In this document: one piece after another, positions 1 through 64,000 of the stretch
How the letters are laid out: each line of letters opens with the position of its first letter
How positions within the stretch are numbered: the first letter of the stretch is position 1
Assembly (NCBI GenBank): GCA_014762625.1
Contig: JABURQ010000048.1
Location: forward strand, 1 to 64,000
Length of the DNA stretch: 64,000 bases
From: Planctomycetaceae bacterium
Lineage (GTDB): Bacteria > Planctomycetota > Planctomycetia > Planctomycetales > Planctomycetaceae
Direction: 5' to 3'
Notes under the pieces: model-generated
Seen by the model: only the letters and a program-made list of their open reading frames with translations
Told to the model about the DNA's origin: nothing
The model's database searches: none
Position numbers and translations under genes: made by a program

Positions 1-239
1 TTGAAGAAAATTACTCCCGCGACGCAATCGTGATTGGTAGGTTCGGTGAGCAGCGCACCGACGAGCACATCGGAACCGCGCGGTTCGTTGATGACGGTCG
101 AGCGGAAATCGTCAAATTCGTCGCGAAATCGAAGCCGACGTTCTTTCAGCGATCCCGTGCCGAGATCGGGACCTCCCGCAATCACGGTTCGCGTCGGTTC
201 TCCCCCGGTATGGGAATCGATGACCTGAATCGAATTCAC
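1..239 (-). CDS. 4-hydroxyproline 2-epimerase (proline racemase family), 5' part only
   Basis: Reading leftward from a GTG at 239, the product begins [17 protein letters not shown] and continues with [13 protein letters not shown] and CAGVIFF before running off the window. These are hallmark N-terminal motifs of the proline racemase/4-hydroxyproline epimerase family, which interconverts trans-4-hydroxy-L-proline and cis-4-hydroxy-D-proline. About 79 residues are present of a usual length near 310. The two catalytic cysteines lie beyond the visible part, so epimerase cannot be separated from trans-3-hydroxyproline dehydratase by residues alone. An upstream in-frame GTG at 269 is possible, but the family starts just before the IDSHTGGE motif. 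It lies 43 bases downstream of a DapA-family gene on the same strand, which favours the hydroxyproline pathway. Confidence 0.85.
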
Positions 240-282
240 GTCGGACTTCTTTCTGGCTGCGTGAGTCACTCCGGCTTAGTCT

Positions 283-1188
283 TTAAGAGACCGAGAGTGC
301 GGGACGCGTTTCGATCCCTTTGCGAATGATTTCCAGAACTCGTTCGCGTTCTTCTCCCTCAAGCGGCAACCGCGGAGCGCGGGTCAATTCCGAACCGTAA
401 TCGCATTCCGCCACAGCCAGTTTGATGTATTGCACCAGTTTGACAAAGGTATCGAGGTGCAGGAGTGGTGTGTACCACTGGTACACTTCGCGAGCCTGCT
501 CGAAGTCTCCCGCTTGTAACAAATCCCAGAGCAATCGGTTCTCGTGAGGAAATGCGTTGACCAGACCGGAGACCCAGCCTTCAGCCCCCAGAATGAACGA
601 TTCCATCACCAGATCGTCCACGCCGCACAACAGCGTATAGCGATCGCCGCAGAGGTTGCGTAAATCAGTGATGCGGCGGGGGTTCTCGGACGATTCCTTA
701 ATGGCCACGAATTTCGGTTCGTCCGCCATGTCGGCGAACATTTCCGGAGTGATATCAACGCCGTAGGAGACCGGATTGTTGTAACACATGATCGGCAGGT
801 CGGACGACGAGGCGACCGACCGGAAATGATGCATTGTCTCGCGGGGGTCCGATTTGTAGACCATCGCCGGCAAGACCATCATGCCGTCCACACCGGCGGC
901 TTGAGCATCGGCGGCAAATCGACACGCCAGCGAAGTGGAGCATTCGGCGACCCCGGTCAAAACGGGGATTCGGCCATCGACGTGGTCCGCTGTTGTCTTG
1001 AGGACCTCCAGTTTCTCATCGTATGACAGAGAACAATTCTCCCCCACGGTTCCCAGCATGATGATGCCGTGGATTCCGGCTTCGATCATCTGATCGACAT
1101 GTGTCATCGTCGCGTCAAGATTCAGGGATTCATCATCGTGAAAATGAGTAACGGCAGCGGGATACACTCCGGTCCAGGCAGTGGTCAT
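283..1188 (-). CDS. DapA/DHDPS-family aldolase, probable 1-pyrroline-4-hydroxy-2-carboxylate deaminase
   Basis: The 301-residue product has the full TIM-barrel DHDPS/N-acetylneuraminate lyase pattern. It shows GTVGE at residues 46-50 (pyruvate/keto-acid carboxylate loop), Tyr136 in MCYNNP and the Schiff-base Lys164 in VAIKESS. Family members share this chemistry but use different substrates. Its place directly upstream of a 4-hydroxyproline epimerase suggests the enzyme that deaminates and dehydrates 1-pyrroline-4-hydroxy-2-carboxylate to 2-oxoglutarate semialdehyde. This is inferred from context. True dihydrodipicolinate synthase is less likely, because such genes usually sit with lysine genes and keep a GTTGE loop. 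It is divergent from a GntR-type regulator that probably controls it. Confidence 0.8.
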   Translation of the reverse strand: MTTAWTGVYPAAVTHFHDDESLNLDATMTHVDQMIEAGIHGIIMLGTVGENCSLSYDEKLEVLKTTADHVDGRIPVLTGVAECSTSLACRFAADAQAAGVDGMMVLPAMVYKSDPRETMHHFRSVASSSDLPIMCYNNPVSYGVDITPEMFADMADEPKFVAIKESSENPRRITDLRNLCGDRYTLLCGVDDLVMESFILGAEGWVSGLVNAFPHENRLLWDLLQAGDFEQAREVYQWYTPLLHLDTFVKLVQYIKLAVAECDYGSELTRAPRLPLEGEERERVLEIIRKGIETRPALSVS

Positions 1189-1283
1189 ACTTCAAAACCT
1201 TCAGAAAACAGGTATCTATCGATTGGACAAAAGAAGGGGATCGATTCAGAGTATCTAAAGTATTCAAAAGGCACAACAAATTC

Positions 1284-1306
1284 CATAAGTGACTTTGCAC
1301 TTTATG
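1284..1306. promoter_or_regulatory. Candidate operator, imperfect inverted repeat CATAAGTG-N6-CACTTTATG
   Basis: The AT-rich 209-bp divergent region between the DapA-family gene and the GntR-type regulator holds CATAAGTG (1284-1291) and CACTTTATG (1298-1306). These are inverted copies that differ by one inserted A. Size and position suit a dimeric winged-helix repressor, and the adjacent GntR gene is the obvious candidate. No binding data exist, and short inverted repeats arise by chance in AT-rich DNA. Confidence 0.35.
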
Positions 1307-1324
1307 TAAAATTAGTGAGATTTG

Positions 1325-1378
1325 TTCTCGAAGATGTTAAGTTTTCACGGCTGAACAGAAAACTGACCTGTTCGAGAA
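1325..1378. promoter_or_regulatory. Nested inverted repeats upstream of the GntR-type gene
   Basis: TTCTCGAA (1325-1332) recurs inverted as TTCGAGAA (1371-1378). Inside this pair, GAACAG (1353-1358) recurs inverted as CTGTTC (1368-1373). They end 19 bases before the regulator's start codon, so they could be an autoregulatory operator or a leader hairpin. The role is inferred from position only. Confidence 0.3.
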
Positions 1379-1397
1379 TCAACACTGGAAGAGACTT

Positions 1398-2330
1398 ATG
1401 ACTATTACGGATTACATCCGTAGCGACCTGGCTCGGCGAATTCGGATCGGAAAAAACATTCCGGAGAAATTGACGCTCGCCGCTCTCGCGGATGAATATG
1501 AAGTCAGCCTGACACCGGTTCGGGAAGCGATCGGTTTGCTTCATGAAGACGGTCTGGTCCTCAAGGGGGAGAACCGACGTTTGATCGTGAACCCCCAACG
1601 GGTCGGCGAGAGCACGGAAGAGGAACTGGGTGCACCTCCCAAACCGATCGACTGGGAAAACGTTCTCACACAACACGTTCTTTATGAGAGCCTGCGCGGG
1701 TCGCAGGAGTTTCTGCGGGAAGAAGTGCTGACCGAACGTTACGGCGTCGGGCGGACGATTTTGCGTCAGGTCTTCAGCCATCTCGCCGGGAGCGGATTCC
1801 TGATCCACGAACCCCGTCGAGGCTGGCGGGTGCGTGAGTTGACCGACGACGACTTGCGCGACTACATCGACATTCGCGAAACACTGGAACTCAAGGCTTT
1901 GCAACTGGCGCTCCCTCATTTGCAGCAATCGCGATTGCAGGTCATTCTGGACGGGAACCAACCGGACGAACGCAACCGTCCTCAAATCGACAATAATCTC
2001 CACCGCTATTTTATCGGCCTGGCCGACAACCGTTATATCACCGAATTCTTCCAGCGGTACGGAGCGTTCTATCAACCGCTGTTCGATTACGCGGCGCTCG
2101 GGGGCGACGTCCTCGGGGAAATGGCCTCTCATCACCGTGAGATCCTGGAAAGTCTGATCAAAGGTGAGGAACAGCCGGCCCGCGAGGCACTCAGCCGCCA
2201 CATCCGCGCGCAATATTCCGCCGTCCTGAAAGTGATCGACAAACTCGACCTCCGAAACAACGACGGAGAGCCGATCGAAACTCACATCTCCGGCTTACCG
2301 GGAGAAAAAGACAAAGTGACGGAAGCGTAA
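1398..2330 (+). CDS. GntR-family regulator with FCD domain and a second winged helix
   Basis: This 310-residue regulator starts with a GntR winged helix (about residues 20-66, including LAALADEYEVSLTPVREAI). A second segment of similar build follows at about 90-147 (EEVLTERYGVGRTILRQVF, then GSGFLIHEPRRGWRV). Residues 150-280 look like an FCD ligand domain, with DIRETLELKALQLA and histidines in the NLHRYF, HHREIL and LSRHI segments that suit its metal/ligand site. Typical FadR/FCD regulators are 220-250 residues with one winged helix. It is divergent from the hydroxyproline-type genes and probably senses an intermediate of that pathway. The ligand is not known. Confidence 0.85.
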   Translation: MTITDYIRSDLARRIRIGKNIPEKLTLAALADEYEVSLTPVREAIGLLHEDGLVLKGENRRLIVNPQRVGESTEEELGAPPKPIDWENVLTQHVLYESLRGSQEFLREEVLTERYGVGRTILRQVFSHLAGSGFLIHEPRRGWRVRELTDDDLRDYIDIRETLELKALQLALPHLQQSRLQVILDGNQPDERNRPQIDNNLHRYFIGLADNRYITEFFQRYGAFYQPLFDYAALGGDVLGEMASHHREILESLIKGEEQPAREALSRHIRAQYSAVLKVIDKLDLRNNDGEPIETHISGLPGEKDKVTEA

Positions 2331-2367
2331 CGCACTTATCTTTTACCAACGACCAGCGAGACGTTGT

Positions 2368-3483
2368 TTACTGGTGCAGCACAATGGGCATCGGCGTGAA
2401 TCCGATCACGATGAACGCCAGCGTCAACCAGCCCAGAACGATGCGAAACCATCCCAGTTCGATATTGTCGTCCGCCGTGGGGGGATGTTTCGGCCCGAAG
2501 AGCGTTATCAGAACCAGCATCAAGACGTATTGATAGTTATTGGTATAGATCATGTACCCCAGGATCCCATAGATCAGCGACATCGCCACCAGATGGGCCC
2601 GCTTGCCGATCAACGCATACAGAACGTGCCCGCCGTCCAGTTGCCCGATCGGAATCAGATTGAGGGCGGTGATAAAAATCCCCACCCAGCCCGCGAACAG
2701 CAATGGGTTGAGCATGATGACGTCATGCTCTCCGAGTGGTCCGTGGACCCATTCGTACATCCATTGCATGATCAGGGGGTCGCCGAATTCGATCGAGCCG
2801 TTGCCGAATTCGAGCCGCGATCGCACTTCGGACTGCAATGCTCCCAACCAGGCAATGGGGATCGCAAACACCAATCCCGCCAGCGGGCCACTGATGCCGA
2901 TGTCGAACAGCCTCTTTCGATCGCCATATCCGGAACGCTGCACGATGACGGCTCCCATGGTTCCGAAGGGGAGAATCGGCATGGGAATAAAAAACGGCGG
3001 GGACGCGGCGACGTGGTAACGGACCGCTTGCAGATAATGGCCCATCTCGTGGGCGAACAGAATCAGCATGATGGCCACCGAGTATTGCAACCCATTCCAC
3101 AACAGGGCCGACCACATTTCGGGTGTCAGACTCATCCCGGGTGTGAGAGTTTCGATGCCGGGGACATCTCCCGAGGTCATTCCTTTGTAGAAGCAACTGA
3201 CGAACGTCAGCACCAACAGCACGTAATGCTTCTTCTTCCAGCGATTCACTTCCTTCACATGCGGATCGTGGGCTCCGAAAATCAACGGAGGAATTTCCGT
3301 CGAGGAAACGGTCCGCAGCTCCGCGGGCTCGGGTGAGGAGGTCTCCGAATCCGCCACCGACTTTCGGTACTCGGCAATCCGGCCGTCCAGTTCGTCAATC
3401 ATCTCGGAGAGGTGGTCGAACTGGTCCGGACTCCGATCGGAGTTTTTGTCGTCGGGTGGAATGGGAGAATTCGAATCGTTCAT
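2368..3483 (-). CDS. Site-2 protease family membrane metalloprotease (M50)
   Basis: The 371-residue protein has a hydrophilic N-terminal segment of about 80 residues and then several membrane spans. HEMGH at 145-149 is the zinc-binding and catalytic motif. NLIPIGQLDGGH at 275-286 carries the third zinc ligand (the LDG Asp). These define intramembrane metalloproteases of the SpoIVFB/S2P type, which cut membrane-bound regulators or remnant signal peptides. No PDZ domain is seen. The ATG at 3483 was preferred to an earlier in-frame start at 3594, because the extra 37 residues look non-coding. The substrate is unknown. It is convergent with the GntR-type gene and divergent from an M16 peptidase. 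Confidence 0.9.
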   Translation of the reverse strand: MNDSNSPIPPDDKNSDRSPDQFDHLSEMIDELDGRIAEYRKSVADSETSSPEPAELRTVSSTEIPPLIFGAHDPHVKEVNRWKKKHYVLLVLTFVSCFYKGMTSGDVPGIETLTPGMSLTPEMWSALLWNGLQYSVAIMLILFAHEMGHYLQAVRYHVAASPPFFIPMPILPFGTMGAVIVQRSGYGDRKRLFDIGISGPLAGLVFAIPIAWLGALQSEVRSRLEFGNGSIEFGDPLIMQWMYEWVHGPLGEHDVIMLNPLLFAGWVGIFITALNLIPIGQLDGGHVLYALIGKRAHLVAMSLIYGILGYMIYTNNYQYVLMLVLITLFGPKHPPTADDNIELGWFRIVLGWLTLAFIVIGFTPMPIVLHQ

Positions 3484-3654
3484 GGTTTTTGAAAATCTGC
3501 TGTGGAGAACCCTCAGATTAACGCATCTTCGCCCGGACGAACAGGAAAGCGCCCGTTGCCGGGAGTTTCTTTCGGCGACCGGGCGTGATAACATGAGCAG
3601 ACTTGAGAGAGTTCATAATTGCGTTTTCTCCAGGAAGAGAAAGAGGAGCTTACG

Positions 3655-6396
3655 ATGAAGCAGCCACTGTCGATTCTCGGGATGTTTCTTTCCACGGTGA
3701 TCTTGCTCACCACCGCGACTCAATCTTCTTCAGCAGACGCTGAGGAGTCAGGGATGACCAAAATGGCCACGATCGAAGGAATCAGTGAATATCGCCTGGA
3801 GAACGGCATGAAAGTGCTGCTGTTTCCGGATCCTTCCAGTTCCAAAGTGACCGTTAATCTGACGATTTTTGTCGGTTCTCGTCACGAGGGATACGGCGAA
3901 GCGGGGATGGCCCACCTGCTCGAACATATGCTGTTCAAGGGAACTCCCGACCATCCGAATATCCCGAAGTCACTCACCGAACGGGGAGCCAGTTTCAACG
4001 GCACGACCTGGCTCGATCGAACGAATTACTACGAAACGCTCCCCGCCAATGACGACAATCTCGAATTCGCCCTCCGCATGGAAGCGGATCGAATGATGAA
4101 CAGCCACGTCAGCGGTGAAGATCTCAAGTCGGAAATGACAGTCGTCCGGAACGAATTCGAACGCGGAGAAAACAACCCGTATTCGATCCTCTTTCAACGC
4201 ATGATGTCGGCAGCCTTCATCTGGCACAATTACGGACAATCGACGATCGGAAACCGGGCCGACATCGAACGAGTACCAATCGAGAATCTCCAGGCCTTCT
4301 ACAAAAAATATTATCAGCCCGATAACGCAATGGTCGTCGTCGCGGGAAAATTCGATCCCGAAAAAGCGCTCTCGTTAATCAACGAATACTTCGGCTCGAT
4401 TCCCGCTCCCGAACGCGAACTCCCCAAAACTTACACTGAAGAACCGCCGCAGGACGGCGAACGAATCGTCACACTCAAACGGACCGGCGAGGTTTCGGTG
4501 GTAGGGGCCATTTATCACATCCCTTCCGGCGGACACCCCGATTTCGCAGCCTGCGATGTGATGGAAAGCATCATGACTTCCGAACCGGCCGGGCGACTTT
4601 ACAAAGCTCTCGTCGAGAAGCAGCTTGCCGCCGGAGTGTACGGCGGTGTGTTCGCGTTACACGATCCCGGCATTTTGCGACTTCTGGTGGAAGTGAACGA
4701 AGGAGTCGAATCTGATACCGTACTCGACACGATGTACGCCACCATCGACGAACTGAGGCAAAATGGCGTCACGGAAGAAGAAGTCAAACGCGCCAAGCAA
4801 TCGTTACTCAAACAGCGGGAACTCGCCGCCTCGAAAAGCAGTTCCATCGCCGTCGAACTTTCGGAATGGGCCGCTCAGGGGGACTGGCGGCTGTACTTCC
4901 TGTACCGGGACCGCGTCGAAGCCGTCACGGTCGAAGACGTGAACCGGGTCGCCAAGCTTTACTTGCAGGAATCAAACCGAACGACGGGTATCTTCATCCC
5001 GCTGAAAGAGCCGAGTCAGGTCGAAATTCCCGCGACACCGAATCTCGCGGAAATGATCGGCGATTACGAGGGGCGCGAAGATGTCGCTTTGGGGGAAGCG
5101 TTTGACGTTTCGCCTGAGAATATCGAAGAACGAACGACGCGCGTCCAACTCGCCTCGGGAATCGAGGCCGCCCTGCTTCCGAAGAAGACCCGCGGAGAGG
5201 TCGTTCATCTGAAACTTCAGCTTTATTACGGGTCTCCCGAATCGCTCAAAGGTTACGCGAAGGAAACCGAGTATCTGCCGAAGATGATGCTACGCGGCAC
5301 CGAATCGCTGACGCGTCAGCAGTTGAAAGACGAACTCGATCAACAACTCGCCAGCCTGACCGCTTCCGCCTCGCCGGGCCAGGCGACCTTCAACATCGAA
5401 TGCAAGCGGGATAATCTTCCCAAAGTCCTCGACATTCTGGAAGAAGTGCTGCGTAAGCCGACGTTTCCCAAAGCGGAACTCGACATCCTCAAGAACGCGG
5501 AAATCACGTCGATCGAACAGGATTCGACCGATCCCACTAAAATCGCGCAAAAGAAAATCGGGCAGGTCATTTCTCCCTTCCCGCCGGACGATCCGCGCCA
5601 CGTTCCCGACTTCGATGAGGAACAGGGGCTCGTGAAAGCGGTCACTGTCGAACGTCTCAAAAAACTCTACGCGAGCCAGATGAACGGCACGCACGGAGAA
5701 CTTTCGATTGTGGGCGATTTCGAGCCACGACAGATTGTCCCGCGAATCGAATCCATACTGAGCGAATGGAAGTCGGACGTGGCGTTTGAAGAAGTTCTCA
5801 AACCGGGCGACATTCCGATCGAGGGACGACGCGAAGTGGTCCAGACTCCCGGTAAAGCCAACGCCACCTACTTCGGGGCAACCGCGCTGCCGATCAGCGA
5901 CGCGCATCCCGATTATCCGGCGCTCGTGCTGGGGAACTTTATTCTGGGTGGAGGATCGCTTTCGTCGCGACTAGGTGATCGGGTTCGTCAGAAGGAAGGA
6001 CTCTCTTACGGCGTCGGTTCGGGATTCAACGCGCAAGCGACCAACGATCGGGCCGTCTTCTATCTGTACGCCATCACCAATCCGGACAACATGGAAAAGG
6101 TGGTTGCCGCGATTGCCGAGGAAGTGGAGAAGATTCGCAAGGAAGGAGTCACGGACGAAGAACTGACGGCCGCCAAACAAGGTTACCTGCAGGAACAGGT
6201 GGTGGCCCGCAGTAACGATAAGAACCTGACCAGCATTCTGGCGGAAACGGAACACGTCGATCGAAACATGGATTACTACATCCAACTCGAAAAACAGCTC
6301 AACGCCGTCACGACGGAACAGGTGCAGAAGGCTCTGCAGAAATATATCAACTTCGATTCGATCTACTACGTCACGGCGGGCGATTTCAAAAAGTAA
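3655..6396 (+). CDS. M16-family (pitrilysin-like) zinc peptidase, secreted
   Basis: The 913-residue protein begins with a signal peptide (MKQPLSILGMFLSTVILL) after a strong ribosome site (AAGAGGAG). HLLEH at 87-91 is the inverted zinc motif of M16 peptidases. The downstream Glu in VVRNEFERGE is the likely third ligand. A second M16-type half from about residue 480 lacks HxxEH but keeps the LSYGVGSGF segment that supplies the Arg/Tyr substrate-gripping pair. The whole therefore resembles a single-chain two-half clamshell peptidase acting on oligopeptides outside the cytoplasm. The GTG/ATG candidates 36 bases upstream are weaker. It precedes tsaB by 41 bases and may share its transcript. Confidence 0.92.
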   Translation: MKQPLSILGMFLSTVILLTTATQSSSADAEESGMTKMATIEGISEYRLENGMKVLLFPDPSSSKVTVNLTIFVGSRHEGYGEAGMAHLLEHMLFKGTPDHPNIPKSLTERGASFNGTTWLDRTNYYETLPANDDNLEFALRMEADRMMNSHVSGEDLKSEMTVVRNEFERGENNPYSILFQRMMSAAFIWHNYGQSTIGNRADIERVPIENLQAFYKKYYQPDNAMVVVAGKFDPEKALSLINEYFGSIPAPERELPKTYTEEPPQDGERIVTLKRTGEVSVVGAIYHIPSGGHPDFAACDVMESIMTSEPAGRLYKALVEKQLAAGVYGGVFALHDPGILRLLVEVNEGVESDTVLDTMYATIDELRQNGVTEEEVKRAKQSLLKQRELAASKSSSIAVELSEWAAQGDWRLYFLYRDRVEAVTVEDVNRVAKLYLQESNRTTGIFIPLKEPSQVEIPATPNLAEMIGDYEGREDVALGEAFDVSPENIEERTTRVQLASGIEAALLPKKTRGEVVHLKLQLYYGSPESLKGYAKETEYLPKMMLRGTESLTRQQLKDELDQQLASLTASASPGQATFNIECKRDNLPKVLDILEEVLRKPTFPKAELDILKNAEITSIEQDSTDPTKIAQKKIGQVISPFPPDDPRHVPDFDEEQGLVKAVTVERLKKLYASQMNGTHGELSIVGDFEPRQIVPRIESILSEWKSDVAFEEVLKPGDIPIEGRREVVQTPGKANATYFGATALPISDAHPDYPALVLGNFILGGGSLSSRLGDRVRQKEGLSYGVGSGFNAQATNDRAVFYLYAITNPDNMEKVVAAIAEEVEKIRKEGVTDEELTAAKQGYLQEQVVARSNDKNLTSILAETEHVDRNMDYYIQLEKQLNAVTTEQVQKALQKYINFDSIYYVTAGDFKK

Positions 6397-6437
6397 GGAA
6401 GAGCTCCGCGGGGGACGATGTCTCGCGCGGGACTCCA

Positions 6438-7124
6438 ATGATCATGTGGACGCTCGGTCTGGAAACCTCGACGCGACGAGGAAGTGTGGCGATCTGGGAC
6501 GGCGAGGGTTTACCCCTCGAACATTCGCTCGGCGCGCAGTCTCAGAAGCACGCCACGACCTTGTTTCAGGTGCTCGATGAGTTACTGAAGGAGAATGGTC
6601 TACAACCGAACGATCTGGAGCGCGTGGCCGTCAGTATTGGACCGGGGAGTTTCACCGGCTTACGGATCGGGATCGTCGCGGCGAAGACGCTCGCCTATTC
6701 TCTCGGCTGCGAAGTGAAACCGATCGAGACATTTCTTGCCGTCGCTCAGAAAGCTCCCACCGATATTTCCAGGGTCAGCGTGATCGGCGACGCCCAGCGG
6801 GGCGACTTGTTTGTGGGTGATTTTGTACGCGATGAATCGGAATTTTGGCAATCTGCCGGAAAAATCCGCATTGTTTCTGCTGAAGAATTTGCAAAATCGC
6901 TTTCGGGATCGGAATATTTGTGTGGTCCGGGCTTGAGTCGATATTCCGCGCAACTCCAGTGCTCAAAAGATGTTTTGGACAATTCCCGTCTCTATCCTTC
7001 CGCAGGGGCCGTCTGTGAACTGGCGGTCCGGGAGGACCTGCCTGTGGGGGATTGCTGGTCGCTGCAACCCCTCTATCTCCGAAAGAGTTCCGCCGAGGAG
7101 AAGTGGGATCTGAAGCACTCTTAG
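6438..7124 (+). CDS. tsaB: tRNA threonylcarbamoyladenosine biosynthesis protein TsaB
   Basis: The 228-residue product has the ASKHA fold signature of TsaB: LGLETSTRRGSVAI at the N-terminus, QSQKHATTLF, and SIGPGSFTGLRIG around residue 60. TsaB scaffolds TsaD and TsaE in forming the t6A37 modification of ANN-decoding tRNAs. Like other TsaB proteins it lacks the metal-binding histidines of TsaD. Two start codons are close together (6438 and 6444) and neither has a strong ribosome site. No other t6A gene is in the window. Confidence 0.92.
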   Translation: MIMWTLGLETSTRRGSVAIWDGEGLPLEHSLGAQSQKHATTLFQVLDELLKENGLQPNDLERVAVSIGPGSFTGLRIGIVAAKTLAYSLGCEVKPIETFLAVAQKAPTDISRVSVIGDAQRGDLFVGDFVRDESEFWQSAGKIRIVSAEEFAKSLSGSEYLCGPGLSRYSAQLQCSKDVLDNSRLYPSAGAVCELAVREDLPVGDCWSLQPLYLRKSSAEEKWDLKHS

Positions 7125-7289
7125 TTTCCCTCACCGCAGGTTGCGTAGCGAGATTCCCCAATTTGTACTAAGATAGTTCATCACGCCGGTTTGATCCGGT
7201 CGATAGAAAAGTAGTCAAATTGTCGTACGGCAGGAAGCTGGCGCTCAGAGAGACAATCCTTCGAGAACGGAATCTCAGCGAGAATAACC

Positions 7290-7613
7290 ATGGCTTTGTA
7301 CGAAATAGAGACAACCGCTCATATCATGATTGGCTGGGCGGATGACGACGATCAAGCGAAAGCTTTAGCCAACGAATCATACCCCGATGAGGAAGTGGTT
7401 CGTGTTTCACGACGACCGCGCGATGTGTGGGTCATCTCCAAACGGATGCTGGGAATCGATCAACCGATGAGCCCCAACGAAGTGGCCCGCGAATGCCTCG
7501 GCCGCGCCAAGGGAGACAAGGTTTCCGCGATCCGCCTCTACATGCGGGATACCGGTTCCGATCAAACCGAAGCGCAACGAGCCATCGAAACGAACATCAG
7601 CCTCGGCTGGTGA
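7290..7613 (+). CDS. Conserved small hypothetical protein
   Basis: This 107-residue soluble protein matches no family I can name. It is acidic at the N-terminus (GWADDDDQAKALANESYPDEE). A helical C-terminal half follows (NEVARECLGRAKGDKVSAIRLY, then TEAQRAIETNIS), which could be a helix-turn-helix or UBA-like bundle. There are no cysteines, signal peptide or membrane segments. It has a 165-bp leader of its own and ends 3 bases from the stop of the convergent hydrolase gene. Codon usage looks like its neighbours, so it is likely a real gene. Confidence 0.75.
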   Translation: MALYEIETTAHIMIGWADDDDQAKALANESYPDEEVVRVSRRPRDVWVISKRMLGIDQPMSPNEVARECLGRAKGDKVSAIRLYMRDTGSDQTEAQRAIETNISLGW

Positions 7614-7616
7614 GGT

Positions 7617-9764
7617 TCACTTCGCGTTCAGGATTCGATTGACGATTTCCCGGCGACTGAAATCTGTAGGCTGAATCTGTAGCATACCGTTTCTTCCGGG
7701 TTCTCCCAGCTTTAACATCTCCGCCGTTTCTGAATCTTCGGCAACACCTCCGACGATCAACTCCGTGGGGCTTGCCAACAGTCCCAACCCGCCGATATCT
7801 CCATACCGGACCGCCCCGGGAAGAAAGTTGGGATCGGACGTCTTTCCGATATCGGCAAACTGGAAGCCGTGCAGGTTCACAATCATCTTTTCCCACCCCT
7901 TACGTGAGGCTTCCGTCGAACTTGCCAGCAAGCTCCAGACGCCGGCGTCTCCCGTTCCGACAACAATCGTCTCTTCAGGACGGAACAACGCAGAAAGCAG
8001 CAATCGAATATCCCGCACACGTTGGACGATGGTGGGATTGTTGTAACCGAAGGTGTACCCGGAATACTGTTCGTTGACGGGAATTCCGCCCGTCCATTCG
8101 GCATGTCGTGATTCCCCCGTCAAGAAGGGGTCGATCGAAACAACCGCATAACCCGCATCCAGCAGGCGCTGTACTTCGCCGTCAATGTTTCCCATCTCAT
8201 CAAAAAGATGCGACTTCCCAGCGTCATCGCACCAGAGCACCGTTTTCGTTTTTTGGGACGGTTCCAGGCTCACATAAGGGATCACGAAACCTGCTCCTTG
8301 CAGGGTCACGGTTCCCTTGTTGAGTTTCAAATCCTCATTGAGTGAGACGCCTTCCGTGGTGATTTCGATTTCGGGTGTCGATATTCCGGGAAGCTCCGTA
8401 TCGAACAGTACCGACTGAATCCGTCTCATCTGGCGACGATATTCGTCGAGATCGTCGCCAGCCAGTTCTTTCATTTCCTGACGATAAGTTCTCAACTCCC
8501 CGATCATCCACGCTCGCAACTCCTCGGTAGATTTCGAACGCTCCGGCAGCGGATGCTCGTCGTCGAAGACCGAGAGTTCCTCCTGCGGAATCGGCCAGAA
8601 ATCGGTCTCGACCAGCGGCGCGTCGGGCAGGTCCAGATGCTCGGCCATCCAGCGATACATGATTGCCCGGGAGACGTAGTTGTAGTTGTGTCCGAATTCG
8701 GGATGCGCTTCGGCGTAGACGTTCGAGGGCTTGTCGTAGAGTGAATAAATCTGTTTGAGTTCGGGGAGGCCTTTCGTCTCGATGTTGATGGTCCAGTCGT
8801 TGGCCCCGGTCATCGCCAGCGGTTTCGGAGCAAAGAGTGCCGCCATCGCGACGTTGTTGATTCCCTGTCGCAGGTAATCGGCGTTTTCGCACACGCAACC
8901 TCCCTGCATCGCGGTGGAAACCATCACGGCGGGAAACGCCACATCGATGCGATCATCGAGTGCCGCTAGCATGAATGTCTGCGTCCCGCCTCCACTGGCA
9001 CCAGTTACAGCCAGGCGGTCCTGATCGACATCTTCCAGCGACGTGAGAAAATCGAGAGCCCGAATCGAATTCCAGGTTTGCAAACCCATTGTATTGATCA
9101 GCCAGAGTCCCGCTTCGGCGTCCGCAAAGTCATTGCGATGATCGATCACTTTACTGTCGGAGTAGCCGACCATGTCGTAATGAAAGACGATGCATCCCAT
9201 CCGGGCGAGATGGACCATACGGGCCTGAATGTGATGCCGGCCTCCCGAGAGATATTTTTCGCCCCCTTCGGCAATCGCTTTTAACGCGGCCTCTTCGCCC
9301 ATATCCGAAAATCGGGCATCGGCCCAGTGGCCGTGAGGACAAAGCACGCCGGGAGCTTTCCCTTCGATTTTAACGGGACGATACAAATTCCCCGTCACAA
9401 AGTGTCCCGGCATCGACTCAAAAAAGACTCGCTGCACGATGTAGTCGCCGCGATGGATCTCGCCGTGGACGACGGCATTCAACGGGGTATTCGGCCATTG
9501 CGGAACCAGGCCGTTACTGACTTTCAATTGCGAGCGGATTTTCTCTGATTCAAATTTCCATTCGTCGAGAGTGGCGGGGGGCGTCCAGGGATGATATTCA
9601 TCGCGCAGATCACGGAGCTTTCCCAGTCGAACATCGGGATTCGATTCCCCCTCGTCGAAGACGCGCGCGAGTTCGGCGGGAGTCTTCTGAGCTAGAGCCA
9701 TCGTTTGCAAGCCCAAGACAAGTGCAACCAGAGACAGCACGAATGAGGAGCGAAAACAGAACAT
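7617..9764 (-). CDS. Secreted acetyl-xylan-esterase-like protein with two alpha/beta-hydrolase domains
   Basis: The 715-residue product carries a signal peptide (FVLSLVALVLGLQTMALA). The first hydrolase domain (about 70-390) has a full triad: nucleophile Ser in TGASGGG, Asp in GANDWT and His in EFGHNYN. It resembles the acetyl xylan esterase/dienelactone hydrolase proteins abundant in planctomycetes. The C-terminal half (about 470-715) looks like a second copy of the fold. There the nucleophile elbow reads VVGTGDAG, with Asp where Ser is expected, so it is probably non-catalytic. The substrate is unknown; esters on plant or algal polysaccharides are a reasonable guess. It is convergent with the 7290 gene and divergent from dihydroorotase. 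Confidence 0.85.
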   Translation of the reverse strand: MFCFRSSFVLSLVALVLGLQTMALAQKTPAELARVFDEGESNPDVRLGKLRDLRDEYHPWTPPATLDEWKFESEKIRSQLKVSNGLVPQWPNTPLNAVVHGEIHRGDYIVQRVFFESMPGHFVTGNLYRPVKIEGKAPGVLCPHGHWADARFSDMGEEAALKAIAEGGEKYLSGGRHHIQARMVHLARMGCIVFHYDMVGYSDSKVIDHRNDFADAEAGLWLINTMGLQTWNSIRALDFLTSLEDVDQDRLAVTGASGGGTQTFMLAALDDRIDVAFPAVMVSTAMQGGCVCENADYLRQGINNVAMAALFAPKPLAMTGANDWTINIETKGLPELKQIYSLYDKPSNVYAEAHPEFGHNYNYVSRAIMYRWMAEHLDLPDAPLVETDFWPIPQEELSVFDDEHPLPERSKSTEELRAWMIGELRTYRQEMKELAGDDLDEYRRQMRRIQSVLFDTELPGISTPEIEITTEGVSLNEDLKLNKGTVTLQGAGFVIPYVSLEPSQKTKTVLWCDDAGKSHLFDEMGNIDGEVQRLLDAGYAVVSIDPFLTGESRHAEWTGGIPVNEQYSGYTFGYNNPTIVQRVRDIRLLLSALFRPEETIVVGTGDAGVWSLLASSTEASRKGWEKMIVNLHGFQFADIGKTSDPNFLPGAVRYGDIGGLGLLASPTELIVGGVAEDSETAEMLKLGEPGRNGMLQIQPTDFSRREIVNRILNAK

Positions 9765-9859
9765 GGTGGGTCTCTCCGAGGTCCGACAGGGTTTCTCAAT
9801 AGGGACTCTCAGCGTATGCTGTCAAAATCCAAAACGCAAAAATGATCTTGGAGAATTCG

Positions 9860-11086
9860 ATGCTGATTGAAGGACAACTCGTCTCTCCCGAAGGAGTCAC
9901 CCGAGGCCGGGTTCAATTCGAGAACGACACTATCACCGCCGTCGGCGATCTCCCCGGCGAACCGGATCTCGTCTGCGGTGACGAATGCCTCATTTTTGCC
10001 GGCATGGGGGATATTCACATTCACGCTCGCGACGACGTCAGCGAAGAACAGACTTATAAGGAAGATTTTACGACGGCCACCGCGGCAGCCGTGAACGGCG
10101 GCGTCGTCCAGGTCGCCGATATGCCCAACAATCCCGCCGCTCCCATCGATGACGCATCGTACGCGGCGAAGGAGGAGCATCTCCGCCAACGGAACGTCCC
10201 GATCCAGATTACGCTTTACGCAGGGATCGGGCCGGGAACCCAGCCCCTCTCTCGAAACGTCCCTTACAAAGCGTATATGGGACCGAGTGTGGGAGACCTG
10301 TTCTTCAAATCTCTGGCACAGCTCGACGAAACGCTCTCGGCTTATCGCGGCTGCAACGTCAGTTTTCACTGTGAAGATCCCGAATTGCTCGATGCCGCCG
10401 CCAACGCACCGACCCACGAACAACGCCGACCTCCCGAATGCGAGCTCTCGGCCACCAAATTCGCTCTCCAGATGATTGAGAAGTACAATCTGGTCGGGAA
10501 ACTGTGTCACTATTCGGTCGGAGAAGGGTTACCTCTCATCCGCAAGGCTCGGGAGAAAGGCTTGCCGGTGACGTGCGAGGTAACGCCCCATCATCTCTAT
10601 TTCGACGACAGCCAGTTGACGGACGAGAATCGCGGCTGGATGCAGATGAATCCTCCGCTGCGAAAAACGTCCGACAAGCTGGCGATGCTGGAGGCGCTGC
10701 GGGACGGCACACTCGACTACATCGCCACCGATCACGCCCCCCACACCAAAGAAGAGAACGAGAAAGGTATTTCCGGCCAACCGCACCTCGACACCTACGC
10801 CGCGTTTACGACCTGGTTGATGGCCGAGCAGAATTTTACTCCCGAACGGATTGCCGCCGTCTGTTCCGCAAATCCGGGAGAGTTCGTCAACCCGTTTACT
10901 GCTCCGAAAAAATTCGGACTGATCGAACCGGGATACGTGGCGTCATTGACGATCCTGAATCTTGCGAAGCCGTGGACCGTTCGCGCGGAGGATCTCAAGA
11001 CGAAATGCGGCTGGTCGCCGTTCGAGGGAGTGACATTTCCCGGAAGTGTCGAGGCGGTTTTCGTTGCCGGAGAGAGACTGAAATAA
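9860..11086 (+). CDS. pyrC: Dihydroorotase
   Basis: This 408-residue amidohydrolase has HIHARD at about 53-58 (zinc ligands and substrate Arg), KAYMGPSVG (lysine loop), FHCEDPE, CEVTPHHLYF and the catalytic ATDHAPHTKEE. Together these identify the pyrC-type enzyme that closes N-carbamoyl-aspartate to dihydroorotate in pyrimidine synthesis. The ATG at 9860 follows TTGGAGAA at a good distance, so it was preferred to the in-frame ATG 18 bases upstream. An inactive PyrC-like subunit is unlikely because all the metal and catalytic motifs are present. No other pyr gene lies nearby. Confidence 0.9.
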   Translation: MLIEGQLVSPEGVTRGRVQFENDTITAVGDLPGEPDLVCGDECLIFAGMGDIHIHARDDVSEEQTYKEDFTTATAAAVNGGVVQVADMPNNPAAPIDDASYAAKEEHLRQRNVPIQITLYAGIGPGTQPLSRNVPYKAYMGPSVGDLFFKSLAQLDETLSAYRGCNVSFHCEDPELLDAAANAPTHEQRRPPECELSATKFALQMIEKYNLVGKLCHYSVGEGLPLIRKAREKGLPVTCEVTPHHLYFDDSQLTDENRGWMQMNPPLRKTSDKLAMLEALRDGTLDYIATDHAPHTKEENEKGISGQPHLDTYAAFTTWLMAEQNFTPERIAAVCSANPGEFVNPFTAPKKFGLIEPGYVASLTILNLAKPWTVRAEDLKTKCGWSPFEGVTFPGSVEAVFVAGERLK

Positions 11087-11195
11087 CGGCAATTCGCGGG
11101 TAGAACTCCCTTTTCGAGAAATCGCCGCTGGAATTTCCTCCAGTCGAATCGAATAATTTGACCTGCCCGCAACCTCCCAGAAACTTTGTAAAACA

Positions 11196-11864
11196 ATGAC
11201 CACGCTGACTGTTGAAAACTATCTGAAGTCGATTTTACAGCACGAACTGCAAACCGATGAGAACTTGATGTCGACCGGGAAAATCGCCGAAGCGATGGAG
11301 GTTTCCCCCGGTACCGTCACCAGCATGCTCAAAACATTAAGCGAATCCGGCCTGGCTGAGTACCGACCGTATGAAGGAGCCATTCTCACCGAGTCTGGAC
11401 GGAAGCTGGCGATGCGGATGTTGCGTCGTCACCGCTTGATCGAATTGTTTCTCGTCAAGACGCTCAATCTGACCTGGGATCAGGTCCACGAGGAAGCCGA
11501 GGATATGGAGCATTCGGTAAGCGACTTTCTCGTCGAGAAGATCGACGAGTTTCTCGGGCGTCCGCAATTCGATCCTCACGGCGATCCGATTCCCACTGAG
11601 GAAGGTGTCATGCGCGGCACCACGCGGGAGATAGTGACCCTGGCGAGTTGCCATCCCGGACAGAAATTTCGGCTCGCTCGGGTGACCGATCAGGAGGGAG
11701 AATTCCTGCGTTATCTCAGCGAGTCCAATTTGAACATCGATACGGAAGGGGTCGTCGAAACGCGGAACGTCTCAGGAGGCATCATGACGATCTCCATCGA
11801 GGACCAATCGCTGTCGCTGGGTTTAACGGCGGCGGAGTCGTTGCTGGTCGAAGCTCTCTCCTGA
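11196..11864 (+). CDS. DtxR/MntR-family metal-dependent regulator
   Basis: The 222-residue protein has an N-terminal winged helix (GKIAEAMEVSPGTVTSMLKTL) and a dimerisation/metal region with RRHRLIELFL and VHEEAEDMEHSVSD. These match the His, Glu and Glu-His ligands of DtxR/MntR. A C-terminal FeoA/SH3-like domain starts near residue 150 (GQKFRLARVTDQEGEFLRYL). Such proteins repress iron or manganese uptake genes when metal-bound. No metal transporter is adjacent, so the metal and targets are unknown. It follows pyrC by 109 bases and is convergent with the HtrA gene. Confidence 0.9.
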   Translation: MTTLTVENYLKSILQHELQTDENLMSTGKIAEAMEVSPGTVTSMLKTLSESGLAEYRPYEGAILTESGRKLAMRMLRRHRLIELFLVKTLNLTWDQVHEEAEDMEHSVSDFLVEKIDEFLGRPQFDPHGDPIPTEEGVMRGTTREIVTLASCHPGQKFRLARVTDQEGEFLRYLSESNLNIDTEGVVETRNVSGGIMTISIEDQSLSLGLTAAESLLVEALS

Positions 11865-11889
11865 ACGGCAACCCGTCTGGAGGGGCGTC

Positions 11890-13044
11890 TTATTCGACGC
11901 GGCGGAAACGGGCGCGATCCGTCAATTCAACGTACACGGTCACATGCTGACCGTTGCGGAGAACTTCAAGCCGCACGCGTTTGTCGAGCGGCGTCAGGCT
12001 CACCAGATGAATCAGGTGATTCTGATCTTCGATGTCGTAGCCGTCAAAATTGAGGATGACGTCGTTATAGCGGAGTTTGGCCCGAGCGGCGGGAGTGTTC
12101 TGATAGACTTCCGTCACACGCGCTCCCTGAACGCGATCGAGCTTCAGGCGAGTGGCGTCTTCGGGGGAGAATTCTTCATCGAGTGCCACCCCCAGAAACG
12201 CCCGCTGCACGCGGCCATGTTCGAGCAGTTGATCGACGACGAATTTCACCAGATTGCTGGGGATGCTGAAGCCGATCCCTTCGTTTCCGCCGCTGTTGGA
12301 AGCGATGGCGGTGTTGATGCCGATCACCCGCCCTTGAGTATCGATCAGCGGGCCGCCACTATTTCCGGGATTGATGGCGGCATCGGTTTGCAGAAAATCC
12401 TGGTTGATCACGGAGCTCGAATCGGCTTCGCCTCCGAGTCGTAACGAGCGACGTCCTTTGGCGGAAATGATGCCCATTGTGATCGACTGGTTCAGTCCGA
12501 ACGGACTTCCCATCGCCAAGACGACGTGACCGATTTCGAGCCGATCGCTGTCTCCCCAGCGGGCGGGGGTGACGCTGTTGTTGTGGAATTCCAGCACAGC
12601 GAGATCGGTCGCCGGATCGCTCATGATGCGCGTCGGTCGCAGAACGCGACCGTCGTCGAGCTTGACCTGGATTTCATTCAGACTCGCTCCCTGAATCACG
12701 TGTCGATTCGTGACGATAAACGGTCGCGGTGATTTTTTGCTCGTCATGATGACGCCGGAACCGGTTTCTTCGATCGTTCCCCGCCGGGCGTCCTGGCGTT
12801 CGCTTTGAATGTGAACAACGCTGGGGGACGCGACGGTGTAGATGCGCGACATCACCCGTCCGAAATCGTTGAGCGTGGTATCGCCGAGTTGCAGTTCGTT
12901 ATACAGGCGATCGACTTCGGAAGGATCGAGATGACGAGCCTGCAGGAGACGGCTGGCGGGCCAATCTTCCAAAGCCAGGCCCAGAACAATTCCCGACAAC
13001 AGAATCAGCGCGGTGTAAATCAAAGAGGGACGGCGGTTGGTCAT
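11890..13044 (-). CDS. HtrA/DegP-like S1C serine protease, membrane-anchored, one PDZ domain
   Basis: The 384-residue protein has an uncleaved N-terminal anchor (IYTALILLSGIVLGLAL). Its trypsin-like domain shows a complete triad: His115 in TNRHVI, Asp147 in SDPATDLAVL and Ser229 in GNSGGP. One PDZ domain follows (about 275-375). This is the DegS/HtrA layout, used for periplasmic quality control or regulated cleavage. Another in-window candidate for such a cascade is the site-2 protease at 2.4 kb, but no anti-sigma gene links the two. Confidence 0.92.
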   Translation of the reverse strand: MTNRRPSLIYTALILLSGIVLGLALEDWPASRLLQARHLDPSEVDRLYNELQLGDTTLNDFGRVMSRIYTVASPSVVHIQSERQDARRGTIEETGSGVIMTSKKSPRPFIVTNRHVIQGASLNEIQVKLDDGRVLRPTRIMSDPATDLAVLEFHNNSVTPARWGDSDRLEIGHVVLAMGSPFGLNQSITMGIISAKGRRSLRLGGEADSSSVINQDFLQTDAAINPGNSGGPLIDTQGRVIGINTAIASNSGGNEGIGFSIPSNLVKFVVDQLLEHGRVQRAFLGVALDEEFSPEDATRLKLDRVQGARVTEVYQNTPAARAKLRYNDVILNFDGYDIEDQNHLIHLVSLTPLDKRVRLEVLRNGQHVTVYVELTDRARFRRVE

Positions 13045-13178
13045 GGCTCGATGAGCTCCCGATCGGACAATCGACGGCGTTCAATAACAAACGATTACGC
13101 TCCGTCGCTTCAATCGGCGTCCATGCCTTCATCGTGATATCGGTGGGAAGCCGCCTTCTGTCCGTGAAGGCGTCGGGG

Positions 13179-13628
13179 TCACGAATGCTGATCGAGATCG
13201 CCCAACGTCAAATCCATCTCTTGCATCCGAAATTCAAAATCGGCTGCGTTTTCCCAATCGATATCAAATTGATCCAGGTCACCACCGGCCTGTTCCACTT
13301 TCTCCTGACACTTCACGCAAAACGGCGTAAACGGGAGGGCGTTCAGTCGAGTGATCGGGATCTTCTTCTGACATAATTCGCAGTCGCCGAAGCGACCGGT
13401 GCGAATCATCTCAATGGCCCGTTCAATCTGGGCCAACTCGCGGCTTTCAAAAGCCATTAACTGGGAGTTGAGTTCTTTCTCAGTATCGTTGACGGCGTCG
13501 TCACCGACATCTCCCACCTCGCGGGACTGCTGACCGAGATCCATTTCCTGGTTCAGACTGTCCCGCAGTTCATCCCGCTTCTCGCGAAGTTTCTCATGAA
13601 GTCGAAGTAGGGCATCTTTTCGTGCCAT
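13179..13628 (-). CDS. DksA/TraR-family zinc-finger protein
   Basis: The 149-residue protein has an N-terminal coiled coil (KDALLRLHEKLREKRDELRD), then an acidic segment and a four-cysteine zinc finger (CELCQKKI, FCVKCQ). This is the DksA/TraR layout: proteins that enter the RNA polymerase secondary channel and tune initiation, often with ppGpp. The start at 13628 is fixed by a strong AAAGGAGG ribosome site, so an earlier ATG 54 bases upstream is rejected. The C-terminal acidic tail after the finger is longer than in E. coli DksA. Confidence 0.88.
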   Translation of the reverse strand: MARKDALLRLHEKLREKRDELRDSLNQEMDLGQQSREVGDVGDDAVNDTEKELNSQLMAFESRELAQIERAIEMIRTGRFGDCELCQKKIPITRLNALPFTPFCVKCQEKVEQAGGDLDQFDIDWENAADFEFRMQEMDLTLGDLDQHS

Positions 13629-14311
13629 GGTTTTATTCCTCCTTTGATATCCGAACTCTGTCGAATTCGGTTTGCGTCTCAATTTCCTGTGAGCGGCAAA
13701 TTATAGGAGTCGTCTCCGTCTTCAATGAGCGGTTCGTAAAAAAGGGGAAGGGACCGCCAATCTCAACTCATTTTTTGACAATCCTAAATAATCAAAAGTC
13801 CTTGTCAGAACTTCAGTTACCTTGTTTTATCCAAGATTCCCGAGCCGGATTTTTTTTCTCAGGCTCGACGCGAATTCATTCCCTGAATCGGCTGGAAACT
13901 TGTGATTTCCCTAACTGGGGCTGTTCGTCCATTTTAGGAACGTACTGCTCTTTACTGATCGGCGATTCCTGCCGATCTGAGGGAGTGTTTCTGGAATGCG
14001 TTCGATTCTTCCAGGTATGAGTTCCATACAGGTCTGCCGTGCTGATCCGATTATGCTCGCTGTTCTGGTCACGAGAACGGGACCGAAATCCCTCCATCGG
14101 AGGCTGCGGGACGAACCGGTTCCGATTGCAGCGATCAACGGGATTTTTCCAGCGAACTGGGTTCTCGGAGCGAGAGGGTGTTGTGGTGCGTCATTGTTTT
14201 CCTCTAGACTGAGAGTCCGTCTTCAAATTTCATTTTGGCTGCGAATCGCGAATTTGAAGACAAGCTCTGAGACGAGCGCTAAATTTTTTGCTCTGGGAAC
14301 GGTCGGCTGTG
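13629..14311. other. 683-bp intergenic region without a convincing gene
   Basis: This is the longest non-coding stretch in the window. It has an AT-rich part (about 13735-13860) and a GC-rich part (14080-14190). One hairpin, CGAGCC-N15-GGCTCG near 13840-13867, holds a T-run in its loop. The few open frames lack ribosome sites and recognisable products. It holds the promoters of the DksA-like gene (leftward) and the PDZ gene (rightward). A structured RNA is possible but I recognise none. Confidence 0.5.
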
Positions 14312-15418
14312 ATGACAATCCGATTTTTTATGCTGTTTACCACGGTTTGCAGTTTGCTGTTGGGCACTCTTTCCGTGCCTACAGCACAGGCACAATTTCA
14401 ACCGGTCCCGAATCCGCCGCGCGGCATCCAGATTGTTCCCCGCCAGGGAGGCTTTGGAAACAGCCCCTTCGAAAATCGGGGACGTCCTCAGCAGAAGTTG
14501 TACGTGCCGGTTCTTCCCGCGCCTCCTCCGCTTCCGTCGCGGATCGCCCTCTCGGACGAACGCCTCAAAAAACTGACGCAGCAGTTGGAGAGTGGAAACT
14601 ATCGAGAACGGGTTGAAGCCACCCGCATTCTCAAACAGGAGGGAAGTCTCAAGACCGTCCAGAAGATGACCGCAGCCGCCAAATCAAACTCGCCCGAATT
14701 ATCGATGCGGGCGTTGTCGGTTCTCGAAGCGATCTTTCTCTCCGCAGACGACGTCGCCAATCGAGCCGCCGAAACGGGTTTGGAGGATCTGGCGTTTCAG
14801 TTCGCCAACGATCTCGGTATGCAGGCTCGGGAGATTCTGACGACTCACGCACAATTACGTTCCAAGCGAGCCACCGGCGACTTACAGGCCAAAGGGCTCT
14901 ATATCGAGTTTCGTACGGATATGATGCCGGTGGATGAAGTCACGGGTGAATTATATCCCGGCATCGGACATGTGCGACTGGGGAAAGGCTGGAAAGGGGG
15001 CGAGGAAGGAATTCGAGACATTCAACGTCTGCAAGGTCTCAACTTGCTGTATGTGATTTCCAACTGCCCCGTCTCCGCCAAACGAGTCGAAGAAATTCTG
15101 AATCCGATTGCTCCCGAGATTCGTATCGAGGAACGAGGCGCGGTGGAACTCGGCGTCCGATTTTTGTCGTTCTCCAACACTCCTCAAGGGAAAGGCGTGT
15201 TGATTGGCGAAGTGACTCCCGGAAAATCGGCTCACGCCGCCGGATTGCGAGCGAACGACGTCATTCTGTCTCTGGACGGCGAGCAAGTCGATACGTTCAA
15301 CAAACTGGTCGACTTGCTGAAAAAGTACGAGCCGGGCGATGTGATCAAGATCGAACGCGCCCGAACTTCCAATCTGGAAGAGTCTGATATTCTCGACGTG
15401 AAATTGAAGGGCTGGTAA
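14312..15418 (+). CDS. Secreted PDZ-domain protein of unknown role
   Basis: The 368-residue product has a signal peptide (FFMLFTTVCSLLLGTLSVPTAQA) and a Pro-rich linker. A helical HEAT-like region follows at about 80-170 (RERVEATRILKQEGS, LSMRALSVLEAIFL). A stretch with a leucine-repeat flavour comes next (about 210-275), and a C-terminal PDZ domain at about 275-368 (LIGEVTPGKSAHAAGLRANDVILSLDG). There is no protease triad, so it is probably a scaffold or adaptor rather than an enzyme. The ATG at 14312 starts the signal peptide; a TTG 24 bases upstream is less likely. It is convergent with the CobW gene. Confidence 0.8.
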   Translation: MTIRFFMLFTTVCSLLLGTLSVPTAQAQFQPVPNPPRGIQIVPRQGGFGNSPFENRGRPQQKLYVPVLPAPPPLPSRIALSDERLKKLTQQLESGNYRERVEATRILKQEGSLKTVQKMTAAAKSNSPELSMRALSVLEAIFLSADDVANRAAETGLEDLAFQFANDLGMQAREILTTHAQLRSKRATGDLQAKGLYIEFRTDMMPVDEVTGELYPGIGHVRLGKGWKGGEEGIRDIQRLQGLNLLYVISNCPVSAKRVEEILNPIAPEIRIEERGAVELGVRFLSFSNTPQGKGVLIGEVTPGKSAHAAGLRANDVILSLDGEQVDTFNKLVDLLKKYEPGDVIKIERARTSNLEESDILDVKLKGW

Positions 15419-15428
15419 GCCGCGGGAC

Positions 15429-16547
15429 TCATTCGTCCGCAAAACGATGCGTCGGAACCGGGCGTCCCGGCCGAAAACTACGAGTCTGCTGATCCCGTTT
15501 CGATGCGCCTCGTGATTCCAACACGTCGTCCAGCACCGCGGAGACCGTCTGTTCGAGAATCGCCGGATCGCACGCGACTCGCGCATTGACGATCAACTCG
15601 ATACTTTTGACGTCGTATCCCGAGGCGAGGGACAGCTCGGGGGTCGTGTCGCTGCTGATCAGATTCGCCACGCCGAAGAAACCTTCCCACAAGCCGATCG
15701 TTTTCAGATGCGCCGGCTCGGCGTCTTGCTCGATAAGCGCGTCGCGCAGCTTGTTAACGATTTCGAGCAGCAGTTCGTCGAGCGAGAACGGCTCCTCCGC
15801 ATCGATATGCATGCTGGAATTGAGCCAACCGAGTTCCGCTTCTCCTTCAGCGTAAATATCGTAATCGATATCGAGAACCCGACGGCCGAAGTCTCCCTGC
15901 TGGCCGAGAAACTCGAACAGGCCGTCGAACCCTTCGCCCGATTTCGCCGAGACGCGAAGCGTGGGCGTGCCGGGGAACGATTGCTGCACCAGATCGGCCA
16001 ACTCATCGACCTCGGCGGGATCGAGTTCATCGATGCGATTGACGAGAATAGCGTCTGCTTCCTCCATCTGTTTCTTGAGAATATAGGCGGCTTTGGGAGA
16101 GAAGCCGGCCCCCGACTCATTCCGTAAGACCCGTTTCCCGTGCGAGGGTTTCAGAATGACGCAATACGGAGCGATCTCAAATTCCGCGTCGAACAGACGT
16201 TTGATCGGTTGAATGACGGTCGCGACCAGGTCGGTGCAACTACCGACCGGTTCGGCGAGAATAACGTCGGGACGCTGTGCGGTTCCCAGCGTTTCGATGG
16301 TTCCCATCAGTTCGTTGAAGTTACAACAGAAACAGGCCCCCGCCACTTCCCCCACATCGAACCCCTGAGAACGGAGGGTGTTGGTATCGACGAGATCTTC
16401 CGCCTGGTCGTTGGTCACGATGCCGACACTGAGTCCCTGGTCCATGTACATGGACGCCAGACGCCCCAGCGTGGTGGTCTTACCCGCTCCGAGAAAACCG
16501 CCGACCATCACAAATCGAATCCGATGCGCACTCATTTCAATTCTCAT
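15429..16547 (-). CDS. CobW/COG0523-family (G3E) GTPase, putative metallochaperone
   Basis: This 372-residue protein has the P-loop [11 protein letters not shown] at about 16-26, the metal-binding motif CFCC (Cys72, Cys74, Cys75) and the guanine motif NRIDELD. COG0523 proteins pass zinc, cobalt or other metals to client enzymes. The metal motif usually reads GCxCC; here the position before the first Cys is Ala (GACFCC). The C-terminal half lacks the His-rich loop of zinc-type members. No zinc-regulated client or Zur gene is adjacent, so the metal is unknown. It lies 97 bases downstream of purN on the same strand. Confidence 0.85.
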
Positions 16548-16644
16548 TCAAGTCAAAAACCAAACAATAGCGAGGCGTCTGCCTCACTGGCCTCATCCTA
16601 TCCGCTCACAGGTTTCCAACGCAAGGAACGAATCCCGGTCCTCG

Positions 16645-17286
16645 TCAGGGATCCAGAATTTTGACCCGGCGTCCTTCGACGTTCAAGCGGGCAGTCGCAT
16701 ACAACCGGATCGCTTCCGGATAAAGTTCACACTCCTGCTCGAACACTTTGGCCGCCAGAGAATCGGGAGTCTCATCGTCGCTCACACAGACCGCGCGTTG
16801 CAAAACGATCGGGCCGTGATCGTACTGGTTGTCGGCGAAGTGGACCGTGCAGCCGCTCACCTTCACTCCGCGTTCCAACACCGCTTCGTGAACCTTGTGG
16901 CCGTAGTAACCCTGACCGCAGAACGCGGGAATCAGCGACGGATGGATATTCATCACCCGCCCCAGGAAATCTTCCGGAACGTGGATCAATGAGAGAAATC
17001 CGGCCAGCGTCACCAGATCAACCTCCGCTTCCCGTAATTTCTCAAAGATTGCTTCGCTGAACGATTCGGTATCGGAGAAATTTCCCCGGGAGATCACTTC
17101 GACAGGAAAGCCTTCTTCCCGCGCCCAGATCACGCCGCCGCAATCCTCACGACTCGCGATCACAATAGGATCGGCGATGTCGAGCCGACCGGCGCGTTGT
17201 TCGGCGATCAGATTTTTCAGCGTGGTTCCGCCGCCGGAAATGAGAACTCCCAGTTTGAGGGGGCGATCGAGAGGTTGAGACAACAT
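16645..17286 (-). CDS. purN: Phosphoribosylglycinamide formyltransferase
   Basis: The 213-residue protein matches PurN: KLGVLISGGGTTLKNLI at the N-terminus and NIHPSLIPAF holding catalytic Asn113 and His115. Asp156 lies in QYDHGPIVLQ. It transfers a formyl group from 10-formyl-tetrahydrofolate to GAR in purine synthesis. The GQGYYGHKVHEAVLERGVK segment is the variant seen in folate-domain relatives, but length and motifs fit a stand-alone PurN. It begins 13 bases after the stop of the 17300 gene, so the two are probably co-transcribed. Confidence 0.92.
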   Translation of the reverse strand: MLSQPLDRPLKLGVLISGGGTTLKNLIAEQRAGRLDIADPIVIASREDCGGVIWAREEGFPVEVISRGNFSDTESFSEAIFEKLREAEVDLVTLAGFLSLIHVPEDFLGRVMNIHPSLIPAFCGQGYYGHKVHEAVLERGVKVSGCTVHFADNQYDHGPIVLQRAVCVSDDETPDSLAAKVFEQECELYPEAIRLYATARLNVEGRRVKILDP

Positions 17287-17299
17287 CGGATAATGTCTT

Positions 17300-18271
17300 T
17301 CAATCGGAGGAGGAATTCGGATCTGCGAACGGATTATCGGCGGGGGAACTCATCTCCGCCCGCACAGATTTCAGATGCCGACTCGATCGACTGGAACGCA
17401 CCACGAGCCACAAAGCCACGACACCGACGGCAATCGCAAAACCATACACCCAATCCGGCACGTCTCGCGACACCGGCTCGGGAGGATTCCAGTCCACGGA
17501 TTTGGCGAGAATCAACGGGACGGCCTGGAGATCCTCTTTCCCTTCGTACGCGAAAAGTTTGAAGTAATAGCCGGTCACCGAGACTCCGTCGTAGACTTCG
17601 GTATCGGGAAAATTCAGTGGGAAGTTCTCCGGAACCTCGGTGCAAACGATGATGACCGGAAAGCCTTTCGATTCTTCATCAAACAGCGTGATCTGATACA
17701 GGGTTTCCAGACCAAAGTCGTTCTTTCCGGCGGGGAAGGAATCGGCCTGTCGGATGTGGCCGGAGAACGACACCACTTCGCCCTGGCACTGTTCCGCGAA
17801 GTTATACGCATCGCGAACGAAGGGATACGTCGCCGGGTTCTCTCGATACTCGGCCAGTCGCTTCTCAAGTTGTCTCCTGAGCGCTTTCTGTTGCGCTTCG
17901 CTTCCTCCGCTTTCGGCGATCCGTTCCAGCGTCCGAGCCTCGAACTGATCGATCATCGCCAGACGAAATTGTCGATTCGCCCGTTCGAGCGTTTTCTCGG
18001 GTAGATTTTTGACGTGATTCAAAATGCGGTAGTAAGGTTCGTTCTCATCGGGGGAGAGTCCCAACCCGCCGATCGGCTTCACGGGAACAAACTCGAACCA
18101 TTTCTCGGGAAGCTCCGCCGATTCCGGATCAGCCTCCGGTAAGGCGGGCGGCTGGCGGCGTCGTGCGCTCTCTGCGGAGGAGAGATCGGGAGCCGAGACA
18201 TCCTGTGCGTCAACGGTCGAGATCCACCAGACTGCCAACAGAACACAAAGCCCCCCCACTGACGGCTTCAA
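17300..18271 (-). CDS. Hypothetical exported, membrane-anchored protein
   Basis: No named family is recognised. From a TTG at 18271 the product would begin with a signal peptide (MKPSVGGLCVLLAVWWIS) and be 323 residues. The frame stays open to 18574, but that extra part contains no signal peptide and looks non-coding, so the start is uncertain. A helical middle (about 75-145) is followed by a beta-rich, OB-fold-like stretch (GEVVSFSGHIRQADSF, DGVSVTGYYFKLF). A C-terminal membrane span (WVYGFAIAVGVVALWLVV) and a short tail ending NPFADPNSSSD complete it. It lies 13 bases upstream of purN. Confidence 0.6.
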   Translation of the reverse strand: MKPSVGGLCVLLAVWWISTVDAQDVSAPDLSSAESARRRQPPALPEADPESAELPEKWFEFVPVKPIGGLGLSPDENEPYYRILNHVKNLPEKTLERANRQFRLAMIDQFEARTLERIAESGGSEAQQKALRRQLEKRLAEYRENPATYPFVRDAYNFAEQCQGEVVSFSGHIRQADSFPAGKNDFGLETLYQITLFDEESKGFPVIIVCTEVPENFPLNFPDTEVYDGVSVTGYYFKLFAYEGKEDLQAVPLILAKSVDWNPPEPVSRDVPDWVYGFAIAVGVVALWLVVRSSRSSRHLKSVRAEMSSPADNPFADPNSSSD

Positions 18272-18674
18272 ACCGTTACCACAAAACAGCTTCGAACGCT
18301 TCAGATAGTGGTGCTGAGTATTTTTCCAGAGCCTGGAACGCAAGTTTGGTCCTCTCCCGTTGAACGACAATTTTCCTCCCTCAGTATAACCAATCAACAT
18401 CGCCAGGGAGAGAATGGCGAAGTGATTCTTGGCGAATGTCGCCACGGTGGTTTTCAGACTGTCCACTTTGTCGAGTTTCGTGACGAATCTCCAGCGTTGA
18501 AAGGAATTTACGACGAATTGAGCGATGCGCTCCGCGTTGACACAAGTGTCGAAATGCCTATAATTTCGGCTCACGTGGCGAGAATATCACGATCGAGATG
18601 AGACGACCTCAAAGCCACCCTCAGTTTGGTGGAGATCACAGATAGAGACATTTCCGTAGGAAAAGGAAGATTTC
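18272..18674. other. 403-bp divergent intergenic region
   Basis: This stretch separates the leftward hypothetical gene (if its start is 18271) from trxA. The leftward frame stays open through most of it, so part may be coding. The trxA ribosome site (AGGAAAAGGAAGA) lies just before 18675. I see no clear promoter or RNA here. Confidence 0.4.
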
Positions 18675-19001
18675 ATGGCTGACAACGTATTGGAGTTCAC
18701 CGACAGCAATTTTCAATCTGAGGTTGTGGAAGCCGATCAGCCTGTTCTGGTCGATTTCTGGGCAACCTGGTGCGGTCCGTGCAAAATGATTGCACCGACC
18801 ATTGAAGAACTCGCCAATGATTACAACGGCAAAGCCCGCATCGGCAAAGTCGATGTGGATCAGAATCAGGAAGTCGCCTCGCAACACGGAATCCAGGCGA
18901 TCCCCACGATCCTCGTCTTCAAAGGGGGCAAAGTGGTGCAGCGTTTCCAGGGTGTGAGCCCGAAAGAAAAATTGGCCGAAGCCCTCGACGCGGCCCTGTA
19001 A
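18675..19001 (+). CDS. trxA: Thioredoxin
   Basis: The 108-residue protein is a standard-length thioredoxin. The redox motif WCGPC spans residues 32-36, followed by KMIAPTIEELA and the cis-proline segment AIPTILVFKGG. It reduces disulfides in cytoplasmic proteins using thioredoxin reductase. There is no signal peptide. A good ribosome site precedes the ATG. It is followed 93 bases later by a coiled-coil gene in the same direction, but a link in function is not evident. Confidence 0.95.
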   Translation: MADNVLEFTDSNFQSEVVEADQPVLVDFWATWCGPCKMIAPTIEELANDYNGKARIGKVDVDQNQEVASQHGIQAIPTILVFKGGKVVQRFQGVSPKEKLAEALDAAL

Positions 19002-19094
19002 TCGATTGAAGCATCATCGGTGAATAACGGAATTCGCCGGTGGAAGTGTTTCCCACTTCAACATCATCGCTCACTATGGGAAAGGATTCCCCGC

Positions 19095-20813
19095 ATGAGC
19101 AACTCTGAACACGAATCTCATCCGACCGGGAGTTCCGATTCCCGGCCGGATGATTTCACATCGGACGTCTCCGCTCCCGCGCGCGGCGATGCTTCTCTAC
19201 ACACCGACAATCTGCCTCCCGCCGTCGCACGATCCATGCAGGATCAACTGCAGATGCTCTCTGAAGTGAGCCATATCGCCTCCTCGATGCAGGGGCGACT
19301 GGAGGAACTCGACCGCCGCGAGCAATCGGTGCATTCGCAAGTGGCGGCGTTGGAGCGCGAACAACGTCAGTTCCGGCTCCGAGTGACCGAGTTTGAAGCG
19401 GGACAACAGGAACGCGAAGGGCAACTCAAAACCCAGCAGGAGACTCTGAATCAGCAACAGCAGAAGCTCAACGAACTCGAAGCTCGGCTGAAACATCGCG
19501 AAGAAGAACTTTCTCGTCGCGAAGATGAACTCTCCCAGGAAAAGGATGAATACCAGGCACGGCTCGGTGAAGAAGTTGATGCGGAAAAACGCAAGCTGCG
19601 CGAAAGTCGTCTGACCGTCGAAGAGGAGCAGGACAAACTGGAGCGACTGCGCGAGAAGCTGATCGAGGAACATCGCCAGAAACTGGCCGACCTCGACAAA
19701 CGCCAACACGAAGAACGGGAAGAGTTTCGTCTGACGATCCATCGCGATCACGAACAGGAAGTCGCCAATCTGGCCCAACAGAAAAAAGAATGGTCGGCGA
19801 AAGTCGAGAAACAGCAGGAAGAACTCGCCGCACAAAAAATGGAATTGAGCGCCGCCCAGACCGCGTTTGAACGGCAACAGGAAGAGCAGGAAGAAAAGCA
19901 GCTCGAAGCCCAGGCTCTCGCGGAACAACGGATCCAGTTTCAACAGCAGCATCTGGAACGTTTGCGGGAGGAGTTGGCGACGACGCAAACTGAAATCCGT
20001 CAGGACCAGCAATACGCGCGGATGGTGCAGGAACGCGACCAGACCGTCCTCCGCTTACGTGCCAGTCAGCTCAAGCATTATCGACAGCTTCTCGAACAAC
20101 GCGAAGCCTCCCTCTCTCGCGAAGTGAGCATTCTCAATCAGCATCGGCGCACGCAGGAAGAACAGCTCTCCGAGCAGTTCGGGCAACTCGAACAACAACA
20201 GCAGGAATGGAAGGAACGGGTCGAGGTCGAACGTGCCGACATCAAACGTCAACAAAACATGCTCTCGCTGCACGCCGAGAATCTCGAAACCCGACGCCAT
20301 CGCCTCGAACAACTTCAAAAAGAACTCGAAGAGACGCATCGACAAACGCTGGAAATGAAAGTGGTTGTCGAAGAGAAGATGGCGGAGCTGGCCGAGGGGG
20401 AAAACAGCGAAGAGGTTGTCGAGCGACTCGAAGCAGCCCGCCAGGAACTCTCACTTGGCTATCGAAAAGTGCGGGACGAATTACGCGTCGAACGGGAGAA
20501 ACTGACCGAACAACGCGCCAACCTCGCCATGCAAACGCAATTATTCGCCGAAGAGCAGACGGAGTTTCGCCGGTGGATCGAGGAACGCGATCAAACGCTC
20601 TCCAAACGCCAGAAAAAATTGCAGGAGATCGAAAGCAAACACGACGAACGCGAACAGGCGTGGCGTCAGCTTCGCTCACGCTGGTTGAACGAACGGATTG
20701 AAGCGGAAGAGCTGATCCGCAAACTGCTCGGTCAACTCACCGACGCCCGGGATCCCTCACTCGCTCTCAAAACCTCTTCCCAACACGAGGAACAGACCGG
20801 AGAAGCGGCATGA
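19095..20813 (+). CDS. Long cytoplasmic coiled-coil protein
   Basis: The 572-residue protein is almost entirely heptad-rich coiled coil from about residue 50 to 540. It is very rich in Glu, Gln, Arg and Leu (for example LNELEARLKHREEELSRRE). It has no signal peptide, membrane span or enzyme motif, only a disordered N-terminus with Ser, Pro and Asp. Such proteins in planctomycetes may be scaffolds or filament-like, but no function can be assigned. The ATG at 19095 follows AAAGGA. Its stop overlaps the start of the aldo/keto reductase gene (ATGA), which implies translational coupling. Confidence 0.8.
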   Translation: MSNSEHESHPTGSSDSRPDDFTSDVSAPARGDASLHTDNLPPAVARSMQDQLQMLSEVSHIASSMQGRLEELDRREQSVHSQVAALEREQRQFRLRVTEFEAGQQEREGQLKTQQETLNQQQQKLNELEARLKHREEELSRREDELSQEKDEYQARLGEEVDAEKRKLRESRLTVEEEQDKLERLREKLIEEHRQKLADLDKRQHEEREEFRLTIHRDHEQEVANLAQQKKEWSAKVEKQQEELAAQKMELSAAQTAFERQQEEQEEKQLEAQALAEQRIQFQQQHLERLREELATTQTEIRQDQQYARMVQERDQTVLRLRASQLKHYRQLLEQREASLSREVSILNQHRRTQEEQLSEQFGQLEQQQQEWKERVEVERADIKRQQNMLSLHAENLETRRHRLEQLQKELEETHRQTLEMKVVVEEKMAELAEGENSEEVVERLEAARQELSLGYRKVRDELRVEREKLTEQRANLAMQTQLFAEEQTEFRRWIEERDQTLSKRQKKLQEIESKHDEREQAWRQLRSRWLNERIEAEELIRKLLGQLTDARDPSLALKTSSQHEEQTGEAA

Positions 20814-21586
20814 GTTCGCTTCCCCGACGTCCGCTCGGAAATACCGGGCTGGAGGTTTCGGCGATCGGGTTCGGATCGTTCAAAATTGGCCGCAATGAGG
20901 GGATCAAATACCCGACCGGTTACGAACTCCCAAGCGATGAAGAATGCAGTCACTTGCTCGACGGAATCCTGGATCTCGGCATCAATCTGATCGACACTGC
21001 CCCCGCGTACGGAATTGCCGAAGAACGTCTGGGGCAACTGCTCGGAAAGCGTCGCGAGGAGATCGTGTTATCCAGCAAAGTGGGTGAGCGGTTTGTGGAC
21101 GGAGAATCGATTTACGAGTTCGGCGCCGACGCGGTCACGCAAAGTGTGGAAGAGTCTCTGCGACGACTCAAAACCGATCACCTGGATCTGCTGCTGATTC
21201 ATTCCCACGGCGATGATCTTCACATCTTGAACGAGACCGATACCGTCGCCGCGATGCAGGTTCTGAAACTGGCCGGAAAGGTCCGCGCGATTGGTCTCTC
21301 CGGCAAGACAGTAGAAGGAGCCACCGCGGCACTCGACTGGGCCGACGTGTTGATGGTCGAATTTCACATTCGGGACACCGCACATCGGGAACTCATGCGG
21401 CAAGCCCACGCACAAGGCGTCGGGGTCCTCGTGAAGAAGGGGCTCGCCGCCGGACATCTCAATCCTCAAGCGGCGATCGAGTTCGTGCTGTCGGAACCGA
21501 GCGTCGATTCGTTGGTCCTCGGCGGCCTGAATTTGGACCACTTCCGCAGCAATTGCAAGATTGCTTCTGACGTGCGAATGGATTGA
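20810..21586 (+). CDS. Aldo/keto reductase
   Basis: The 258-residue TIM-barrel oxidoreductase shows the family tetrad: Asp62 and Tyr67 in DTAPAYG, Lys90 in SSKVG and His131 in LLIHSHGDD. LGLSGKT-type and GGLNLDHF segments suit NADPH binding. The family reduces aldehydes and ketones; the substrate here is not predictable. It is slightly short compared with 280-330 residues for most members. Its start codon overlaps the stop of the preceding coiled-coil gene, so the pair is probably expressed together. Confidence 0.88.
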   Translation: MSSLPRRPLGNTGLEVSAIGFGSFKIGRNEGIKYPTGYELPSDEECSHLLDGILDLGINLIDTAPAYGIAEERLGQLLGKRREEIVLSSKVGERFVDGESIYEFGADAVTQSVEESLRRLKTDHLDLLLIHSHGDDLHILNETDTVAAMQVLKLAGKVRAIGLSGKTVEGATAALDWADVLMVEFHIRDTAHRELMRQAHAQGVGVLVKKGLAAGHLNPQAAIEFVLSEPSVDSLVLGGLNLDHFRSNCKIASDVRMD

Positions 21587-21589
21587 GGT

Positions 21590-22975
21590 TTAACCGAGTC
21601 CGTCGAGCTTACCCGTGCTGTCGCCGAACGATTCCCGCTGAATCCCCATCCGTTCGAGCAACGACAGATATAAGTTACAAAGCGGCGTATCTTTCTCGAA
21701 TCGCACCCGACGTCCCGGCTTAAGCGTTCCGCAACCGCGACCGGCGAGGATGATCGGGAGATCGTGAGGATCGTGAGCGTTGCCGTCCTTCAATGTCGAA
21801 CCGAACATCACCATTGAATTGTCCAGCAGTGACGTGCCGGCTTCGTCGAGAGATTTCATTTTCTCCAACAGATACGCCACCTGCTCGATGTGCCAGGTGC
21901 CGATTGTGACGTACTGTTTCAGTTTGTCTTCTTCGTTGCGATGGTGCGAGATACCGTGGAACGATCCTTTGACACCGTCGAGAAATGAGAAGTTCCGCCC
22001 GGTTTGGGCATTCCCCAGCATGAAGGTGGCGATGCGGGTCGAATCGGTCCAGAAAGCCAGCACCATGATATCGAGCATCAGTCGCAAGTGTTCGACATGC
22101 TCTTCGGGAATTCCCGGTCCCGGACGCGGGACATCAAATTGCCCGGTGTTGATCCATCGTTTTTGCGGTTTCATCGTGTTTTCGATACGACGTTCGACCG
22201 AGCGGACCGATTCCAGATATTCGTCCAGTTTCACTTTGTCGTTGTTGCCGACTTTATTGCGGAGTGACTTGGCGTCCTCGCGGACCAGATCGAGCACGCT
22301 GGTGTCGTCGCGAGCGAGCGATTTCGTGACGGCGGGCTGTCGCGTGGTGAACCCCGAGACCACCGGATTCGAGCGTCCCGTGCGGAACAGGCGATCGAAG
22401 GCGAGCTGAGGGATGATCTCTTTCGGCACGGGAGTATGCGGATCGCGCCAGGCAATATGCGAGCCGTAGATGCGAGTAAATCCCCCGCCGATGTTATCGA
22501 CGCCGGTGTAGGCTTCATCAACTCCCAGTTCAAAAGAAGGGAGCGGCGTGCGATTGCCGATGGTATCCGCCATCAACTGATCGACCGACGTGCCGCCGGT
22601 ATCCATATCGCGACCCGAAGTACGGACAACGTAACCGCCCGACAGAAACGCGGGAACTTTCGGCCAGTGACCGTTCCGCCCGACGGAGTTCTCATTCCAG
22701 AGATTCTCCAGCAACATGAAGTCGTCTTTGACGTTCTTCAGAGACTCCAGCATCGGAGAGAGTTCAAATTGCTCCCCGTCTCCTTCCGGCGTCCAGAACT
22801 TCGGATTCGCCCCATTCGGCATGAATAGAAACGCCGATCGCAACGGCGGTTTCGACAACGACTCATCGGCACACAACGCCGGAGACATCGCCTCCAGCCA
22901 AGGCAACGCCAGAGCCGCACCGGCTCCTTTGAGCAGTGTTCGTCGGGAGAGATGTTTCTGGAAAATGGGATTCAT
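21590..22975 (-). CDS. DUF1552 protein with Tat signal
   Basis: The 461-residue product opens with a twin-arginine signal (SRRTLLKGAGAALALPWLEA). It continues with DUF1552 hallmarks: FMPNGANPKFWTPEG, a GHWPKVPAFLSG segment and a C-terminal SLLDNSMVMFGSTLKDGNAH. DUF1552 proteins are typical of planctomycetes and related groups and resemble the sulfatase/DUF1501 superfamily in parts, but no activity is established. It follows by 40 bases the DUF1592-type cytochrome gene on the same strand, the usual pairing. The pair may form an extracytoplasmic redox or binding unit. Confidence 0.9.
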   Translation of the reverse strand: MNPIFQKHLSRRTLLKGAGAALALPWLEAMSPALCADESLSKPPLRSAFLFMPNGANPKFWTPEGDGEQFELSPMLESLKNVKDDFMLLENLWNENSVGRNGHWPKVPAFLSGGYVVRTSGRDMDTGGTSVDQLMADTIGNRTPLPSFELGVDEAYTGVDNIGGGFTRIYGSHIAWRDPHTPVPKEIIPQLAFDRLFRTGRSNPVVSGFTTRQPAVTKSLARDDTSVLDLVREDAKSLRNKVGNNDKVKLDEYLESVRSVERRIENTMKPQKRWINTGQFDVPRPGPGIPEEHVEHLRLMLDIMVLAFWTDSTRIATFMLGNAQTGRNFSFLDGVKGSFHGISHHRNEEDKLKQYVTIGTWHIEQVAYLLEKMKSLDEAGTSLLDNSMVMFGSTLKDGNAHDPHDLPIILAGRGCGTLKPGRRVRFEKDTPLCNLYLSLLERMGIQRESFGDSTGKLDGLG

Positions 22976-23015
22976 GGTGAAGCCTCAATGATTTCTGCAT
23001 TGGATCAACGCATCG

Positions 23016-25319
23016 TTATTCTAACATATTTTCGGTTCGCTGCTGAGATCGAAACGGCGGACTCAACACGATTTCCCGCACCAGCGTCCGCGACTGAAAC
23101 CCCGACTCGGAAACCGTTTGCGAGATTTTCTGGATCGTGCAGTCATCGAAATCAGTCAGGCTGCGACCGAGGGCGTAACCGAGCATCTTGCGAGTCAGAT
23201 GGTGCAGGAAGTCGTCCTGGCGACCCAACAGAACCTGTCGCAAGCCTTCCGGACCCGTGAACGATTCGCCGGACGGCAACGACGCAGACGCATCGATTTC
23301 CGCTTTCCCCTCTTTGTCGCGCCAACGTCCGAGGACGTCGAAATTATCGAGAGCGAAACCGAGGGGATCCATCAGATTGTGACACGCCGCACACGAAGGA
23401 GATTCGCGATGCTTCTTCAGGATCTCGCGAGTTGACAGCTCGCTATTTTTGCCTCTTTTGATCTCCGGTACATCGGGTGGCGGCGACGGTACGCGGACGC
23501 CGAGCATCGTTTCCAGAATCCAGCCCCCCCGCAACACGGGAGACGTTCGCGTCGGATAGGAAGTCACCATATGCACGCCTCCCATTCCCAGCACGCCGCC
23601 CCGTTTATCGTCCGGCAACATCACCTTTTCAAACGGACCGCCGCTTCCACGTTTGGGATTCTGAACCCAGGGATTGGAAGGATTCCGTTTCGGTCGATTC
23701 TTCTCATCGAAACCGTAATGGCCGGAGAGGCGTTTGTTGACGATGGCGTAGTCCGAATCGATCAATTCGAGGAGCGATCGATTTTCGGCCAGCAGATAGC
23801 GGAAGAAGTAGACCGGCTCTTCCTGTAAATCGAAGAGTAACTCGGTTGTAAACTCTCCCGAGAACACCCCCGTATCGGGAGCCACCAACGCACCGACTTC
23901 TTTCGTCCCCAGCCATTGGCCGATGAATTCGAAGGCAAACTGCTCCGCCTTGGGATCGTCGAGCATCCGTTCGATCTGCTGCTTTAACACTCCCGGCTGC
24001 TGTAATTTTCCCTCTGCCGCCAACTCAAAGAGTTCCTCATCCGGCATCGTTGACCAGAGAAAATAGGACAGTCGCGACGCCAGTTCGTAATCGTTGAGCC
24101 GTTCCGGACGGTCGCTCTGCGGTTCACTCTCAATCCGAAACAGAAAGTGCGGCGAAACGAGTACACCGCGTAAGGCGAGCTTCATCGATTCCGTGAACGG
24201 GTCGCCCCGCTCTTCTCCCCGCTGATACAGACTCAGGTATTTTTCGATTTCATCATTCGTTACAGGACGACGAAACGCCTGCGGCAGGAAGTTGCTGAGA
24301 ACCTGGCGAGCATGCTCGTGTGGAGATTCGGGGATTCGATCCGGTTCCAGTTGCAGCAATCGCTGGTGACGTTCGCAGTACTCGGGAGACGGATCGGGGC
24401 GCAGTTCCGTCACTTCAAGCGAAACCACCTCGAGTTCTGAACCTTCGGGAGACCGAAGCGAAAGGACGTGATTCCCTCGTGCCAAGCGAACGCTGGTCTC
24501 CAATGCCACTTGCGGCAGTGAAGCGTCCTTGATTTCAAATCGCTCGGCGGCGATGCCGTCCAGTTTGAAGATCAACTTCGCTCCCTGCTCTTTCACCGGT
24601 TTCACCAGGATCCGTACCTGATAACGTCGGTCGTTAAAAATCGTCGCCAGGACATTGATCTGCGTTTTTTCGGGGAGCGACCGAACCTTCGCATTGGCTT
24701 TGTCACTCGCCGGTAGAAAGTCGTTCGGCAAGTAACTCAATTTGAGCGGCGGTGAAATGATCGCCGCGTCGAGAGCCTCCGAAGCCGCCGTCAGGTAGCG
24801 TTCCATCAACATCGTCGGCAGAAAGAGAGTTTCCCCGTTGTTATCGAAGCCTTCTCCTCCCGAGCCATCGACGGGAAACTTTTCGGACGCTTTCAAATCG
24901 ACGCCCAGAAGATCGCGAATCGTGTTGTCGTATTCGCGCCGATTCAAGCGGCGAGTCACAACTCGCCCCGCATACACATCTCCCGAACAGGCGGTCGCCT
25001 CCAGCGTCTCTTCAATCCAGGTCGATAGTTTCAGACGTTCGGCTTCGGTCGGCTGTTCTTCGTCGGCGGGAGGCATTGTGCGGTTTTGCAACTGCTCCGC
25101 CGCACTACTCCACAGCGACCGAAACGTTCCGATCTGATCGACGGTCTTTGCGCGAAGAAACGGGGCGGCGTTTTCCTGTTCCTCGGGATCGTGACACGCC
25201 GCGCAATATTTCAGAAGCAGGGGACGGATTTCCGTTTCAAAATGATCGGCGGCTTCCGGCTTTGGTGCCGCAGAGATCACCGCAGGAAACAGCAGAGATA
25301 ATAGGACGAGTGCGCGCAT
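23016..25319 (-). CDS. Planctomycete cytochrome c-like protein (DUF1587/1592/1588/1585 type)
   Basis: The 767-residue protein has a signal peptide (MRALVLLSLLFPAVISAA). An N-terminal haem site follows, CAACH at residues 39-43, in the setting typical of the planctomycete cytochrome domain. A second CAACH at 643-647 lies in the SPSCAACHNLMDPLGFALDN context of DUF1588. Between them are RRLNRREYDNTIRDLLG (DUF1587), carbohydrate-binding-like beta segments and FLWSTMPDEELF (DUF1592). It ends in a DUF1585-type tail. The role is unknown; proposals include polysaccharide-linked electron transfer. The gene is upstream of, and probably co-transcribed with, the DUF1552 gene. Confidence 0.9.
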   Translation of the reverse strand: MRALVLLSLLFPAVISAAPKPEAADHFETEIRPLLLKYCAACHDPEEQENAAPFLRAKTVDQIGTFRSLWSSAAEQLQNRTMPPADEEQPTEAERLKLSTWIEETLEATACSGDVYAGRVVTRRLNRREYDNTIRDLLGVDLKASEKFPVDGSGGEGFDNNGETLFLPTMLMERYLTAASEALDAAIISPPLKLSYLPNDFLPASDKANAKVRSLPEKTQINVLATIFNDRRYQVRILVKPVKEQGAKLIFKLDGIAAERFEIKDASLPQVALETSVRLARGNHVLSLRSPEGSELEVVSLEVTELRPDPSPEYCERHQRLLQLEPDRIPESPHEHARQVLSNFLPQAFRRPVTNDEIEKYLSLYQRGEERGDPFTESMKLALRGVLVSPHFLFRIESEPQSDRPERLNDYELASRLSYFLWSTMPDEELFELAAEGKLQQPGVLKQQIERMLDDPKAEQFAFEFIGQWLGTKEVGALVAPDTGVFSGEFTTELLFDLQEEPVYFFRYLLAENRSLLELIDSDYAIVNKRLSGHYGFDEKNRPKRNPSNPWVQNPKRGSGGPFEKVMLPDDKRGGVLGMGGVHMVTSYPTRTSPVLRGGWILETMLGVRVPSPPPDVPEIKRGKNSELSTREILKKHRESPSCAACHNLMDPLGFALDNFDVLGRWRDKEGKAEIDASASLPSGESFTGPEGLRQVLLGRQDDFLHHLTRKMLGYALGRSLTDFDDCTIQKISQTVSESGFQSRTLVREIVLSPPFRSQQRTENMLE

Positions 25320-25432
25320 GGTGGGAAGACTTCAACGGTGGGAGAATCGGGAAGGAATTTATTCTATCCGACCGCGAGAACACAGGCAAATTCGGAACAC
25401 GCACGACAGGCCGCACTCTCGCAGCACGATCG

Positions 25433-26272
25433 CTACGAATCCTTCGGTCTTAGATTATTCAGGTCGTAATCGACCGAGACAAGATAGAGACCTTGCGGAG
25501 GTGCGGTCGGGCCGGCCAGTGAACGATCGCCGTCGTCGATCATGTGACCGACATCGTCCGGCGCGAAGCGGCCTCGTCCGACGTCCACGAGCGTTCCTGT
25601 GATCGCGCGGACCATGTTGTAAAGAAAGCCGTCCGCGGAGATTTCCAGACAGAGAAATTCATCGCTGCCGGCAACTTCAGATTGCCGGGTTTCAAAATTA
25701 AAAGCCGACCAAATATCCCACATCGGTTTTGTCGTCAGGGAGAGATGTTCGACGGTTCGTACGCTGGTCGCTTTATTCGGAAACTGCGTCTCGAAACAGC
25801 GGAAGTCGTGCGTCCCAACGATGTGAATCGCCGCCTCCCGCATGCGGTCGAGATCGAGTCGGTTAGCGAATCGCCAGCAGTAATTCCTCAGAAACGGCAG
25901 GCCGGTTTCGCGATTGTGGATCAGATAACGATAACACTTCCGCACCGCGGAGTAGGTGGCGTGGAATCGTGCGGGGACTTCATCCGAGCGACGAACGATG
26001 ATGTCGTCCGGGAGACGACTTTGCAGAGCCGAGGCAAACTTCTCCGCAGGAATGGTGCAGGCGGTCTGAAAGTTGGCGACCTGGCCTAAGGCATGGACTC
26101 CCGAATCGGTCCGACCGGCAGCAATTACTTTCGTCTCTTCACTCGTTAAGTCTCGTAACGCCTGTTGCAGAATTTCCTGAACGGTGACGCCGTTCGGCTG
26201 AATCTGCCAGCCGACATAATTCGATCCGTCGTAGGAGACGGTCAGCCGGATATTGCGAGTGGGATGGGACAT
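25433..26272 (-). CDS. truA: tRNA pseudouridine38-40 synthase
   Basis: The 279-residue product matches TruA throughout: RLTVSYDGSNYVGWQIQPN at the N-terminus and catalytic Asp56 in AAGRTDSGVHA. RARFHA-type (VPARFHATYS) and GFLYNMVRAITGTLVDVG motifs follow. It converts uridines 38-40 of the anticodon arm to pseudouridine. It lies 20 bases downstream of argH on the same strand and probably shares its transcript. Confidence 0.95.
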   Translation of the reverse strand: MSHPTRNIRLTVSYDGSNYVGWQIQPNGVTVQEILQQALRDLTSEETKVIAAGRTDSGVHALGQVANFQTACTIPAEKFASALQSRLPDDIIVRRSDEVPARFHATYSAVRKCYRYLIHNRETGLPFLRNYCWRFANRLDLDRMREAAIHIVGTHDFRCFETQFPNKATSVRTVEHLSLTTKPMWDIWSAFNFETRQSEVAGSDEFLCLEISADGFLYNMVRAITGTLVDVGRGRFAPDDVGHMIDDGDRSLAGPTAPPQGLYLVSVDYDLNNLRPKDS

Positions 26273-26292
26273 TTTTTGGTCCTGCCAATGTC

Positions 26293-27678
26293 TCAGGCTT
26301 CAATCCCCAATCGATCCCGCCATTGCGAAAGCTGAAATTCGACCGGTTTACGCCCCCCCGAACCGTAACTTTGCAACGCGGCGACAGCGTTCTTCGTGCC
26401 GAGGACTTGCGCCACATCCTCGTCGATCAACTCGCAGACTTCCTGCATCTCGTCAAGCGACAAATCGGACAGACGGCACTTCTTTTCATCGCACAACGCG
26501 ACGAGCGAGCCGACGGTTCCGTGAGCCGTTCGCATCGGCACTCCCTGCTTGATCAGATATTCCATCAGGGCGGTGGCGTCGAGGAAGCCGTCTTCCAATC
26601 GCGATTCGATGACCTCCTGCTGGATTTCGGCTCCGCGTACGATGGCGGCCGCCAACTCAAGCGAGGCGGCGGTCGTGTCGAAGGCGTCGAACATCGCCAG
26701 CTTGTCTTCCTGCAAGTCCCTGTTGTAGGCCATCGGTAGGCCTTTGAGCAAAATCAGTAGTTGCGAGACGTCGGCCATCACGCGGGCAGCTTTGCCTCGG
26801 ATGAGTTCGAGGACATCGGGATTTCGCTTCTGCGGCATGATGGAGGAGCCGGTCGTGTAGGCGTCGGGGAGTTTCAGAAACCCGAATTCGGTCGAGAACC
26901 ACAAAATCCACTCTTCCGACAAACTCGACAGGTGCGCGGCGATCAACGACAACGCAAACACAAACTCCGCCAGATAATCTCGGTCGCTGGAGACATCGAG
27001 ACTGTTGGCAGCGGGCTCGTCGAAGCCCAGTAACTCCGTGGTCAGGTCGCGATCAATCGGCAGGGAAGTCCCCGCCATCGCCGCACAACCGAGCGGATTA
27101 ATATTCACCCGCCGACGACAATCGGTCAAGCGTTCGCGATCGCGTTGAAATTTTTCGCAGTACGCGAGCCAGTAATGAACCAGTTGGACGGGCATCGCTC
27201 GTTGCAGGTGTGTGTAGCCGGGGACGATGATCTCCAAATCATGGGCGGAACGTTCGACGAACGCTTTTTGGATATCTTCGAGTAACGCATCCACCTGATC
27301 GATGGCGTCCCGGACAAACAGTTTCAAATCGGTCGAGACCTGATCGTTACGGGAACGTCCGGTGTGCAGTTTGCGACCGACATCCCCCAGCCTCTCGATC
27401 AACGCCGATTCGATGTGCATATGGATGTCTTCGAGACTGACTTGAAACTCCATCTTTCCCGCTTCGATGTCGGCGAGAATGCGGTCGAGTTCGGCAACAA
27501 TCGCGTCGCGTTCCTCCTCGGTAATCAAACCGGTCGTCGCCAGCATTCGCGCGTGAGCCTGCGAGCCTCTGACGTCGCATTGGGCCAGACGATAATCGAA
27601 GCTGATCGATTCGGTAAACAATTCAACGCGGGAATCGGTTTGCTCCTGAAACCGTCCGCCCCAGGCTTTGGCGGCCAT
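26293..27678 (-). CDS. argH: Argininosuccinate lyase
   Basis: The 461-residue protein has KAWGGRFQ at the N-terminus, [14 protein letters not shown], and [10 protein letters not shown]. The fumarase/aspartase superfamily signature [12 protein letters not shown] carries the catalytic serine loop. It splits argininosuccinate into arginine and fumarate, the last step of arginine synthesis. Length is normal. It is followed closely by truA. An ArgA-like acetyltransferase is also in the window, at 33.6 kb, but not in the same operon. Confidence 0.95.
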
Positions 27679-27848
27679 CGACCGTCCTTTATTCGGAAAT
27701 CAGAGTAGGGATTGGGATCTTCGAGAGAATGACACTCGGACTGGTCATTACGTTACGAGGATTGGCCGCGAGATTCCAGAAAACCGCCCGGTATTCCTCA
27801 AAACAGACCTGGGATCGGGACCGTCACGTCTGAAAATTGATTGCGTTC

Positions 27849-28478
27849 TCAGTCGGACTTTTCGTCATCGTCGTCCAGAAACTGATGACTTTCGTCAAGC
27901 ACGATGATGTCGGAATGGCTGTCTTCGTCGAATTCGGCACTGTTTTTCAGATGACCGCTTCCCGAAGAGTTATTTTCCAAAGGCGGCATGTTGGAGATGG
28001 AAATCGGCTCGTCCTCGTCGATCACGACGGGGATTTCCTGGCTCAATTCGACAGACGCCGGACCGACCGAGATGGGATCGTCGGCATCCTGTGCATTGGA
28101 GACCATTTCCTGCACGTCTTCAGCAGGCATGACATCGTCATCATCCGCGACCAGACTTTTCTCCGAGGCTGGTTTCGCGTTTTTGGGAGGTGTTCCCGAC
28201 AAGAGGCGATATTCCACATCCCCGAAAGTCACTTCGTCGCCGATGTTGATACTGGCTTCTTTGTTAACCCGCTGACCGTTCACAATGATCCCATTGGTGC
28301 TCCCCAAATCGCGGACCTTGATGTGGTCGTCAATCTGAGCGAGACAACAATGCTTGCGTGAAACCTTGCGACTGTTGAGCAGGACGATATCGCATTCCGG
28401 ATGCCTCCCGACAAACAGAATCGGTTTGTCGAGCAGGACGGGGCGTCCTTTGCCGAGTGGTTCGAGATATACGGCCAT
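27849..28478 (-). CDS. FHA-domain protein with acidic tail
   Basis: The 209-residue protein has an N-terminal FHA domain (about 1-95): VGRHPECDIVLL, RKVSRKHC and DLGSTNGIIVNGQRV carry the conserved phosphothreonine-binding residues. The remaining 110 residues are acidic, Ser- and Asp-rich and probably disordered. It likely reads a phosphothreonine from a Ser/Thr kinase such as the many Hanks-type kinases of planctomycetes, but no kinase is in the window. It is preceded and followed by gaps of about 170-180 bases. Confidence 0.88.
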   Translation of the reverse strand: MAVYLEPLGKGRPVLLDKPILFVGRHPECDIVLLNSRKVSRKHCCLAQIDDHIKVRDLGSTNGIIVNGQRVNKEASINIGDEVTFGDVEYRLLSGTPPKNAKPASEKSLVADDDDVMPAEDVQEMVSNAQDADDPISVGPASVELSQEIPVVIDEDEPISISNMPPLENNSSGSGHLKNSAEFDEDSHSDIIVLDESHQFLDDDDEKSD

Positions 28479-28661
28479 GTTGCTTATCCGGAATCGGATC
28501 GGAAATCGTCTGCGAAATGCTATTTTATTATTCTAACGTCAGAATGCAGCAAGTCGCCAACTTTCAAAGCAGAAAAGCCGAATTCGGAAAATTCAGACCC
28601 ACTTTGGAGTAAATCTGTCTCGATGGATCTCCGATTTTTCCAAACGCAACAGTCATATCGA

Positions 28662-29033
28662 TCACGAGTCCTGCAACTCGACGGGGAGCTGATCGATTTT
28701 CGCCGCGAGGATGAAATCGTTTTCCGAGAGTCCACCGATGGCGTGTGTCCAGATTTCGATCGTCACGTTGCGATAGCCTTCGATATGCAGGTCGGGATGA
28801 TGCCCTTCTGCTTCCGCGACCTCCGCAACCTCGTTGAAGAACTTCATACCCGCCATAAAATTCTTCACGGTCCAATTGCGAGCGATCCGTTCGCCGTTTC
28901 GAGTCACTTCCCAGCCGGGATGTTCCTTAATCTGCTCGGCGACTTCGTCGGGCGTCATTTTCGGGACACCCCCTTCGCAAGGTTTGCACTTTTTCTGAGT
29001 CAGTGTTTCACAACTTTGGGTTGTCGTCGACAT
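28662..29033 (-). CDS. Pterin-4a-carbinolamine dehydratase family protein
   Basis: The 123-residue product has the dehydratase signature EGHHPDLHIEGYRNVTIEIWTH, whose two adjacent His residues and later His/Trp form the active site. The N-terminus has a PGWEVTRNGERIARNW segment typical of the family. These enzymes recycle tetrahydrobiopterin carbinolamine for aromatic amino acid hydroxylases, or act in molybdopterin or transcription contexts. No phenylalanine hydroxylase is nearby. The ATG at 29033 follows GGGAGAA; an in-frame ATG 54 bases upstream lacks one. An extra N-terminal CETLTQKKCKPCEGG segment with three cysteines is unusual. Confidence 0.88.
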   Translation of the reverse strand: MSTTTQSCETLTQKKCKPCEGGVPKMTPDEVAEQIKEHPGWEVTRNGERIARNWTVKNFMAGMKFFNEVAEVAEAEGHHPDLHIEGYRNVTIEIWTHAIGGLSENDFILAAKIDQLPVELQDS

Positions 29034-29163
29034 GGAACATTTCTCCCTGACACCATATTCAAACGGCGCCTGTTTCGAACGTTTCAATCAGTGTTACTAC
29101 TACTATTTTAGGGAATTCATTCTAAATTCGTAGCGTGGGATTCTGATTTTGTCCGCGGATCTC

Positions 29164-29187
29164 CCGTCTCGACCAGAATCGAGACGG
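29164..29187 (+). promoter_or_regulatory. 9-bp perfect inverted repeat in the moxR leader
   Basis: CCGTCTCGA (29164-29172) recurs inverted as TCGAGACGG (29179-29187) around a 6-base loop, 70 bases upstream of the moxR start. Only a weak T-stretch follows (CTGATGTTT), so it is a poor terminator. It could be an operator or a leader hairpin. Nine matched pairs in so short a span are unlikely by chance. Confidence 0.5.
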
Positions 29188-29257
29188 CTGATGTTTGACT
29201 TTCCACCTCTCTCTGAAGAATGATGGAGGGACGATAACCACTTGGGAGTAAACCACA

Positions 29258-30325
29258 TTGAGCGATCAGATTCCGCAACCCGCCGTCTCTCTGGATGACG
29301 ACGACCTCCAGCGGCTGGAACAACTGGAAAAAGCCTATCAGCAAATCACATCCCAGATCGGGCAGGTGATCGTCGGTCAGGATCAGGTGATTGAAGAATT
29401 ATTGATTGCCGTGTTGGCGGGAGGGCACGCACTGCTGGTCGGTGTGCCCGGACTGGCCAAGACTCTGATGGTGCGGACGCTGGCGGAATCGATGAGCCTG
29501 AGTTTCAATCGGGTGCAGTTTACTCCCGACCTGATGCCCGCCGATATCACCGGCACGGAAGTCCTCCAGCAAAATCAAACGACGGGAGAGCGGGATCTCA
29601 AATTCCTGCCGGGACCGGTTTTTGCCAACGTCGTACTCGCTGATGAAATCAACCGGACTCCACCGAAAACTCAGGCGGCGTTACTCGAAGCGATGCAGGA
29701 ACGACAGGTCACCGCGGGCGGTCATCGGCACCGACTTCCCGATCCGTTTTTTGTGCTCGCCACTCAAAACCCCATCGAACAGGAAGGAACGTATCCTCTT
29801 CCGGAAGCTCAACTCGACCGCTTCATGTTTCAGGTGCTCGTCGATTATCCAACCGAAGAGGAAGAGTTCGCCATCGTGCGACAGACGACCGCCAATCACC
29901 AAGCGAAGGTCGAACCGGTCCTCGGCAGCGAAGAACTCGTTCAGTTGCAGGAATTCATTCGTCGGATTCCGGTCGCAGATGCGTTGATTCGTTACGCGAT
30001 GCAATTCGCCCGACAGACGCGACTCAATCGTCCGGAAACTCCCGACTTCATCCAGCAATACGTCAGTTGGGGAGCGGGGCCGCGAGCGAGTCAGTACCTC
30101 GTGTTAGGCGCGAAAGCCCGCGCCGTTCTGCACGGTCATTCGTCCGTCGGCAAGAAAGACATTCAAGCGGTCGCCAAACCGGTCCTCAGACATCGCATTT
30201 TGACGAATTTCAACGCGGAAGCGGAGGGGATCACGGCGGACGACATCGTCGACAAACTGATCGAGAGAATTCCTCTGGATTCTTCGGGAGAGACCAATGA
30301 CGGCCCCCTCTCCGAACTCATTTAA
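29258..30325 (+). CDS. MoxR-family AAA+ ATPase
   Basis: The 355-residue product has Walker A GVPGLAKT at 62-69, Walker [10 protein letters not shown], sensor/arginine regions, and the lid segment with RGPRASQYL-like [16 protein letters not shown]. MoxR ATPases act as chaperones that insert or activate partners carrying von Willebrand-type domains. The start is a TTG at 29258, supported by GGGAG upstream and the lack of any nearby ATG. The 3' end overlaps the DUF58 gene by 29 bases, so this is the first gene of a moxR-DUF58-batA operon. Confidence 0.92.
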
Positions 30326-31235
30326 TCCCCGGGAACTCGCGCAACTCACTCATTTACGTCTCCAGGCGCGAGTGATTGTGGAGGGGTATTTGACGGGTTT
30401 GCATCGTAGCCCCCACCAGGGATATTCCGTCGAGTTCGCCGAGCATCGGGAATATGCGCCGGGAGACGACTTGCGCTACGTCGATTGGAAAGTCTTCGGA
30501 CGTAGCGATCGTTATTACCTCAAACAATTTGAAGAAGAAACCAACTTCGCATGCATGCTGGCGGTGGATGCCTCCGAGTCGATGTTGTATGGCAGCGATC
30601 CCGAAGCGATGACCAAATTTGAATACGCCCGCTTGCTGGCGGCGGTGTTGGCCTCTCTGGTGATTCGCCAGCAGGACGCGGCGGGGCTGGTGATCTTTTC
30701 CGAACAACTCCAACATTACGCCCGCGCGGCGGGAAATCCCCAACAACAGACGCGCATCTGGGAACTACTCGAACAGGCGCAAGCTTCCGGACCGACGGCG
30801 CTCGGACCGATGCTCCACGAAGTCTCCGACCGGTTTCGCAAACGGGGCATGATTCTACTCTGTTCTGATTTATTCGACGATCTCGACGAGATCCGCCTGG
30901 GGCTCCAACGTCTCAAACACCGGCGACACGACATTCGCGTCCTGCAGATTCTCGATCCCGCTGAGCTGGAATTTCCTTTCGAAGAACCGACACTGTTCCA
31001 CGGTCTGGAAATCTCGCAGGATCAGATGATCGATCCGCGCGGAATCCGCCAGGCCTATCTGGAAGAGTTTCAGAGTTTCCTCATCGAAAGCCGACGCCTG
31101 TGCCGCGACCTCGGCGTCGAGCACGACATCATCCGCACTGACGAACCGTTCGACCGCGTGTTACGACGGTTTTTGTCCGATCGCCCGCCGCAGCCGATCC
31201 CCGATCTGCTGGCGACGCCAGGGGGACGGGCATGA
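30297..31235 (+). CDS. DUF58 protein, MoxR partner
   Basis: The 312-residue protein has the DUF58 core: [32 protein letters not shown], then the VWA-like DASES motif (DxSxS, a metal-ion site) in [11 protein letters not shown]. It also has a vWA-type fold to the C-terminus. DUF58 proteins are the usual clients of MoxR ATPases and may assemble with Bat proteins at the membrane. It starts inside the moxR reading frame (29-base overlap) and its stop overlaps the start of the next gene (ATGA). Both overlaps suggest coupled translation. Confidence 0.9.
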
Positions 31236-33589
31236 ACGGCGGTCTGGCGATTTTGGCGTTGGGATTCGGGAATCCGGCGATGTTAGTGGGCCTGGGAGCC
31301 GCCTCCATCCCGATTATTATCCACCTGCTCCATAAACGACGCTACAAGGAAACCTCCTGGGCGGCGATGCGATTTCTGGCGGAAGCCGCGCGGAAGCAAT
31401 CGCGGCGTCTTCGCTGGGAACAGCTTCTGGTGTTGTTGATTCGCTGTCTCGCGGTCATGTTTCTCGCGACCGCGTTCGCACGTCCCTTTTTCGACAACGC
31501 GTTCTCTTCAGTCAGCGGACGTGAACCGCGACATGTGATTGTCGTTCTGGACGACAGTTTCAGTATGGGACAACAGATCGGCAACGAGACGCGGCTGGAA
31601 CAAGGCAAAGAAGCCGTGCGTCAGATGATCTCCGGCAGCATCACGGGGGACGGATACAGCCTGATTTGCATGACCCGCGAAATGCAGGCAGAACTGCTGA
31701 CTCCCACATTTCGTCAGGATTCGCTCCTCTCCGAATTGGAGGATCTCCAACCGACGCAACGCTCCGTCGATCTCAATAATACCTTCGCGCGACTGGAATC
31801 ACTGCTTCAGGAATCGCCTCAACCGCGCAACAAGGAGATTCTCCTCGTATCCGATTTTCAGCAGCGGGACTGGGAGCCTTCCGGTTCTCAACGGGAGTTA
31901 CTGGAATCGCGTATTGCCCGACTGGAGGGAGAGCAGCTTCGCTTCACATTTCTCGATGTCGGCGGGGGAGACACGTCGAATCTCGCCGTCTCCAAAATCA
32001 AGATCGAACCGCAACCGATCCTGGTCGGTCAGAGCGCCACCATTACCGCGACCATTCAGGGTTACGGTGGAGCCACCCTCGACGGTGCGGCGATCGAATT
32101 ACTCATCGACGATCGCTCGATCGCCACACGATCGGTCAGTAACGCCAACGGCACCTCCGCCAACCTTGCATTCGTCCATACGTGGCAATCCGCCGGTCAA
32201 CGAAAAATCAGCGTTCGGATTACCGAAGACCGTCTGGAGGCCGACAACCAACGCTTTCAAGTCATCGATGTGCGAGAGGCAGTTCGTGTGCTGCTGGTCG
32301 AAGGAAAGCCTGCCGGATCGACGCGCGAGAAGTCGTCTCATTACTTACGGGCGGCGTTGGAAACCGTGATGCATCCCGTCTCGAATCAGCCGTTGTTTGA
32401 AATCACCACCACCGATGCTCTGGGACTGAACGATTTCCCGCTCCAGGAATTTGAAGTGATCGGGCTTTGTAACCTGCCCGGTCTGAACGAAAATCAAACT
32501 GCTCTGATGAGACGACACCTCTCTACCGGTGGGGGGCTGTTGATCGTGCATGGGGATCAGACGGATATCCGCAGTTGGACCACCACGCTCAATCGACTCA
32601 GCGATCGGTCCTGGCCGGTGACGTTACAGGAACAGGACGCCAGCCAGGACGAGGTCTGGGGATTTTTGACGACCGAACTGACGCATCCTGTGGTCAAACC
32701 TTTTGACGGCAATCCAGGCACGGGATTGGAATCCGCCGTCATCTGGCAGCGCATTCCCCTCAAACTCGACGACACCCGCGATGCGGAAGCGATACTCGAC
32801 TTCGACGACGGGTCTCCGGCTCTGGTCGCGATTTCGTTACCAAATGGGCGCTGCCTGGAAACCGCGATGGCTTGCGACGCCACCAGCGGGAGTTGGGCAC
32901 CACTCAACGGCAGTTTCCCGCCGATCGCGATTGAAATATTCCGCTATCTGGTCTCCGAAGATTCGGGAGATTCCGAATCGCTCGTCGGCGAGTCCCTGGA
33001 AGGTCTGCTGCCGATCGATCAATTCGTCCCGGAGGTCTCCGTCATCGATCCGGTGGGGGAACGGGCCCGCATCGAGCCGATTGCAGCGAGCGCTCAATCT
33101 CCCCTCCGATCCTGGAACTACGACGCCACCTCCCGTTCGGGTTTTTATCAGATCGATTTCGGGTTACCGTCGCTTGCCCCGGAAATCGTCGCCGTCAATG
33201 TCGATCCCCGCGAAGGTGATCTCACTCCGTCCTCGAAGGAAGAAATTCGGAAGGAGCTGTTTCAAAATCCCCAATGGAATGTCCGCACGACTCCCACCAT
33301 CAACTCGGGACAAGTTGCCGGCTTTCGGGAGTCCCCGTTATCGCAGTGGCTGCTCTGGTTGGGACTCGCTCTGCTGGCGGTTGAAGTCGCGCTGGTATGG
33401 AACTTTTCCGTCGGGTTAATCGCCCTTCTCAGCGTGACTGTGCTGGCGGGAGTTTTGATCCTGTCGAAATGGATCGGCCCTGCTCCGGCAATCGCAGGAG
33501 GCGTACTCATCTCCTGCCTGTTAATGTTACTCATCCTGCAGAGGGTCCTCTCGCGCTGGAAACGAAAGAAGTCCCGATCGTTTTTTTAG
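31232..33589 (+). CDS. BatA-like membrane protein with VWA domain
   Basis: The 785-residue protein has an N-terminal BatA segment (ASIPIIIHLLHKRRYKE, a hairpin of two membrane spans at about 15-32 and 65-82). A VWA domain with DxSxS at 107-111 (DDSFS) follows. Long extracytoplasmic beta-rich parts include LLVEGKPAG and a GATase-like LLIVHGDQ region. At least two C-terminal spans lie near 700-770. This is the planctomycete version of the Bat/MoxR system, whose function (often linked to stress or cell-wall homeostasis) is not settled. It is last in the overlapping operon and ends 7 bases from the convergent acetyltransferase gene. Confidence 0.9.
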   Translation: MNGGLAILALGFGNPAMLVGLGAASIPIIIHLLHKRRYKETSWAAMRFLAEAARKQSRRLRWEQLLVLLIRCLAVMFLATAFARPFFDNAFSSVSGREPRHVIVVLDDSFSMGQQIGNETRLEQGKEAVRQMISGSITGDGYSLICMTREMQAELLTPTFRQDSLLSELEDLQPTQRSVDLNNTFARLESLLQESPQPRNKEILLVSDFQQRDWEPSGSQRELLESRIARLEGEQLRFTFLDVGGGDTSNLAVSKIKIEPQPILVGQSATITATIQGYGGATLDGAAIELLIDDRSIATRSVSNANGTSANLAFVHTWQSAGQRKISVRITEDRLEADNQRFQVIDVREAVRVLLVEGKPAGSTREKSSHYLRAALETVMHPVSNQPLFEITTTDALGLNDFPLQEFEVIGLCNLPGLNENQTALMRRHLSTGGGLLIVHGDQTDIRSWTTTLNRLSDRSWPVTLQEQDASQDEVWGFLTTELTHPVVKPFDGNPGTGLESAVIWQRIPLKLDDTRDAEAILDFDDGSPALVAISLPNGRCLETAMACDATSGSWAPLNGSFPPIAIEIFRYLVSEDSGDSESLVGESLEGLLPIDQFVPEVSVIDPVGERARIEPIAASAQSPLRSWNYDATSRSGFYQIDFGLPSLAPEIVAVNVDPREGDLTPSSKEEIRKELFQNPQWNVRTTPTINSGQVAGFRESPLSQWLLWLGLALLAVEVALVWNFSVGLIALLSVTVLAGVLILSKWIGPAPAIAGGVLISCLLMLLILQRVLSRWKRKKSRSFF

Positions 33590-33596
33590 ACGACCT

Positions 33597-34025
33597 TTAG
33601 AGATCGCGCGTCTGAATAAACAGCGCCTTTTTCTCGCCGGGCAAGGTGAAATCGAAACCGCACGTTTTGAAGAACTGCTCGGACGAGGTAATCGCCATCA
33701 CTTCCAGCACGTCTTTTTCCCGTGCCCGTTCGATGCAAACTTCCACCAAACGTCGCCCGATCCCGCATCCCTGAAACTCGGAGGCAACCGCCAGAGAACG
33801 AATCTCTCCCAGCTTCGATGAATAAACCTCCAACGCCGCAAATCCGACAATCCGGGACTCGTGCTCGGCCACAAACCCGTGGCGGATCAATTCCGTCATT
33901 TCGTCAAACGTCCTCGGGATGAGGATCTTTTGTTGGACGAAGGGCTTGATAAACTCATCGAGTTCATTGACGTCCCGCTGTTCCGCGGGACGAATCGTGA
34001 TTTGTTCCAGATGATTCTCAGACAT
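33597..34025 (-). CDS. GNAT acetyltransferase resembling the ArgA N-acetylglutamate synthase domain
   Basis: From an ATG at 34025 the product is 142 residues. It has the GNAT fold: TIRPAEQRDVNELDEFIKPF at the N-terminus, EIRSLAVASEFQGCGIGRRLVE as the acetyl-CoA pyrophosphate loop, and SSEQFFKTCGF. These segments resemble the C-terminal acetyltransferase half of ArgA (for example LIRPLEQQGIL and WFQERGF). That suggests a stand-alone, short N-acetylglutamate synthase feeding arginine synthesis, an inference from sequence similarity only. A frame-open extension to 34160 looks non-coding. Confidence 0.78.
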   Translation of the reverse strand: MSENHLEQITIRPAEQRDVNELDEFIKPFVQQKILIPRTFDEMTELIRHGFVAEHESRIVGFAALEVYSSKLGEIRSLAVASEFQGCGIGRRLVEVCIERAREKDVLEVMAITSSEQFFKTCGFDFTLPGEKKALFIQTRDL

Positions 34026-34187
34026 AGTAAAATTGAAAACAGGAAAAGACGAACAGAACATCAGGAATCGTACCTCTCTACGCTCGCGAGTGAAACCGGT
34101 GAAGGTAGAAAAACCAGTCGAGAATCTCTTCAACAACCGATAAACTCGTGGTGACGACAATCAATCCCCCACTCGGACATCACCGCC

Positions 34188-35273
34188 ATGAACCTCGACT
34201 CGCTGCGCGAAAAACTCGCCTCTTGGACCCTAATGAATGCGCCGACCGGTTTTGAAGAACCGGTACTGACAGCCGCACGCGATGCGCTGGCTCCGCTTTG
34301 CGACTCGATGATGGTAGACGTCCGGGGGAATCTCTACGCGGAAATCAACGGCGTCGATTCAGCCGCTCCTCGCGTGATGATCACCGCTCACGCCGACGAA
34401 ATCGGGTTCATGGTCACTTCGCTGACCAACGAGGGCTTTCTGCGGTTCACGCGACTCGGCGGCCCCACCGTGTCTGTCTTGCCGGGACAACGGGTCCGGC
34501 TCTTACCGGAAGGGAAACCGCCGGTTGAAGCTGTGATCGGTGTGAAACCGGGACACATTCTCACAGGCGACGAAGCGTACCGGGTTCCTCCCGTCGAGCA
34601 AATGTATCTCGATGCGGGAGCGGAATCAGCCCAGCAATTGACGGAATGGGGTCTCGAACCGGGAACGCCGGGGGTGTTCGTGGGCGAACTGGTTCCGACC
34701 TCTCATCCTTCGCGTGTGTTCGGCAAGTCGATCGACAACCGCGCCGGCTGGCTCGCGGTATTGGAGATTGCCGAACGTCTCTCGAAAGACCGTCCGGCGG
34801 GAGATTGCGTGATCGTGCTCACGGTGGAAGAGGAGATCGGACTGCGGGGAGCGGCGGTCGCCGCGATGGAAGCCGCCCCCGATGTGGTCATTGCCCTCGA
34901 TACCGTCCCTTCGGGGGGGACTCCCGAACTTTCCGACGAGGAACTTCCCTGGACGATTGGAGCCGGGCCGTTATTGAAAGTTCGCGAAACCAGCGGCCTC
35001 TCGACACATGGACCGTTGCGGTCGCTGTTTCGCAAAACGGCGGAAGAACATGACATCCCCTACCAGCTGATTATCGACACAGCGGGGATTACCGATGCCA
35101 CCTCCGCCCAACAAGCGTCCGGAGAGATCGCCGCCGTGACACTTGGTCTCGCCCGACGCTATTCGCACTCCGCGGTCGAGATGCTCGATCTTCGCGATCT
35201 CGCCCAATTGATCGACTGGACCGAGAAAACAACACGTAAACTGATCGACAAAAAGCAGTTACAAAGGATTTGA
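34188..35273 (+). CDS. M42-family metalloaminopeptidase
   Basis: The 361-residue protein carries the M42 metal ligands and catalytic residues: His in [11 protein letters not shown], Asp in GKSIDNRAG, the Glu pair in [11 protein letters not shown], Asp in ALDTVPSGG and His in [10 protein letters not shown]42 enzymes are large dodecameric cobalt/zinc aminopeptidases that trim peptides, historically called cellulase M. No signal peptide is seen, so it is cytoplasmic. It is divergent from the acetyltransferase and upstream of a pseudopilin gene by 148 bases. Confidence 0.92.
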
Positions 35274-35421
35274 GACCGCTGGAGAAGACGGAATCCCTGA
35301 GAAGAGAGAATTGCATTCCCTATTTCGGTGGGATAGGATGGAACATCTGTTTCACTCCAAACAGGAAACGCGGCGCCATCATTCACACCTACTCACCGAT
35401 CAGGAATACCTGGAGAGCTTC

Positions 35422-36405
35422 ATGCTGCATCACCATTCAAAATCATTCAAGAACCGCCGAGGATTCACGCTGGTGGAATTGCTGGTTGTGATGGCGATTA
35501 TCGCCCTGCTGGTCGCCTTGCTGATGCCGGCCATCCAACAGACGCGCGAACGGGCCCGTCAGACCAGTTGCCTGAATAATATGCACAACCTCGTGATCGC
35601 GATGCACAACTACGCAGACGCTCACCGCAGTTTTCCATCGGGGGTCATCAAACCCGACCTGGTCACTCTCGACTTCGGCTCTGATCTCGACCTCTCTCCG
35701 TTTCCCGAACCGGCCAGATTTCCGTTCGCCCGCGATGCGAGTACCAACACAAATAACCCTCCCAGCGGTCAGTTAACTTTGAATGCCTGGACGATGGTTC
35801 GCTTCTGGGGTTGGCATGCGTTGCTACTGCCGCAGATGGATCAACAAACCGTCAACATCGACTTCAAGGCCGCGAAGAACGGCGTTCAAAACAATCTCGA
35901 TGCGATGTCGGTTCAGATTCCTTCTTACGTCTGCGCGAGTGCGTCTCTTCCCTCGCGTCGTCCGGGAGGATTTGGTTACACCACCTATCGTGGGAACTTT
36001 GGCGTTACTGCTTCCGTTTACCCCGATCCGAACAATCCGAATACCGACCCCGACGCCATGCCGCTCGTCAGCGGAGAAGGAGTCTTCTACGACAACAGCT
36101 CGGTCAGTTTTCGCGATATCACAGACGGAACGACGCAAACTCTGATGATCGGCGAAACCCTGTTCGGCTTGTGGGGAGACGGCAACAGTTGCTGTGCCCG
36201 CGTGAGGCCCGATATGCCCTATTTCGACAACTACTGGCAATCCAGCAATTACCACTTCTTCGGCTTCGGCTCGCACCACAGTGATGTGGTCAATTTCGCC
36301 ATGGTCGATAACTCCGCTCGACCGATCAGCAAAAACATCGATTGGAACATCTTCACCGCCCTGGCGACGCGCAGTGGTGGAGAACGGATTACCGCTGAGT
36401 ATTGA
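35422..36405 (+). CDS. DUF1559 pseudopilin-like secreted protein
   Basis: The 327-residue product has a type IV prepilin leader, with cleavage after Gly14 ([10 protein letters not shown], Glu at +5). A hydrophobic helix ([16 protein letters not shown]) and [25 protein letters not shown] follow, the classic DUF1559 opening. The C-terminus shows [12 protein letters not shown]. Hundreds of such genes are typical per planctomycete genome and are thought to be exported by a type II/IV-pilus-like machine; their role is unclear. The ATG at 35422 follows GGAGAG. A strong terminator follows. Confidence 0.92.
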
Positions 36406-36440
36406 TTGCTCTCGACAATAGATTTCCCAACATTTCTCAA

Positions 36441-36473
36441 CTCTCGTCGGTTCCGATCGACGAGAGTTTTTTT
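36441..36473 (+). terminator. Rho-independent terminator after the DUF1559 gene
   Basis: CTCTCGTCG (36441-36449) and CGACGAGAG (36458-36466) form a perfect 9-bp stem around an 8-base loop, followed directly by seven Ts (36467-36473). It ends the transcript of the DUF1559 pseudopilin gene. Confidence 0.92.
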
Positions 36474-36551
36474 GTCTGATGATTTCTCCACACATCATGA
36501 AGATAAGATAAAGTCCGGAGCCGAGACGACAACTCCCCCCTTTTCTGATCT

Positions 36552-37340
36552 ATGATTACCTATTCAACCCCTATCCCATCCCTCCCTCACCTACCAACAG
36601 TTTTGATGCAACCTCCATATGACCTGAAGTTCCGGGGCTCACTGAATGCCCTGATGTTAACCGTACGGAAACGCGTCACACTGGCAACCAATTTGATACA
36701 TCGGTTCGACGACCCGCAGGTCATCGATCGCGAAATGCGATTCCTGCGACCGTTCTGGGAATTTATCCAGACTCGCCAGAAACTGAATCGGCAGCGATAC
36801 TGGAAAGCTCGTCAGAAAGATCTTTTCACGGGGATATCAAAAAAACCGGTCCGACAAACGCCCCTGATCTGGCTCCCTCATCGTGACGTGATTTGTTCCG
36901 CGCTGGACGATCCCAACGGACAAAAGCGTGCCATCGGAATCGGGTTGCTACGCGGCTTGGATATTGTGATTTTCAATTTCTCCACGCTTCTCTCTCGGTC
37001 CCACTACGCATTGGGGATTCAAGATCCCGAGTCCTTTCAACTTGTGACTTCGGAACCAGAGGAAGACGGCAGTTATCAATGTCTGCGTTCGACACTGCAT
37101 CGCCGCTCTGCGGAAAACAACGAAGAGTACAAAATCATCACCACTCGGTTCATTCTTCCCGATCAAGAAGAGATCAAGATCGAAAAAGATTTCTCGCGCA
37201 GCACGATCGACCCCGATGTCCTGTTGCGTGTAACCGCCGACCGGAGTGGCAGAGAACGCGGACCTTACCTGCTCGAATATCGCGGTCGTCAATCCGAATT
37301 GAATCAACGGACGGGACGACTGAAAGTGTCCCGTCTTTGA
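36552..37340 (+). CDS. Hypothetical protein of unknown family
   Basis: The 262-residue product is not recognised. It is basic and soluble, with no signal peptide, membrane span or catalytic motif that I can identify. Features include VRKRVTLATNLIHRF, RLKQ-poor Arg/Lys-rich RQKLNRQRYWKARQKD and a beta-rich end (IEKDFSRSTIDPDVLLRV). The start is uncertain: the first 18 residues are Pro/Ser-rich and come from a C-rich stretch, so an ATG at 36606 may be the true start. It lies between a terminator and the convergent aspS gene, with only 9 bases between stops. Confidence 0.55.
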   Translation: MITYSTPIPSLPHLPTVLMQPPYDLKFRGSLNALMLTVRKRVTLATNLIHRFDDPQVIDREMRFLRPFWEFIQTRQKLNRQRYWKARQKDLFTGISKKPVRQTPLIWLPHRDVICSALDDPNGQKRAIGIGLLRGLDIVIFNFSTLLSRSHYALGIQDPESFQLVTSEPEEDGSYQCLRSTLHRRSAENNEEYKIITTRFILPDQEEIKIEKDFSRSTIDPDVLLRVTADRSGRERGPYLLEYRGRQSELNQRTGRLKVSRL

Positions 37341-37349
37341 AGAAGACCG

Positions 37350-39119
37350 TTACTTCGGCAGATCGAGTTTGATATGCAGGTCCCGAAGCTGTTTCGGATC
37401 GACTTCCGACGGCGCGCCGCTGAGCAGATCGCTCGCTTTTTGAGTCTTCGGAAACGCGATGACGTCGCGAATATTGTCGTACATCGAAAACAGCATCACC
37501 CAGCGATCCAGCCCCAAGGCCACGCCGCCGTGAGGAGGAGCCCCGTACCGTAACGCTTCCAGAAGAAAACCAAATCGTTCTTCCGCTTCTTCCGGGTCAA
37601 TTTTCAGCAGATCGAAGACCTGCTGCTGAATTTTGGTGTCGTGAATACGGATGCTTCCCGAGGCTCCTTCGTAACCGTTACAGACCAGGTCGTACGAACG
37701 AGCCCGTATCTTCGATGGATCGGTGACGAAATACTCAAGGTCTTCCTCAAAGGGATTGCAAAACATGTGGTGTTCGGCGTCCCAGCGCTGCTCGTCTTCG
37801 TTCCAGGTGACGAGCGGAAACTCCAGTATCCAGGCAATCGCCATCTCTTGCGGATCGTATAGCTCCAAATCTTTCCCGAGATGATTTCGCAACGCGGCGA
37901 GAGCAGCGGACGTCACATCCGGTTGATCGGCGACGTAAAGCAGTAAGTCGCCGTCTTCTCCCTGCATCCGTTCAACGATCGCTTTCTGTTGCTCTTCGTT
38001 GAAGAACTTGGCGATGGAGGATTCCAGTTTCCCGCCGACCACTTTGAAATAAGCGAGTCCTTTGGCTCCGTGTTCTCCGACGAGATTTTTCATATCGTTG
38101 TCGAGGACACGACGGGAGTAGCGATCGCCGACCCCTTTCACGTTCAAACCGCGAACGCGTCCGCCCGATCCGACGACATTTTTGAACACACCGAAATCAC
38201 TGTCCGCGACGAGATCGGTGATCTCGACAATTTCCATCCCGAAACGCAAATCGGGTTTGTCGGTACCGAATCGTTCCATCGCCTCGGCGTGACTGAGACG
38301 CGGCAGCGGGAGTTGTAAATCGACGCCGCGAAGTTCCTTCATCCAGACCGCCAGCAAACCTTCCACCATCGAGAGGACGTCGTCCTGTTCGACAAACGAC
38401 ATCTCCAGGTCGATTTGCGTGAATTCCGGTTGCCGATCAGCCCGCAGGTCTTCATCGCGGAAACATTTCGCGATTTGGATATAGCGGTCGTAACCCGCCA
38501 CCATCAGAATCTGTTTGAAGATCTGAGGCGACTGTGGCAAGGCGTAAAATTCTCCCTCGTGAACGCGGCTCGGCACGAGATAATCGCGAGCCCCTTCCGG
38601 AGTGCTTTTGCCGAGGATCGGCGTTTCAATATCGAGAAACCCCTGCTCGTCGAAATAGTCGCGAGCCAGTTTGGTCAGTTTGTGTCGCAGGATCATCGCT
38701 TTCCGGAGTTCTTCCCGGCGAAGGTCGATGAACCGGTACTTCAGACGGAGTTCCTCATTCGGAAGATCTTGCGTGCGGGGTTCGAAGGGAGGGGTTTTCG
38801 ATTTGCTGAAGACTTTGAGTTCCCGGACCCGAACGTCAATCTCGCCGGTCACCATTTTGGGATTCACATCTTTCTCGGTCCTCGGCACCACCTCTCCCGC
38901 GACTTGAATCACATCCTCACTTCGCAGGTGCCGTCCCTCGATATGGACTTCCGAACCTTCTTCCGGTCGAAAGACAACCTGCGTTTTTCCGTAGCGGTCC
39001 CGCAAATCGATGAAGACGACCCCGCCGTGATCGCGATAGGAATCGACCCATCCGCAAAGTTGAACGGTCTCTCCGACGTTGGATTTGCGGAGCTCTCCGC
39101 AGTTGTGTGAACGTAACAA
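37350..39119 (-). CDS. aspS: Aspartyl-tRNA synthetase
   Basis: The 589-residue protein has the bacterial AspRS order: N-terminal anticodon OB fold ([26 protein letters not shown]), class II motif 2 with [23 protein letters not shown], a GAD insertion (about 290-410) and motif 3 GLDRWVML. Length is normal. Motif 3 has Trp where Leu or Thr is usual (GLDRLVML), a minor oddity. Whether it is discriminating or also charges tRNA-Asn cannot be read from the sequence. It stands apart from other translation genes here. Confidence 0.95.
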
Positions 39120-39178
39120 GTTTCAGTACCTCGATTTGCGACTCAAAACGTGACCGTATTGATAGTGACACGGCAGAG

Positions 39179-39217
39179 GGCGGAATCGTTCGTCGATTCA
39201 GAATCGAACGCTCCGCC
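39179..39217. repeat. Bulged inverted repeat upstream of aspS
   Basis: GGCGGA then CGTTCG (from 39179) recurs inverted as CGAACG then TCCGCC (to 39217), with a small bulge and a 12-base loop. It lies in the 170-base space between aspS and the duplicated-domain gene, both leftward. Neither side has a long T-run, so it is a weak terminator or a leader structure. Confidence 0.35.
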
Positions 39218-39288
39218 TTTGTGGGAAGTCGCCATTATAGAAACCCGCCAGAGGGTCGCAATGGAGGCGGGACGAGTCGGATTAGCGT

Positions 39289-40503
39289 TTAATTCCTGAT
39301 GTTGTAGCGAGTGAGGACGCTGGTGTAAGTCAATTTGTCATCCAGATATTCTTCCGTTTTCACGAGTCCTGTCCCCGGAGAAACAAATTCGACCCGCTCA
39401 AGCTCACCCGTTTCCTTGATGTGGGATTCGTACCTGACGCAGATAAAGATCCCCGCCGGTACTGTCACTTCCTCTTCCAGGGCCGCGACAGTAATCGTGG
39501 AATAAGCTTCGTCCTCTTCCAAGCCGCCGTATAACAGATCGTAAGTTGTCCCTGGTTTGGCGGGATACCGATAATACATCGTCGGCTTCCCGACCATCTT
39601 GAGATGGCTCGTCTCATCATCCAGAACAATTTCCACATCCTGATTTCCCTGGGGAGTATTCTGGATCCATAACCCGAAGTCATCGGATTCAAGATAATAG
39701 AGCGACCCCGCTTCCGACTCGTACATGCCTCGGATGACATCTCGGGACGGCCCCTCAGCGACGGTCGTCCCATCCGCGTCCACCGACGTGCCCCGATAAG
39801 TCCAACTATTCCCGAGCGCGATCGGCATAATGGCATTGATCATCCTGGGGGAATCGGAAATTGCCTCTTTCTTCAACTGGTATTTGGTCAGTTCACTGTT
39901 TGTCACCAGTTTCCCCTCTTCGTAAGTTTCATATTTGACGAGCCCGACTCCCGGACAAACGTAATGCATACTTTCCGGCAATCGCGTTTCCTTATCGAGT
40001 GACTGGTATTTGATGCAGGTAAACTCACCTGCGGGGACTTGAACTTTCGCTTTCAGTTCCAGAACCGTCATGACGGTCACCGGCATGAACTCCGTCTCAT
40101 AATCGACGAGGTACGTCTGCCCCTCTTCCACCGGATAGCGATAATAGACTCCCGGTTTCCCATCGAATTTCAGCGTCATCGTTTCCTCGTCCACCGCCAT
40201 CATCACATCTTCCAGTCCCCGCGCGGTGTCCCGTAACCACATGCAATAATCGGTGGCTTCCAGGTAGAAAAAACGTCCGCGCGGTGAATCGTAGAAACTT
40301 CGAATCACTTCAGAAGTAGGCCTCGTCGATGCAACGGTCCCATCCTCACGCAATTCAGATTCCCGGTACTCCCACCGATTTCCCATAGCGACCGGAATCA
40401 GTGATTGATGCTTTAAGTCCTGAGCCATAGCGGAACTTGAAAAAAGCGGCATCGCCACAGTCAGCAACACTCCAACAAACCATATCGGGGAGGAAATTCG
40501 CAT
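39289..40503 (-). CDS. Secreted protein with two tandem copies of one domain
   Basis: From the ATG at 40503 the product is 404 residues, with a signal peptide (MRISSPIWFVGVLLTVAMPL). Two copies of a domain of about 180 residues follow (about 36-215 and 225-404). Both contain a GNxWxYR start, a YYRYP segment, an EV(T/Q)VPAGxF strand and PGxGLVKxE near the end. The family is unknown to me; the pattern suggests a beta-rich extracytoplasmic fold seen in many planctomycete and deltaproteobacterial exported proteins. The clear duplication implies recent or selected tandem expansion. No catalytic residues stand out. Confidence 0.75.
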   Translation of the reverse strand: MRISSPIWFVGVLLTVAMPLFSSSAMAQDLKHQSLIPVAMGNRWEYRESELREDGTVASTRPTSEVIRSFYDSPRGRFFYLEATDYCMWLRDTARGLEDVMMAVDEETMTLKFDGKPGVYYRYPVEEGQTYLVDYETEFMPVTVMTVLELKAKVQVPAGEFTCIKYQSLDKETRLPESMHYVCPGVGLVKYETYEEGKLVTNSELTKYQLKKEAISDSPRMINAIMPIALGNSWTYRGTSVDADGTTVAEGPSRDVIRGMYESEAGSLYYLESDDFGLWIQNTPQGNQDVEIVLDDETSHLKMVGKPTMYYRYPAKPGTTYDLLYGGLEEDEAYSTITVAALEEEVTVPAGIFICVRYESHIKETGELERVEFVSPGTGLVKTEEYLDDKLTYTSVLTRYNIRN

Positions 40504-40704
40504 TGGTTCGGTTCCAATCAGGGATGACGAAAGGCGACAGACTTCCAGTATGGATGGAGGACCAAGTGATTCAAATTGAAATCTGATGAAGATTTCCCGA
40601 AGCTGGTGAATGTTATGAAGAGATAAATCGAGCGATTGCCGCTTGTCTTCAATCACAATCACGCGGTATCTTCTGGTGAACGTCCTTGTTTCCGGGAATT
40701 GAAA

Positions 40705-41571
40705 ATGCGCATCGTCTTGACTCTCTGTCTCCTGTGGACTCCCCTGACTCTCTTCGCCGCCGACGATTACACGCTCGGACCGGATTCAATGCCGCAGGAA
40801 GGAGTCCCTCGGGGAGAAGTGATTCAGGGAGAATTCGTCAGCCAAACCGTCTATCCGGGAACGGTCCGCGATTATTGGATTTACGTGCCGCAACAGTACG
40901 ACGCTTCCAAGCCGGCGTGTTTGATGGTTTTTCAGGATGGCGGCGGTTACGTGAATCCGAAAGGGCATTCGCGCGTTCCGGTGGTGTTCGATAACCTGAT
41001 TCACAAAAAAGAGATGCCGGTCACCATTGGTCTGTTTCTCAATCCGGGCGTCATTCCCCCCGCCATCGAAGGGGCCAAGCCGAGAAAAAATCGATCGTTT
41101 GAATACGACACCGTCTCCGACCAATACTCGAAGTTTCTGTTGGAGGAAGTCCTGCCGATGGTCGAAGCGAAGTACAACATTTCTCAAAACCCCGATCACC
41201 GAGCGACCTGCGGTATCAGTTCCGGAGGAATTTGTGCCTTCACCGTGGCCTGGGAACGTCCCGACCAATTCCACAAGGTTCTCAGTTACGTGGGAAGTTT
41301 TACCAACATCCGCGGCGGCCACATCTATCCCTCCCTGATTCGAAAAACCGATAAAAAGCCGTTGAAGGTTTTCCTGCAGGACGGGAAGAACGATCTCGAC
41401 AATCTCCACGGCAGTTGGCCGCTCGCCAATCAGCGCATGGCCTCGGCGTTGGAGTTTGCCGGCTATGACTACAAATTCGTCTTCGGAGATGGCGGGCACA
41501 ACGGGCGACACGGCGGGGCGATCCTGCCGGATGCGTTGCGATGGCTGTGGAGTGATGTGCCGGTGGAATAA
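40705..41571 (+). CDS. Secreted esterase (enterochelin-esterase-like fold)
   Basis: The 288-residue product has a signal peptide ([18 protein letters not shown]) and the D-type esterase pattern. It has [26 protein letters not shown] (oxyanion region), nucleophile Ser in [11 protein letters not shown], an Asp-containing FLQDGKND and His in GGHNGRHGG. The pattern is typical of exported esterases that cleave feruloyl or siderophore esters; the true substrate is unknown. The ATG at 40705 was chosen because it starts the signal peptide. It is divergent from the duplicated-domain gene. Confidence 0.85.
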
Positions 41572-41797
41572 GAGGTTCCAAACCCTCGAACCGCTGCAAC
41601 CTACAGTCGTTACGACCGTTGCAACCGATTCTTGTAAAGACCGCAGGTGGCGTAATCGTCGAACTTTGTGACCGCGCGTTCCATCGTTCGGGGAAAATCG
41701 CTTGTCAGCCCTTTGTCAGTGTGGCAGACTGGTCTGAGATTTGTATCGCAACCCATCTCAGTTTCTTGAGTTTCGTCGATTCCCTGGAGCCATCCTT

Positions 41798-42595
41798 ATG
41801 TTTCGCCTCATTCTGGCTGGACTGATCTGTTCGTTCTCTTGTCTGTCTGCATCCGCTCAGGGACTGATCTGGTCTCTTCCCGAGGACGGCCAATACGTCA
41901 CCTACACCGGTTCATATACTCTGACCGACGTGCAGGAGGGAACCAAGAATGAAGACATCAACACATCCTGGGAACGGGTCTTGACCATCAAATCGGTCGG
42001 AAAAGCAGACGCCGATTATCAAGGAGAATCCACGGCTTGCCGGTGGGTGGAGTTCAAACTGATCGACGCCAAAACAGAAGACACGCAACTCGTCGCCGGT
42101 CCGGTGGGTGAAGTGATTTATAAAGTACTGATCCCCGAATCGGGGGTGGTCGGCAGCGTGACAGACGCCAACGACCTCTTCGTCAATCACATTCCCATCG
42201 TTCGCGGTTATCGCAAAGTGGGCGCGGGACAAGTCGAAACGCTTCCGGCGGGCGCGTTACAGGTTTATCCGGTTCTCACGCTGCTGATGCACTATCGGGA
42301 AGTGACTTCGGAAGGAGACGAAAATGTCGATGCCCCGAACATCCAAACCGCCGAAAAACTGACCGCCAAAAAAACCATCGAGAGCCGCGAGATTCGCATC
42401 ATCAACAACGCCCTGATGTGGCGGAATACGAAGATTCCTTTCGGTCTCGTGAAATGGGAAGTGACACAGGTTCGCGAAAAGAAAGCCGCCACCGAACCTC
42501 GTTCCAACTTCACCAAGATCAGTGAAGTCAAAACCACCATGACGCTCGATGCTACAGGCGACGGGGCGCAATCCGACCTTCCCGATAACAACTAG
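41798..42595 (+). CDS. Hypothetical secreted protein
   Basis: The 265-residue product has a signal peptide (MFRLILAGLICSFSCLSASA) after a GGAG ribosome site. The mature part is beta-rich, with ESTACRWVEFKLIDAK and WRNTKIPFGLVKWEV; no catalytic motif is apparent. It resembles other small planctomycete exported proteins that carry paired strands. It follows the esterase gene after a 226-base gap and is convergent with mcsB. Confidence 0.7.
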   Translation: MFRLILAGLICSFSCLSASAQGLIWSLPEDGQYVTYTGSYTLTDVQEGTKNEDINTSWERVLTIKSVGKADADYQGESTACRWVEFKLIDAKTEDTQLVAGPVGEVIYKVLIPESGVVGSVTDANDLFVNHIPIVRGYRKVGAGQVETLPAGALQVYPVLTLLMHYREVTSEGDENVDAPNIQTAEKLTAKKTIESREIRIINNALMWRNTKIPFGLVKWEVTQVREKKAATEPRSNFTKISEVKTTMTLDATGDGAQSDLPDNN

Positions 42596-42610
42596 GGATT
42601 GCAGAGGCAC

Positions 42611-43678
42611 TCAAGCTTCTGCGAGCCGCGATCGCAAATAGGCCGCCCGAGCGGCGTTACGTTCTCCCGAATCGAGAGTTTCGCCGCGTATTTTCTGCAG
42701 ATGGGCTGGTTGTGTGTGGATGAAGAGTTCATTCACGGAGAGCAGGTCGAGGTCGTCGATCATCCCCAGGCTCACCCCTAATCGCACGCTGGAGAGCAAG
42801 TCCATCGTTTCTTCGGAGCTGATCGTCTGCGCTTTTTGCAGGATTCCGGTCGCGCGGGAAATCTGATCGTGAAGCTTCGCACGATTGTCTTTCAGCAACG
42901 CTTCGCGAACTCGTCGCTCGTAGTTGATGATATTAGGAACGACTTCCTGGAGTTTTTCGATGATCTGCTGTTCGCTTTGCCCCAGCGTAATCTGATTGGA
43001 AATCTGGAAGAATTGCCCGGAAGCCGAGCTTCCTTCGCCGTATAAGCCGCGTACCGCCAGACTGATTTTCTGGAGGGCTCCGAGGACTTTCTGAATCTCT
43101 TTGGTCATGTGCAGGGCGGGAAGATGGAGCATCACGCTGACGCGAATGCCGGTTCCGACATTCGTCGGGCACGCGGTCAGATAGCCGAGTTCTTCGCTGA
43201 ACGCGTAGGTCACATCCTCTTCAATCGCATCGTCGAGCTGATCGATATCCCGCCAGCATTCATCCAGCGAAAACCCGCTCCGGACGACCTGCATCCGCAG
43301 GTGATCTTCCTCGTTGACCATCACGCTGACCGATTGTCCCGAATCGACGGCCACCCCCCGCGCCCCATCCGCTTCAACCAGTTCTTTAGAGATCAACTGG
43401 CGTTCCATCAGAAACTGTCGATCGAGGTTCGAGAGGCTGCGGACATCAAAATAATTCAGATGCGGGCCGGCAGAGAGGTTCAACAACTTGTTGTGCAGCA
43501 GTTTTTCCAGATCGCTTTTGGTCGAATCGTCGGCCCGTGATAAAAACGGGAACTGCGCCAGATTACGGGCCAGTCGAATGCGGCTGGAGACCACAATCTC
43601 CGCATCGGGACCAGTTCCGCGAAGCCATTCGCAGCCGTTTTGCATCAGCGTCTCGATATCCACCGTGGAAATTCCCAT
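42611..43678 (-). CDS. mcsB: Protein-arginine kinase McsB
   Basis: The 355-residue protein is a phosphagen-kinase-fold arginine kinase with IVVSSRIRLARNL, VNEEDHLRMQ (substrate-binding Glu residues) and CPTNVGTGIRVSVMLHLP (catalytic-loop Cys170 region). McsB phosphorylates arginines of damaged proteins to mark them for ClpCP. The McsA cofactor gene lies 48 bases upstream on the same strand, a good operon match. Neither ctsR nor clpC, common partners in Firmicutes, is adjacent. Confidence 0.92.
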   Translation of the reverse strand: MGISTVDIETLMQNGCEWLRGTGPDAEIVVSSRIRLARNLAQFPFLSRADDSTKSDLEKLLHNKLLNLSAGPHLNYFDVRSLSNLDRQFLMERQLISKELVEADGARGVAVDSGQSVSVMVNEEDHLRMQVVRSGFSLDECWRDIDQLDDAIEEDVTYAFSEELGYLTACPTNVGTGIRVSVMLHLPALHMTKEIQKVLGALQKISLAVRGLYGEGSSASGQFFQISNQITLGQSEQQIIEKLQEVVPNIINYERRVREALLKDNRAKLHDQISRATGILQKAQTISSEETMDLLSSVRLGVSLGMIDDLDLLSVNELFIHTQPAHLQKIRGETLDSGERNAARAAYLRSRLAEA

Positions 43679-43726
43679 CGTAAATCGGAGTCGTCAATCA
43701 AAGCACCGTCCATCTTCAGCACGAAA

Positions 43727-44212
43727 TCACGTGGCCTGCTGTTCTTCCAACTGCCGAATGTGGTCTCGCAGCTTCGCCGCCTCTTCGTAATCCTCTTTCT
43801 CAACGGCAATCCGCAAATCGTTTCTCATTTTGATGAGTTCGTACTGCTTCTGACTGGCATCGGGAGCCCGTTTCGGGAATTTGCCGGCGTGATGTGTGCT
43901 CTCGTGAATGTTTTCCAGTAAAGGAGTCAGCCGTTCCCGAAAGACCACATAATCGTGTGGACAACCGAGTCGCCCCTGTTTGCGAAATTCCCGATAGGTG
44001 ATTCCGCAATTCGGACACGTCAGTTCGTCCTGTTCCTCTCCCAGACCGGCCTCTTCCAGCAACGCTTCCATTTCATCGTCGATGGATGGATCGGGAGTCT
44101 CCAGATACTCACTCGCACACTTTTCGCAGAGATGAATTTTCTGCACCGTGCTATCGTGAATTTCCGTGATATGCAGCGTGGCCGGCTTGGAGCAGCGACG
44201 ACACTTTTTCAT
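43727..44212 (-). CDS. mcsA: McsA, activator of McsB
   Basis: The 161-residue protein has zinc-binding Cys pairs at the N-terminus (CRRC, CEKC) and again in the middle (CPNC, GCPHD). A C-terminal UVR-type helix pair follows (RNDLRIAVEKEDYEEAAKLRDHIRQLEEQ), the layout of McsA. It stimulates McsB arginine kinase activity and links it to Clp proteases. It is first in the mcsA-mcsB pair and is divergent from trpE. Confidence 0.9.
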   Translation of the reverse strand: MKKCRRCSKPATLHITEIHDSTVQKIHLCEKCASEYLETPDPSIDDEMEALLEEAGLGEEQDELTCPNCGITYREFRKQGRLGCPHDYVVFRERLTPLLENIHESTHHAGKFPKRAPDASQKQYELIKMRNDLRIAVEKEDYEEAAKLRDHIRQLEEQQAT

Positions 44213-44246
44213 AGTTTCCTCGATTGAACCTGCTGAACGAACTATT

Positions 44247-44259
44247 TGTCATGATGACA
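44247..44259. promoter_or_regulatory. Candidate operator, palindrome TGTCA-TGA-TGACA
   Basis: This perfect 5-3-5 palindrome lies 35 bases upstream of mcsA and 152 bases upstream of trpE, in the divergent region. It is a plausible dimer-binding site for the leftward mcsA promoter. It does not resemble the CtsR heptad repeat, so a different regulator would be involved. Confidence 0.35.
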
Positions 44260-44410
44260 GATCAGCCGGGCTCATTCTATCCCTGTCAGAATCACTGTCA
44301 AGCGATTGCGCTTGGGGCTTCTCGCCGTAACAGTTTGAAGTTATTATAGATGCGAACGCCAAGCCGCCCCGGCTTTCCTGCTCGATCCGATTCAAAACTC
44401 TTTGAAAAAC

Positions 44411-45922
44411 ATGAATTACTCTCCCGACTTCGCCACCTATTGCCGCCTTGCCGAAGAAGGCAAGTTGGTTCCTATTTCGCGACAACTGCTTTCAGACACG
44501 CTGACGCCGTTGACCGCGTGGTGCAAAATTCGCGAGGAAGGGCATTCGTTTCTGTTTGAATCGGTGGTCGGCGGGGAACAGATCGGTCGTTACAGTTTTG
44601 TGGGGACGCGACCGTTTTTGTACCTGTCCGCCAAAGGGACGGAGGTCACGCTGCAAAGCGGGGAGACGATCAAAACCGAAACCGCTGAAGACCCGCTCCG
44701 CGATCTCGAAGGACTCCTCTCGCAGTATCAGGCGGTCGATGTGCCGGGATTGCCCCGCTTCTGCGGCGGCGCCGTCGGTTACGCCGGTTACGACATCATC
44801 CGTTACGCCGAACACCTTCCCCATGTGCCGGAGGACGACCGCGATCTGCCCGATCTTTCGTTCGCCTTCTACGACAGCATGGTGATCTTCGACCAGATCA
44901 ACAAAACAATTCAGGTCGTGGCCCTGGCGGATGGAAAAGCCGACGACAAACGGGCGGAATACGAAGCGGCCTGTGCGCGAATCGACGAGTTGTGCGATCA
45001 ACTGGCAACCCCGACCGAAGAACTACAAGTCGCCGATATCGATCTCACACAAACTCCCGATCTCCACTGGGAATCAAACTTCACACAACAGGGATTCGAA
45101 CAGGCGGTCGAGAAGTGCAAGGAGTACATCCAGGCGGGTGACATCTTCCAGGTCGTCCTCAGCCAACGGCTCGAACTCGAAACCTCCGCCACGCCTCTCG
45201 ACGTCTACCGCGCGTTGCGTGTGGTGAACCCGAGTCCCTTCATGTTTCTGCTGGAAACGCCCGACGGCTCGCTCGTCGGATCGTCCCCCGAAATTATGGT
45301 TCGGGTGGAAGATGGAGAAACTACGATTCGTCCGCTCGCCGGAACGCGTCCGCGCGGCAGGAACAAGGAAGAAGACGAAGCACTCGCCGCCGATCTTCTC
45401 GCCGACCCGAAAGAACGGGCCGAGCACGTGATGCTGATCGACCTGGCGCGGAACGACGTCGGTCGGGTCAGTCAGTTCGGCAGCGTGAAACTCTCCGACG
45501 TGATGGTGGTCGAAAAATATTCGCACGTCATGCACATCACCTCAAACGTCACCGGCCAGTTACTCCCCGGACAGTCGGCCCTCGACGCCCTTCGGGCCGG
45601 TCTGCCAGCGGGAACCGTCTCGGGCGCTCCCAAAGTTCGGGCGATGGAAATCATCGATGAATTTGAACCGCACAAACGAGGTCCCTATGCGGGAGCGGTC
45701 GGCTACCTGGACTTCACCGGCAACATGGATACCTGCATCGCGCTGCGAACACTGGTGATGCAGGGCAACAAAGCCTACGTCCAGGCGGGCGCGGGACTCG
45801 TCGCCGACAGCGTCCCCCGCACCGAATACGAGGAAACGCTCAACAAAGCCCGCGGGCTGCTCAAAGCGATCGATATCGCCGAGAAGCAAATGCGCCCCGC
45901 TCGGGAATCAACGTCTTCCTGA
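44411..45922 (+). CDS. trpE: Anthranilate synthase component I
   Basis: The 503-residue protein shows the chorismate-binding family motifs: [19 protein letters not shown]-like [16 protein letters not shown]-type [22 protein letters not shown] and [17 protein letters not shown]. It uses glutamine-derived ammonia and chorismate to make anthranilate, the first step of tryptophan synthesis. The ATG at 44411 was taken over a TTG 9 bases upstream. The N-terminal tryptophan feedback site could not be verified by eye. No trpG or other trp genes are nearby. Confidence 0.92.
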
Positions 45923-45996
45923 TTTTTGCGTTTCATCGCCTATGAACAGATGATACCTTGAGAGAAATCCCTCCGTTTTCTCAGGAGTCTGCTCTG

Positions 45997-47004
45997 ATGG
46001 CCGAGACTGTCCGTCGTCTGTTTGAACTCGAACCGGGTGACCAATCTGATTTCTTCGTCCTGCTGGTCGCTAAAGACAAAGGCACGACCCGCGACGGCAA
46101 GCCCTACTATCGTGTGACGTTGCGCGATCCCCAGCGAACCGTCACCGCCATGATCTGGAATGATGCCGGCTGGTTCGACGATTTTGACCAGACCTGGAGG
46201 CCGGGGCAGTTCTTCAAAATTCGCGGTCGGTATCTCGAAAACAAATACGGCTCGCAAATCGAGATCGAACAGATTCGACCGACGAAAGAGGAAGATTCCG
46301 CCGATGGCTTCGATCAAAGCGACTTTTTTGAAACGAGCCGTCGCGATCCGGGCCAGATGTTCGATGAACTGATCGAGATCGCTGCGGAGATTGAGGAAAC
46401 GCCGCTCCGCGAACTGGTCACATCGATACTGAAAGAGAATGAAGAGCCGTTACTGAAGTGGCCCGCGGCGTCCAAGAATCATCACGCCTTCAGCGGCGGG
46501 TTTCTGGAGCATGTCCTCTCGGTCACGCGAACGGCGATCTACCTCGCCGATAAGTACCAACAGGAATACCCGGCTCTCAAGCCTCCGCTGTCCAAAGACC
46601 TGATGATCGCCGGTGCGATCCTGCACGACATCGGCAAACTCCAGGAACTCTCCCACATGCCACCCGTCACCAACTACACCCCCTCCGGGAAACTGATCGG
46701 GCATATTCTGCTGGGACGCGACATGGTCCGCGACGCCGGAAAAGAAATTGAAAACCTGAATCCCGAAACGTTGCTGCGGTTGGAGCACATCATTGTCTCG
46801 CATCAGAACCTGCCGGAATGGGGATCGCCCATCGCACCGCACACTCCGGAAGCATTGCTGGTACATTACGCGGACGACATCGATGCCAAATTCCAGATGA
46901 TGGCGGGAGCGTTATCCGAAATGCCCAGCGACGACGATCCCTTCACCAGTCGCAGCAATCCGCTCCGCCGAACGATCTTCCGCGGGTTCGCCGAATCTGA
47001 CTAG
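45997..47004 (+). CDS. YhaM-like HD-domain 3'-5' exoribonuclease
   Basis: The 335-residue protein has an N-terminal OB-fold (YYRVTLRDPQRTVTAMIWND, FFKIRGRYLENKYGSQIEI) that binds nucleic acid. An HD domain follows (FLEHVLSVTRTAIYLADK, AGAILHDIGK, HHIIVSHQNL-type ISHQ). This two-part build is that of YhaM/CBF1 nucleases, which degrade RNA or DNA from the 3' end. Length and motifs are complete, though activity is inferred. The ATG at 45997 follows AGGAG. Its stop codon overlaps the stop of the convergent Tat gene by a few bases. Confidence 0.85.
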   Translation: MAETVRRLFELEPGDQSDFFVLLVAKDKGTTRDGKPYYRVTLRDPQRTVTAMIWNDAGWFDDFDQTWRPGQFFKIRGRYLENKYGSQIEIEQIRPTKEEDSADGFDQSDFFETSRRDPGQMFDELIEIAAEIEETPLRELVTSILKENEEPLLKWPAASKNHHAFSGGFLEHVLSVTRTAIYLADKYQQEYPALKPPLSKDLMIAGAILHDIGKLQELSHMPPVTNYTPSGKLIGHILLGRDMVRDAGKEIENLNPETLLRLEHIIVSHQNLPEWGSPIAPHTPEALLVHYADDIDAKFQMMAGALSEMPSDDDPFTSRSNPLRRTIFRGFAESD

Positions 47005-48332
47005 TTTGTTGAATCAAACAACACCCGCGGGTCGTACAACCCTTTTTCGGACGTCAGATCTTCGGTCAGAATGTCCCAGCTTTTGCCCCGCTCGCGCATG
47101 GCGGTGAAGTCGCGAGGTTCGTAGGCGATTTCCAGGTGCGGCGTCTCCAGCGCAACGTTCTCGTAATACGACGTGACGGCCGCTTCGGTGATGCCGGTGG
47201 TCAGAAGCGTCCGTTCGATGGGATACGGAGCCTGTTTTTGCCGGAAGTGGGTTTGAATGGCGTGCGCGAGGGCCTTGAAAAGATTGCGGTTGTTCCACGG
47301 ACCGGGGTAGAAGTAGGTCGCTTTCGGAGCGGGATCGTTCTTTTCCCGCCAGGCGAAATCCCAACGGATACTCGACGCCCCGATCCTGAGGATCGTGGCT
47401 TTCAGGCCGTCTTTGTATTCAAGAAAGATGCCGTGCGTCGGATGTGTTCCCTCGCCGGGGATCGTTCCGAACGTTTCGGGAACTTCCCCGAGTTCGGCTT
47501 TGATGGCGGATTCGTACAAATCCCAGGAGAAGCGCCCCGCCTTCCCGGCGTTGAGGAGTTCTTCATCTTTCAGGACTTCGAGTTTTGAGATTCCGGTTTC
47601 GCCTCCTTTGCGGAATTCAATCATCGATTGCAGCACTTCGGCCCCGTGGAAGTCGTAGCGTTCGATGGGACCGCCGTGAATCGAGATCGCCTCCACCAGT
47701 TCCGTCCCCGGTTTGATGGTGATGTCCGGTTTGCGTTGAGCGAGGGGGACCGAACTTCCCGCCATAAACGGTAGACCGATCTCCTGAGCAGTGTCGTACA
47801 TCTCCCGCGCCCAGTCCCAACGGTACGAAAAGTGTTTGTCGTTAAAGTAGGGAACGACGCGGCCCGATTCCTTCATGATACCGACGCATTCGTCAAACCA
47901 TTCCTTGCGGGGGTATTTATCGATGCCGTACTTCGTGTCGGGATAATCGCCGTGTTCGCCAATGCACAACACAGCATCCACATCGAGCGTCTTGCCTCCC
48001 TGGCAGAGTGCTCCGCGAATGGTGTCGTAGATCGGGATCTCGTATTCTTTGGCGACGTCGCGAGACATATCGCGTCCCTCGGGAAATTGATCGACGTACA
48101 TCGATACAATCTCGACGCCCGGATCGACCAGTTCGCCGTTGAACAGAACCGGATTCAAAAAGCTTTCGAGCAGGACGTGCGCGTGCGACCGGTCAACCAT
48201 CCAGGTCAACACAACCGCCACCCGCGGTCGTTCAGTCGTCGTACAGGAATCGGCGAACAACAGATGCGGTGAGATCATACCGGCGGCCAGAGAGGTTTTC
48301 AGAAAATCGCGGCGGCTGGGAGAACAGTGCAT
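47001..48332 (-). CDS. Tat-exported protein of unknown function
   Basis: The 443-residue product has a twin-arginine signal (SPSRRDFLKTSLAAGMI). The mature part looks like an alpha/beta protein with PRVAVVLTWMVDRSHA and VDAVLCIGEHGDYP. It could be a Rossmann-like domain, but no cofactor or catalytic motif is firmly identified. Similar proteins occur widely in planctomycetes. It is convergent with the HD nuclease gene and their stop codons overlap (TAG against TAG). Confidence 0.75.
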   Translation of the reverse strand: MHCSPSRRDFLKTSLAAGMISPHLLFADSCTTTERPRVAVVLTWMVDRSHAHVLLESFLNPVLFNGELVDPGVEIVSMYVDQFPEGRDMSRDVAKEYEIPIYDTIRGALCQGGKTLDVDAVLCIGEHGDYPDTKYGIDKYPRKEWFDECVGIMKESGRVVPYFNDKHFSYRWDWAREMYDTAQEIGLPFMAGSSVPLAQRKPDITIKPGTELVEAISIHGGPIERYDFHGAEVLQSMIEFRKGGETGISKLEVLKDEELLNAGKAGRFSWDLYESAIKAELGEVPETFGTIPGEGTHPTHGIFLEYKDGLKATILRIGASSIRWDFAWREKNDPAPKATYFYPGPWNNRNLFKALAHAIQTHFRQKQAPYPIERTLLTTGITEAAVTSYYENVALETPHLEIAYEPRDFTAMRERGKSWDILTEDLTSEKGLYDPRVLFDSTN

Positions 48333-48342
48333 AAGCTAACTT

Positions 48343-49725
48343 TCAGTCTTCAGTATCGATGCCGAGCGATTCGAGACGACGATACAACTTGGGACGGGGA
48401 ATCCCCAACAGTTCGGCGGCTTTCGTTTTATTAAAACGACTTTGTTCGAGCGCTGCCAGAATATGTTCCCGTTCGACCCGTTCGAGGTACGATTCCAGAT
48501 CGGTGAACGATTCCACGGGGGCGGGATTTTCCCGCTGCGCATCGTAACCCGAGCGAAACCGGAACGGCAGATCGCTTTCCGTGATCAGGAGACCTGTCGC
48601 CGACTGATGGGCGGACTGCACGACGGCGGTCAGTTCCGCGATGTTTTCGGGCCACTGGTAGCGCTGGAAAAGTTCGAGGACGTCATCTTCAAAACCTTCC
48701 CGTTGCCATTCTTCCCCCCGATTCAGAGTTTCCAGAATTTCCTGCGCCAACAACGGCAGATCTTCCAGCCGTTCCCGCAAGGGAGGCAATTTGAGGATGA
48801 TGGTACTCAACAGGAGCAGATATTCGCGAATCAACTCATCCCCCTCGACGAGTTCCGCCGGGGAGTTGACGGACGAGGCAATCACGCGAATTCGCCGGTC
48901 AGCCGGGTATTCCTGTTGCCGATCGAGCAGATCGATCAACTCCTGCTGGAGGTCGCGGGGGAACCGATCGGCTTCGATCAGAAACAGAGTTCCCGGTTGC
49001 AGGCTCGAAAACGCTTCGTCCGGCTTCGCCATTTCCAGCATCCGCTGCCACGTTCGCTTGAGTTCGATGGCGGCCGAACTGCGACAGTCGAGCGGAACAA
49101 ACGCCCGGGATTGAAATTCGCTGCCGTAGTGAATGGTGCGGGCGAGGTGTTCGCGTCCGGTGCCGGGTTCTCCCTGAATCTAGAGGTGGGCATCGGAATT
49201 CATCGCGAGCTGCGTTTGGGCAATCACCCGCTGCATCGCGCGGGATCGTCCCACCAGCGACGATTGACGATATCGCTGGCGGATCGACTGACGCGCCGAC
49301 GCGAGTTCCGCGTGCCATTTTTGTGCCACCGTCGGCTGAGGCGGTTTGCGGGGCTGTTCGAGGGGCGAGAGCACGACGAGCACGCCTTCGACTTCATCCT
49401 GTTCGTTCTTGAGCGGAAAACATTCCTGAACGCAGGCAATCACGCGTCCCGATTTGTGAGTCAGATACGCCGCCACGGTATTGCCCTGCCCCTCGAAGAC
49501 GGATGGTGGCGGACAAAGCTCCCCCCGAAAGCGATCGGCTCCCTCGTCTTCGGTGTGATAATCGCACACCTTGCCGAGAACGTCTCCCGCCATCCAACCC
49601 GTGAGTTGATGACAGCCGGTGTTATAAAAGCGAATGCGGCGACGAGAATCGAGAAAATAAATCGGCGTGACGACGGAGTTCAACCACGCATCAAGAGTTG
49701 TTTTGCGTCGTCTGGGTGGATTCAT
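48343..49725 (-). pseudogene. NtrC-like PAS-AAA+-Fis regulator, broken by an amber codon and with a degenerate ATPase
   Basis: One frame runs 460 codons but holds a TAG at 49180-49182. Upstream is a PAS-like sensor part (RRIRFYNTGCHQLTG). After the stop comes a Walker A written GEPGTGRE (Lys replaced by Arg). The Walker B region reads GTLFLIEADR, with Ile at the usual Asp. The GAFTGA loop that contacts sigma-54 is missing. A Fis-type helix-turn-helix ends the protein (FNKTKAAELLGIPRPKLYRRL). A downstream ATG at 49041 could give a 232-residue fragment. It is most likely a decayed enhancer-binding protein, or a read-through gene. Codons around TAG read CTC-TAG-ATT, where TTG (Leu) would restore the frame. 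Confidence 0.8.
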
Positions 49726-49758
49726 GGCCTTGAGGTGATTGCGGAGATGTGGAGAGAG

Positions 49759-50904
49759 TTACCATTCAGGATCGAATTGTTCGTCACTGAGGATCTTCAG
49801 GTAACTATCATAACGCTGATGGGAGACGAGTTCCGCAATAACCGCCTGTTTCACGCCACATTTCTCTTCGTGAGTATGCGAGCAATCGGGGAACTGGCAC
49901 AAGGGCACGAACGGACGAAACTCCACGAAGAAGCCTTCCACTTCCTCCTGGACCACGTCCCAGAGCGCCATCTGGCGGATTCCCGGCGTATCGACAACGG
50001 CCCCTCCCATAGCGAGCGGATACATCACCGCGCGACGCGTCGTATGGCGTCCTTTGCTGCTCCATTCACTGATGTGACTCGTCTCCAGATTCAAGTCGGG
50101 TTGTACGCGATTGATGAGCGTCGATTTCCCGACGCCGCTTTGACCGGCCAACACGGTCTGCTTGTCTTTCAAAATCCGTCGCAAAACGTCGAGCCCCCAG
50201 CCCTTCGCCCCGCTGCATTGCAGGACGCGATAGCCGAGCTGAGCGTACAGGCCGACGATCGGTTGTAAATCGGAAGGATCGACGAGATCGGCTTTGTTGA
50301 TGCAGACGATCGGCGTCACGTCCCCTTTGCCGGCGCTCACCAGAAACCGGTCGATGAGATTCGGCTTCAGCGGAGGCTCGTCGGCGGAAACCACGATCAA
50401 CGCCTGATCGACGTTGGCGACGATCAAATGCTCTCGTCCGCCCGATTGTCGCGACAGCGTCCCGTACCGAGGTTCGACACGTTCGACAACCGCCTGTTCC
50501 TCGTTGATCGGCTGGATGAGGACGTGATCTCCGGTCACGACGGCGTTACGATTCTCGCGCGAAACCGTGCGAACCACCTGCCGCACCGTGCATTCGTAAT
50601 CCCGCCCCGATTCCGTCCGGGCCAAAGAATTCAAACCTGCGGTCGAAAGAATGCGCGCCGGTTCACAAACCGACTCATCGACGACCCGTTGCAAATCGTT
50701 CTCATCCTCTCCGCCGACTGATTTGACCGTGCGATAGCGAGAGAGAGCGCCTTTGCCGGAGACACGTTCCTCCGAGGCAAGGTCTTCAATGTTTTCGGAG
50801 GCGAGCTGTTCTTCCGAGATGCGATTTTGACGAGAGCGACTGCCGCGGTTTTTGCGGAACTGGACGCGAACTTTGTTCGCTTTGTTCTTTTTCTTCTTAC
50901 CCAC
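49759..50904 (-). CDS. rsgA: Ribosome small-subunit GTPase RsgA
   Basis: The 381-residue protein is a circularly permuted GTPase: the G4 motif NKADL precedes G1 (GQSGVGKST) and G3 (DTPGIRQMAL). A C-terminal zinc segment has CQFPDCSHTHEEKC. RsgA checks 30S maturation. The start is a GTG at 50904 backed by GGAGGAA upstream; an in-frame ATG at 50946 is worse placed. The N-terminal stretch is unusually long and basic (GKKKKNKANKVRVQFRKN). It is 42 bases downstream of an FHA gene on the same strand. Confidence 0.93.
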   Translation of the reverse strand: MGKKKKNKANKVRVQFRKNRGSRSRQNRISEEQLASENIEDLASEERVSGKGALSRYRTVKSVGGEDENDLQRVVDESVCEPARILSTAGLNSLARTESGRDYECTVRQVVRTVSRENRNAVVTGDHVLIQPINEEQAVVERVEPRYGTLSRQSGGREHLIVANVDQALIVVSADEPPLKPNLIDRFLVSAGKGDVTPIVCINKADLVDPSDLQPIVGLYAQLGYRVLQCSGAKGWGLDVLRRILKDKQTVLAGQSGVGKSTLINRVQPDLNLETSHISEWSSKGRHTTRRAVMYPLAMGGAVVDTPGIRQMALWDVVQEEVEGFFVEFRPFVPLCQFPDCSHTHEEKCGVKQAVIAELVSHQRYDSYLKILSDEQFDPEW

Positions 50905-50946
50905 GTGACTCTCGATTCCTCCCTGTGCCGAACAACAGCGCGACAC

Positions 50947-51471
50947 TCAACTGGTCGATTCGTCCTGTTCCTGCTCTTCCTCTTCCGGATCGTCCAGCAA
51001 CCAGACCAGCGCTTCGTCGTCGGGAGTCTCGATCACTTTGGGAGGCTTGGGTGGTTTTGGCTTCGGCGTGATGGGGCGCCCGGTTTCGCGATCCCGTTTG
51101 CGGGATACCAGTCCCGCTTTTTCCATCAGACTCATCGACATTACGTCTTCTTCATCATCGGGCGGCGGTTCCATCCCCTGCGGCTCGTACTCAATCGTGT
51201 ATTCATGTTTGGCAATCGACAATGTGTCGCCCGGCAGCAAATATTTCTGCTGACACCGGACGTCATTCACTTTGATGCCGTTGCGGCTGTTGGTGTCTTC
51301 GACGAACCAGTAACCGTTTTTGAAGGTGAGTAAACAGTGGTGCGAAGAGACATTGGGAAAACGAAGCGTAATGTCGCAGTGGCTACGTCGTCCGATCTGC
51401 AACTCTTTTTTGAGCAGAGGAATCGGATCGCCGCCACCGACAGGATCGAGTTGACCAAGTTGTTCCGACAT
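50947..51471 (-). CDS. FHA-domain protein next to rsgA
   Basis: The 174-residue product has an FHA domain (about residues 20-95): LQIGRRSHCDITLR, VSSHHCLLTF and DTNSRNGIKVN give the phosphothreonine-binding signature. The tail is acidic and Pro/Lys-rich (ITPKPKPPKPPKV). The start is ambiguous: an ATG at 51534 has a weak GAGAG site, while 51471 begins at the more usual spot. It sits upstream of rsgA with a 42-base gap, which suggests co-transcription and a possible phosphothreonine input. Confidence 0.82.
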   Translation of the reverse strand: MSEQLGQLDPVGGGDPIPLLKKELQIGRRSHCDITLRFPNVSSHHCLLTFKNGYWFVEDTNSRNGIKVNDVRCQQKYLLPGDTLSIAKHEYTIEYEPQGMEPPPDDEEDVMSMSLMEKAGLVSRKRDRETGRPITPKPKPPKPPKVIETPDDEALVWLLDDPEEEEQEQDESTS

Positions 51472-51693
51472 AAGATTTTTCACATCTGACAGGAAGGAAG
51501 AATCACCCCGCAATAGTACGAACGCATCTCTCACAACGTTGGACTACTGTTATTCAGTTTACGCGATGGCCCGCCAGAGTCAAAACAGAGACTCCCCACC
51601 CTTCCCATTTTTTTGAAGATCTTCAGCAAGCAGTGGCAAACCTTCACAGATCAGCGTGGTTCACCTCTCCGACAACCGTGCGACCGGCTCCAC

Positions 51694-52635
51694 TCAGTGA
51701 AATCGTCCGACAGATCGGTGAGACGCCATTCGCGTGCGCGTGGCCAGATACGCTCCCAGTGCCTTCTGGTAGGGCTCGTTCGTCACGATTTTGTGATAAT
51801 CGACGCCAATCGCCCCGCAACCTTTCACCAGCGACTCCTGAAACTTTCGATACTGTTCCAGATAGATTTTCCGTAATCGGTGGGGATCGACCAGTTTCCG
51901 TTGCCCGGCGCTTTCGAGACTGCGGAACTGCGTCGGCTTACTGAAGGGAAACGATTCTTCTTCAGGAGCAGTGATCTGAAACAGAATCACTTCGTGCCGA
52001 TGATGCCGAAACATTTTCAGCGCCGTCATCAACGGTTCGATGCGGTCGAAACAGTCCGAAATGATCGTCACGAGACTTCTTCGTTTGAGCTGCGGCACGA
52101 TCGTTTCAAAGACGTTGGCTAACGAGGTTTCGTTCCCTGGCTCGCGTTTCGCGAGGGCTTCGGTAATCCGCTGAAACGTGTGTGGGCTGGTGGAAGGTTC
52201 GAGTTGATCGCGGACTTGCGTATCGAAAGTGTAAAGCCCGGTCGCGTCCCGTTGGGTGAAGAGCAGATACCCCAATGACGCCGCCAGTTGCCGCGCGTAG
52301 TCCGCTTTGCTGATCGTGCTATCGCCATACCCCATGCTGCCGGAGCAATCGACGATCATGTAACAACGCAGATTGGTTTCGTCTTCGTATTCCTTGACGT
52401 AGTAGCGTCCGGTTTTGCCGAACGCCCGCCAGTCGATGTGTCGGATTTCATCTCCGGGATAATATTGCCGGTGCTCGACGAACTCGATGCTCGACCCTTT
52501 GTAGGGACTTTTATGCTGCCCCATGACGTAACCCTCAACGACCAGCTTGGCGACGAGATCGAGATTGCCGAATCTCGCCAGCGCCGTCGGATCGTGCAGC
52601 GGAGCGTCTTTTGTTGAAGGTTGAGATTCAGGCAT
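51694..52635 (-). CDS. Second DUF58 protein
   Basis: The 313-residue protein has the DUF58 pattern of the 30.3 kb gene: HKSPYKGSSIEFVEHRQYYPGDEIRHIDWRAFG and MIVDCSGSMGYGD, where DCSGS is the DxSxS metal motif. This copy is not next to a MoxR gene, so its ATPase partner is elsewhere or shared with the 29.3 kb MoxR. It is separated by 222 bases from the FHA-rsgA pair and by 88 from the His-rich lipoprotein gene. Confidence 0.88.
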   Translation of the reverse strand: MPESQPSTKDAPLHDPTALARFGNLDLVAKLVVEGYVMGQHKSPYKGSSIEFVEHRQYYPGDEIRHIDWRAFGKTGRYYVKEYEDETNLRCYMIVDCSGSMGYGDSTISKADYARQLAASLGYLLFTQRDATGLYTFDTQVRDQLEPSTSPHTFQRITEALAKREPGNETSLANVFETIVPQLKRRSLVTIISDCFDRIEPLMTALKMFRHHRHEVILFQITAPEEESFPFSKPTQFRSLESAGQRKLVDPHRLRKIYLEQYRKFQESLVKGCGAIGVDYHKIVTNEPYQKALGAYLATRTRMASHRSVGRFH

Positions 52636-52723
52636 CGGAATATTTCGAGAAGAAGAACACCACCCCGGCGACGATGGCCGCGGGTGGTGTTCCCGTCAGG
52701 TCGTGATTTCCACAGGTGACGGC

Positions 52724-53311
52724 TTACTCTTCCGTCGGCTTTTCGTCTTCGTGGTCGTGTTCACCTTCTTCGTGTTCGTGCTCGTCATGATCGTGACCTT
52801 CGTGGTCGTGATCGTGTTCGAGCTCTCCCTCGTACTCTTTTCCGTCGATCGTGATATGGACGTGACCGTGGAGTTTTTCCAGATCGTCGATCGCTTCGGG
52901 AACACTCTCCGCTTTCACGACGAAGACCGAGGCAGTCCCTTCCGCTTCACCATCCGCCGGCATTGGCGTCAGTTCGAGTTCGATTTCCTCGTCCCCTTCT
53001 CCCTCGAGCTCGAAGAGAATATCGCCAACCGCCACCGGAAGCGGGGTTTCGAGATCGTCGCCGAGTACGTAGAGGGTGATCGTGCGATCGCCGCCCATCG
53101 TGACTTCCAAGTGGGCTGAATGATCGTCGGTCAGTTCGATAATGTGACCGCCGTGGGGGCCTTCGTGATGACCATGATCGTGATCGTGTCCGTGATCTTC
53201 ATTCTGTTCGGCGTCGCTGTATTCCTGATATTCGGCATCCTGCGCGGGACAGCCGGTAAACAACGCCAGCACCAGGGCCGACAGAAAGGTGTGCATCGTG
53301 ATGCGTAACAT
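52724..53311 (-). CDS. Histidine-rich lipoprotein, possible metal binder
   Basis: The 195-residue protein has a lipoprotein signal (FLSALVLALFTGC, Cys21). It has a His/Asp/Gly cluster after the anchor (HGHDHDHGHHEGPHGGH) and a second His/Asp/Glu cluster at the C-terminus (HDHDHEGHDHDEHEHEE). The middle is acidic. Such paired His-rich segments usually chelate zinc, nickel or copper in periplasmic or surface proteins. The ATG at 53311 follows GGAG. No uptake transporter is adjacent, and the metal cannot be named. Confidence 0.85.
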   Translation of the reverse strand: MLRITMHTFLSALVLALFTGCPAQDAEYQEYSDAEQNEDHGHDHDHGHHEGPHGGHIIELTDDHSAHLEVTMGGDRTITLYVLGDDLETPLPVAVGDILFELEGEGDEEIELELTPMPADGEAEGTASVFVVKAESVPEAIDDLEKLHGHVHITIDGKEYEGELEHDHDHEGHDHDEHEHEEGEHDHEDEKPTEE

Positions 53312-53401
53312 CGTCAAACTCCGTTTGTGAATAGACTTAGTTAACCGAGAGGCGTTGAAGCAGCCTCCTTCTGATATTTATTTTAGAACTCTCCAACCAT
53401 T

Positions 53402-55411
53402 TCACCACTGTCTCGGGGCCACTTCACCGCCATTCCGGGTAATCATAATTTTGAAGGTTTCGAGTTTCTTGTCCAGATCCTGTACTGTCTGGACGGAACC
53501 GTCCACTCTGCCGTATAAAAATCCGTAGTCGTACGGAGTCTGGAAGTAGTCGAGAAGCTTTTCTTCGTCGAACGGAATTCCTCCCGGTTTGGTCCAGTAT
53601 TCCGCTTTTTCCGGACTGGTTTCCATCGTCAGGATTGTGTTGGAAGTACCATCAGTGAAATCGCGGAAAGCAAGTCCTTTGTCTCCTTCAAAGGCAGCCC
53701 CTTTGCCCACAAACAGCTGAAACGCCGTTTTTCCCTCCTCGGTCACTTCGGGACTTTTGAACACATCGGGCATTTGGGCAATCAGCGAAGCATTGTGTTC
53801 GCTGTCCCACGATTCGTCGAGATGAAATTGCGAATAGAGAGCCTGCTGGTCAAGAAAGGGGAGCAGATGCACCCGCCAACTCAGTCCCTGCTTCTCTCCC
53901 GAGAAATCACTCCCGGCACCGGGAAAACCATTGTTCACATCGTGGTAATTATGAAAGGCGAGGCCGATCATTTTCAGATTGTTTTTCTTCTGCATGCGAA
54001 CTTGTGCGTTCTGAGCCTGACCAATCATTGGCTTTAAAATGTCGGGCAAGTCATTCAGTTTTTCTGGTTTCGGCACAGAGACCGTCAGTCTGGTCCCCTC
54101 GACCTTGTTGGTGATCCCGGCGACAACCTCATCGGCAACGGCGAGTAAAGACTGCTTGTCGCTCTCAGCCAGTGGAGATTCTGCCTGCATGAGTCCCGGT
54201 TTCTGCATCTGGTACAAACCGCGTCCCATCTGGGCGAGTTCATCCAGTTTCTGGTTGGCTTCGGTCATCGTCTCGGCGGATTCCCCCACCAGACTGATGC
54301 TCAACAGTGAATCCGAAGTGATGCCGGCGGTGATCGTCAGCGTTTTCAACTCCGAAACCACTTTCAGTCCCAGAGCTAAATTCGGATCGGGCCCTCCTTC
54401 TTGTCCCATCGCCATGAATGCCCCCAGGCCGGCAATCAAATCCCGTAGCGGAGACATATCGATTACCAGAATGATGTCATTCGACGCCTCGACCTGTTGC
54501 AGTTCAGTGACGAGCGGACTGTTGCCCCCTTTCGCCGCCATCATTTTTTTCAGCAACGTCGGTTTGGTGAAGATCACGGTTTTGTCGTCGGCAAAATGAA
54601 TCACGCCGTCCAGGTTCGGATCGGGAATCTTCTTCACGGCGAGACCGTCCACTTCCGCATCTTCGAGCGGCGGAATCGGTTTTTCATCGAAGAATGATTT
54701 AGGATCGACGCTTTCCGTCAATCGGATAATGACCGTCGGAATTGGCCGCGGCCCCATCGGTCCGGGACCATGGCCGCCTTGAGCGTCTTCCGCTTCAAAC
54801 GCGCCTGCGGCCGGTTGAAAATTAACCGGTTGCAATTCTCGATGGTCTCTCTCGACAGCGCTTTGGTCGGGGGCTGCTTCCGGTTTCGCTTCCGGAACGA
54901 ATTCAGGAGGCGGGCCCCCTCCGAAACCGAAAAAACCGGGTCCCATCATGGAAGCGGCCTGTGTGGAGTCCTTATCTCCCAGCACGATGAGTTGGGCGAT
55001 CGTGTTCGGATCGATGCCCGATTCTGCAATCATCTCATCCAGACCTTGGGAGATCGGAACGCCCGCCTCTTTCAGTGAAGTGACAAAGGGCGAGGCCAGC
55101 ATCCGGGACGGATGCAGAATCAGAGCACTCGTGAAATCGTCGGTGATGTAGGAGAGGTCGAGTGGGTTTTCCGCCGTCGCTACGGACTCGGCAGTTGTCG
55201 GAGTCTCGACCGTCGTCGGCGTTTCGGGGGAAGTGGTTGTATCAATCTCAATACTGGGAGGAGCCGGTGCCTCCGTAATTTCTTCGGGAGCGGCACTTTC
55301 GACAGAGGCGTTCTCAGGAGTCGATGATGGGGCCGGCTCATCGGACGAACAGCCGACCAGGAAAACCCCCGCGAAGAAGAGGCTCAAGAGCTTGAGAGAG
55401 GCGAAACGCAT
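53402..55411 (-). CDS. Lipoprotein with a C-terminal DUF1559 domain
   Basis: The 669-residue product has a lipobox (VFLVGC, Cys21). A long Thr/Glu/Pro-rich linker (about 25-80) follows, then a middle region with LVIGLGD-like LIVLGDKDS, PTVIIRLTESV and VILVIDMSPLRDLIAGL. A C-terminal DUF1559 body (about 475-669) shows KMIGLAFHNYHDVNNGFP, GLSWRVHLLPFLDQQ and DGTSNTILTMET. Unlike usual DUF1559 proteins it lacks the prepilin leader; the pilin-type body is instead tethered by the lipid anchor. The fusion suggests a cell-surface role for that domain. The ATG at 55411 follows CGGAGA. Confidence 0.85.
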   Translation of the reverse strand: MRFASLKLLSLFFAGVFLVGCSSDEPAPSSTPENASVESAAPEEITEAPAPPSIEIDTTTSPETPTTVETPTTAESVATAENPLDLSYITDDFTSALILHPSRMLASPFVTSLKEAGVPISQGLDEMIAESGIDPNTIAQLIVLGDKDSTQAASMMGPGFFGFGGGPPPEFVPEAKPEAAPDQSAVERDHRELQPVNFQPAAGAFEAEDAQGGHGPGPMGPRPIPTVIIRLTESVDPKSFFDEKPIPPLEDAEVDGLAVKKIPDPNLDGVIHFADDKTVIFTKPTLLKKMMAAKGGNSPLVTELQQVEASNDIILVIDMSPLRDLIAGLGAFMAMGQEGGPDPNLALGLKVVSELKTLTITAGITSDSLLSISLVGESAETMTEANQKLDELAQMGRGLYQMQKPGLMQAESPLAESDKQSLLAVADEVVAGITNKVEGTRLTVSVPKPEKLNDLPDILKPMIGQAQNAQVRMQKKNNLKMIGLAFHNYHDVNNGFPGAGSDFSGEKQGLSWRVHLLPFLDQQALYSQFHLDESWDSEHNASLIAQMPDVFKSPEVTEEGKTAFQLFVGKGAAFEGDKGLAFRDFTDGTSNTILTMETSPEKAEYWTKPGGIPFDEEKLLDYFQTPYDYGFLYGRVDGSVQTVQDLDKKLETFKIMITRNGGEVAPRQW

Positions 55412-55478
55412 GACGGAATCTCCGAGTAATGAGAACATGTGAATTCCAGACAGGTCAACAGAACGTCAGCCGGTTCGG

Positions 55479-55493
55479 ATCACGATTCGTGAT
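55479..55493. promoter_or_regulatory. Candidate operator, palindrome ATCACGA-T-TCGTGAT
   Basis: This 15-base perfect palindrome lies between the divergent lipoprotein gene and phoD. It could regulate either. It does not resemble a PhoB box, so phosphate control of phoD is not shown by this site. Confidence 0.4.
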
Positions 55494-55659
55494 GCCTTCA
55501 GCTTAATCGGAGCCACAACCGGAACACAAAGAAATTCAGTCGGGAAAACAGGAACAGAAACACAGGCCCACGTTCATGATTCTCAGGTCAAAAATTCATC
55601 GTCGCTCCATTTCAAAAATGTGTTATTATCTGAGCAATCCCAAAGATGAAAGGTTCCAG

Positions 55660-57219
55660 ATGAGCAGCAAGCGATACGGCGTCGATCGACGTCATTTTCT
55701 GAAATACCTCTCGGCACTCTCCGCGGTTCCCTTATTGGGCCAGCAGGTGGAAGGGCGCGTTCTGCAACAGCCGAAATTCAAAGACAATCCCTTCCAAATG
55801 GGGGTCGCTTCGGGAGATCCCTCACCGACCGGTGCTGTGCTCTGGACGCGACTCGCTCCCGATCCGCTTCACGACGGCGGCATGCCGGAAGAATTTGTAA
55901 AAGTTCGCTGGCAGGTGGCGGAAGACGAACAGATGACGAAAGTGGTTAAGAAAGGGACGGCGATCGCCACGCCGCAACTGGGACACTCACTCCATGTGGA
56001 AGTGGACGGACTCGAACCGGACCGCTGGTACTTCTATCAATTCAAGGCCGGCTCGGAAGTCAGTCCCGTCGGACGGACCCGCACCACTCCCCCCTGGGGC
56101 ACGATGCCCGACAGTATGCGCTTCGCCTACACCTCCTGTCAGCATTTCGAGTACGGCTATTTCAACGGCTACGACCATATGGTCAAGGAAGAACTGGATC
56201 TCGTTCTCCATCTGGGAGATTACATTTACGAATACGGCGGACGCGACAAGATGCCCCGTAAGCATCTCGGCAACGAAATTGTCTCCCTCGACGATTACCG
56301 CAATCGCTACGCCCAATATCGAGTCGATCCACAACTCCAGGAGGCCCATCGCATTTTCCCCTGGATTGTGACCTGGGACGATCACGAATTCGACAACAAC
56401 TACGCCAACCTCGTTTCCGAGGAAGAAGGCATCTCCCCCGAGGAATTTCTCTATCGCCGCATGAACGCCTATCAGGCCTACTACGAAGTGATGCCGTTGC
56501 GCAAGGCGACTATGCCTCGCGGTCCCAACATGAAACTGTACCGCAAAATCCGCTACGGAAGACTCGCCAATTTCTACGTCCTGGATACCCGCCAGTATCG
56601 CAGCGATCAGCCGAACAACGACGGCAACAAAGAGCTCGCCGGAAAGGTGTTCGATCCGCAAGCGACGATGTTGGGCGAGAAGCAGGAAGGCTGGCTGATG
56701 TCGAACTTGTTACAGACCAAATCCACCTGGAACGTCCTCGCGCAACAGGTAATGATGGCGCGCGTCAACCGCGGCAGCGGCGACCAACGCGCCTTCAGCA
56801 TGGATCAGTGGCCCGGTTACGAAGTCAGCCGCAATAACCTGCTCCGATTCTTCAACGATCGAAAAGTCCCCAATCCGGTGGTACTGACCGGAGACATTCA
56901 TACCAACTGGGTGAACGACCTCCGCGTCGATTTCGACGACCCGAATTCTCCCGTCGTGGGGACAGAATTCGTCGGCACGTCGATGACCTCCGGTGGAAAC
57001 GGCGGCCAACGAATCGAAGTCTTCGAGAAAGCCGCCGCCCAGAACGACTTCGTCAAATGGTATAACGCCGAACGCGGTTACGTGGCCTGTACGCTGACCG
57101 AAGACGAATGGCGGACCGATTTCCGGGTCACGCCGATCGTCGATCAACTCGGTTCGGAAATGGCGACCCGCGGGAGCTTCATTCTGGAAGCAGGCCGACC
57201 CGGCGCTCATCCCGCGTAA
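55660..57219 (+). CDS. phoD: PhoD-family alkaline phosphatase/phosphodiesterase
   Basis: The 519-residue protein has a Tat signal (VDRRHFLKYLSALSAVPLL). It also has the PhoD motifs: LHLGDYIYEYG, TWDDHEFDNNY and LTGDIHTNW for metal binding, and a catalytic-site SCQ. PhoD is secreted and releases phosphate from organic phosphates, using iron and calcium. The ATG at 55660 follows AAAGG; the frame upstream is open but lacks a signal peptide. The ThuA gene follows 44 bases later on the same strand. Confidence 0.9.
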   Translation: MSSKRYGVDRRHFLKYLSALSAVPLLGQQVEGRVLQQPKFKDNPFQMGVASGDPSPTGAVLWTRLAPDPLHDGGMPEEFVKVRWQVAEDEQMTKVVKKGTAIATPQLGHSLHVEVDGLEPDRWYFYQFKAGSEVSPVGRTRTTPPWGTMPDSMRFAYTSCQHFEYGYFNGYDHMVKEELDLVLHLGDYIYEYGGRDKMPRKHLGNEIVSLDDYRNRYAQYRVDPQLQEAHRIFPWIVTWDDHEFDNNYANLVSEEEGISPEEFLYRRMNAYQAYYEVMPLRKATMPRGPNMKLYRKIRYGRLANFYVLDTRQYRSDQPNNDGNKELAGKVFDPQATMLGEKQEGWLMSNLLQTKSTWNVLAQQVMMARVNRGSGDQRAFSMDQWPGYEVSRNNLLRFFNDRKVPNPVVLTGDIHTNWVNDLRVDFDDPNSPVVGTEFVGTSMTSGGNGGQRIEVFEKAAAQNDFVKWYNAERGYVACTLTEDEWRTDFRVTPIVDQLGSEMATRGSFILEAGRPGAHPA

Positions 57220-57263
57220 CCAGAGTTTCATTCGGAACACTATCCTTCTGTAGAAACAAGATC

Positions 57264-58142
57264 ATGAAACACCTGCTCGCAATTGGCCTCATGCTATTTT
57301 CTGCGGCCTCGCTCGCTGCCGAGGAGACGCACGTCCTCATCGTCGTCGGTCCCAGCAATCATCCTCCCGGTTCGCACGAAGTCGCCGCCGGCGGTCGCGT
57401 CCTCAAACATCTGCTGGAGCACGCCGAAAATGTCTCCGACCTGAAAGTCGATCTGGTCGAGGAATGGCCGAGTGAAGAGCTGCGTGAGAAAGCCTCCACG
57501 GTCGTTTTCATCGGCGATACTTTCCCCGCCAACCGCTTTCCCCACCCGGAACAGAATCTCGCTGACCTCTCCCAGATGATGAATCGCGGCTGCGGCATCG
57601 TCTGCATTCATTATGCGACCGGGCTGCTCGGACAGGACGTCACCAAAGACGGCGATCATCCTCTGCTCCGCTGGATGGGGGGCTATTTCGCGAACCGGTC
57701 CTGCCCACATCACGAATCGATCGCCCGGATTTATCCGGAAGCCAAAATCGAACCTGCCGCGATCGAGCATCCCGTCTCGCGCGGCTGGAAAGAATTCGTC
57801 ATCCACGACGAACCGTACACGAACAATTACTTTGGGCCCGACAACAACACTCCCGCCGCCAACGTCACGATCCTCGCGACGTCGATGTTACCGCCGCAGG
57901 ATCCCAAAGAAGAAGCGGTTGCCTGGTGTGTGGAACGCCCCGACTCCGGTCGCGGCTTCGGCATCGTAATGCCTCACTTCTACAAAAACTGGCGGGACGA
58001 TGACCTGCGAACGTTCATTTTGAACGCGGTCGTCTGGACGGCGCAAAAGGACGTGCCGAAGAACGGGGTACAGACATCAAGTCCGAAATTGAAAACGTTC
58101 GACCCCGCGGCGGTGGAGTTTCAACCGCGGAAGAAAAAATGA
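57264..58142 (+). CDS. ThuA-like secreted protein
   Basis: The 292-residue product has a signal peptide (MKHLLAIGLMLFSAASLAA) and the ThuA/GATase-1-like fold: THVLIVVGPSNHPPGSHEVA, GCGIVCIHYATGL and PVSRGWKEFVIHDEPY. ThuA-like domains are abundant in planctomycetes and are thought to act on sugars, with no settled chemistry. The GIVCIHY stretch has Cys-Ile-His where class I amidotransferases would have Cys, though a triad was not established. It sits 44 bases after phoD. Confidence 0.85.
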   Translation: MKHLLAIGLMLFSAASLAAEETHVLIVVGPSNHPPGSHEVAAGGRVLKHLLEHAENVSDLKVDLVEEWPSEELREKASTVVFIGDTFPANRFPHPEQNLADLSQMMNRGCGIVCIHYATGLLGQDVTKDGDHPLLRWMGGYFANRSCPHHESIARIYPEAKIEPAAIEHPVSRGWKEFVIHDEPYTNNYFGPDNNTPAANVTILATSMLPPQDPKEEAVAWCVERPDSGRGFGIVMPHFYKNWRDDDLRTFILNAVVWTAQKDVPKNGVQTSSPKLKTFDPAAVEFQPRKKK

Positions 58143-58199
58143 TAATCTTCGTCGGTAGAACTGTTACAATAAGCGGTCCTTAGGATTCCGGACAAGAAA

Positions 58200-58439
58200 A
58201 TGAACGAAGTCGAGCAGGAATACGAACGTCGGCTGTCCGAAATGCCAATTGCCGAGAAGTTTGCTCGTTCGCAGGCGATGTTTAATGCCTATCGAGAACA
58301 ACTGGGGCGAGAAATCGCGGCAGCTCATCCGGAATACAGCCTCGAACGCCTCAAGTGGGAAGTGGCCGCTCGCATGTACGCCGACGAACCGGCCACGATG
58401 AAACTCGTCAACAGGATGCTCGAACGTGTTTCCGATTGA
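58200..58439 (+). CDS. Small helical protein upstream of a nucleotidyltransferase
   Basis: The 79-residue protein is helical and charged: EYERRLSEMPIAEKFARSQ and EYSLERLKWEVAARMYADEP. It has no membrane span. Similar short proteins are found next to nucleotidyltransferases of the DUF6036/AbiEii kind. The next gene starts inside it (overlap 14 bases), which indicates coupled translation. By its place it could be the partner or antitoxin-like component of the pair. Confidence 0.7.
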   Translation: MNEVEQEYERRLSEMPIAEKFARSQAMFNAYREQLGREIAAAHPEYSLERLKWEVAARMYADEPATMKLVNRMLERVSD

Positions 58440-59001
58440 AGCGTTTGAAAAAACACTCTCCCAGGCGGCTGCGATCTTTGATCGACTTTCATTGCCCTAT
58501 CATCTCACGGGAGGTGTCTCCACCGTTTCTTATGGGGAGCCTCGGATGACACAAGACCTCGATATTGTCGTGCATCCTCGAAAACTGACTGAAAAACTCG
58601 ATGACTTTTTGAAAGCGCTGGCCGACTCCAGTTTTTTATACAGTGAATCGGCAATCCGAGAAGCCGTTGAGAAAGGGCGTGTGTTTCAGATTCTCCATCA
58701 GGAGGAATCCCTGAAACTCGATATCTACCCGAGAGAAATGATTCCCGGTGAGCTGCAACGTTCCGTACAACGCGCTGTCATCACTTCGACAAAATATCCG
58801 ATTGTTTCACGCCCCGATGCAATTCTTTCGAAACTCATCTGGGTCAGCAAAGGAAATCATAAAAATCGACAGGACGTTCGACGACTCTTTCGTACGAGCA
58901 CCGATGAAGAACAGGCGTTGGTTCGGGATTTTGCCAAAGAACTGAAGCTGTCCCGTCTTTTAACCGAACTGTTGGAAGAACGTGACGAACCGATTGAGTA
59001 A
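58426..59001 (+). CDS. MNT-type nucleotidyltransferase (DUF6036/AbiEii-like)
   Basis: The 191-residue product starts with a GTG at 58426. It shows the nucleotidyltransferase signature: GGVS at about residue 29 and QDLDIVV (DxD metal site), then a further Asp in LKLDIYPRE. These keep the complete set of carboxylates, so it is probably active. It could modify tRNA, a protein or a small partner, as in AbiEii/MenA-type toxins; the target is unknown. It overlaps the upstream 79-residue gene by 14 bases. Confidence 0.75.
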   Translation: MFPIEAFEKTLSQAAAIFDRLSLPYHLTGGVSTVSYGEPRMTQDLDIVVHPRKLTEKLDDFLKALADSSFLYSESAIREAVEKGRVFQILHQEESLKLDIYPREMIPGELQRSVQRAVITSTKYPIVSRPDAILSKLIWVSKGNHKNRQDVRRLFRTSTDEEQALVRDFAKELKLSRLLTELLEERDEPIE

Positions 59002-59005
59002 GCCT

Positions 59006-60172
59006 TCACTCGTCCCAATCGTCCTCGTCATCCCAGTCGTCGTCCTCGTCGGGATCTTTCCACTTTCGCATCCAGATATCGGCGGGAATCGGCTGCTCTA
59101 CCGAACCTTTGAACTCCCAGACCACTTCCGGATTGTCGCTCGACTCAATCATTGATTTGAGAATCTGCTGCGGTGGCGTGGTTTTGAGCTGTTCGCGAAT
59201 CCGATCGAGCTTTTGATTCCACGCGGCGCGTTCGTCCGCGTATTCGGGATCGGTTTCATCCGGCATATCGAACGGTGAGCCGGGATAGTACTCGTCGTCG
59301 AAGGCTTGAAGAATTTCCTCCGCCTGCATTTCCTGATGAACGACCACCGCTTCGTAACTCAGTTGTTCCCATTCGTCGCGGGAGAGATCGTTTTCCTTGC
59401 GGAAGCGTTTCAGCGCACGTTCGGCATGAAACTGAGAAATCGCCGTGCGCCATTGCAACAGAATCGCCGCGACAGATTCCGGCGTACACTCGGTCCCGTC
59501 TCGCTCGGCGATGCGGCGGATTTCGGCTTCGGTCGCTCCCCCTCGCGAGATGCGCCAATCCATTTCTTCGGCGTAAGCGCGTTCGAAACACCGGGCGAAC
59601 TCGTCTTCCGGGTAAGTCGTCGCGTTGTCGCTGGGAGCCTCTTCCTGAAATGTCGCAAATACGTCGGCAACGCTCAGTTCCGGATGATATTGGACCGTCT
59701 TATCGTCCGGATAGTCCATCATGGTCTCCTGATTGGTTCCAAACGTCCAACTGGAACCGTCTTCGTACTTCCGGTACACATCGCACCACACACCCGCCAT
59801 CGGATGATCGTAGACGATGCCGTAGGTGGAAGAGGCTCGATGAATGTAAGCAGTGATGGCTAAGCCGACCTCTTCGACGTAATAGTCGTCAATCTTGTCG
59901 AAGCCGAGAGATTCATACTCGCCACAGCGTTCTTCGAACTCGTCGGGATGGTTCAGAAAATCCTCAAGCTCATCGTCAGCGTCCAACACTTCGGATCGAG
60001 GCTTCAACTTGATCCGGAAGGGAGGAACCGCCGCTCCTCCCATGTTTTTCAGCAAGTCGGCAAATTTTCCGAACGCCGAACGAAACTTCCAGCGGATGTA
60101 AAGATAGATGGCCAGGATCAGCAGCAGCAGGGCGACGAACATCGCCCCGACCAGTTGAAGAAAAAACATCAT
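59006..60172 (-). CDS. Hypothetical membrane-anchored protein
   Basis: The 388-residue product has one N-terminal span (LVGAMFVALLLLILAIYLYI) and a mostly acidic, soluble body without a known domain. The C-terminus is very acidic (DPDEDDDWDDEDDWDE). A helical middle (about 215-300) includes EEILQAFDDEYYPGSPFD. It is convergent with the nucleotidyltransferase gene, with only 4 bases between stops. No function can be assigned. Confidence 0.7.
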   Translation of the reverse strand: MMFFLQLVGAMFVALLLLILAIYLYIRWKFRSAFGKFADLLKNMGGAAVPPFRIKLKPRSEVLDADDELEDFLNHPDEFEERCGEYESLGFDKIDDYYVEEVGLAITAYIHRASSTYGIVYDHPMAGVWCDVYRKYEDGSSWTFGTNQETMMDYPDDKTVQYHPELSVADVFATFQEEAPSDNATTYPEDEFARCFERAYAEEMDWRISRGGATEAEIRRIAERDGTECTPESVAAILLQWRTAISQFHAERALKRFRKENDLSRDEWEQLSYEAVVVHQEMQAEEILQAFDDEYYPGSPFDMPDETDPEYADERAAWNQKLDRIREQLKTTPPQQILKSMIESSDNPEVVWEFKGSVEQPIPADIWMRKWKDPDEDDDWDDEDDWDE

Positions 60173-60353
60173 CGGACCATTCCTCAGCGAGCGTAACAGT
60201 GAATGACTTTTGCTGTCTCTCGTGATTGGGCTTCATTGAACTTCGGCAACGTGTACGAGTCAAACTTTTTTGTGTTTTGTTGCGAAGGTTTTTCGGACAA
60301 GATGTCTGTGTGAAATGAAATTGCTATTTCCATCTGGATTGCGAAACACGCCC

Positions 60354-62291
60354 ATGCCACGGCTCTCAACGGTGCTCCTGACTTTCCTGTTAATCCTTCC
60401 CGCGACGGAAGGTGAAGCAGCCGACTCTCTCGTCCCTCTCAACAACGGACGTCCGCCTCAAAATGTAGAGCAACTTTGGGACGGTTACGACCCTCGTCTT
60501 GAGCCGCTCGACATCAAAGTCGTCCGCGAGTGGATCGAAGATGGCATCCGTATCCGATACGTCACGTTTCACATCGGGACCTTCAAGGGGACACCCGCAC
60601 GGATGGCGGCGTTTTACGCATTTCCCGATCAGCAATCTGGGAAACTACCGGGACTGCTGCAATGTCACGGCGGAGGACAACGAGCCAATCTGCAACTGGT
60701 CAAAGAGATGGCGCACCGAGGTTATGCCACGCTCTCCATCAACTGGGGCGGACGCGATATGGAGGGGGCTTTACCTGGGGAAGAAAATACTGACTGGGGA
60801 GCCGTCGATCCGACACAAAACAATGTGCCGGGGTATTCCAGCTTGCAGCCCAATCAGCAAACGATAGATTCGGTAGAATCTCCTCGCAACAACAATTGGT
60901 TTCTGTTGACGATCGGTGCGCGTCGCGGACTGACATTTCTCGAACAGCAATCGGAAGTCGATGCCCAACGCCTGGGAGTCCGGGGCCATTCCATGGGAGG
61001 ACGATTGACGGGACTTGTCGCCGGTTGCGACGATCGCGTCAAAGCCGCCTCTCCTTCTGTCGGAGGCAGCGGATTTCTGCAATACGACTTGTGGGGGCTG
61101 CCGGGGTCGGCCCGTCGTGTACGAGGAAACTTGGATCTGTTCCGTCGCACACTCTCCGGGGAAGCGTCTCTCGCGCGGATCGAATGTCCGATTCTATATC
61201 TCTCGGCAACGAACGACTTCAACGCACCGATGGAATTTGTCGAGATGGGAATGAAACTGGTCCCCCACGACCGCAAGCGAACGACGTATGCGATTCATCT
61301 CAATCATCGCTTCACACCGGAAGCCGAGGTCGCAAGGAAACTTTGGTTCGACGCCCATCTGCAAAATCGTTTGACCTTCCCGGAATCACCGAAAGGAGAA
61401 TTCATTCTTGATTCTCCCGATGGTCGCCCCGTTTACAAGGTGACCGTTGATCATTCGCGTGAAGTCGCCGATGTCAAAATCTATTACGGCTACGAACGCG
61501 ACCCACGGAATCGATTCTGGGCCTGGGCTCCGATTTGTCCCACTGGCAAGGATTATTATGGTACCTGCTCGATTTACGACCTTGATGAGCCGTTATTCGT
61601 CATGGCGAATGTCTATTACAAATTGAGACCGGAGGAGCGGCGCGAAGGTGATCCGGAAAAATTCATTCTCAGTGTTGCCGATCAGATTTATCCCACAGAG
61701 TTAAAAGCAACCGGCATTCAAGCAAATGCCAAACATCACCGACTGATCGACGATTTCAAACGCGGCTGGGATGACTGGTACGTCCTTAACGGCAACAATC
61801 GGCATCACTGGCTCTATGCGACGCGCAAACTCGCCGACCCGCGCTGGTCTGGGCCGCAAAACGGAAGACTCGTGTTTCAAATCACCACGACGGCCCCCGG
61901 CAATACGCTGGGTGTCAAAATTGAAACTGATAGCTGGCGAATGTATGCGGGGCGTCAAAGAAAAAGCTACACAGCACTCGTACCTTTGAAAGAGGGAGAG
62001 AATCAGATTGAACTCTCGGCTTCCGATTTCAAAAATCTCCAAGGTGAGTCGCTCGCCGACTGGGAAGGAATGACCGAATTAATCTTCACACCAGGCAATC
62101 GGCTGAATGTCTCTTCCGTCGAGCTTCCCCCGTGGCAGGGAGATTTTCCGATCTTTGCGAATCTCAGATGGATGGGAGGTAAAGTGATCGAACGACCGTA
62201 TCCCTATCCTCAATCGCCTCTGAAGACGGCACAACCGGGCGGCCTCTCCGACCCTGAGTTTCTGAAAGCGATTCAGGACTCCTTGAAATAG
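60354..62291 (+). CDS. Secreted dienelactone-hydrolase-like/acetyl xylan esterase-like protein
   Basis: The 645-residue product has a signal peptide (LSTVLLTFLLILPATEGEAA). Its hydrolase domain is complete: LLQCHGGGQR (oxyanion), nucleophile Ser in GHSMGGR, Asp in SATNDFNAP and His in NHRFTPE. A C-terminal beta-sandwich-like part follows (from about 450). It resembles the acetyl xylan esterase-like proteins frequent in this phylum. Alternative ATGs at 60270 and 60315 lie upstream; none has a ribosome site, and 60354 is chosen for the signal peptide. The nearby 62.5 kb stress cassette is unrelated in sequence. Confidence 0.85.
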   Translation: MPRLSTVLLTFLLILPATEGEAADSLVPLNNGRPPQNVEQLWDGYDPRLEPLDIKVVREWIEDGIRIRYVTFHIGTFKGTPARMAAFYAFPDQQSGKLPGLLQCHGGGQRANLQLVKEMAHRGYATLSINWGGRDMEGALPGEENTDWGAVDPTQNNVPGYSSLQPNQQTIDSVESPRNNNWFLLTIGARRGLTFLEQQSEVDAQRLGVRGHSMGGRLTGLVAGCDDRVKAASPSVGGSGFLQYDLWGLPGSARRVRGNLDLFRRTLSGEASLARIECPILYLSATNDFNAPMEFVEMGMKLVPHDRKRTTYAIHLNHRFTPEAEVARKLWFDAHLQNRLTFPESPKGEFILDSPDGRPVYKVTVDHSREVADVKIYYGYERDPRNRFWAWAPICPTGKDYYGTCSIYDLDEPLFVMANVYYKLRPEERREGDPEKFILSVADQIYPTELKATGIQANAKHHRLIDDFKRGWDDWYVLNGNNRHHWLYATRKLADPRWSGPQNGRLVFQITTTAPGNTLGVKIETDSWRMYAGRQRKSYTALVPLKEGENQIELSASDFKNLQGESLADWEGMTELIFTPGNRLNVSSVELPPWQGDFPIFANLRWMGGKVIERPYPYPQSPLKTAQPGGLSDPEFLKAIQDSLK

Positions 62292-62416
62292 TTCGAGCGC
62301 TCATCCAAGAGTCTGGAGAAACTCACTCGGGGCCTCTCCCAGGCTTCGATTCAGACTGCGGTCCAAGCCGTCAGCCTGGCATCTGTCCCCGCAGAAGCTC
62401 TCGCAAAGAACTGGCT

Positions 62417-62437
62417 GTTTCGTTTTCAATGCGAAAC
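62417..62437. promoter_or_regulatory. Inverted repeat GTTTCG-N9-CGAAAC, possible upstream activator site
   Basis: GTTTCG (62417-62422) recurs inverted as CGAAAC (62432-62437), centred about 75 bases before a sigma-54-like promoter. This is where an enhancer-binding protein would sit. Six-base arms can arise by chance. Confidence 0.3.
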
Positions 62438-62502
62438 CAGACAGTTTGCTAACTTGTTCCCATGCGTGATGTTACATCAAGAAAATGGAGTTTTTCGAGT
62501 TT

Positions 62503-62518
62503 TGGCATCACTCCTGCA
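62503..62518 (+). promoter_or_regulatory. Sigma-54-type (-24/-12) promoter, operon A
   Basis: TGGCAT (62503-62508), five bases, then CTGCA (62514-62518). The GG (62504) and GC (62516) dinucleotides are 12 bases apart, the invariant RpoN spacing, and the match to TGGCAC-N5-TTGCA is 9 of 11. It lies 58 bases upstream of the DUF1328 start codon. The same form occurs upstream of 63680. Confidence 0.7.
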
Positions 62519-62560
62519 ACTATCTATCCAGTGAGAACAATCAAGAAGAAAGGAAATCAC

Positions 62561-62728
62561 ATGTTAAGTTGGGCAATCATGTTTCTCATTCTCGCACTTA
62601 TAGCGGGGGCACTGGAAATGACTGTCATTGCTGGAACCTCACTCTGGATTGCCAAAGTTCTGTTCCTGGCCTTTGTGGTCTTTCTGGTGGTCTCCTTGGT
62701 AACCGGACGCCGAACGACGAGCGTCTGA
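62561..62728 (+). CDS. DUF1328 (YtjA-type) small membrane protein
   Basis: The 55-residue product starts MLSWAIMFLILALIAG and continues VIAGTSLWIAKVLF with a VVSLVTGRR end. This is the two-span DUF1328/YtjA pattern. These tiny inner-membrane proteins are linked to stress and stationary phase but have no known activity. The ATG at 62561 follows AAGAAAGGAAA and a sigma-54-type promoter. An upstream open frame of 33 residues is not counted. A paralogue begins at 63925. Confidence 0.9.
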   Translation: MLSWAIMFLILALIAGALEMTVIAGTSLWIAKVLFLAFVVFLVVSLVTGRRTTSV

Positions 62729-62797
62729 CTCTGCCAAATGCTCACTAGGAGATGAATTGGAATAAGAAGATTAGATCCTTCAGGAAAGGGATTCGCC

Positions 62798-63163
62798 ATG
62801 AGATTTTTAGCTATCGCCGCCATTGCTGTGATCGGACTATCCTTTCTGGGTTGGCTGACATTCGCGAACTCGGAAGAGTCTGCATCGATGACAATCGATA
62901 AGACTGAGGTTAAACAAGACACGCAGGAAGCGGTTGAAGAGACTCAGGAAGCCATTAATTCGGCCAAGAAAGAAACTCAAGAAGCCTATGAAAATGTGAA
63001 AGAAGAAGGTCAGGAAGTTTTGGATTCTACGGAAAAAGCATTGAAGGATGCGAAAGAGGAAACCAAAGAAACTTTCAATGATGTGAAGGAAGATTTCAGC
63101 TCGGAAGAGGAATCCGACAAGTCTTCGCCGAAGGTGAAAGAAACCTCTAACTCCAATTCCTGA
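62798..63163 (+). CDS. Helical envelope protein with 11-residue repeats
   Basis: The 121-residue product has a signal or anchor segment (MRFLAIAAIAVIGLSFLGWLT). A charged helical region then has a regular pattern of 7- and 11-residue units beginning TQEA or similar (TQEAVEE, TQEAINSAKKE, TQEAYENVKEE, GQEVLDSTEKA, TKETFNDVKED). The spacing resembles LEA-type or apolipoprotein helices, so a membrane- or protein-protecting role is possible. It is 69 bases after the DUF1328 gene, has a good AGGAAAGGG site and is followed by a terminator. Confidence 0.8.
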   Translation: MRFLAIAAIAVIGLSFLGWLTFANSEESASMTIDKTEVKQDTQEAVEETQEAINSAKKETQEAYENVKEEGQEVLDSTEKALKDAKEETKETFNDVKEDFSSEEESDKSSPKVKETSNSNS

Positions 63164-63217
63164 GTTTAAATCCAAGACACGATCAACATTTATTCGTCAC
63201 AAGAAACGTTGATTCAT

Positions 63218-63255
63218 GACAGGCTCGTGCCCCTCACGAGCTTGTCTATTTTTTT
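63218..63255 (+). terminator. Rho-independent terminator of operon A
   Basis: GACAGGCTCGTG (63218-63229) pairs with CACGAGCTTGTC (63235-63246) through 12 pairs, one a G-T wobble, around a 5-base loop. TATTTTTTT follows (63247-63255). It ends the DUF1328/helical-protein transcript. Confidence 0.93.
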
Positions 63256-63293
63256 GAGCCCCTGTTTCATTTTGAGACCAGAGAGAGGCAACT

Positions 63294-63410
63294 ATGGCGA
63301 CTGTCATTCACGAGGAAGCGCACGGTGGTCTGTTGGGGCTCGGCTGGCTATACGACTTGTGGACACTCAACGATCAAATCGACGAATTCAACACAATACA
63401 TACGCACTAG
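63294..63410 (+). CDS. 38-residue protein: C-terminal half of a TM2 domain
   Basis: The product MATVIHEEAHGGLLGLGW continues with LYDLWTLNDQIDEFNTIHTH. It matches the last span and ending of TM2-domain proteins (GGLLGIGWLxDL, then a V/IDE tail) but lacks the first span. The ATG at 63294 follows AGAGAGG, so translation is plausible. Upstream sequence shows no trace of the missing half, and it starts 39 bases past the operon A terminator. It is either a truncated relic or a small protein of its own; the intact ribosome site favours expression. Confidence 0.6.
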   Translation: MATVIHEEAHGGLLGLGWLYDLWTLNDQIDEFNTIHTH

Positions 63411-63620
63411 CTACAAACATCTGAGTAAACAGAGGGACCCTCAAAAAGAGCCCCATAAGTAATACAAAATCGTTGACTGAAAAAATGAGTATGCATGTTC
63501 CCGCAGAGACTCTCAGCCCAAGTCATTTATCTTTGATAGAACGCTCTTCAACGTAACGGTAATTCATTTCACGACCTCCCACACCTACTTCTAGAGCGAC
63601 TTCAGATAATTCTGAGACTT

Positions 63621-63636
63621 TGGCATGTTTGCTGCA
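63621..63636 (+). promoter_or_regulatory. Sigma-54-type (-24/-12) promoter, operon B
   Basis: TGGCAT (63621-63626), GTTTG, then CTGCA (63632-63636), with GG and GC 12 bases apart. It lies 59 bases before the lipoprotein start at 63680. TCAGA-TAAT-TCTGA (63602-63615), a short palindrome, lies just upstream and may be a regulator site. Confidence 0.7.
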
Positions 63637-63679
63637 TCTTTCAATTTTTTAGACCATTAGCATTCGTCAAAGGAGAACC

Positions 63680-63895
63680 ATGAGACTGATTGCACTTTCG
63701 ACGCTCACACTCACAGCCGCAACGATGTCTGTGGGATGTTCGCCTCAGCAACCGGTCGTCGATGAGACTTCGACGGAGTCGAGCGAAGACGCCCCGGAAG
63801 TAGACGTTGATGTTCCGGGAATGGATCTGGAAGTTCAGGCGGATGAAGAAGAGCCGACGGTCGATGTTGATCTCGAATCAGAACAGAAATCATAG
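63680..63895 (+). CDS. Small acidic lipoprotein
   Basis: The 71-residue product has a lipobox (ATMSVGC, Cys20), and a short acidic tail rich in Asp, Glu and Val (EVDVDVPGMDLEVQADEEE). It matches no named family that I recall. AAAGGAGAA precedes the ATG. It is the first gene of operon B, ahead of a second DUF1328 gene 29 bases downstream. Confidence 0.85.
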   Translation: MRLIALSTLTLTAATMSVGCSPQQPVVDETSTESSEDAPEVDVDVPGMDLEVQADEEEPTVDVDLESEQKS

Positions 63896-63924
63896 GAATC
63901 GATCGAGTCGGGAAAGGATATAAC

Positions 63925-64000
63925 ATGTTGAGTTGGGCACTTTTATTTTTGATCCTCGCACTCATCTCGAGTGCCTTGGAAATGACGGTCATCGCCGGAA
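63925..64000 (+). CDS. Second DUF1328 (YtjA-type) protein, cut by window end
   Basis: The visible 25 residues (MLSWALLFLILALISSALEM then TVIAG) closely match the protein at 62561. The ATG follows GGAAAGGA. The remainder, including the second span, is beyond the window. It is the second gene of operon B. Confidence 0.85.
   Translation, partial: MLSWALLFLILALISSALEMTVIAG

Follow-up and report, generated by a model that had tools for sequence, protein, structure and literature searches.

A GntR/FCD regulator with two predicted winged helices per chain and a predicted 28-bp family operator in Planctomycetota

The locus and the domains of the regulator

The window analysed here is a stretch of 64,000 nucleotides of contig JABURQ010000048.1 from a Planctomycetaceae bacterium. 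Near its start lies the gene of a tandem-winged-helix GntR/FCD regulator (1398..2330, + strand; 310 aa, ATG start). Divergent from it are a DHDPS-family gene (283..1188, − strand), whose neighbours point to a probable pyrroline-4-hydroxy-2-carboxylate deaminase, and the 5' portion of a gene that probably encodes a 4-hydroxyproline epimerase (3..239, − strand; NF052296, E 1.9e-29) and is cut by the contig end. A 28-bp operator is predicted between the two divergent genes, at 1286..1313. GntR regulators are among the commonest bacterial switches and are usually described as having a single head in each chain and two in the dimer.

The first-pass annotation of this gene had claimed a second HTH-like segment ahead of the FCD domain. 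A Pfam search with the whole 310-aa chain returned GntR twice and FCD once. Submitted alone, residues 1-73 matched GntR (PF00392) with 36.4 bits (E 4.2e-9) and residues 74-154 with 28.7 bits (E 1e-6), each passing the curated cut-off of 27 bits. An AlphaFold2 model, computed from an alignment of 60 sequences (mean pLDDT 91.1, pTM 0.80), displayed a helix-helix-helix-strand-strand unit in both segments: H3-17, H27-34, H38-50, E54-56 and E62-64 in the first, and H86-100, H108-115, H119-131, E135-138 and E142-145 in the second. In the PDB comparison, model residues within 1-77 resembled solved GntR-type winged helices of other proteins with Z scores of about 9 (for example GabR, 9.2 over 68 residues). 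The profiles of the two segments were aligned by hhalign with a probability of 96.5 (E 8.7e-10, 19% identity); by this comparison the two GntR segments of the chain are related yet diverged. The regulator is therefore predicted with high confidence to carry two winged helices, wHTH1 at residues 3-64 (1404..1589, + strand) and wHTH2 at residues 86-145 (1653..1832, + strand), the latter backed further by its covariation with bases −1 to −3 of the operator. Fold prediction and domain search thus bore out the earlier claim; the extents first given, residues 20-66 and 90-147, proved to be the domain cores. The reading of residues 90-147 as a mere linker was ruled out by the Pfam match of that segment alone, the matches in the family and the model.

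The C-terminal part, residues 150-282 (1845..2243, + strand), is predicted to form an all-helical FCD domain of six helices. Pfam FCD (PF07729) matched residues 157-270 with 45.7 bits against a cut-off of 24.3, and the FCD region aligned to TM0439 with Z scores of 17-19. Model residues about 83 to 286 as a whole resembled FCD regulators that have a single winged helix (for TM0439, Z was 19.4 over 198 residues). The winged helix and FCD domain of the six-helix proteins TM0439, PmiR, AlkR, McbR/YncC and Atu1419 all aligned with the model, and the aligned ranges shown begin at model residue 80-85. These chains are 198-240 residues long (the TM0439 chain, 218), which leaves no room for a counterpart of model residues 1-80. 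The other two FCD proteins of the genome, whose open frames span 264 and 243 aa, have a single GntR match each; together with TM0439 they make the first-pass statement that usual FCD regulators are 60-90 residues shorter roughly right. With two winged helices per chain, the window regulator departs from the usual FadR/FCD form, which has one. Elsewhere in the window, a 235-codon open frame gave a weak GntR-like match at 11226-11381 (22.7 bits, under the cut-off).

The FadR/FCD metal-ligand pattern is present in the regulator, and metal binding is putative. The candidate ligands are D198, H202, H246 and H268, with a spacing similar to that of TM0439, whose metal ligands are given as His134, His174 and His196 with Asp130 (PMC6608401); the metal-site histidines of TM0439 are as in the window regulator. 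H202 and H246 were invariant in the 60 aligned members and H268 was conserved in at least 90%; D198 reached at least 90% in a set of 27 members and was not among the positions listed at that level in the 60.

A conserved family and its gene neighbourhoods

Of 99 related genomes, 22 contain between them 27 genes that match the regulator over nearly its full length. When the 84,980-species GTDB collection was scanned with one pattern, which falls in the second wing, 69 loci were obtained. By record title most belong to Planctomycetota and Verrucomicrobiota, with others from Lentisphaera, three Parahaliea species and a Spirochaetales bin; metagenome bins account for many of them. The alignment of 60 comprised the window protein and the 59 loci picked as full-length or nearly so, leaving out two with a stop in the stretch taken (L067, L081), six that were truncated (L119, L121, L122, L128, L129, L131) and two judged to be near relatives of members already included (L103, L118). 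The N-terminal segment alone and the middle segment alone each matched GntR (E ≤ 0.01) in all 60 members. By these matches, the tandem-winged-helix regulator is a conserved family. In Parahaliea (Gammaproteobacteria), the tandem regulator has a DAO-family gene nearby (L077, L082, L096), and one of these loci (L096) also holds distant DHDPS and epimerase homologues; horizontal transfer into the three species is possible.

A distant second tandem GntR-GntR-FCD lineage, with 26-28% identity, was represented by three genes (L058 2232-3194, L059 2587-3597 and L060 1820-2800). Relatives of it were matched in 5 of 149 related genomes in each of two scans, and a PRRGW wing is common to the two sequences compared. 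As a replicate of the operator search, the DNA upstream of a small set of seven genes of this lineage, some of them near-duplicates, gave no significant 28-bp palindrome.

The product of the divergent gene at 283..1188 belongs to the DHDPS/DapA family and scored under the equivalog cut-offs. DHDPS genes 70-88% identical to it adjoin five further relatives of the regulator, and in 6 of the 27 loci the regulator gene has a close DHDPS-family gene in divergent orientation; three of the six (L031, L032, L051) also have epimerase and D-amino-acid dehydrogenase genes and one (L035) the epimerase gene only. A piece that covers the remainder of the window's epimerase gene was located on another contig (C130:3024-3803), which also carries a D-amino-acid dehydrogenase gene (C130:1772-3016). 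In a congener, the epimerase reached 434 bits with the 4-hydroxyproline epimerase model (cut-off, 450), with DAO and DHDPS genes alongside. The arrangement recalls HypR of S. coelicolor, a GntR/FCD regulator whose gene likewise neighbours those of a hydroxyproline epimerase and a DHDPS-family deaminase; HypR is described as an FCD repressor of Streptomyces hydroxyproline genes with a zinc cofactor (PMC6608401). A HypR-like linkage of epimerase, deaminase and D-amino-acid dehydrogenase genes is present in the congener and in the window and C130 pieces. On this evidence the window regulator likely controls 4-hydroxyproline breakdown, the enzyme activities being predicted. Regulation of sialic-acid genes in the manner of NanR, hinted at by the aldolase family, was dropped, as epimerase and D-amino-acid dehydrogenase genes follow the DHDPS gene.

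In a second group of loci, a galactonate-type dehydratase gene, a DapA-like gene and a galactonate-transporter-like gene stand beside the regulator. Many tandem relatives have such neighbours, which invites comparison with DgoR, an FCD regulator for which a D-galactonate pocket containing metal and a pair of inverted repeats are described; a second winged helix goes unmentioned in the opening of the DgoR abstract (PMC7674646). Sensing of a carboxylate by an FCD domain that bears a metal would suit both the hydroxyproline and the sugar-acid setting. In the sugar-acid group (L043, L045, L054 and similar loci), the regulator also adjoins PSCyt1/DUF1549/DUF1553 and DUF1501 genes, with a weak ceramidase-like gene, under the cut-off, nearby.

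A predicted 28-bp operator of the family

We searched the 250-bp upstream regions of 77 members for a shared motif. Besides the window, the set took in 66 of the 69 loci, the other three having too little upstream DNA, and 10 more genes from related genomes. A palindromic ZOOPS search revealed about 55 sites of a nested palindrome 28 bp long, TAnTTGacTTTGtc|gaCAAAgtCAAnTA. The log-likelihood ratio of the palindromic EM model at width 28 was 903 bits, compared with at most 122 bits in ten dinucleotide-shuffled sets, each searched with fewer seeds. An unconstrained EM model recovered the same palindrome with 952 bits, the shuffle control applying to the palindromic model only. In leave-one-out scans, the upstream site ranked first in its own locus for 53 of the 77 members and lower in 24, so some members have a different operator or a different place for it. 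The matrices of the leave-one-out and hold-out scans were retrained, yet EM was begun from the all-data matrix.

The family consensus consists of a core, TTGT-n2-ACAA, and flanking TA.TTG boxes. The core agrees with the TKGT/ACMA pattern with a 2-3 nt gap that is given for GntR FadR/FCD operators (PMC4494728), a core operator type common to six-helix FCD regulators. The motif holds 12.1 bits of information inside ±7 and 13.6 bits outside, with the boxes symmetric on both sides and extending to ±14. The centre of many sites lies about 24 bp ahead of the start codon; the box spacing is kept among the higher-scoring sites, whose centres range from 23 to 124 bp ahead of it.

As a single-headed control we used 30 orthologues (L132-L161), from related genomes, of an FCD protein of the window genome with one winged helix; they went through the same procedure, their start codons placed approximately. 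About 25 of the 30 share a 14-bp motif, gATTcTATAgAATc, which is the predicted operator of that planctomycete family itself. It carries essentially zero information outside ±7 and has no flanking boxes, whereas for the tandem family, three subsets of 30 members drawn at random still gave a motif reaching ±14. The contrast between a 28-bp family operator and a 14-bp single-headed one provides independent and quantitative, if indirect, support for the idea that four heads of a putative dimer would fit nested repeats.

For the window itself, the matrix was retrained after the window and two congeners (L063 and L064) had been set aside. Over all 64 kb, 1286-1313 then scored highest, with 12.4 bits, and the runner-up reached 4.9. 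Compared with up to 36.4 bits in relatives, this is a weak, degenerate match to the family palindrome: its left half is good and its right half poor, and TTTG is kept in the left half only. The first-pass annotation had seen several nested inverted repeats in the divergent promoter region, which is partly right; 1286-1313 fits the family motif, and the longer inverted repeat 1325-1344/1359-1378 was dropped as an operator for its poor conservation in the two congeners. Both congeners have a second operator-like site (9.7-9.8 bits; L063 5042-5069 and L064 5044-5071), placed inside the deaminase gene by coordinate conversion; in L064 it scored 9.8 bits against 8.3 for the upstream site. No counterpart was found among the top 8 window sites.

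Assignment of the heads and competing explanations

For the 43 of 60 members with sites, we calculated the mutual information of each protein position with each base of the half-site, as raw values that ignore phylogeny and with half-sites that are not independent of each other. In the second recognition helix, residues 120, 119, 118 and 121 paired with bases −1, −3, −2 and −2, ranking 1, 2, 6 and 7 among all pairs scanned. Ranks 3-5 were taken by residue 136 (second wing) with −8, residue 45 (wHTH1) with −3 and residue 115 with −1; the ranking is not clean, as the pairs of residues 136 and 45 do not fit. The block mean Z was 2.27 for wHTH2-inner, 1.51 for wHTH2-outer, 1.54 for wHTH1-inner and 1.09 for wHTH1-outer, and the last is not above background in the 43 members. 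Single wHTH1-outer pairs did occur in the top 30 (residue 29 with −12, 12 with −13, and 14 and 15 with −8). An association of residue 60 with the outermost T (p 0.02) was one of several inspected and was given no weight.

Residue R119 (codon 1752-1754) falls, by alignment of the GntR pattern, at the position of FadR Arg45, which is listed as a specific Arg-G contact (PMC4494728). R119 is missing in 7 of the 60 members. Among the 39 members with sites that keep it, 75 of 78 half-sites have G at base −3; where it is lost and a site is present (four members, three of whose sites come from related Phycisphaerales), −3 is G in 1 of 8 half-sites and the outer G at −9 is retained in 7 of 8. With −3 masked in the scan, four of the seven R119-lost members had a site above shuffles (G in 1 of 8 half-sites) and the remaining three had none, and 51 of 70 other members scored at least 8 bits (G in 95 of 102 half-sites). 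Covariation thus supports a tie between the wHTH2 recognition helix and the inner operator bases. wHTH1, in contrast, has no equivalent of FadR Arg45, residue 38 being L, F and others, although S37, P40, R42 and L48 of its recognition region are invariant in the 60 and V36, V41, A44 and R61 are at least 90% conserved. The outer boxes are assigned to wHTH1 by elimination.

Computation supports the two winged helices, the conservation of the family, the 28-bp operator, the covariation of wHTH2 with the inner bases, and the operon. The best explanation of these as a whole, to which we assign a probability of roughly two in three, is an FCD repressor with four heads per dimer on a 28-bp operator of a hydroxyproline operon. 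An extra GntR winged helix would be placed ahead of the usual one in a metal-dependent FCD-type repressor, and dimerisation through the FCD domain would give four reading heads. The FCD-proximal wHTH2 heads would occupy the inner TTGT-n2-ACAA core, like ordinary FadR-subfamily regulators, and the N-terminal wHTH1 heads the flanking TA.TTG boxes, one dimer covering about 28 bp. In the window it would bind at 1286-1313, between the regulator gene and the divergent operon (deaminase, epimerase, D-amino-acid dehydrogenase), and would leave the DNA once a pathway carboxylate binds the FCD metal site. The first-pass proposal that four heads per dimer fit the nested repeats gains support from the family operator and the wHTH2-inner covariation. 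Several results count against this explanation: the missing Arg45 equivalent and background-level outer covariation of wHTH1, the poor right half of the window site, the 24 members whose upstream site ranks lower, the L064 site inside the deaminase gene, and the second tandem lineage with its lack of a significant palindrome. Ordinary GntR regulators are also reported to have extra boxes beside their palindromes (PMC4494728), and the HypR motif discussed below points the same way.

The stronger competitor, which we regard as unlikely, holds that only wHTH2 reads DNA, that wHTH1 serves packing or oligomerisation, and that two side-by-side dimers cover the 28 bp. It agrees with the missing base-reading Arg of wHTH1 and the background-level wHTH1-outer covariation, and published accounts describe a tetrameric Atu1419 and a multi-dimer NanR (PMC7797058, PMC8012715), and a 26-bp palindrome of additional symmetry for the HutC-type SdhR (PMC4494728). 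However, the conserved recognition residues of wHTH1 were judged to suit DNA contact better than packing, and flanking boxes are absent from the single-headed control. It is doubtful, to a clearly greater degree, that the outer boxes are read by wHTH2 (through its wing or neighbouring residues) or are a promoter element or the site of another factor, unrelated to the extra domain: their TTGAC, which we take to resemble a −35 hexamer, many sites near 24 bp before the start codon, where other constraints act, and the residue 136/−8 pair speak for this, but the boxes are symmetric to ±14 and, in the higher-scoring sites, constant in spacing across the range of centres, and a sigma-70 scan of 1100-2450 found no promoter-like site.

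HypR bears on the same question. S. coelicolor HypR is reported to bind CTNTGC(A/C)ATGTCAC, a 14-nt motif of unclear symmetry (PMC6608401), whose ATGTCAC is similar to the outer part of the tandem-family site and also counts for the wHTH2 or promoter account; the motif resembles one half of the tandem-family operator, which is a 28-bp palindrome. By residue numbering HypR is judged to be single-headed (metal His142/186/208, versus 202/246/268 in the window regulator). This suggests that a single-headed protein can read part of the tandem-family operator.

In the openly accessible journal literature searched, titles and the opening lines of abstracts contained no description of a GntR regulator with two winged helices. 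We lean towards viewing the tandem family as a widespread double-headed GntR branch in which each dimer would read four nested half-sites at once. The extra winged helix would double the operator, 14 bp becoming 28 bp, inside a single molecule that would stand in for the cooperative oligomers of other GntR regulators. To our knowledge, few regulators have been characterised in Planctomycetota and Verrucomicrobiota, and the operator matrix is supplied for their gene clusters for sugar acids and hydroxyproline. With its predicted operator of double length, a conserved branch with two heads offers a natural test of how DNA-reading domains get added and of how operator length tracks the number of heads.

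Follow-up and report, generated by a model that had tools for sequence, protein, structure and literature searches.

The interrupted regulator gene at 48343-49725 of the window (the whole 64,000-nucleotide stretch of DNA analysed here) is best explained as one copy of an old family of pseudo-ATPase regulators, in which a one-base stop has either arisen very recently or entered as an assembly or population variant, an explanation that we regard as probable and hold with good, though not full, confidence. The stop codon itself is ordinary, and it is the family-wide degeneration of the ATPase that we consider the more interesting part: the homologues form a natural series in which an AAA+ activator keeps its fold and its DNA-binding domain and loses its motor, so that one can test whether an NtrC-type protein is able to act as a pure ligand-switched regulator.

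Read on the minus strand from 49725 to 48343, the locus is one 460-codon frame running from ATG to TGA and split, as an earlier note on this DNA had stated with correct coordinates and no mention of the strand, by a single internal TAG (Table 1). Pfam searches with the read-through frame returned Sigma54_activat (PF00158, E=1.4e-15, 57.8 bits against a cut-off of 20.2), AAA_lid_14 (E=1.3e-15) and HTH_8 (E=3.8e-14), together with a weak PAS match; on these Pfam matches, the combination of a Sigma54_activat-type AAA+ domain, a lid and a Fis HTH gives the protein the domain build of the NtrC family. Because both same-genus genomes carry a stop-free 460-codon frame with 79% identity to the window gene, the regulator is a genuine gene rather than an ORF that arose by chance.

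Table 1. Features of the interrupted regulator gene and its immediate neighbours, in window coordinates.
Feature	Coordinates	Strand	Remarks
Downstream gene	47001..48332	-	10 nt downstream of the regulator; twin-arginine-like signal; without a Pfam match
Interrupted gene, PAS - NtrC-type AAA+ (degenerate) - Fis HTH	48343..49725	-	460 codons including the TAG, then terminal TGA
Longest downstream restart ORF	48343..49041	-	ATG at 49041, 232 aa; begins past Walker A; no Shine-Dalgarno
Fis-type HTH_8	48370..48486	-	residues 414-452; one of the best conserved regions
Degenerate Walker B GTLFLIEA	48970..48993	-	residues 245-252; Ile-Glu in the window copy
Degenerate Walker A GEPGTGRE	49150..49173	-	residues 185-192; Lys to Arg, likewise in both sister species
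In-frame TAG, codon 182	49180..49182	-	in the beta strand immediately preceding Walker A; both same-genus genomes have TGG (Trp)
PAS-like sensor domain	49363..49690	-	residues ~12-121; PF08448/PF00989, just below the curated cut-off
rsgA	49759..50946	-	33 nt upstream of the regulator

The motif changes that had been described for the ATPase, namely the altered Walker A and Walker B sequences and the missing GAFTGA, are all present in the window copy, which has neither the Walker A Lys nor the Walker B Asp-Glu pair required for ATP hydrolysis and reads IREYLLLL in place of the arginine-finger block FR-DLYYR, a block that is not conserved in the family. To place these changes, we sampled 150 genomes from the same taxonomic family and accepted matches better than E=1e-45; 129 of the 150 contain a homologue, nearly all spanning the full protein, while the other 21 have paralogue-level matches only, and other families of the class have nearly full-length homologues as well, with 30-35% identity. 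When 75 homologues were aligned with the window copy, the glycines of Walker A (GxxGxG) proved invariant, the basic residue was Lys in 47/75 and Arg in 28/75, and the Walker B Asp was kept in only seven of the homologues and gone in the other 68. With the two catalytic columns left out, a FastTree tree requires at least 15 changes between Lys and Arg and at least four in the presence of the Walker B Asp. Neither the window copy nor any homologue examined has GAFTGA in its AAA domain; the sole matches to the pattern (L025 and L174, which are one genome) are located in the PAS region. The lid and HTH are better conserved than the AAA core. The genome of the window encodes one sigma-54 (RpoN), and most of its NtrC-type paralogues that were examined retain GAFTGA and an LDE Walker B, and several have an intact arginine-finger block (FREDLYYR / FR-DLY-R).

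Degeneration of the ATPase is thus, from these comparisons, an ancient, group-wide and selected state that is separate from the stop in the window copy. Since the domain fold, the invariant GxxGxG and the HTH persist, the family seems to consist of pseudo-ATPase regulators under selection and not of decay products, and since the lesions are family-wide while the NtrC paralogues keep their motifs, they are not a step in the decay of the window copy. The earlier note's ordering of events holds, in that the ATPase lesions are older than the stop: the Walker A Arg is common to both sister species, and the stop is confined to this genome. Its proposed check, whether the Walker changes are shared, also comes out positive, for the Walker A Arg in the sisters and group-wide among the 75 homologues. 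Its reading of these changes as a sign of decay in this copy is not supported, as they are common to the whole group, whose proteins have been subject to purifying selection. Within the limited body of papers searched, we found no description of this regulator family.

Turning to the stop, codon 182 is TGG in both sister species, one transition away from TAG, and not the Leu or Gln codon that had been anticipated in orthologues; across the wider family, the residues in this column are His, Leu, Cys, Thr, Ala and Trp, and no other homologue among the matches listed contains a TAG. Compared with sister S1, dN/dS for the window copy is ~0.05 before the stop and ~0.09 after it, with dS saturated against the window, and it is 0.03-0.05 between the two sisters; the overall range of ~0.03-0.11 indicates purifying selection, and because dS is saturated against the window, these values speak only to long-standing constraint on the gene. 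Such saturation would hide recent events, and continued production of the full-length protein would likewise leave constraint downstream of the TAG. In relative-rate counts, the window branch has no consistent surplus of changes either before or after the stop; every residue that at least 93% of the family conserves is intact in the window copy, and no frameshift or second lesion was seen in it. The further suggestion that the protein "then decayed" is at odds with all three of these observations. With no acceleration of the branch and no conserved residue broken, the stop must be very young or not real: it is private to this genome, isolated and very recent, or else it is a sequencing, assembly or population variant. 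Elsewhere in the family, a second member in another genome (L154, G093, ~5230-5180) has two in-frame TGA codons in its PAS region; we considered it as a parallel case and rejected it, as the stops are confined to a badly aligned, apparently frame-shifted PAS stretch and are unrelated.

ALTERNATIVES for the stop that we weighed were a base-call, assembly or population artefact, reassignment or suppression of the codon, and a split gene. The strongest of these, although we still judge it unlikely at roughly one chance in a handful, is that the TAG reflects a sequencing error, a misassembly or a mixture of strains and that the organism carries an intact gene: the lesion is a lone transition within an otherwise undamaged and constrained gene, and the assembly is a draft of 208 contigs. 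Against this, we screened two domain families across the genome, sulfatase and SBP_bac_10, and found no in-frame stop in any of their 195 matches (128 and 67, respectively), and among the window genes comparable with sister contigs, none but the regulator is interrupted; the assembly is therefore not error-rich.

Read-through or suppression of the TAG, with the full-length protein still produced, is very improbable. The frame 3' of the TAG is fully conserved, as this reading would predict, but no tRNA with a CUA anticodon appears among the 55 tRNA matches (found with a covariance model, then typed in ARAGORN), TAG has not been lost as a terminator, with four conserved window genes ending in TAG at their conserved ends, and other homologues among the matches listed do not contain the codon. 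Read-through by reassignment, which had been raised as an alternative, accordingly finds neither a suppressor tRNA nor an unusual use of TAG in this genome. One tRNA of unclear anticodon (L211 385-457) was considered as a suppressor and rejected, since its loop reads CTTCAA and contains no CTA. It lies in L211 100-457 on contig C18, is low-scoring with an irregular anticodon loop, and adjoins a tRNA-Leu that also scores low and a second tRNA-Lys(ctt), a group that is possibly a mobile-element tRNA cluster.

Least probable of all is a gene split that yields two working proteins, one a PAS fragment and the other an AAA-HTH protein made from a restart. A 232-codon ORF does follow the TAG, but its ATG is the first start, 46 codons past the stop and beyond Walker A, the sequence upstream of it (AACGTGGCAGCGG) has no Shine-Dalgarno, both of which make use of this restart unlikely, and no relative among the matches listed has the split form.

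Returning to a very recent stop or a variant in a pseudo-ATPase regulator, we asked what the intact protein resembles. For the intact sister protein, the AlphaFold model has a mean pLDDT of 68, poor in the PAS part and good in most of the AAA, lid and HTH parts (mostly 75-92 in AAA and HTH), and it matches structures of the sigma-54 activators ZraR, NtrX and FleQ, as well as VpsR, the last with a Foldseek E-value of 3.2e-16 and thus a bEBP fold without the loop 1 GAFTGA. Known bEBPs without GAFTGA, namely R. capsulatus NtrC, VpsR and Caulobacter NtrC, are reported to regulate sigma-70 promoters without ATP hydrolysis (PMC10274813), and by analogy we propose that the window family may do the same. 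VpsR of Vibrio cholerae (PDB 7v2b), an NtrC-type AAA+ protein without GAFTGA that reportedly acts on sigma-70 promoters (PMC10274813), is similar in both sequence and fold; it differs in having a receiver-like N-terminus and binding c-di-GMP, whereas the N-terminus of the window family is PAS-like. The NtrC proteins of Rhodobacter capsulatus and Caulobacter share the deletion of the loop 1 GAFTGA, and sigma-70 regulation is reported for them (PMC10274813). Unlike the window family, which has a PAS and for which no partner was seen, they have a receiver domain and an NtrB partner, and the window family has additionally lost the Walker B and arginine-finger block. Among better-known architectures, the TyrR model matches the window protein weakly and in part (66 bits against a cut-off of 576). 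TyrR of E. coli combines PAS, AAA+ and HTH domains and acts with sigma-70, and also has an ACT domain. Of the family models and solved structures, those of the sigma-54 activators DhaR, ZraR and AtoC are among the ones that score best, although their scores fall far below the cut-offs (for the DhaR model, 145 bits against an equivalog cut-off of 551). These activators keep GAFTGA, Walker B and the arginine fingers.

Members of this widespread Planctomycetota family have an NtrC-like build of PAS, AAA+ and Fis HTH, in which the AAA+ domain no longer has the residues needed to hydrolyse ATP and to contact sigma-54. That domain has kept its fold, probably still binds a ligand or nucleotide, and most likely serves as an oligomerisation or ligand switch; the PAS most likely senses a small molecule or redox state, and DNA binding, by analogy with bEBPs lacking GAFTGA, would control sigma-70-type promoters. 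In the window genome, the change from TGG to TAG would end translation after the PAS and leave a fragment of 181 residues, and because this fragment has no DNA-binding domain, the window copy is probably non-functional. More speculatively, and with somewhat less than even confidence, we suggest a class-wide planctomycete pseudo-ATPase family in which a nucleotide-binding, non-hydrolysing AAA+ domain is a ligand switch for sigma-70 promoters, partly governing sugar-acid (2-keto-3-deoxygluconate-type) catabolism, and in which the Walker A Lys and Arg are freely exchanged.

The sugar-acid element of this suggestion comes from gene neighbourhoods. In 12 homologous loci from 8 genera (L119, L120, L121, L122, L126, L132, L136, L142, L168, L172, L177 and L178), a PfkB-family kinase lies 8-190 nt upstream of the regulator on the same strand; from its sequence, we take it to resemble 2-keto-3-deoxygluconate kinase, Pfam giving PfkB only. 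In the window, no PfkB kinase is adjacent to the regulator. A homologue of the window's downstream gene is found on the same strand, less than 2 kb downstream of the regulator, in four further loci of other genera (L132, L136, L168 and L169), and in each it is followed by an esterase. Together, the upstream kinase and the downstream gene and esterase hint that the regulator perhaps has a role in sugar-acid metabolism or catabolism, and the kinase offers a concrete first candidate target. Both same-genus genomes have the gene order of the window, with rsgA upstream and the twin-arginine-like protein downstream. We rejected the rsgA neighbourhood as a family trait, because same-strand adjacency is limited to the genus; one other locus has rsgA adjacent on the opposite strand. 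The window's own homologue of the esterase, at 40636-41571, is ~7 kb away from the regulator.
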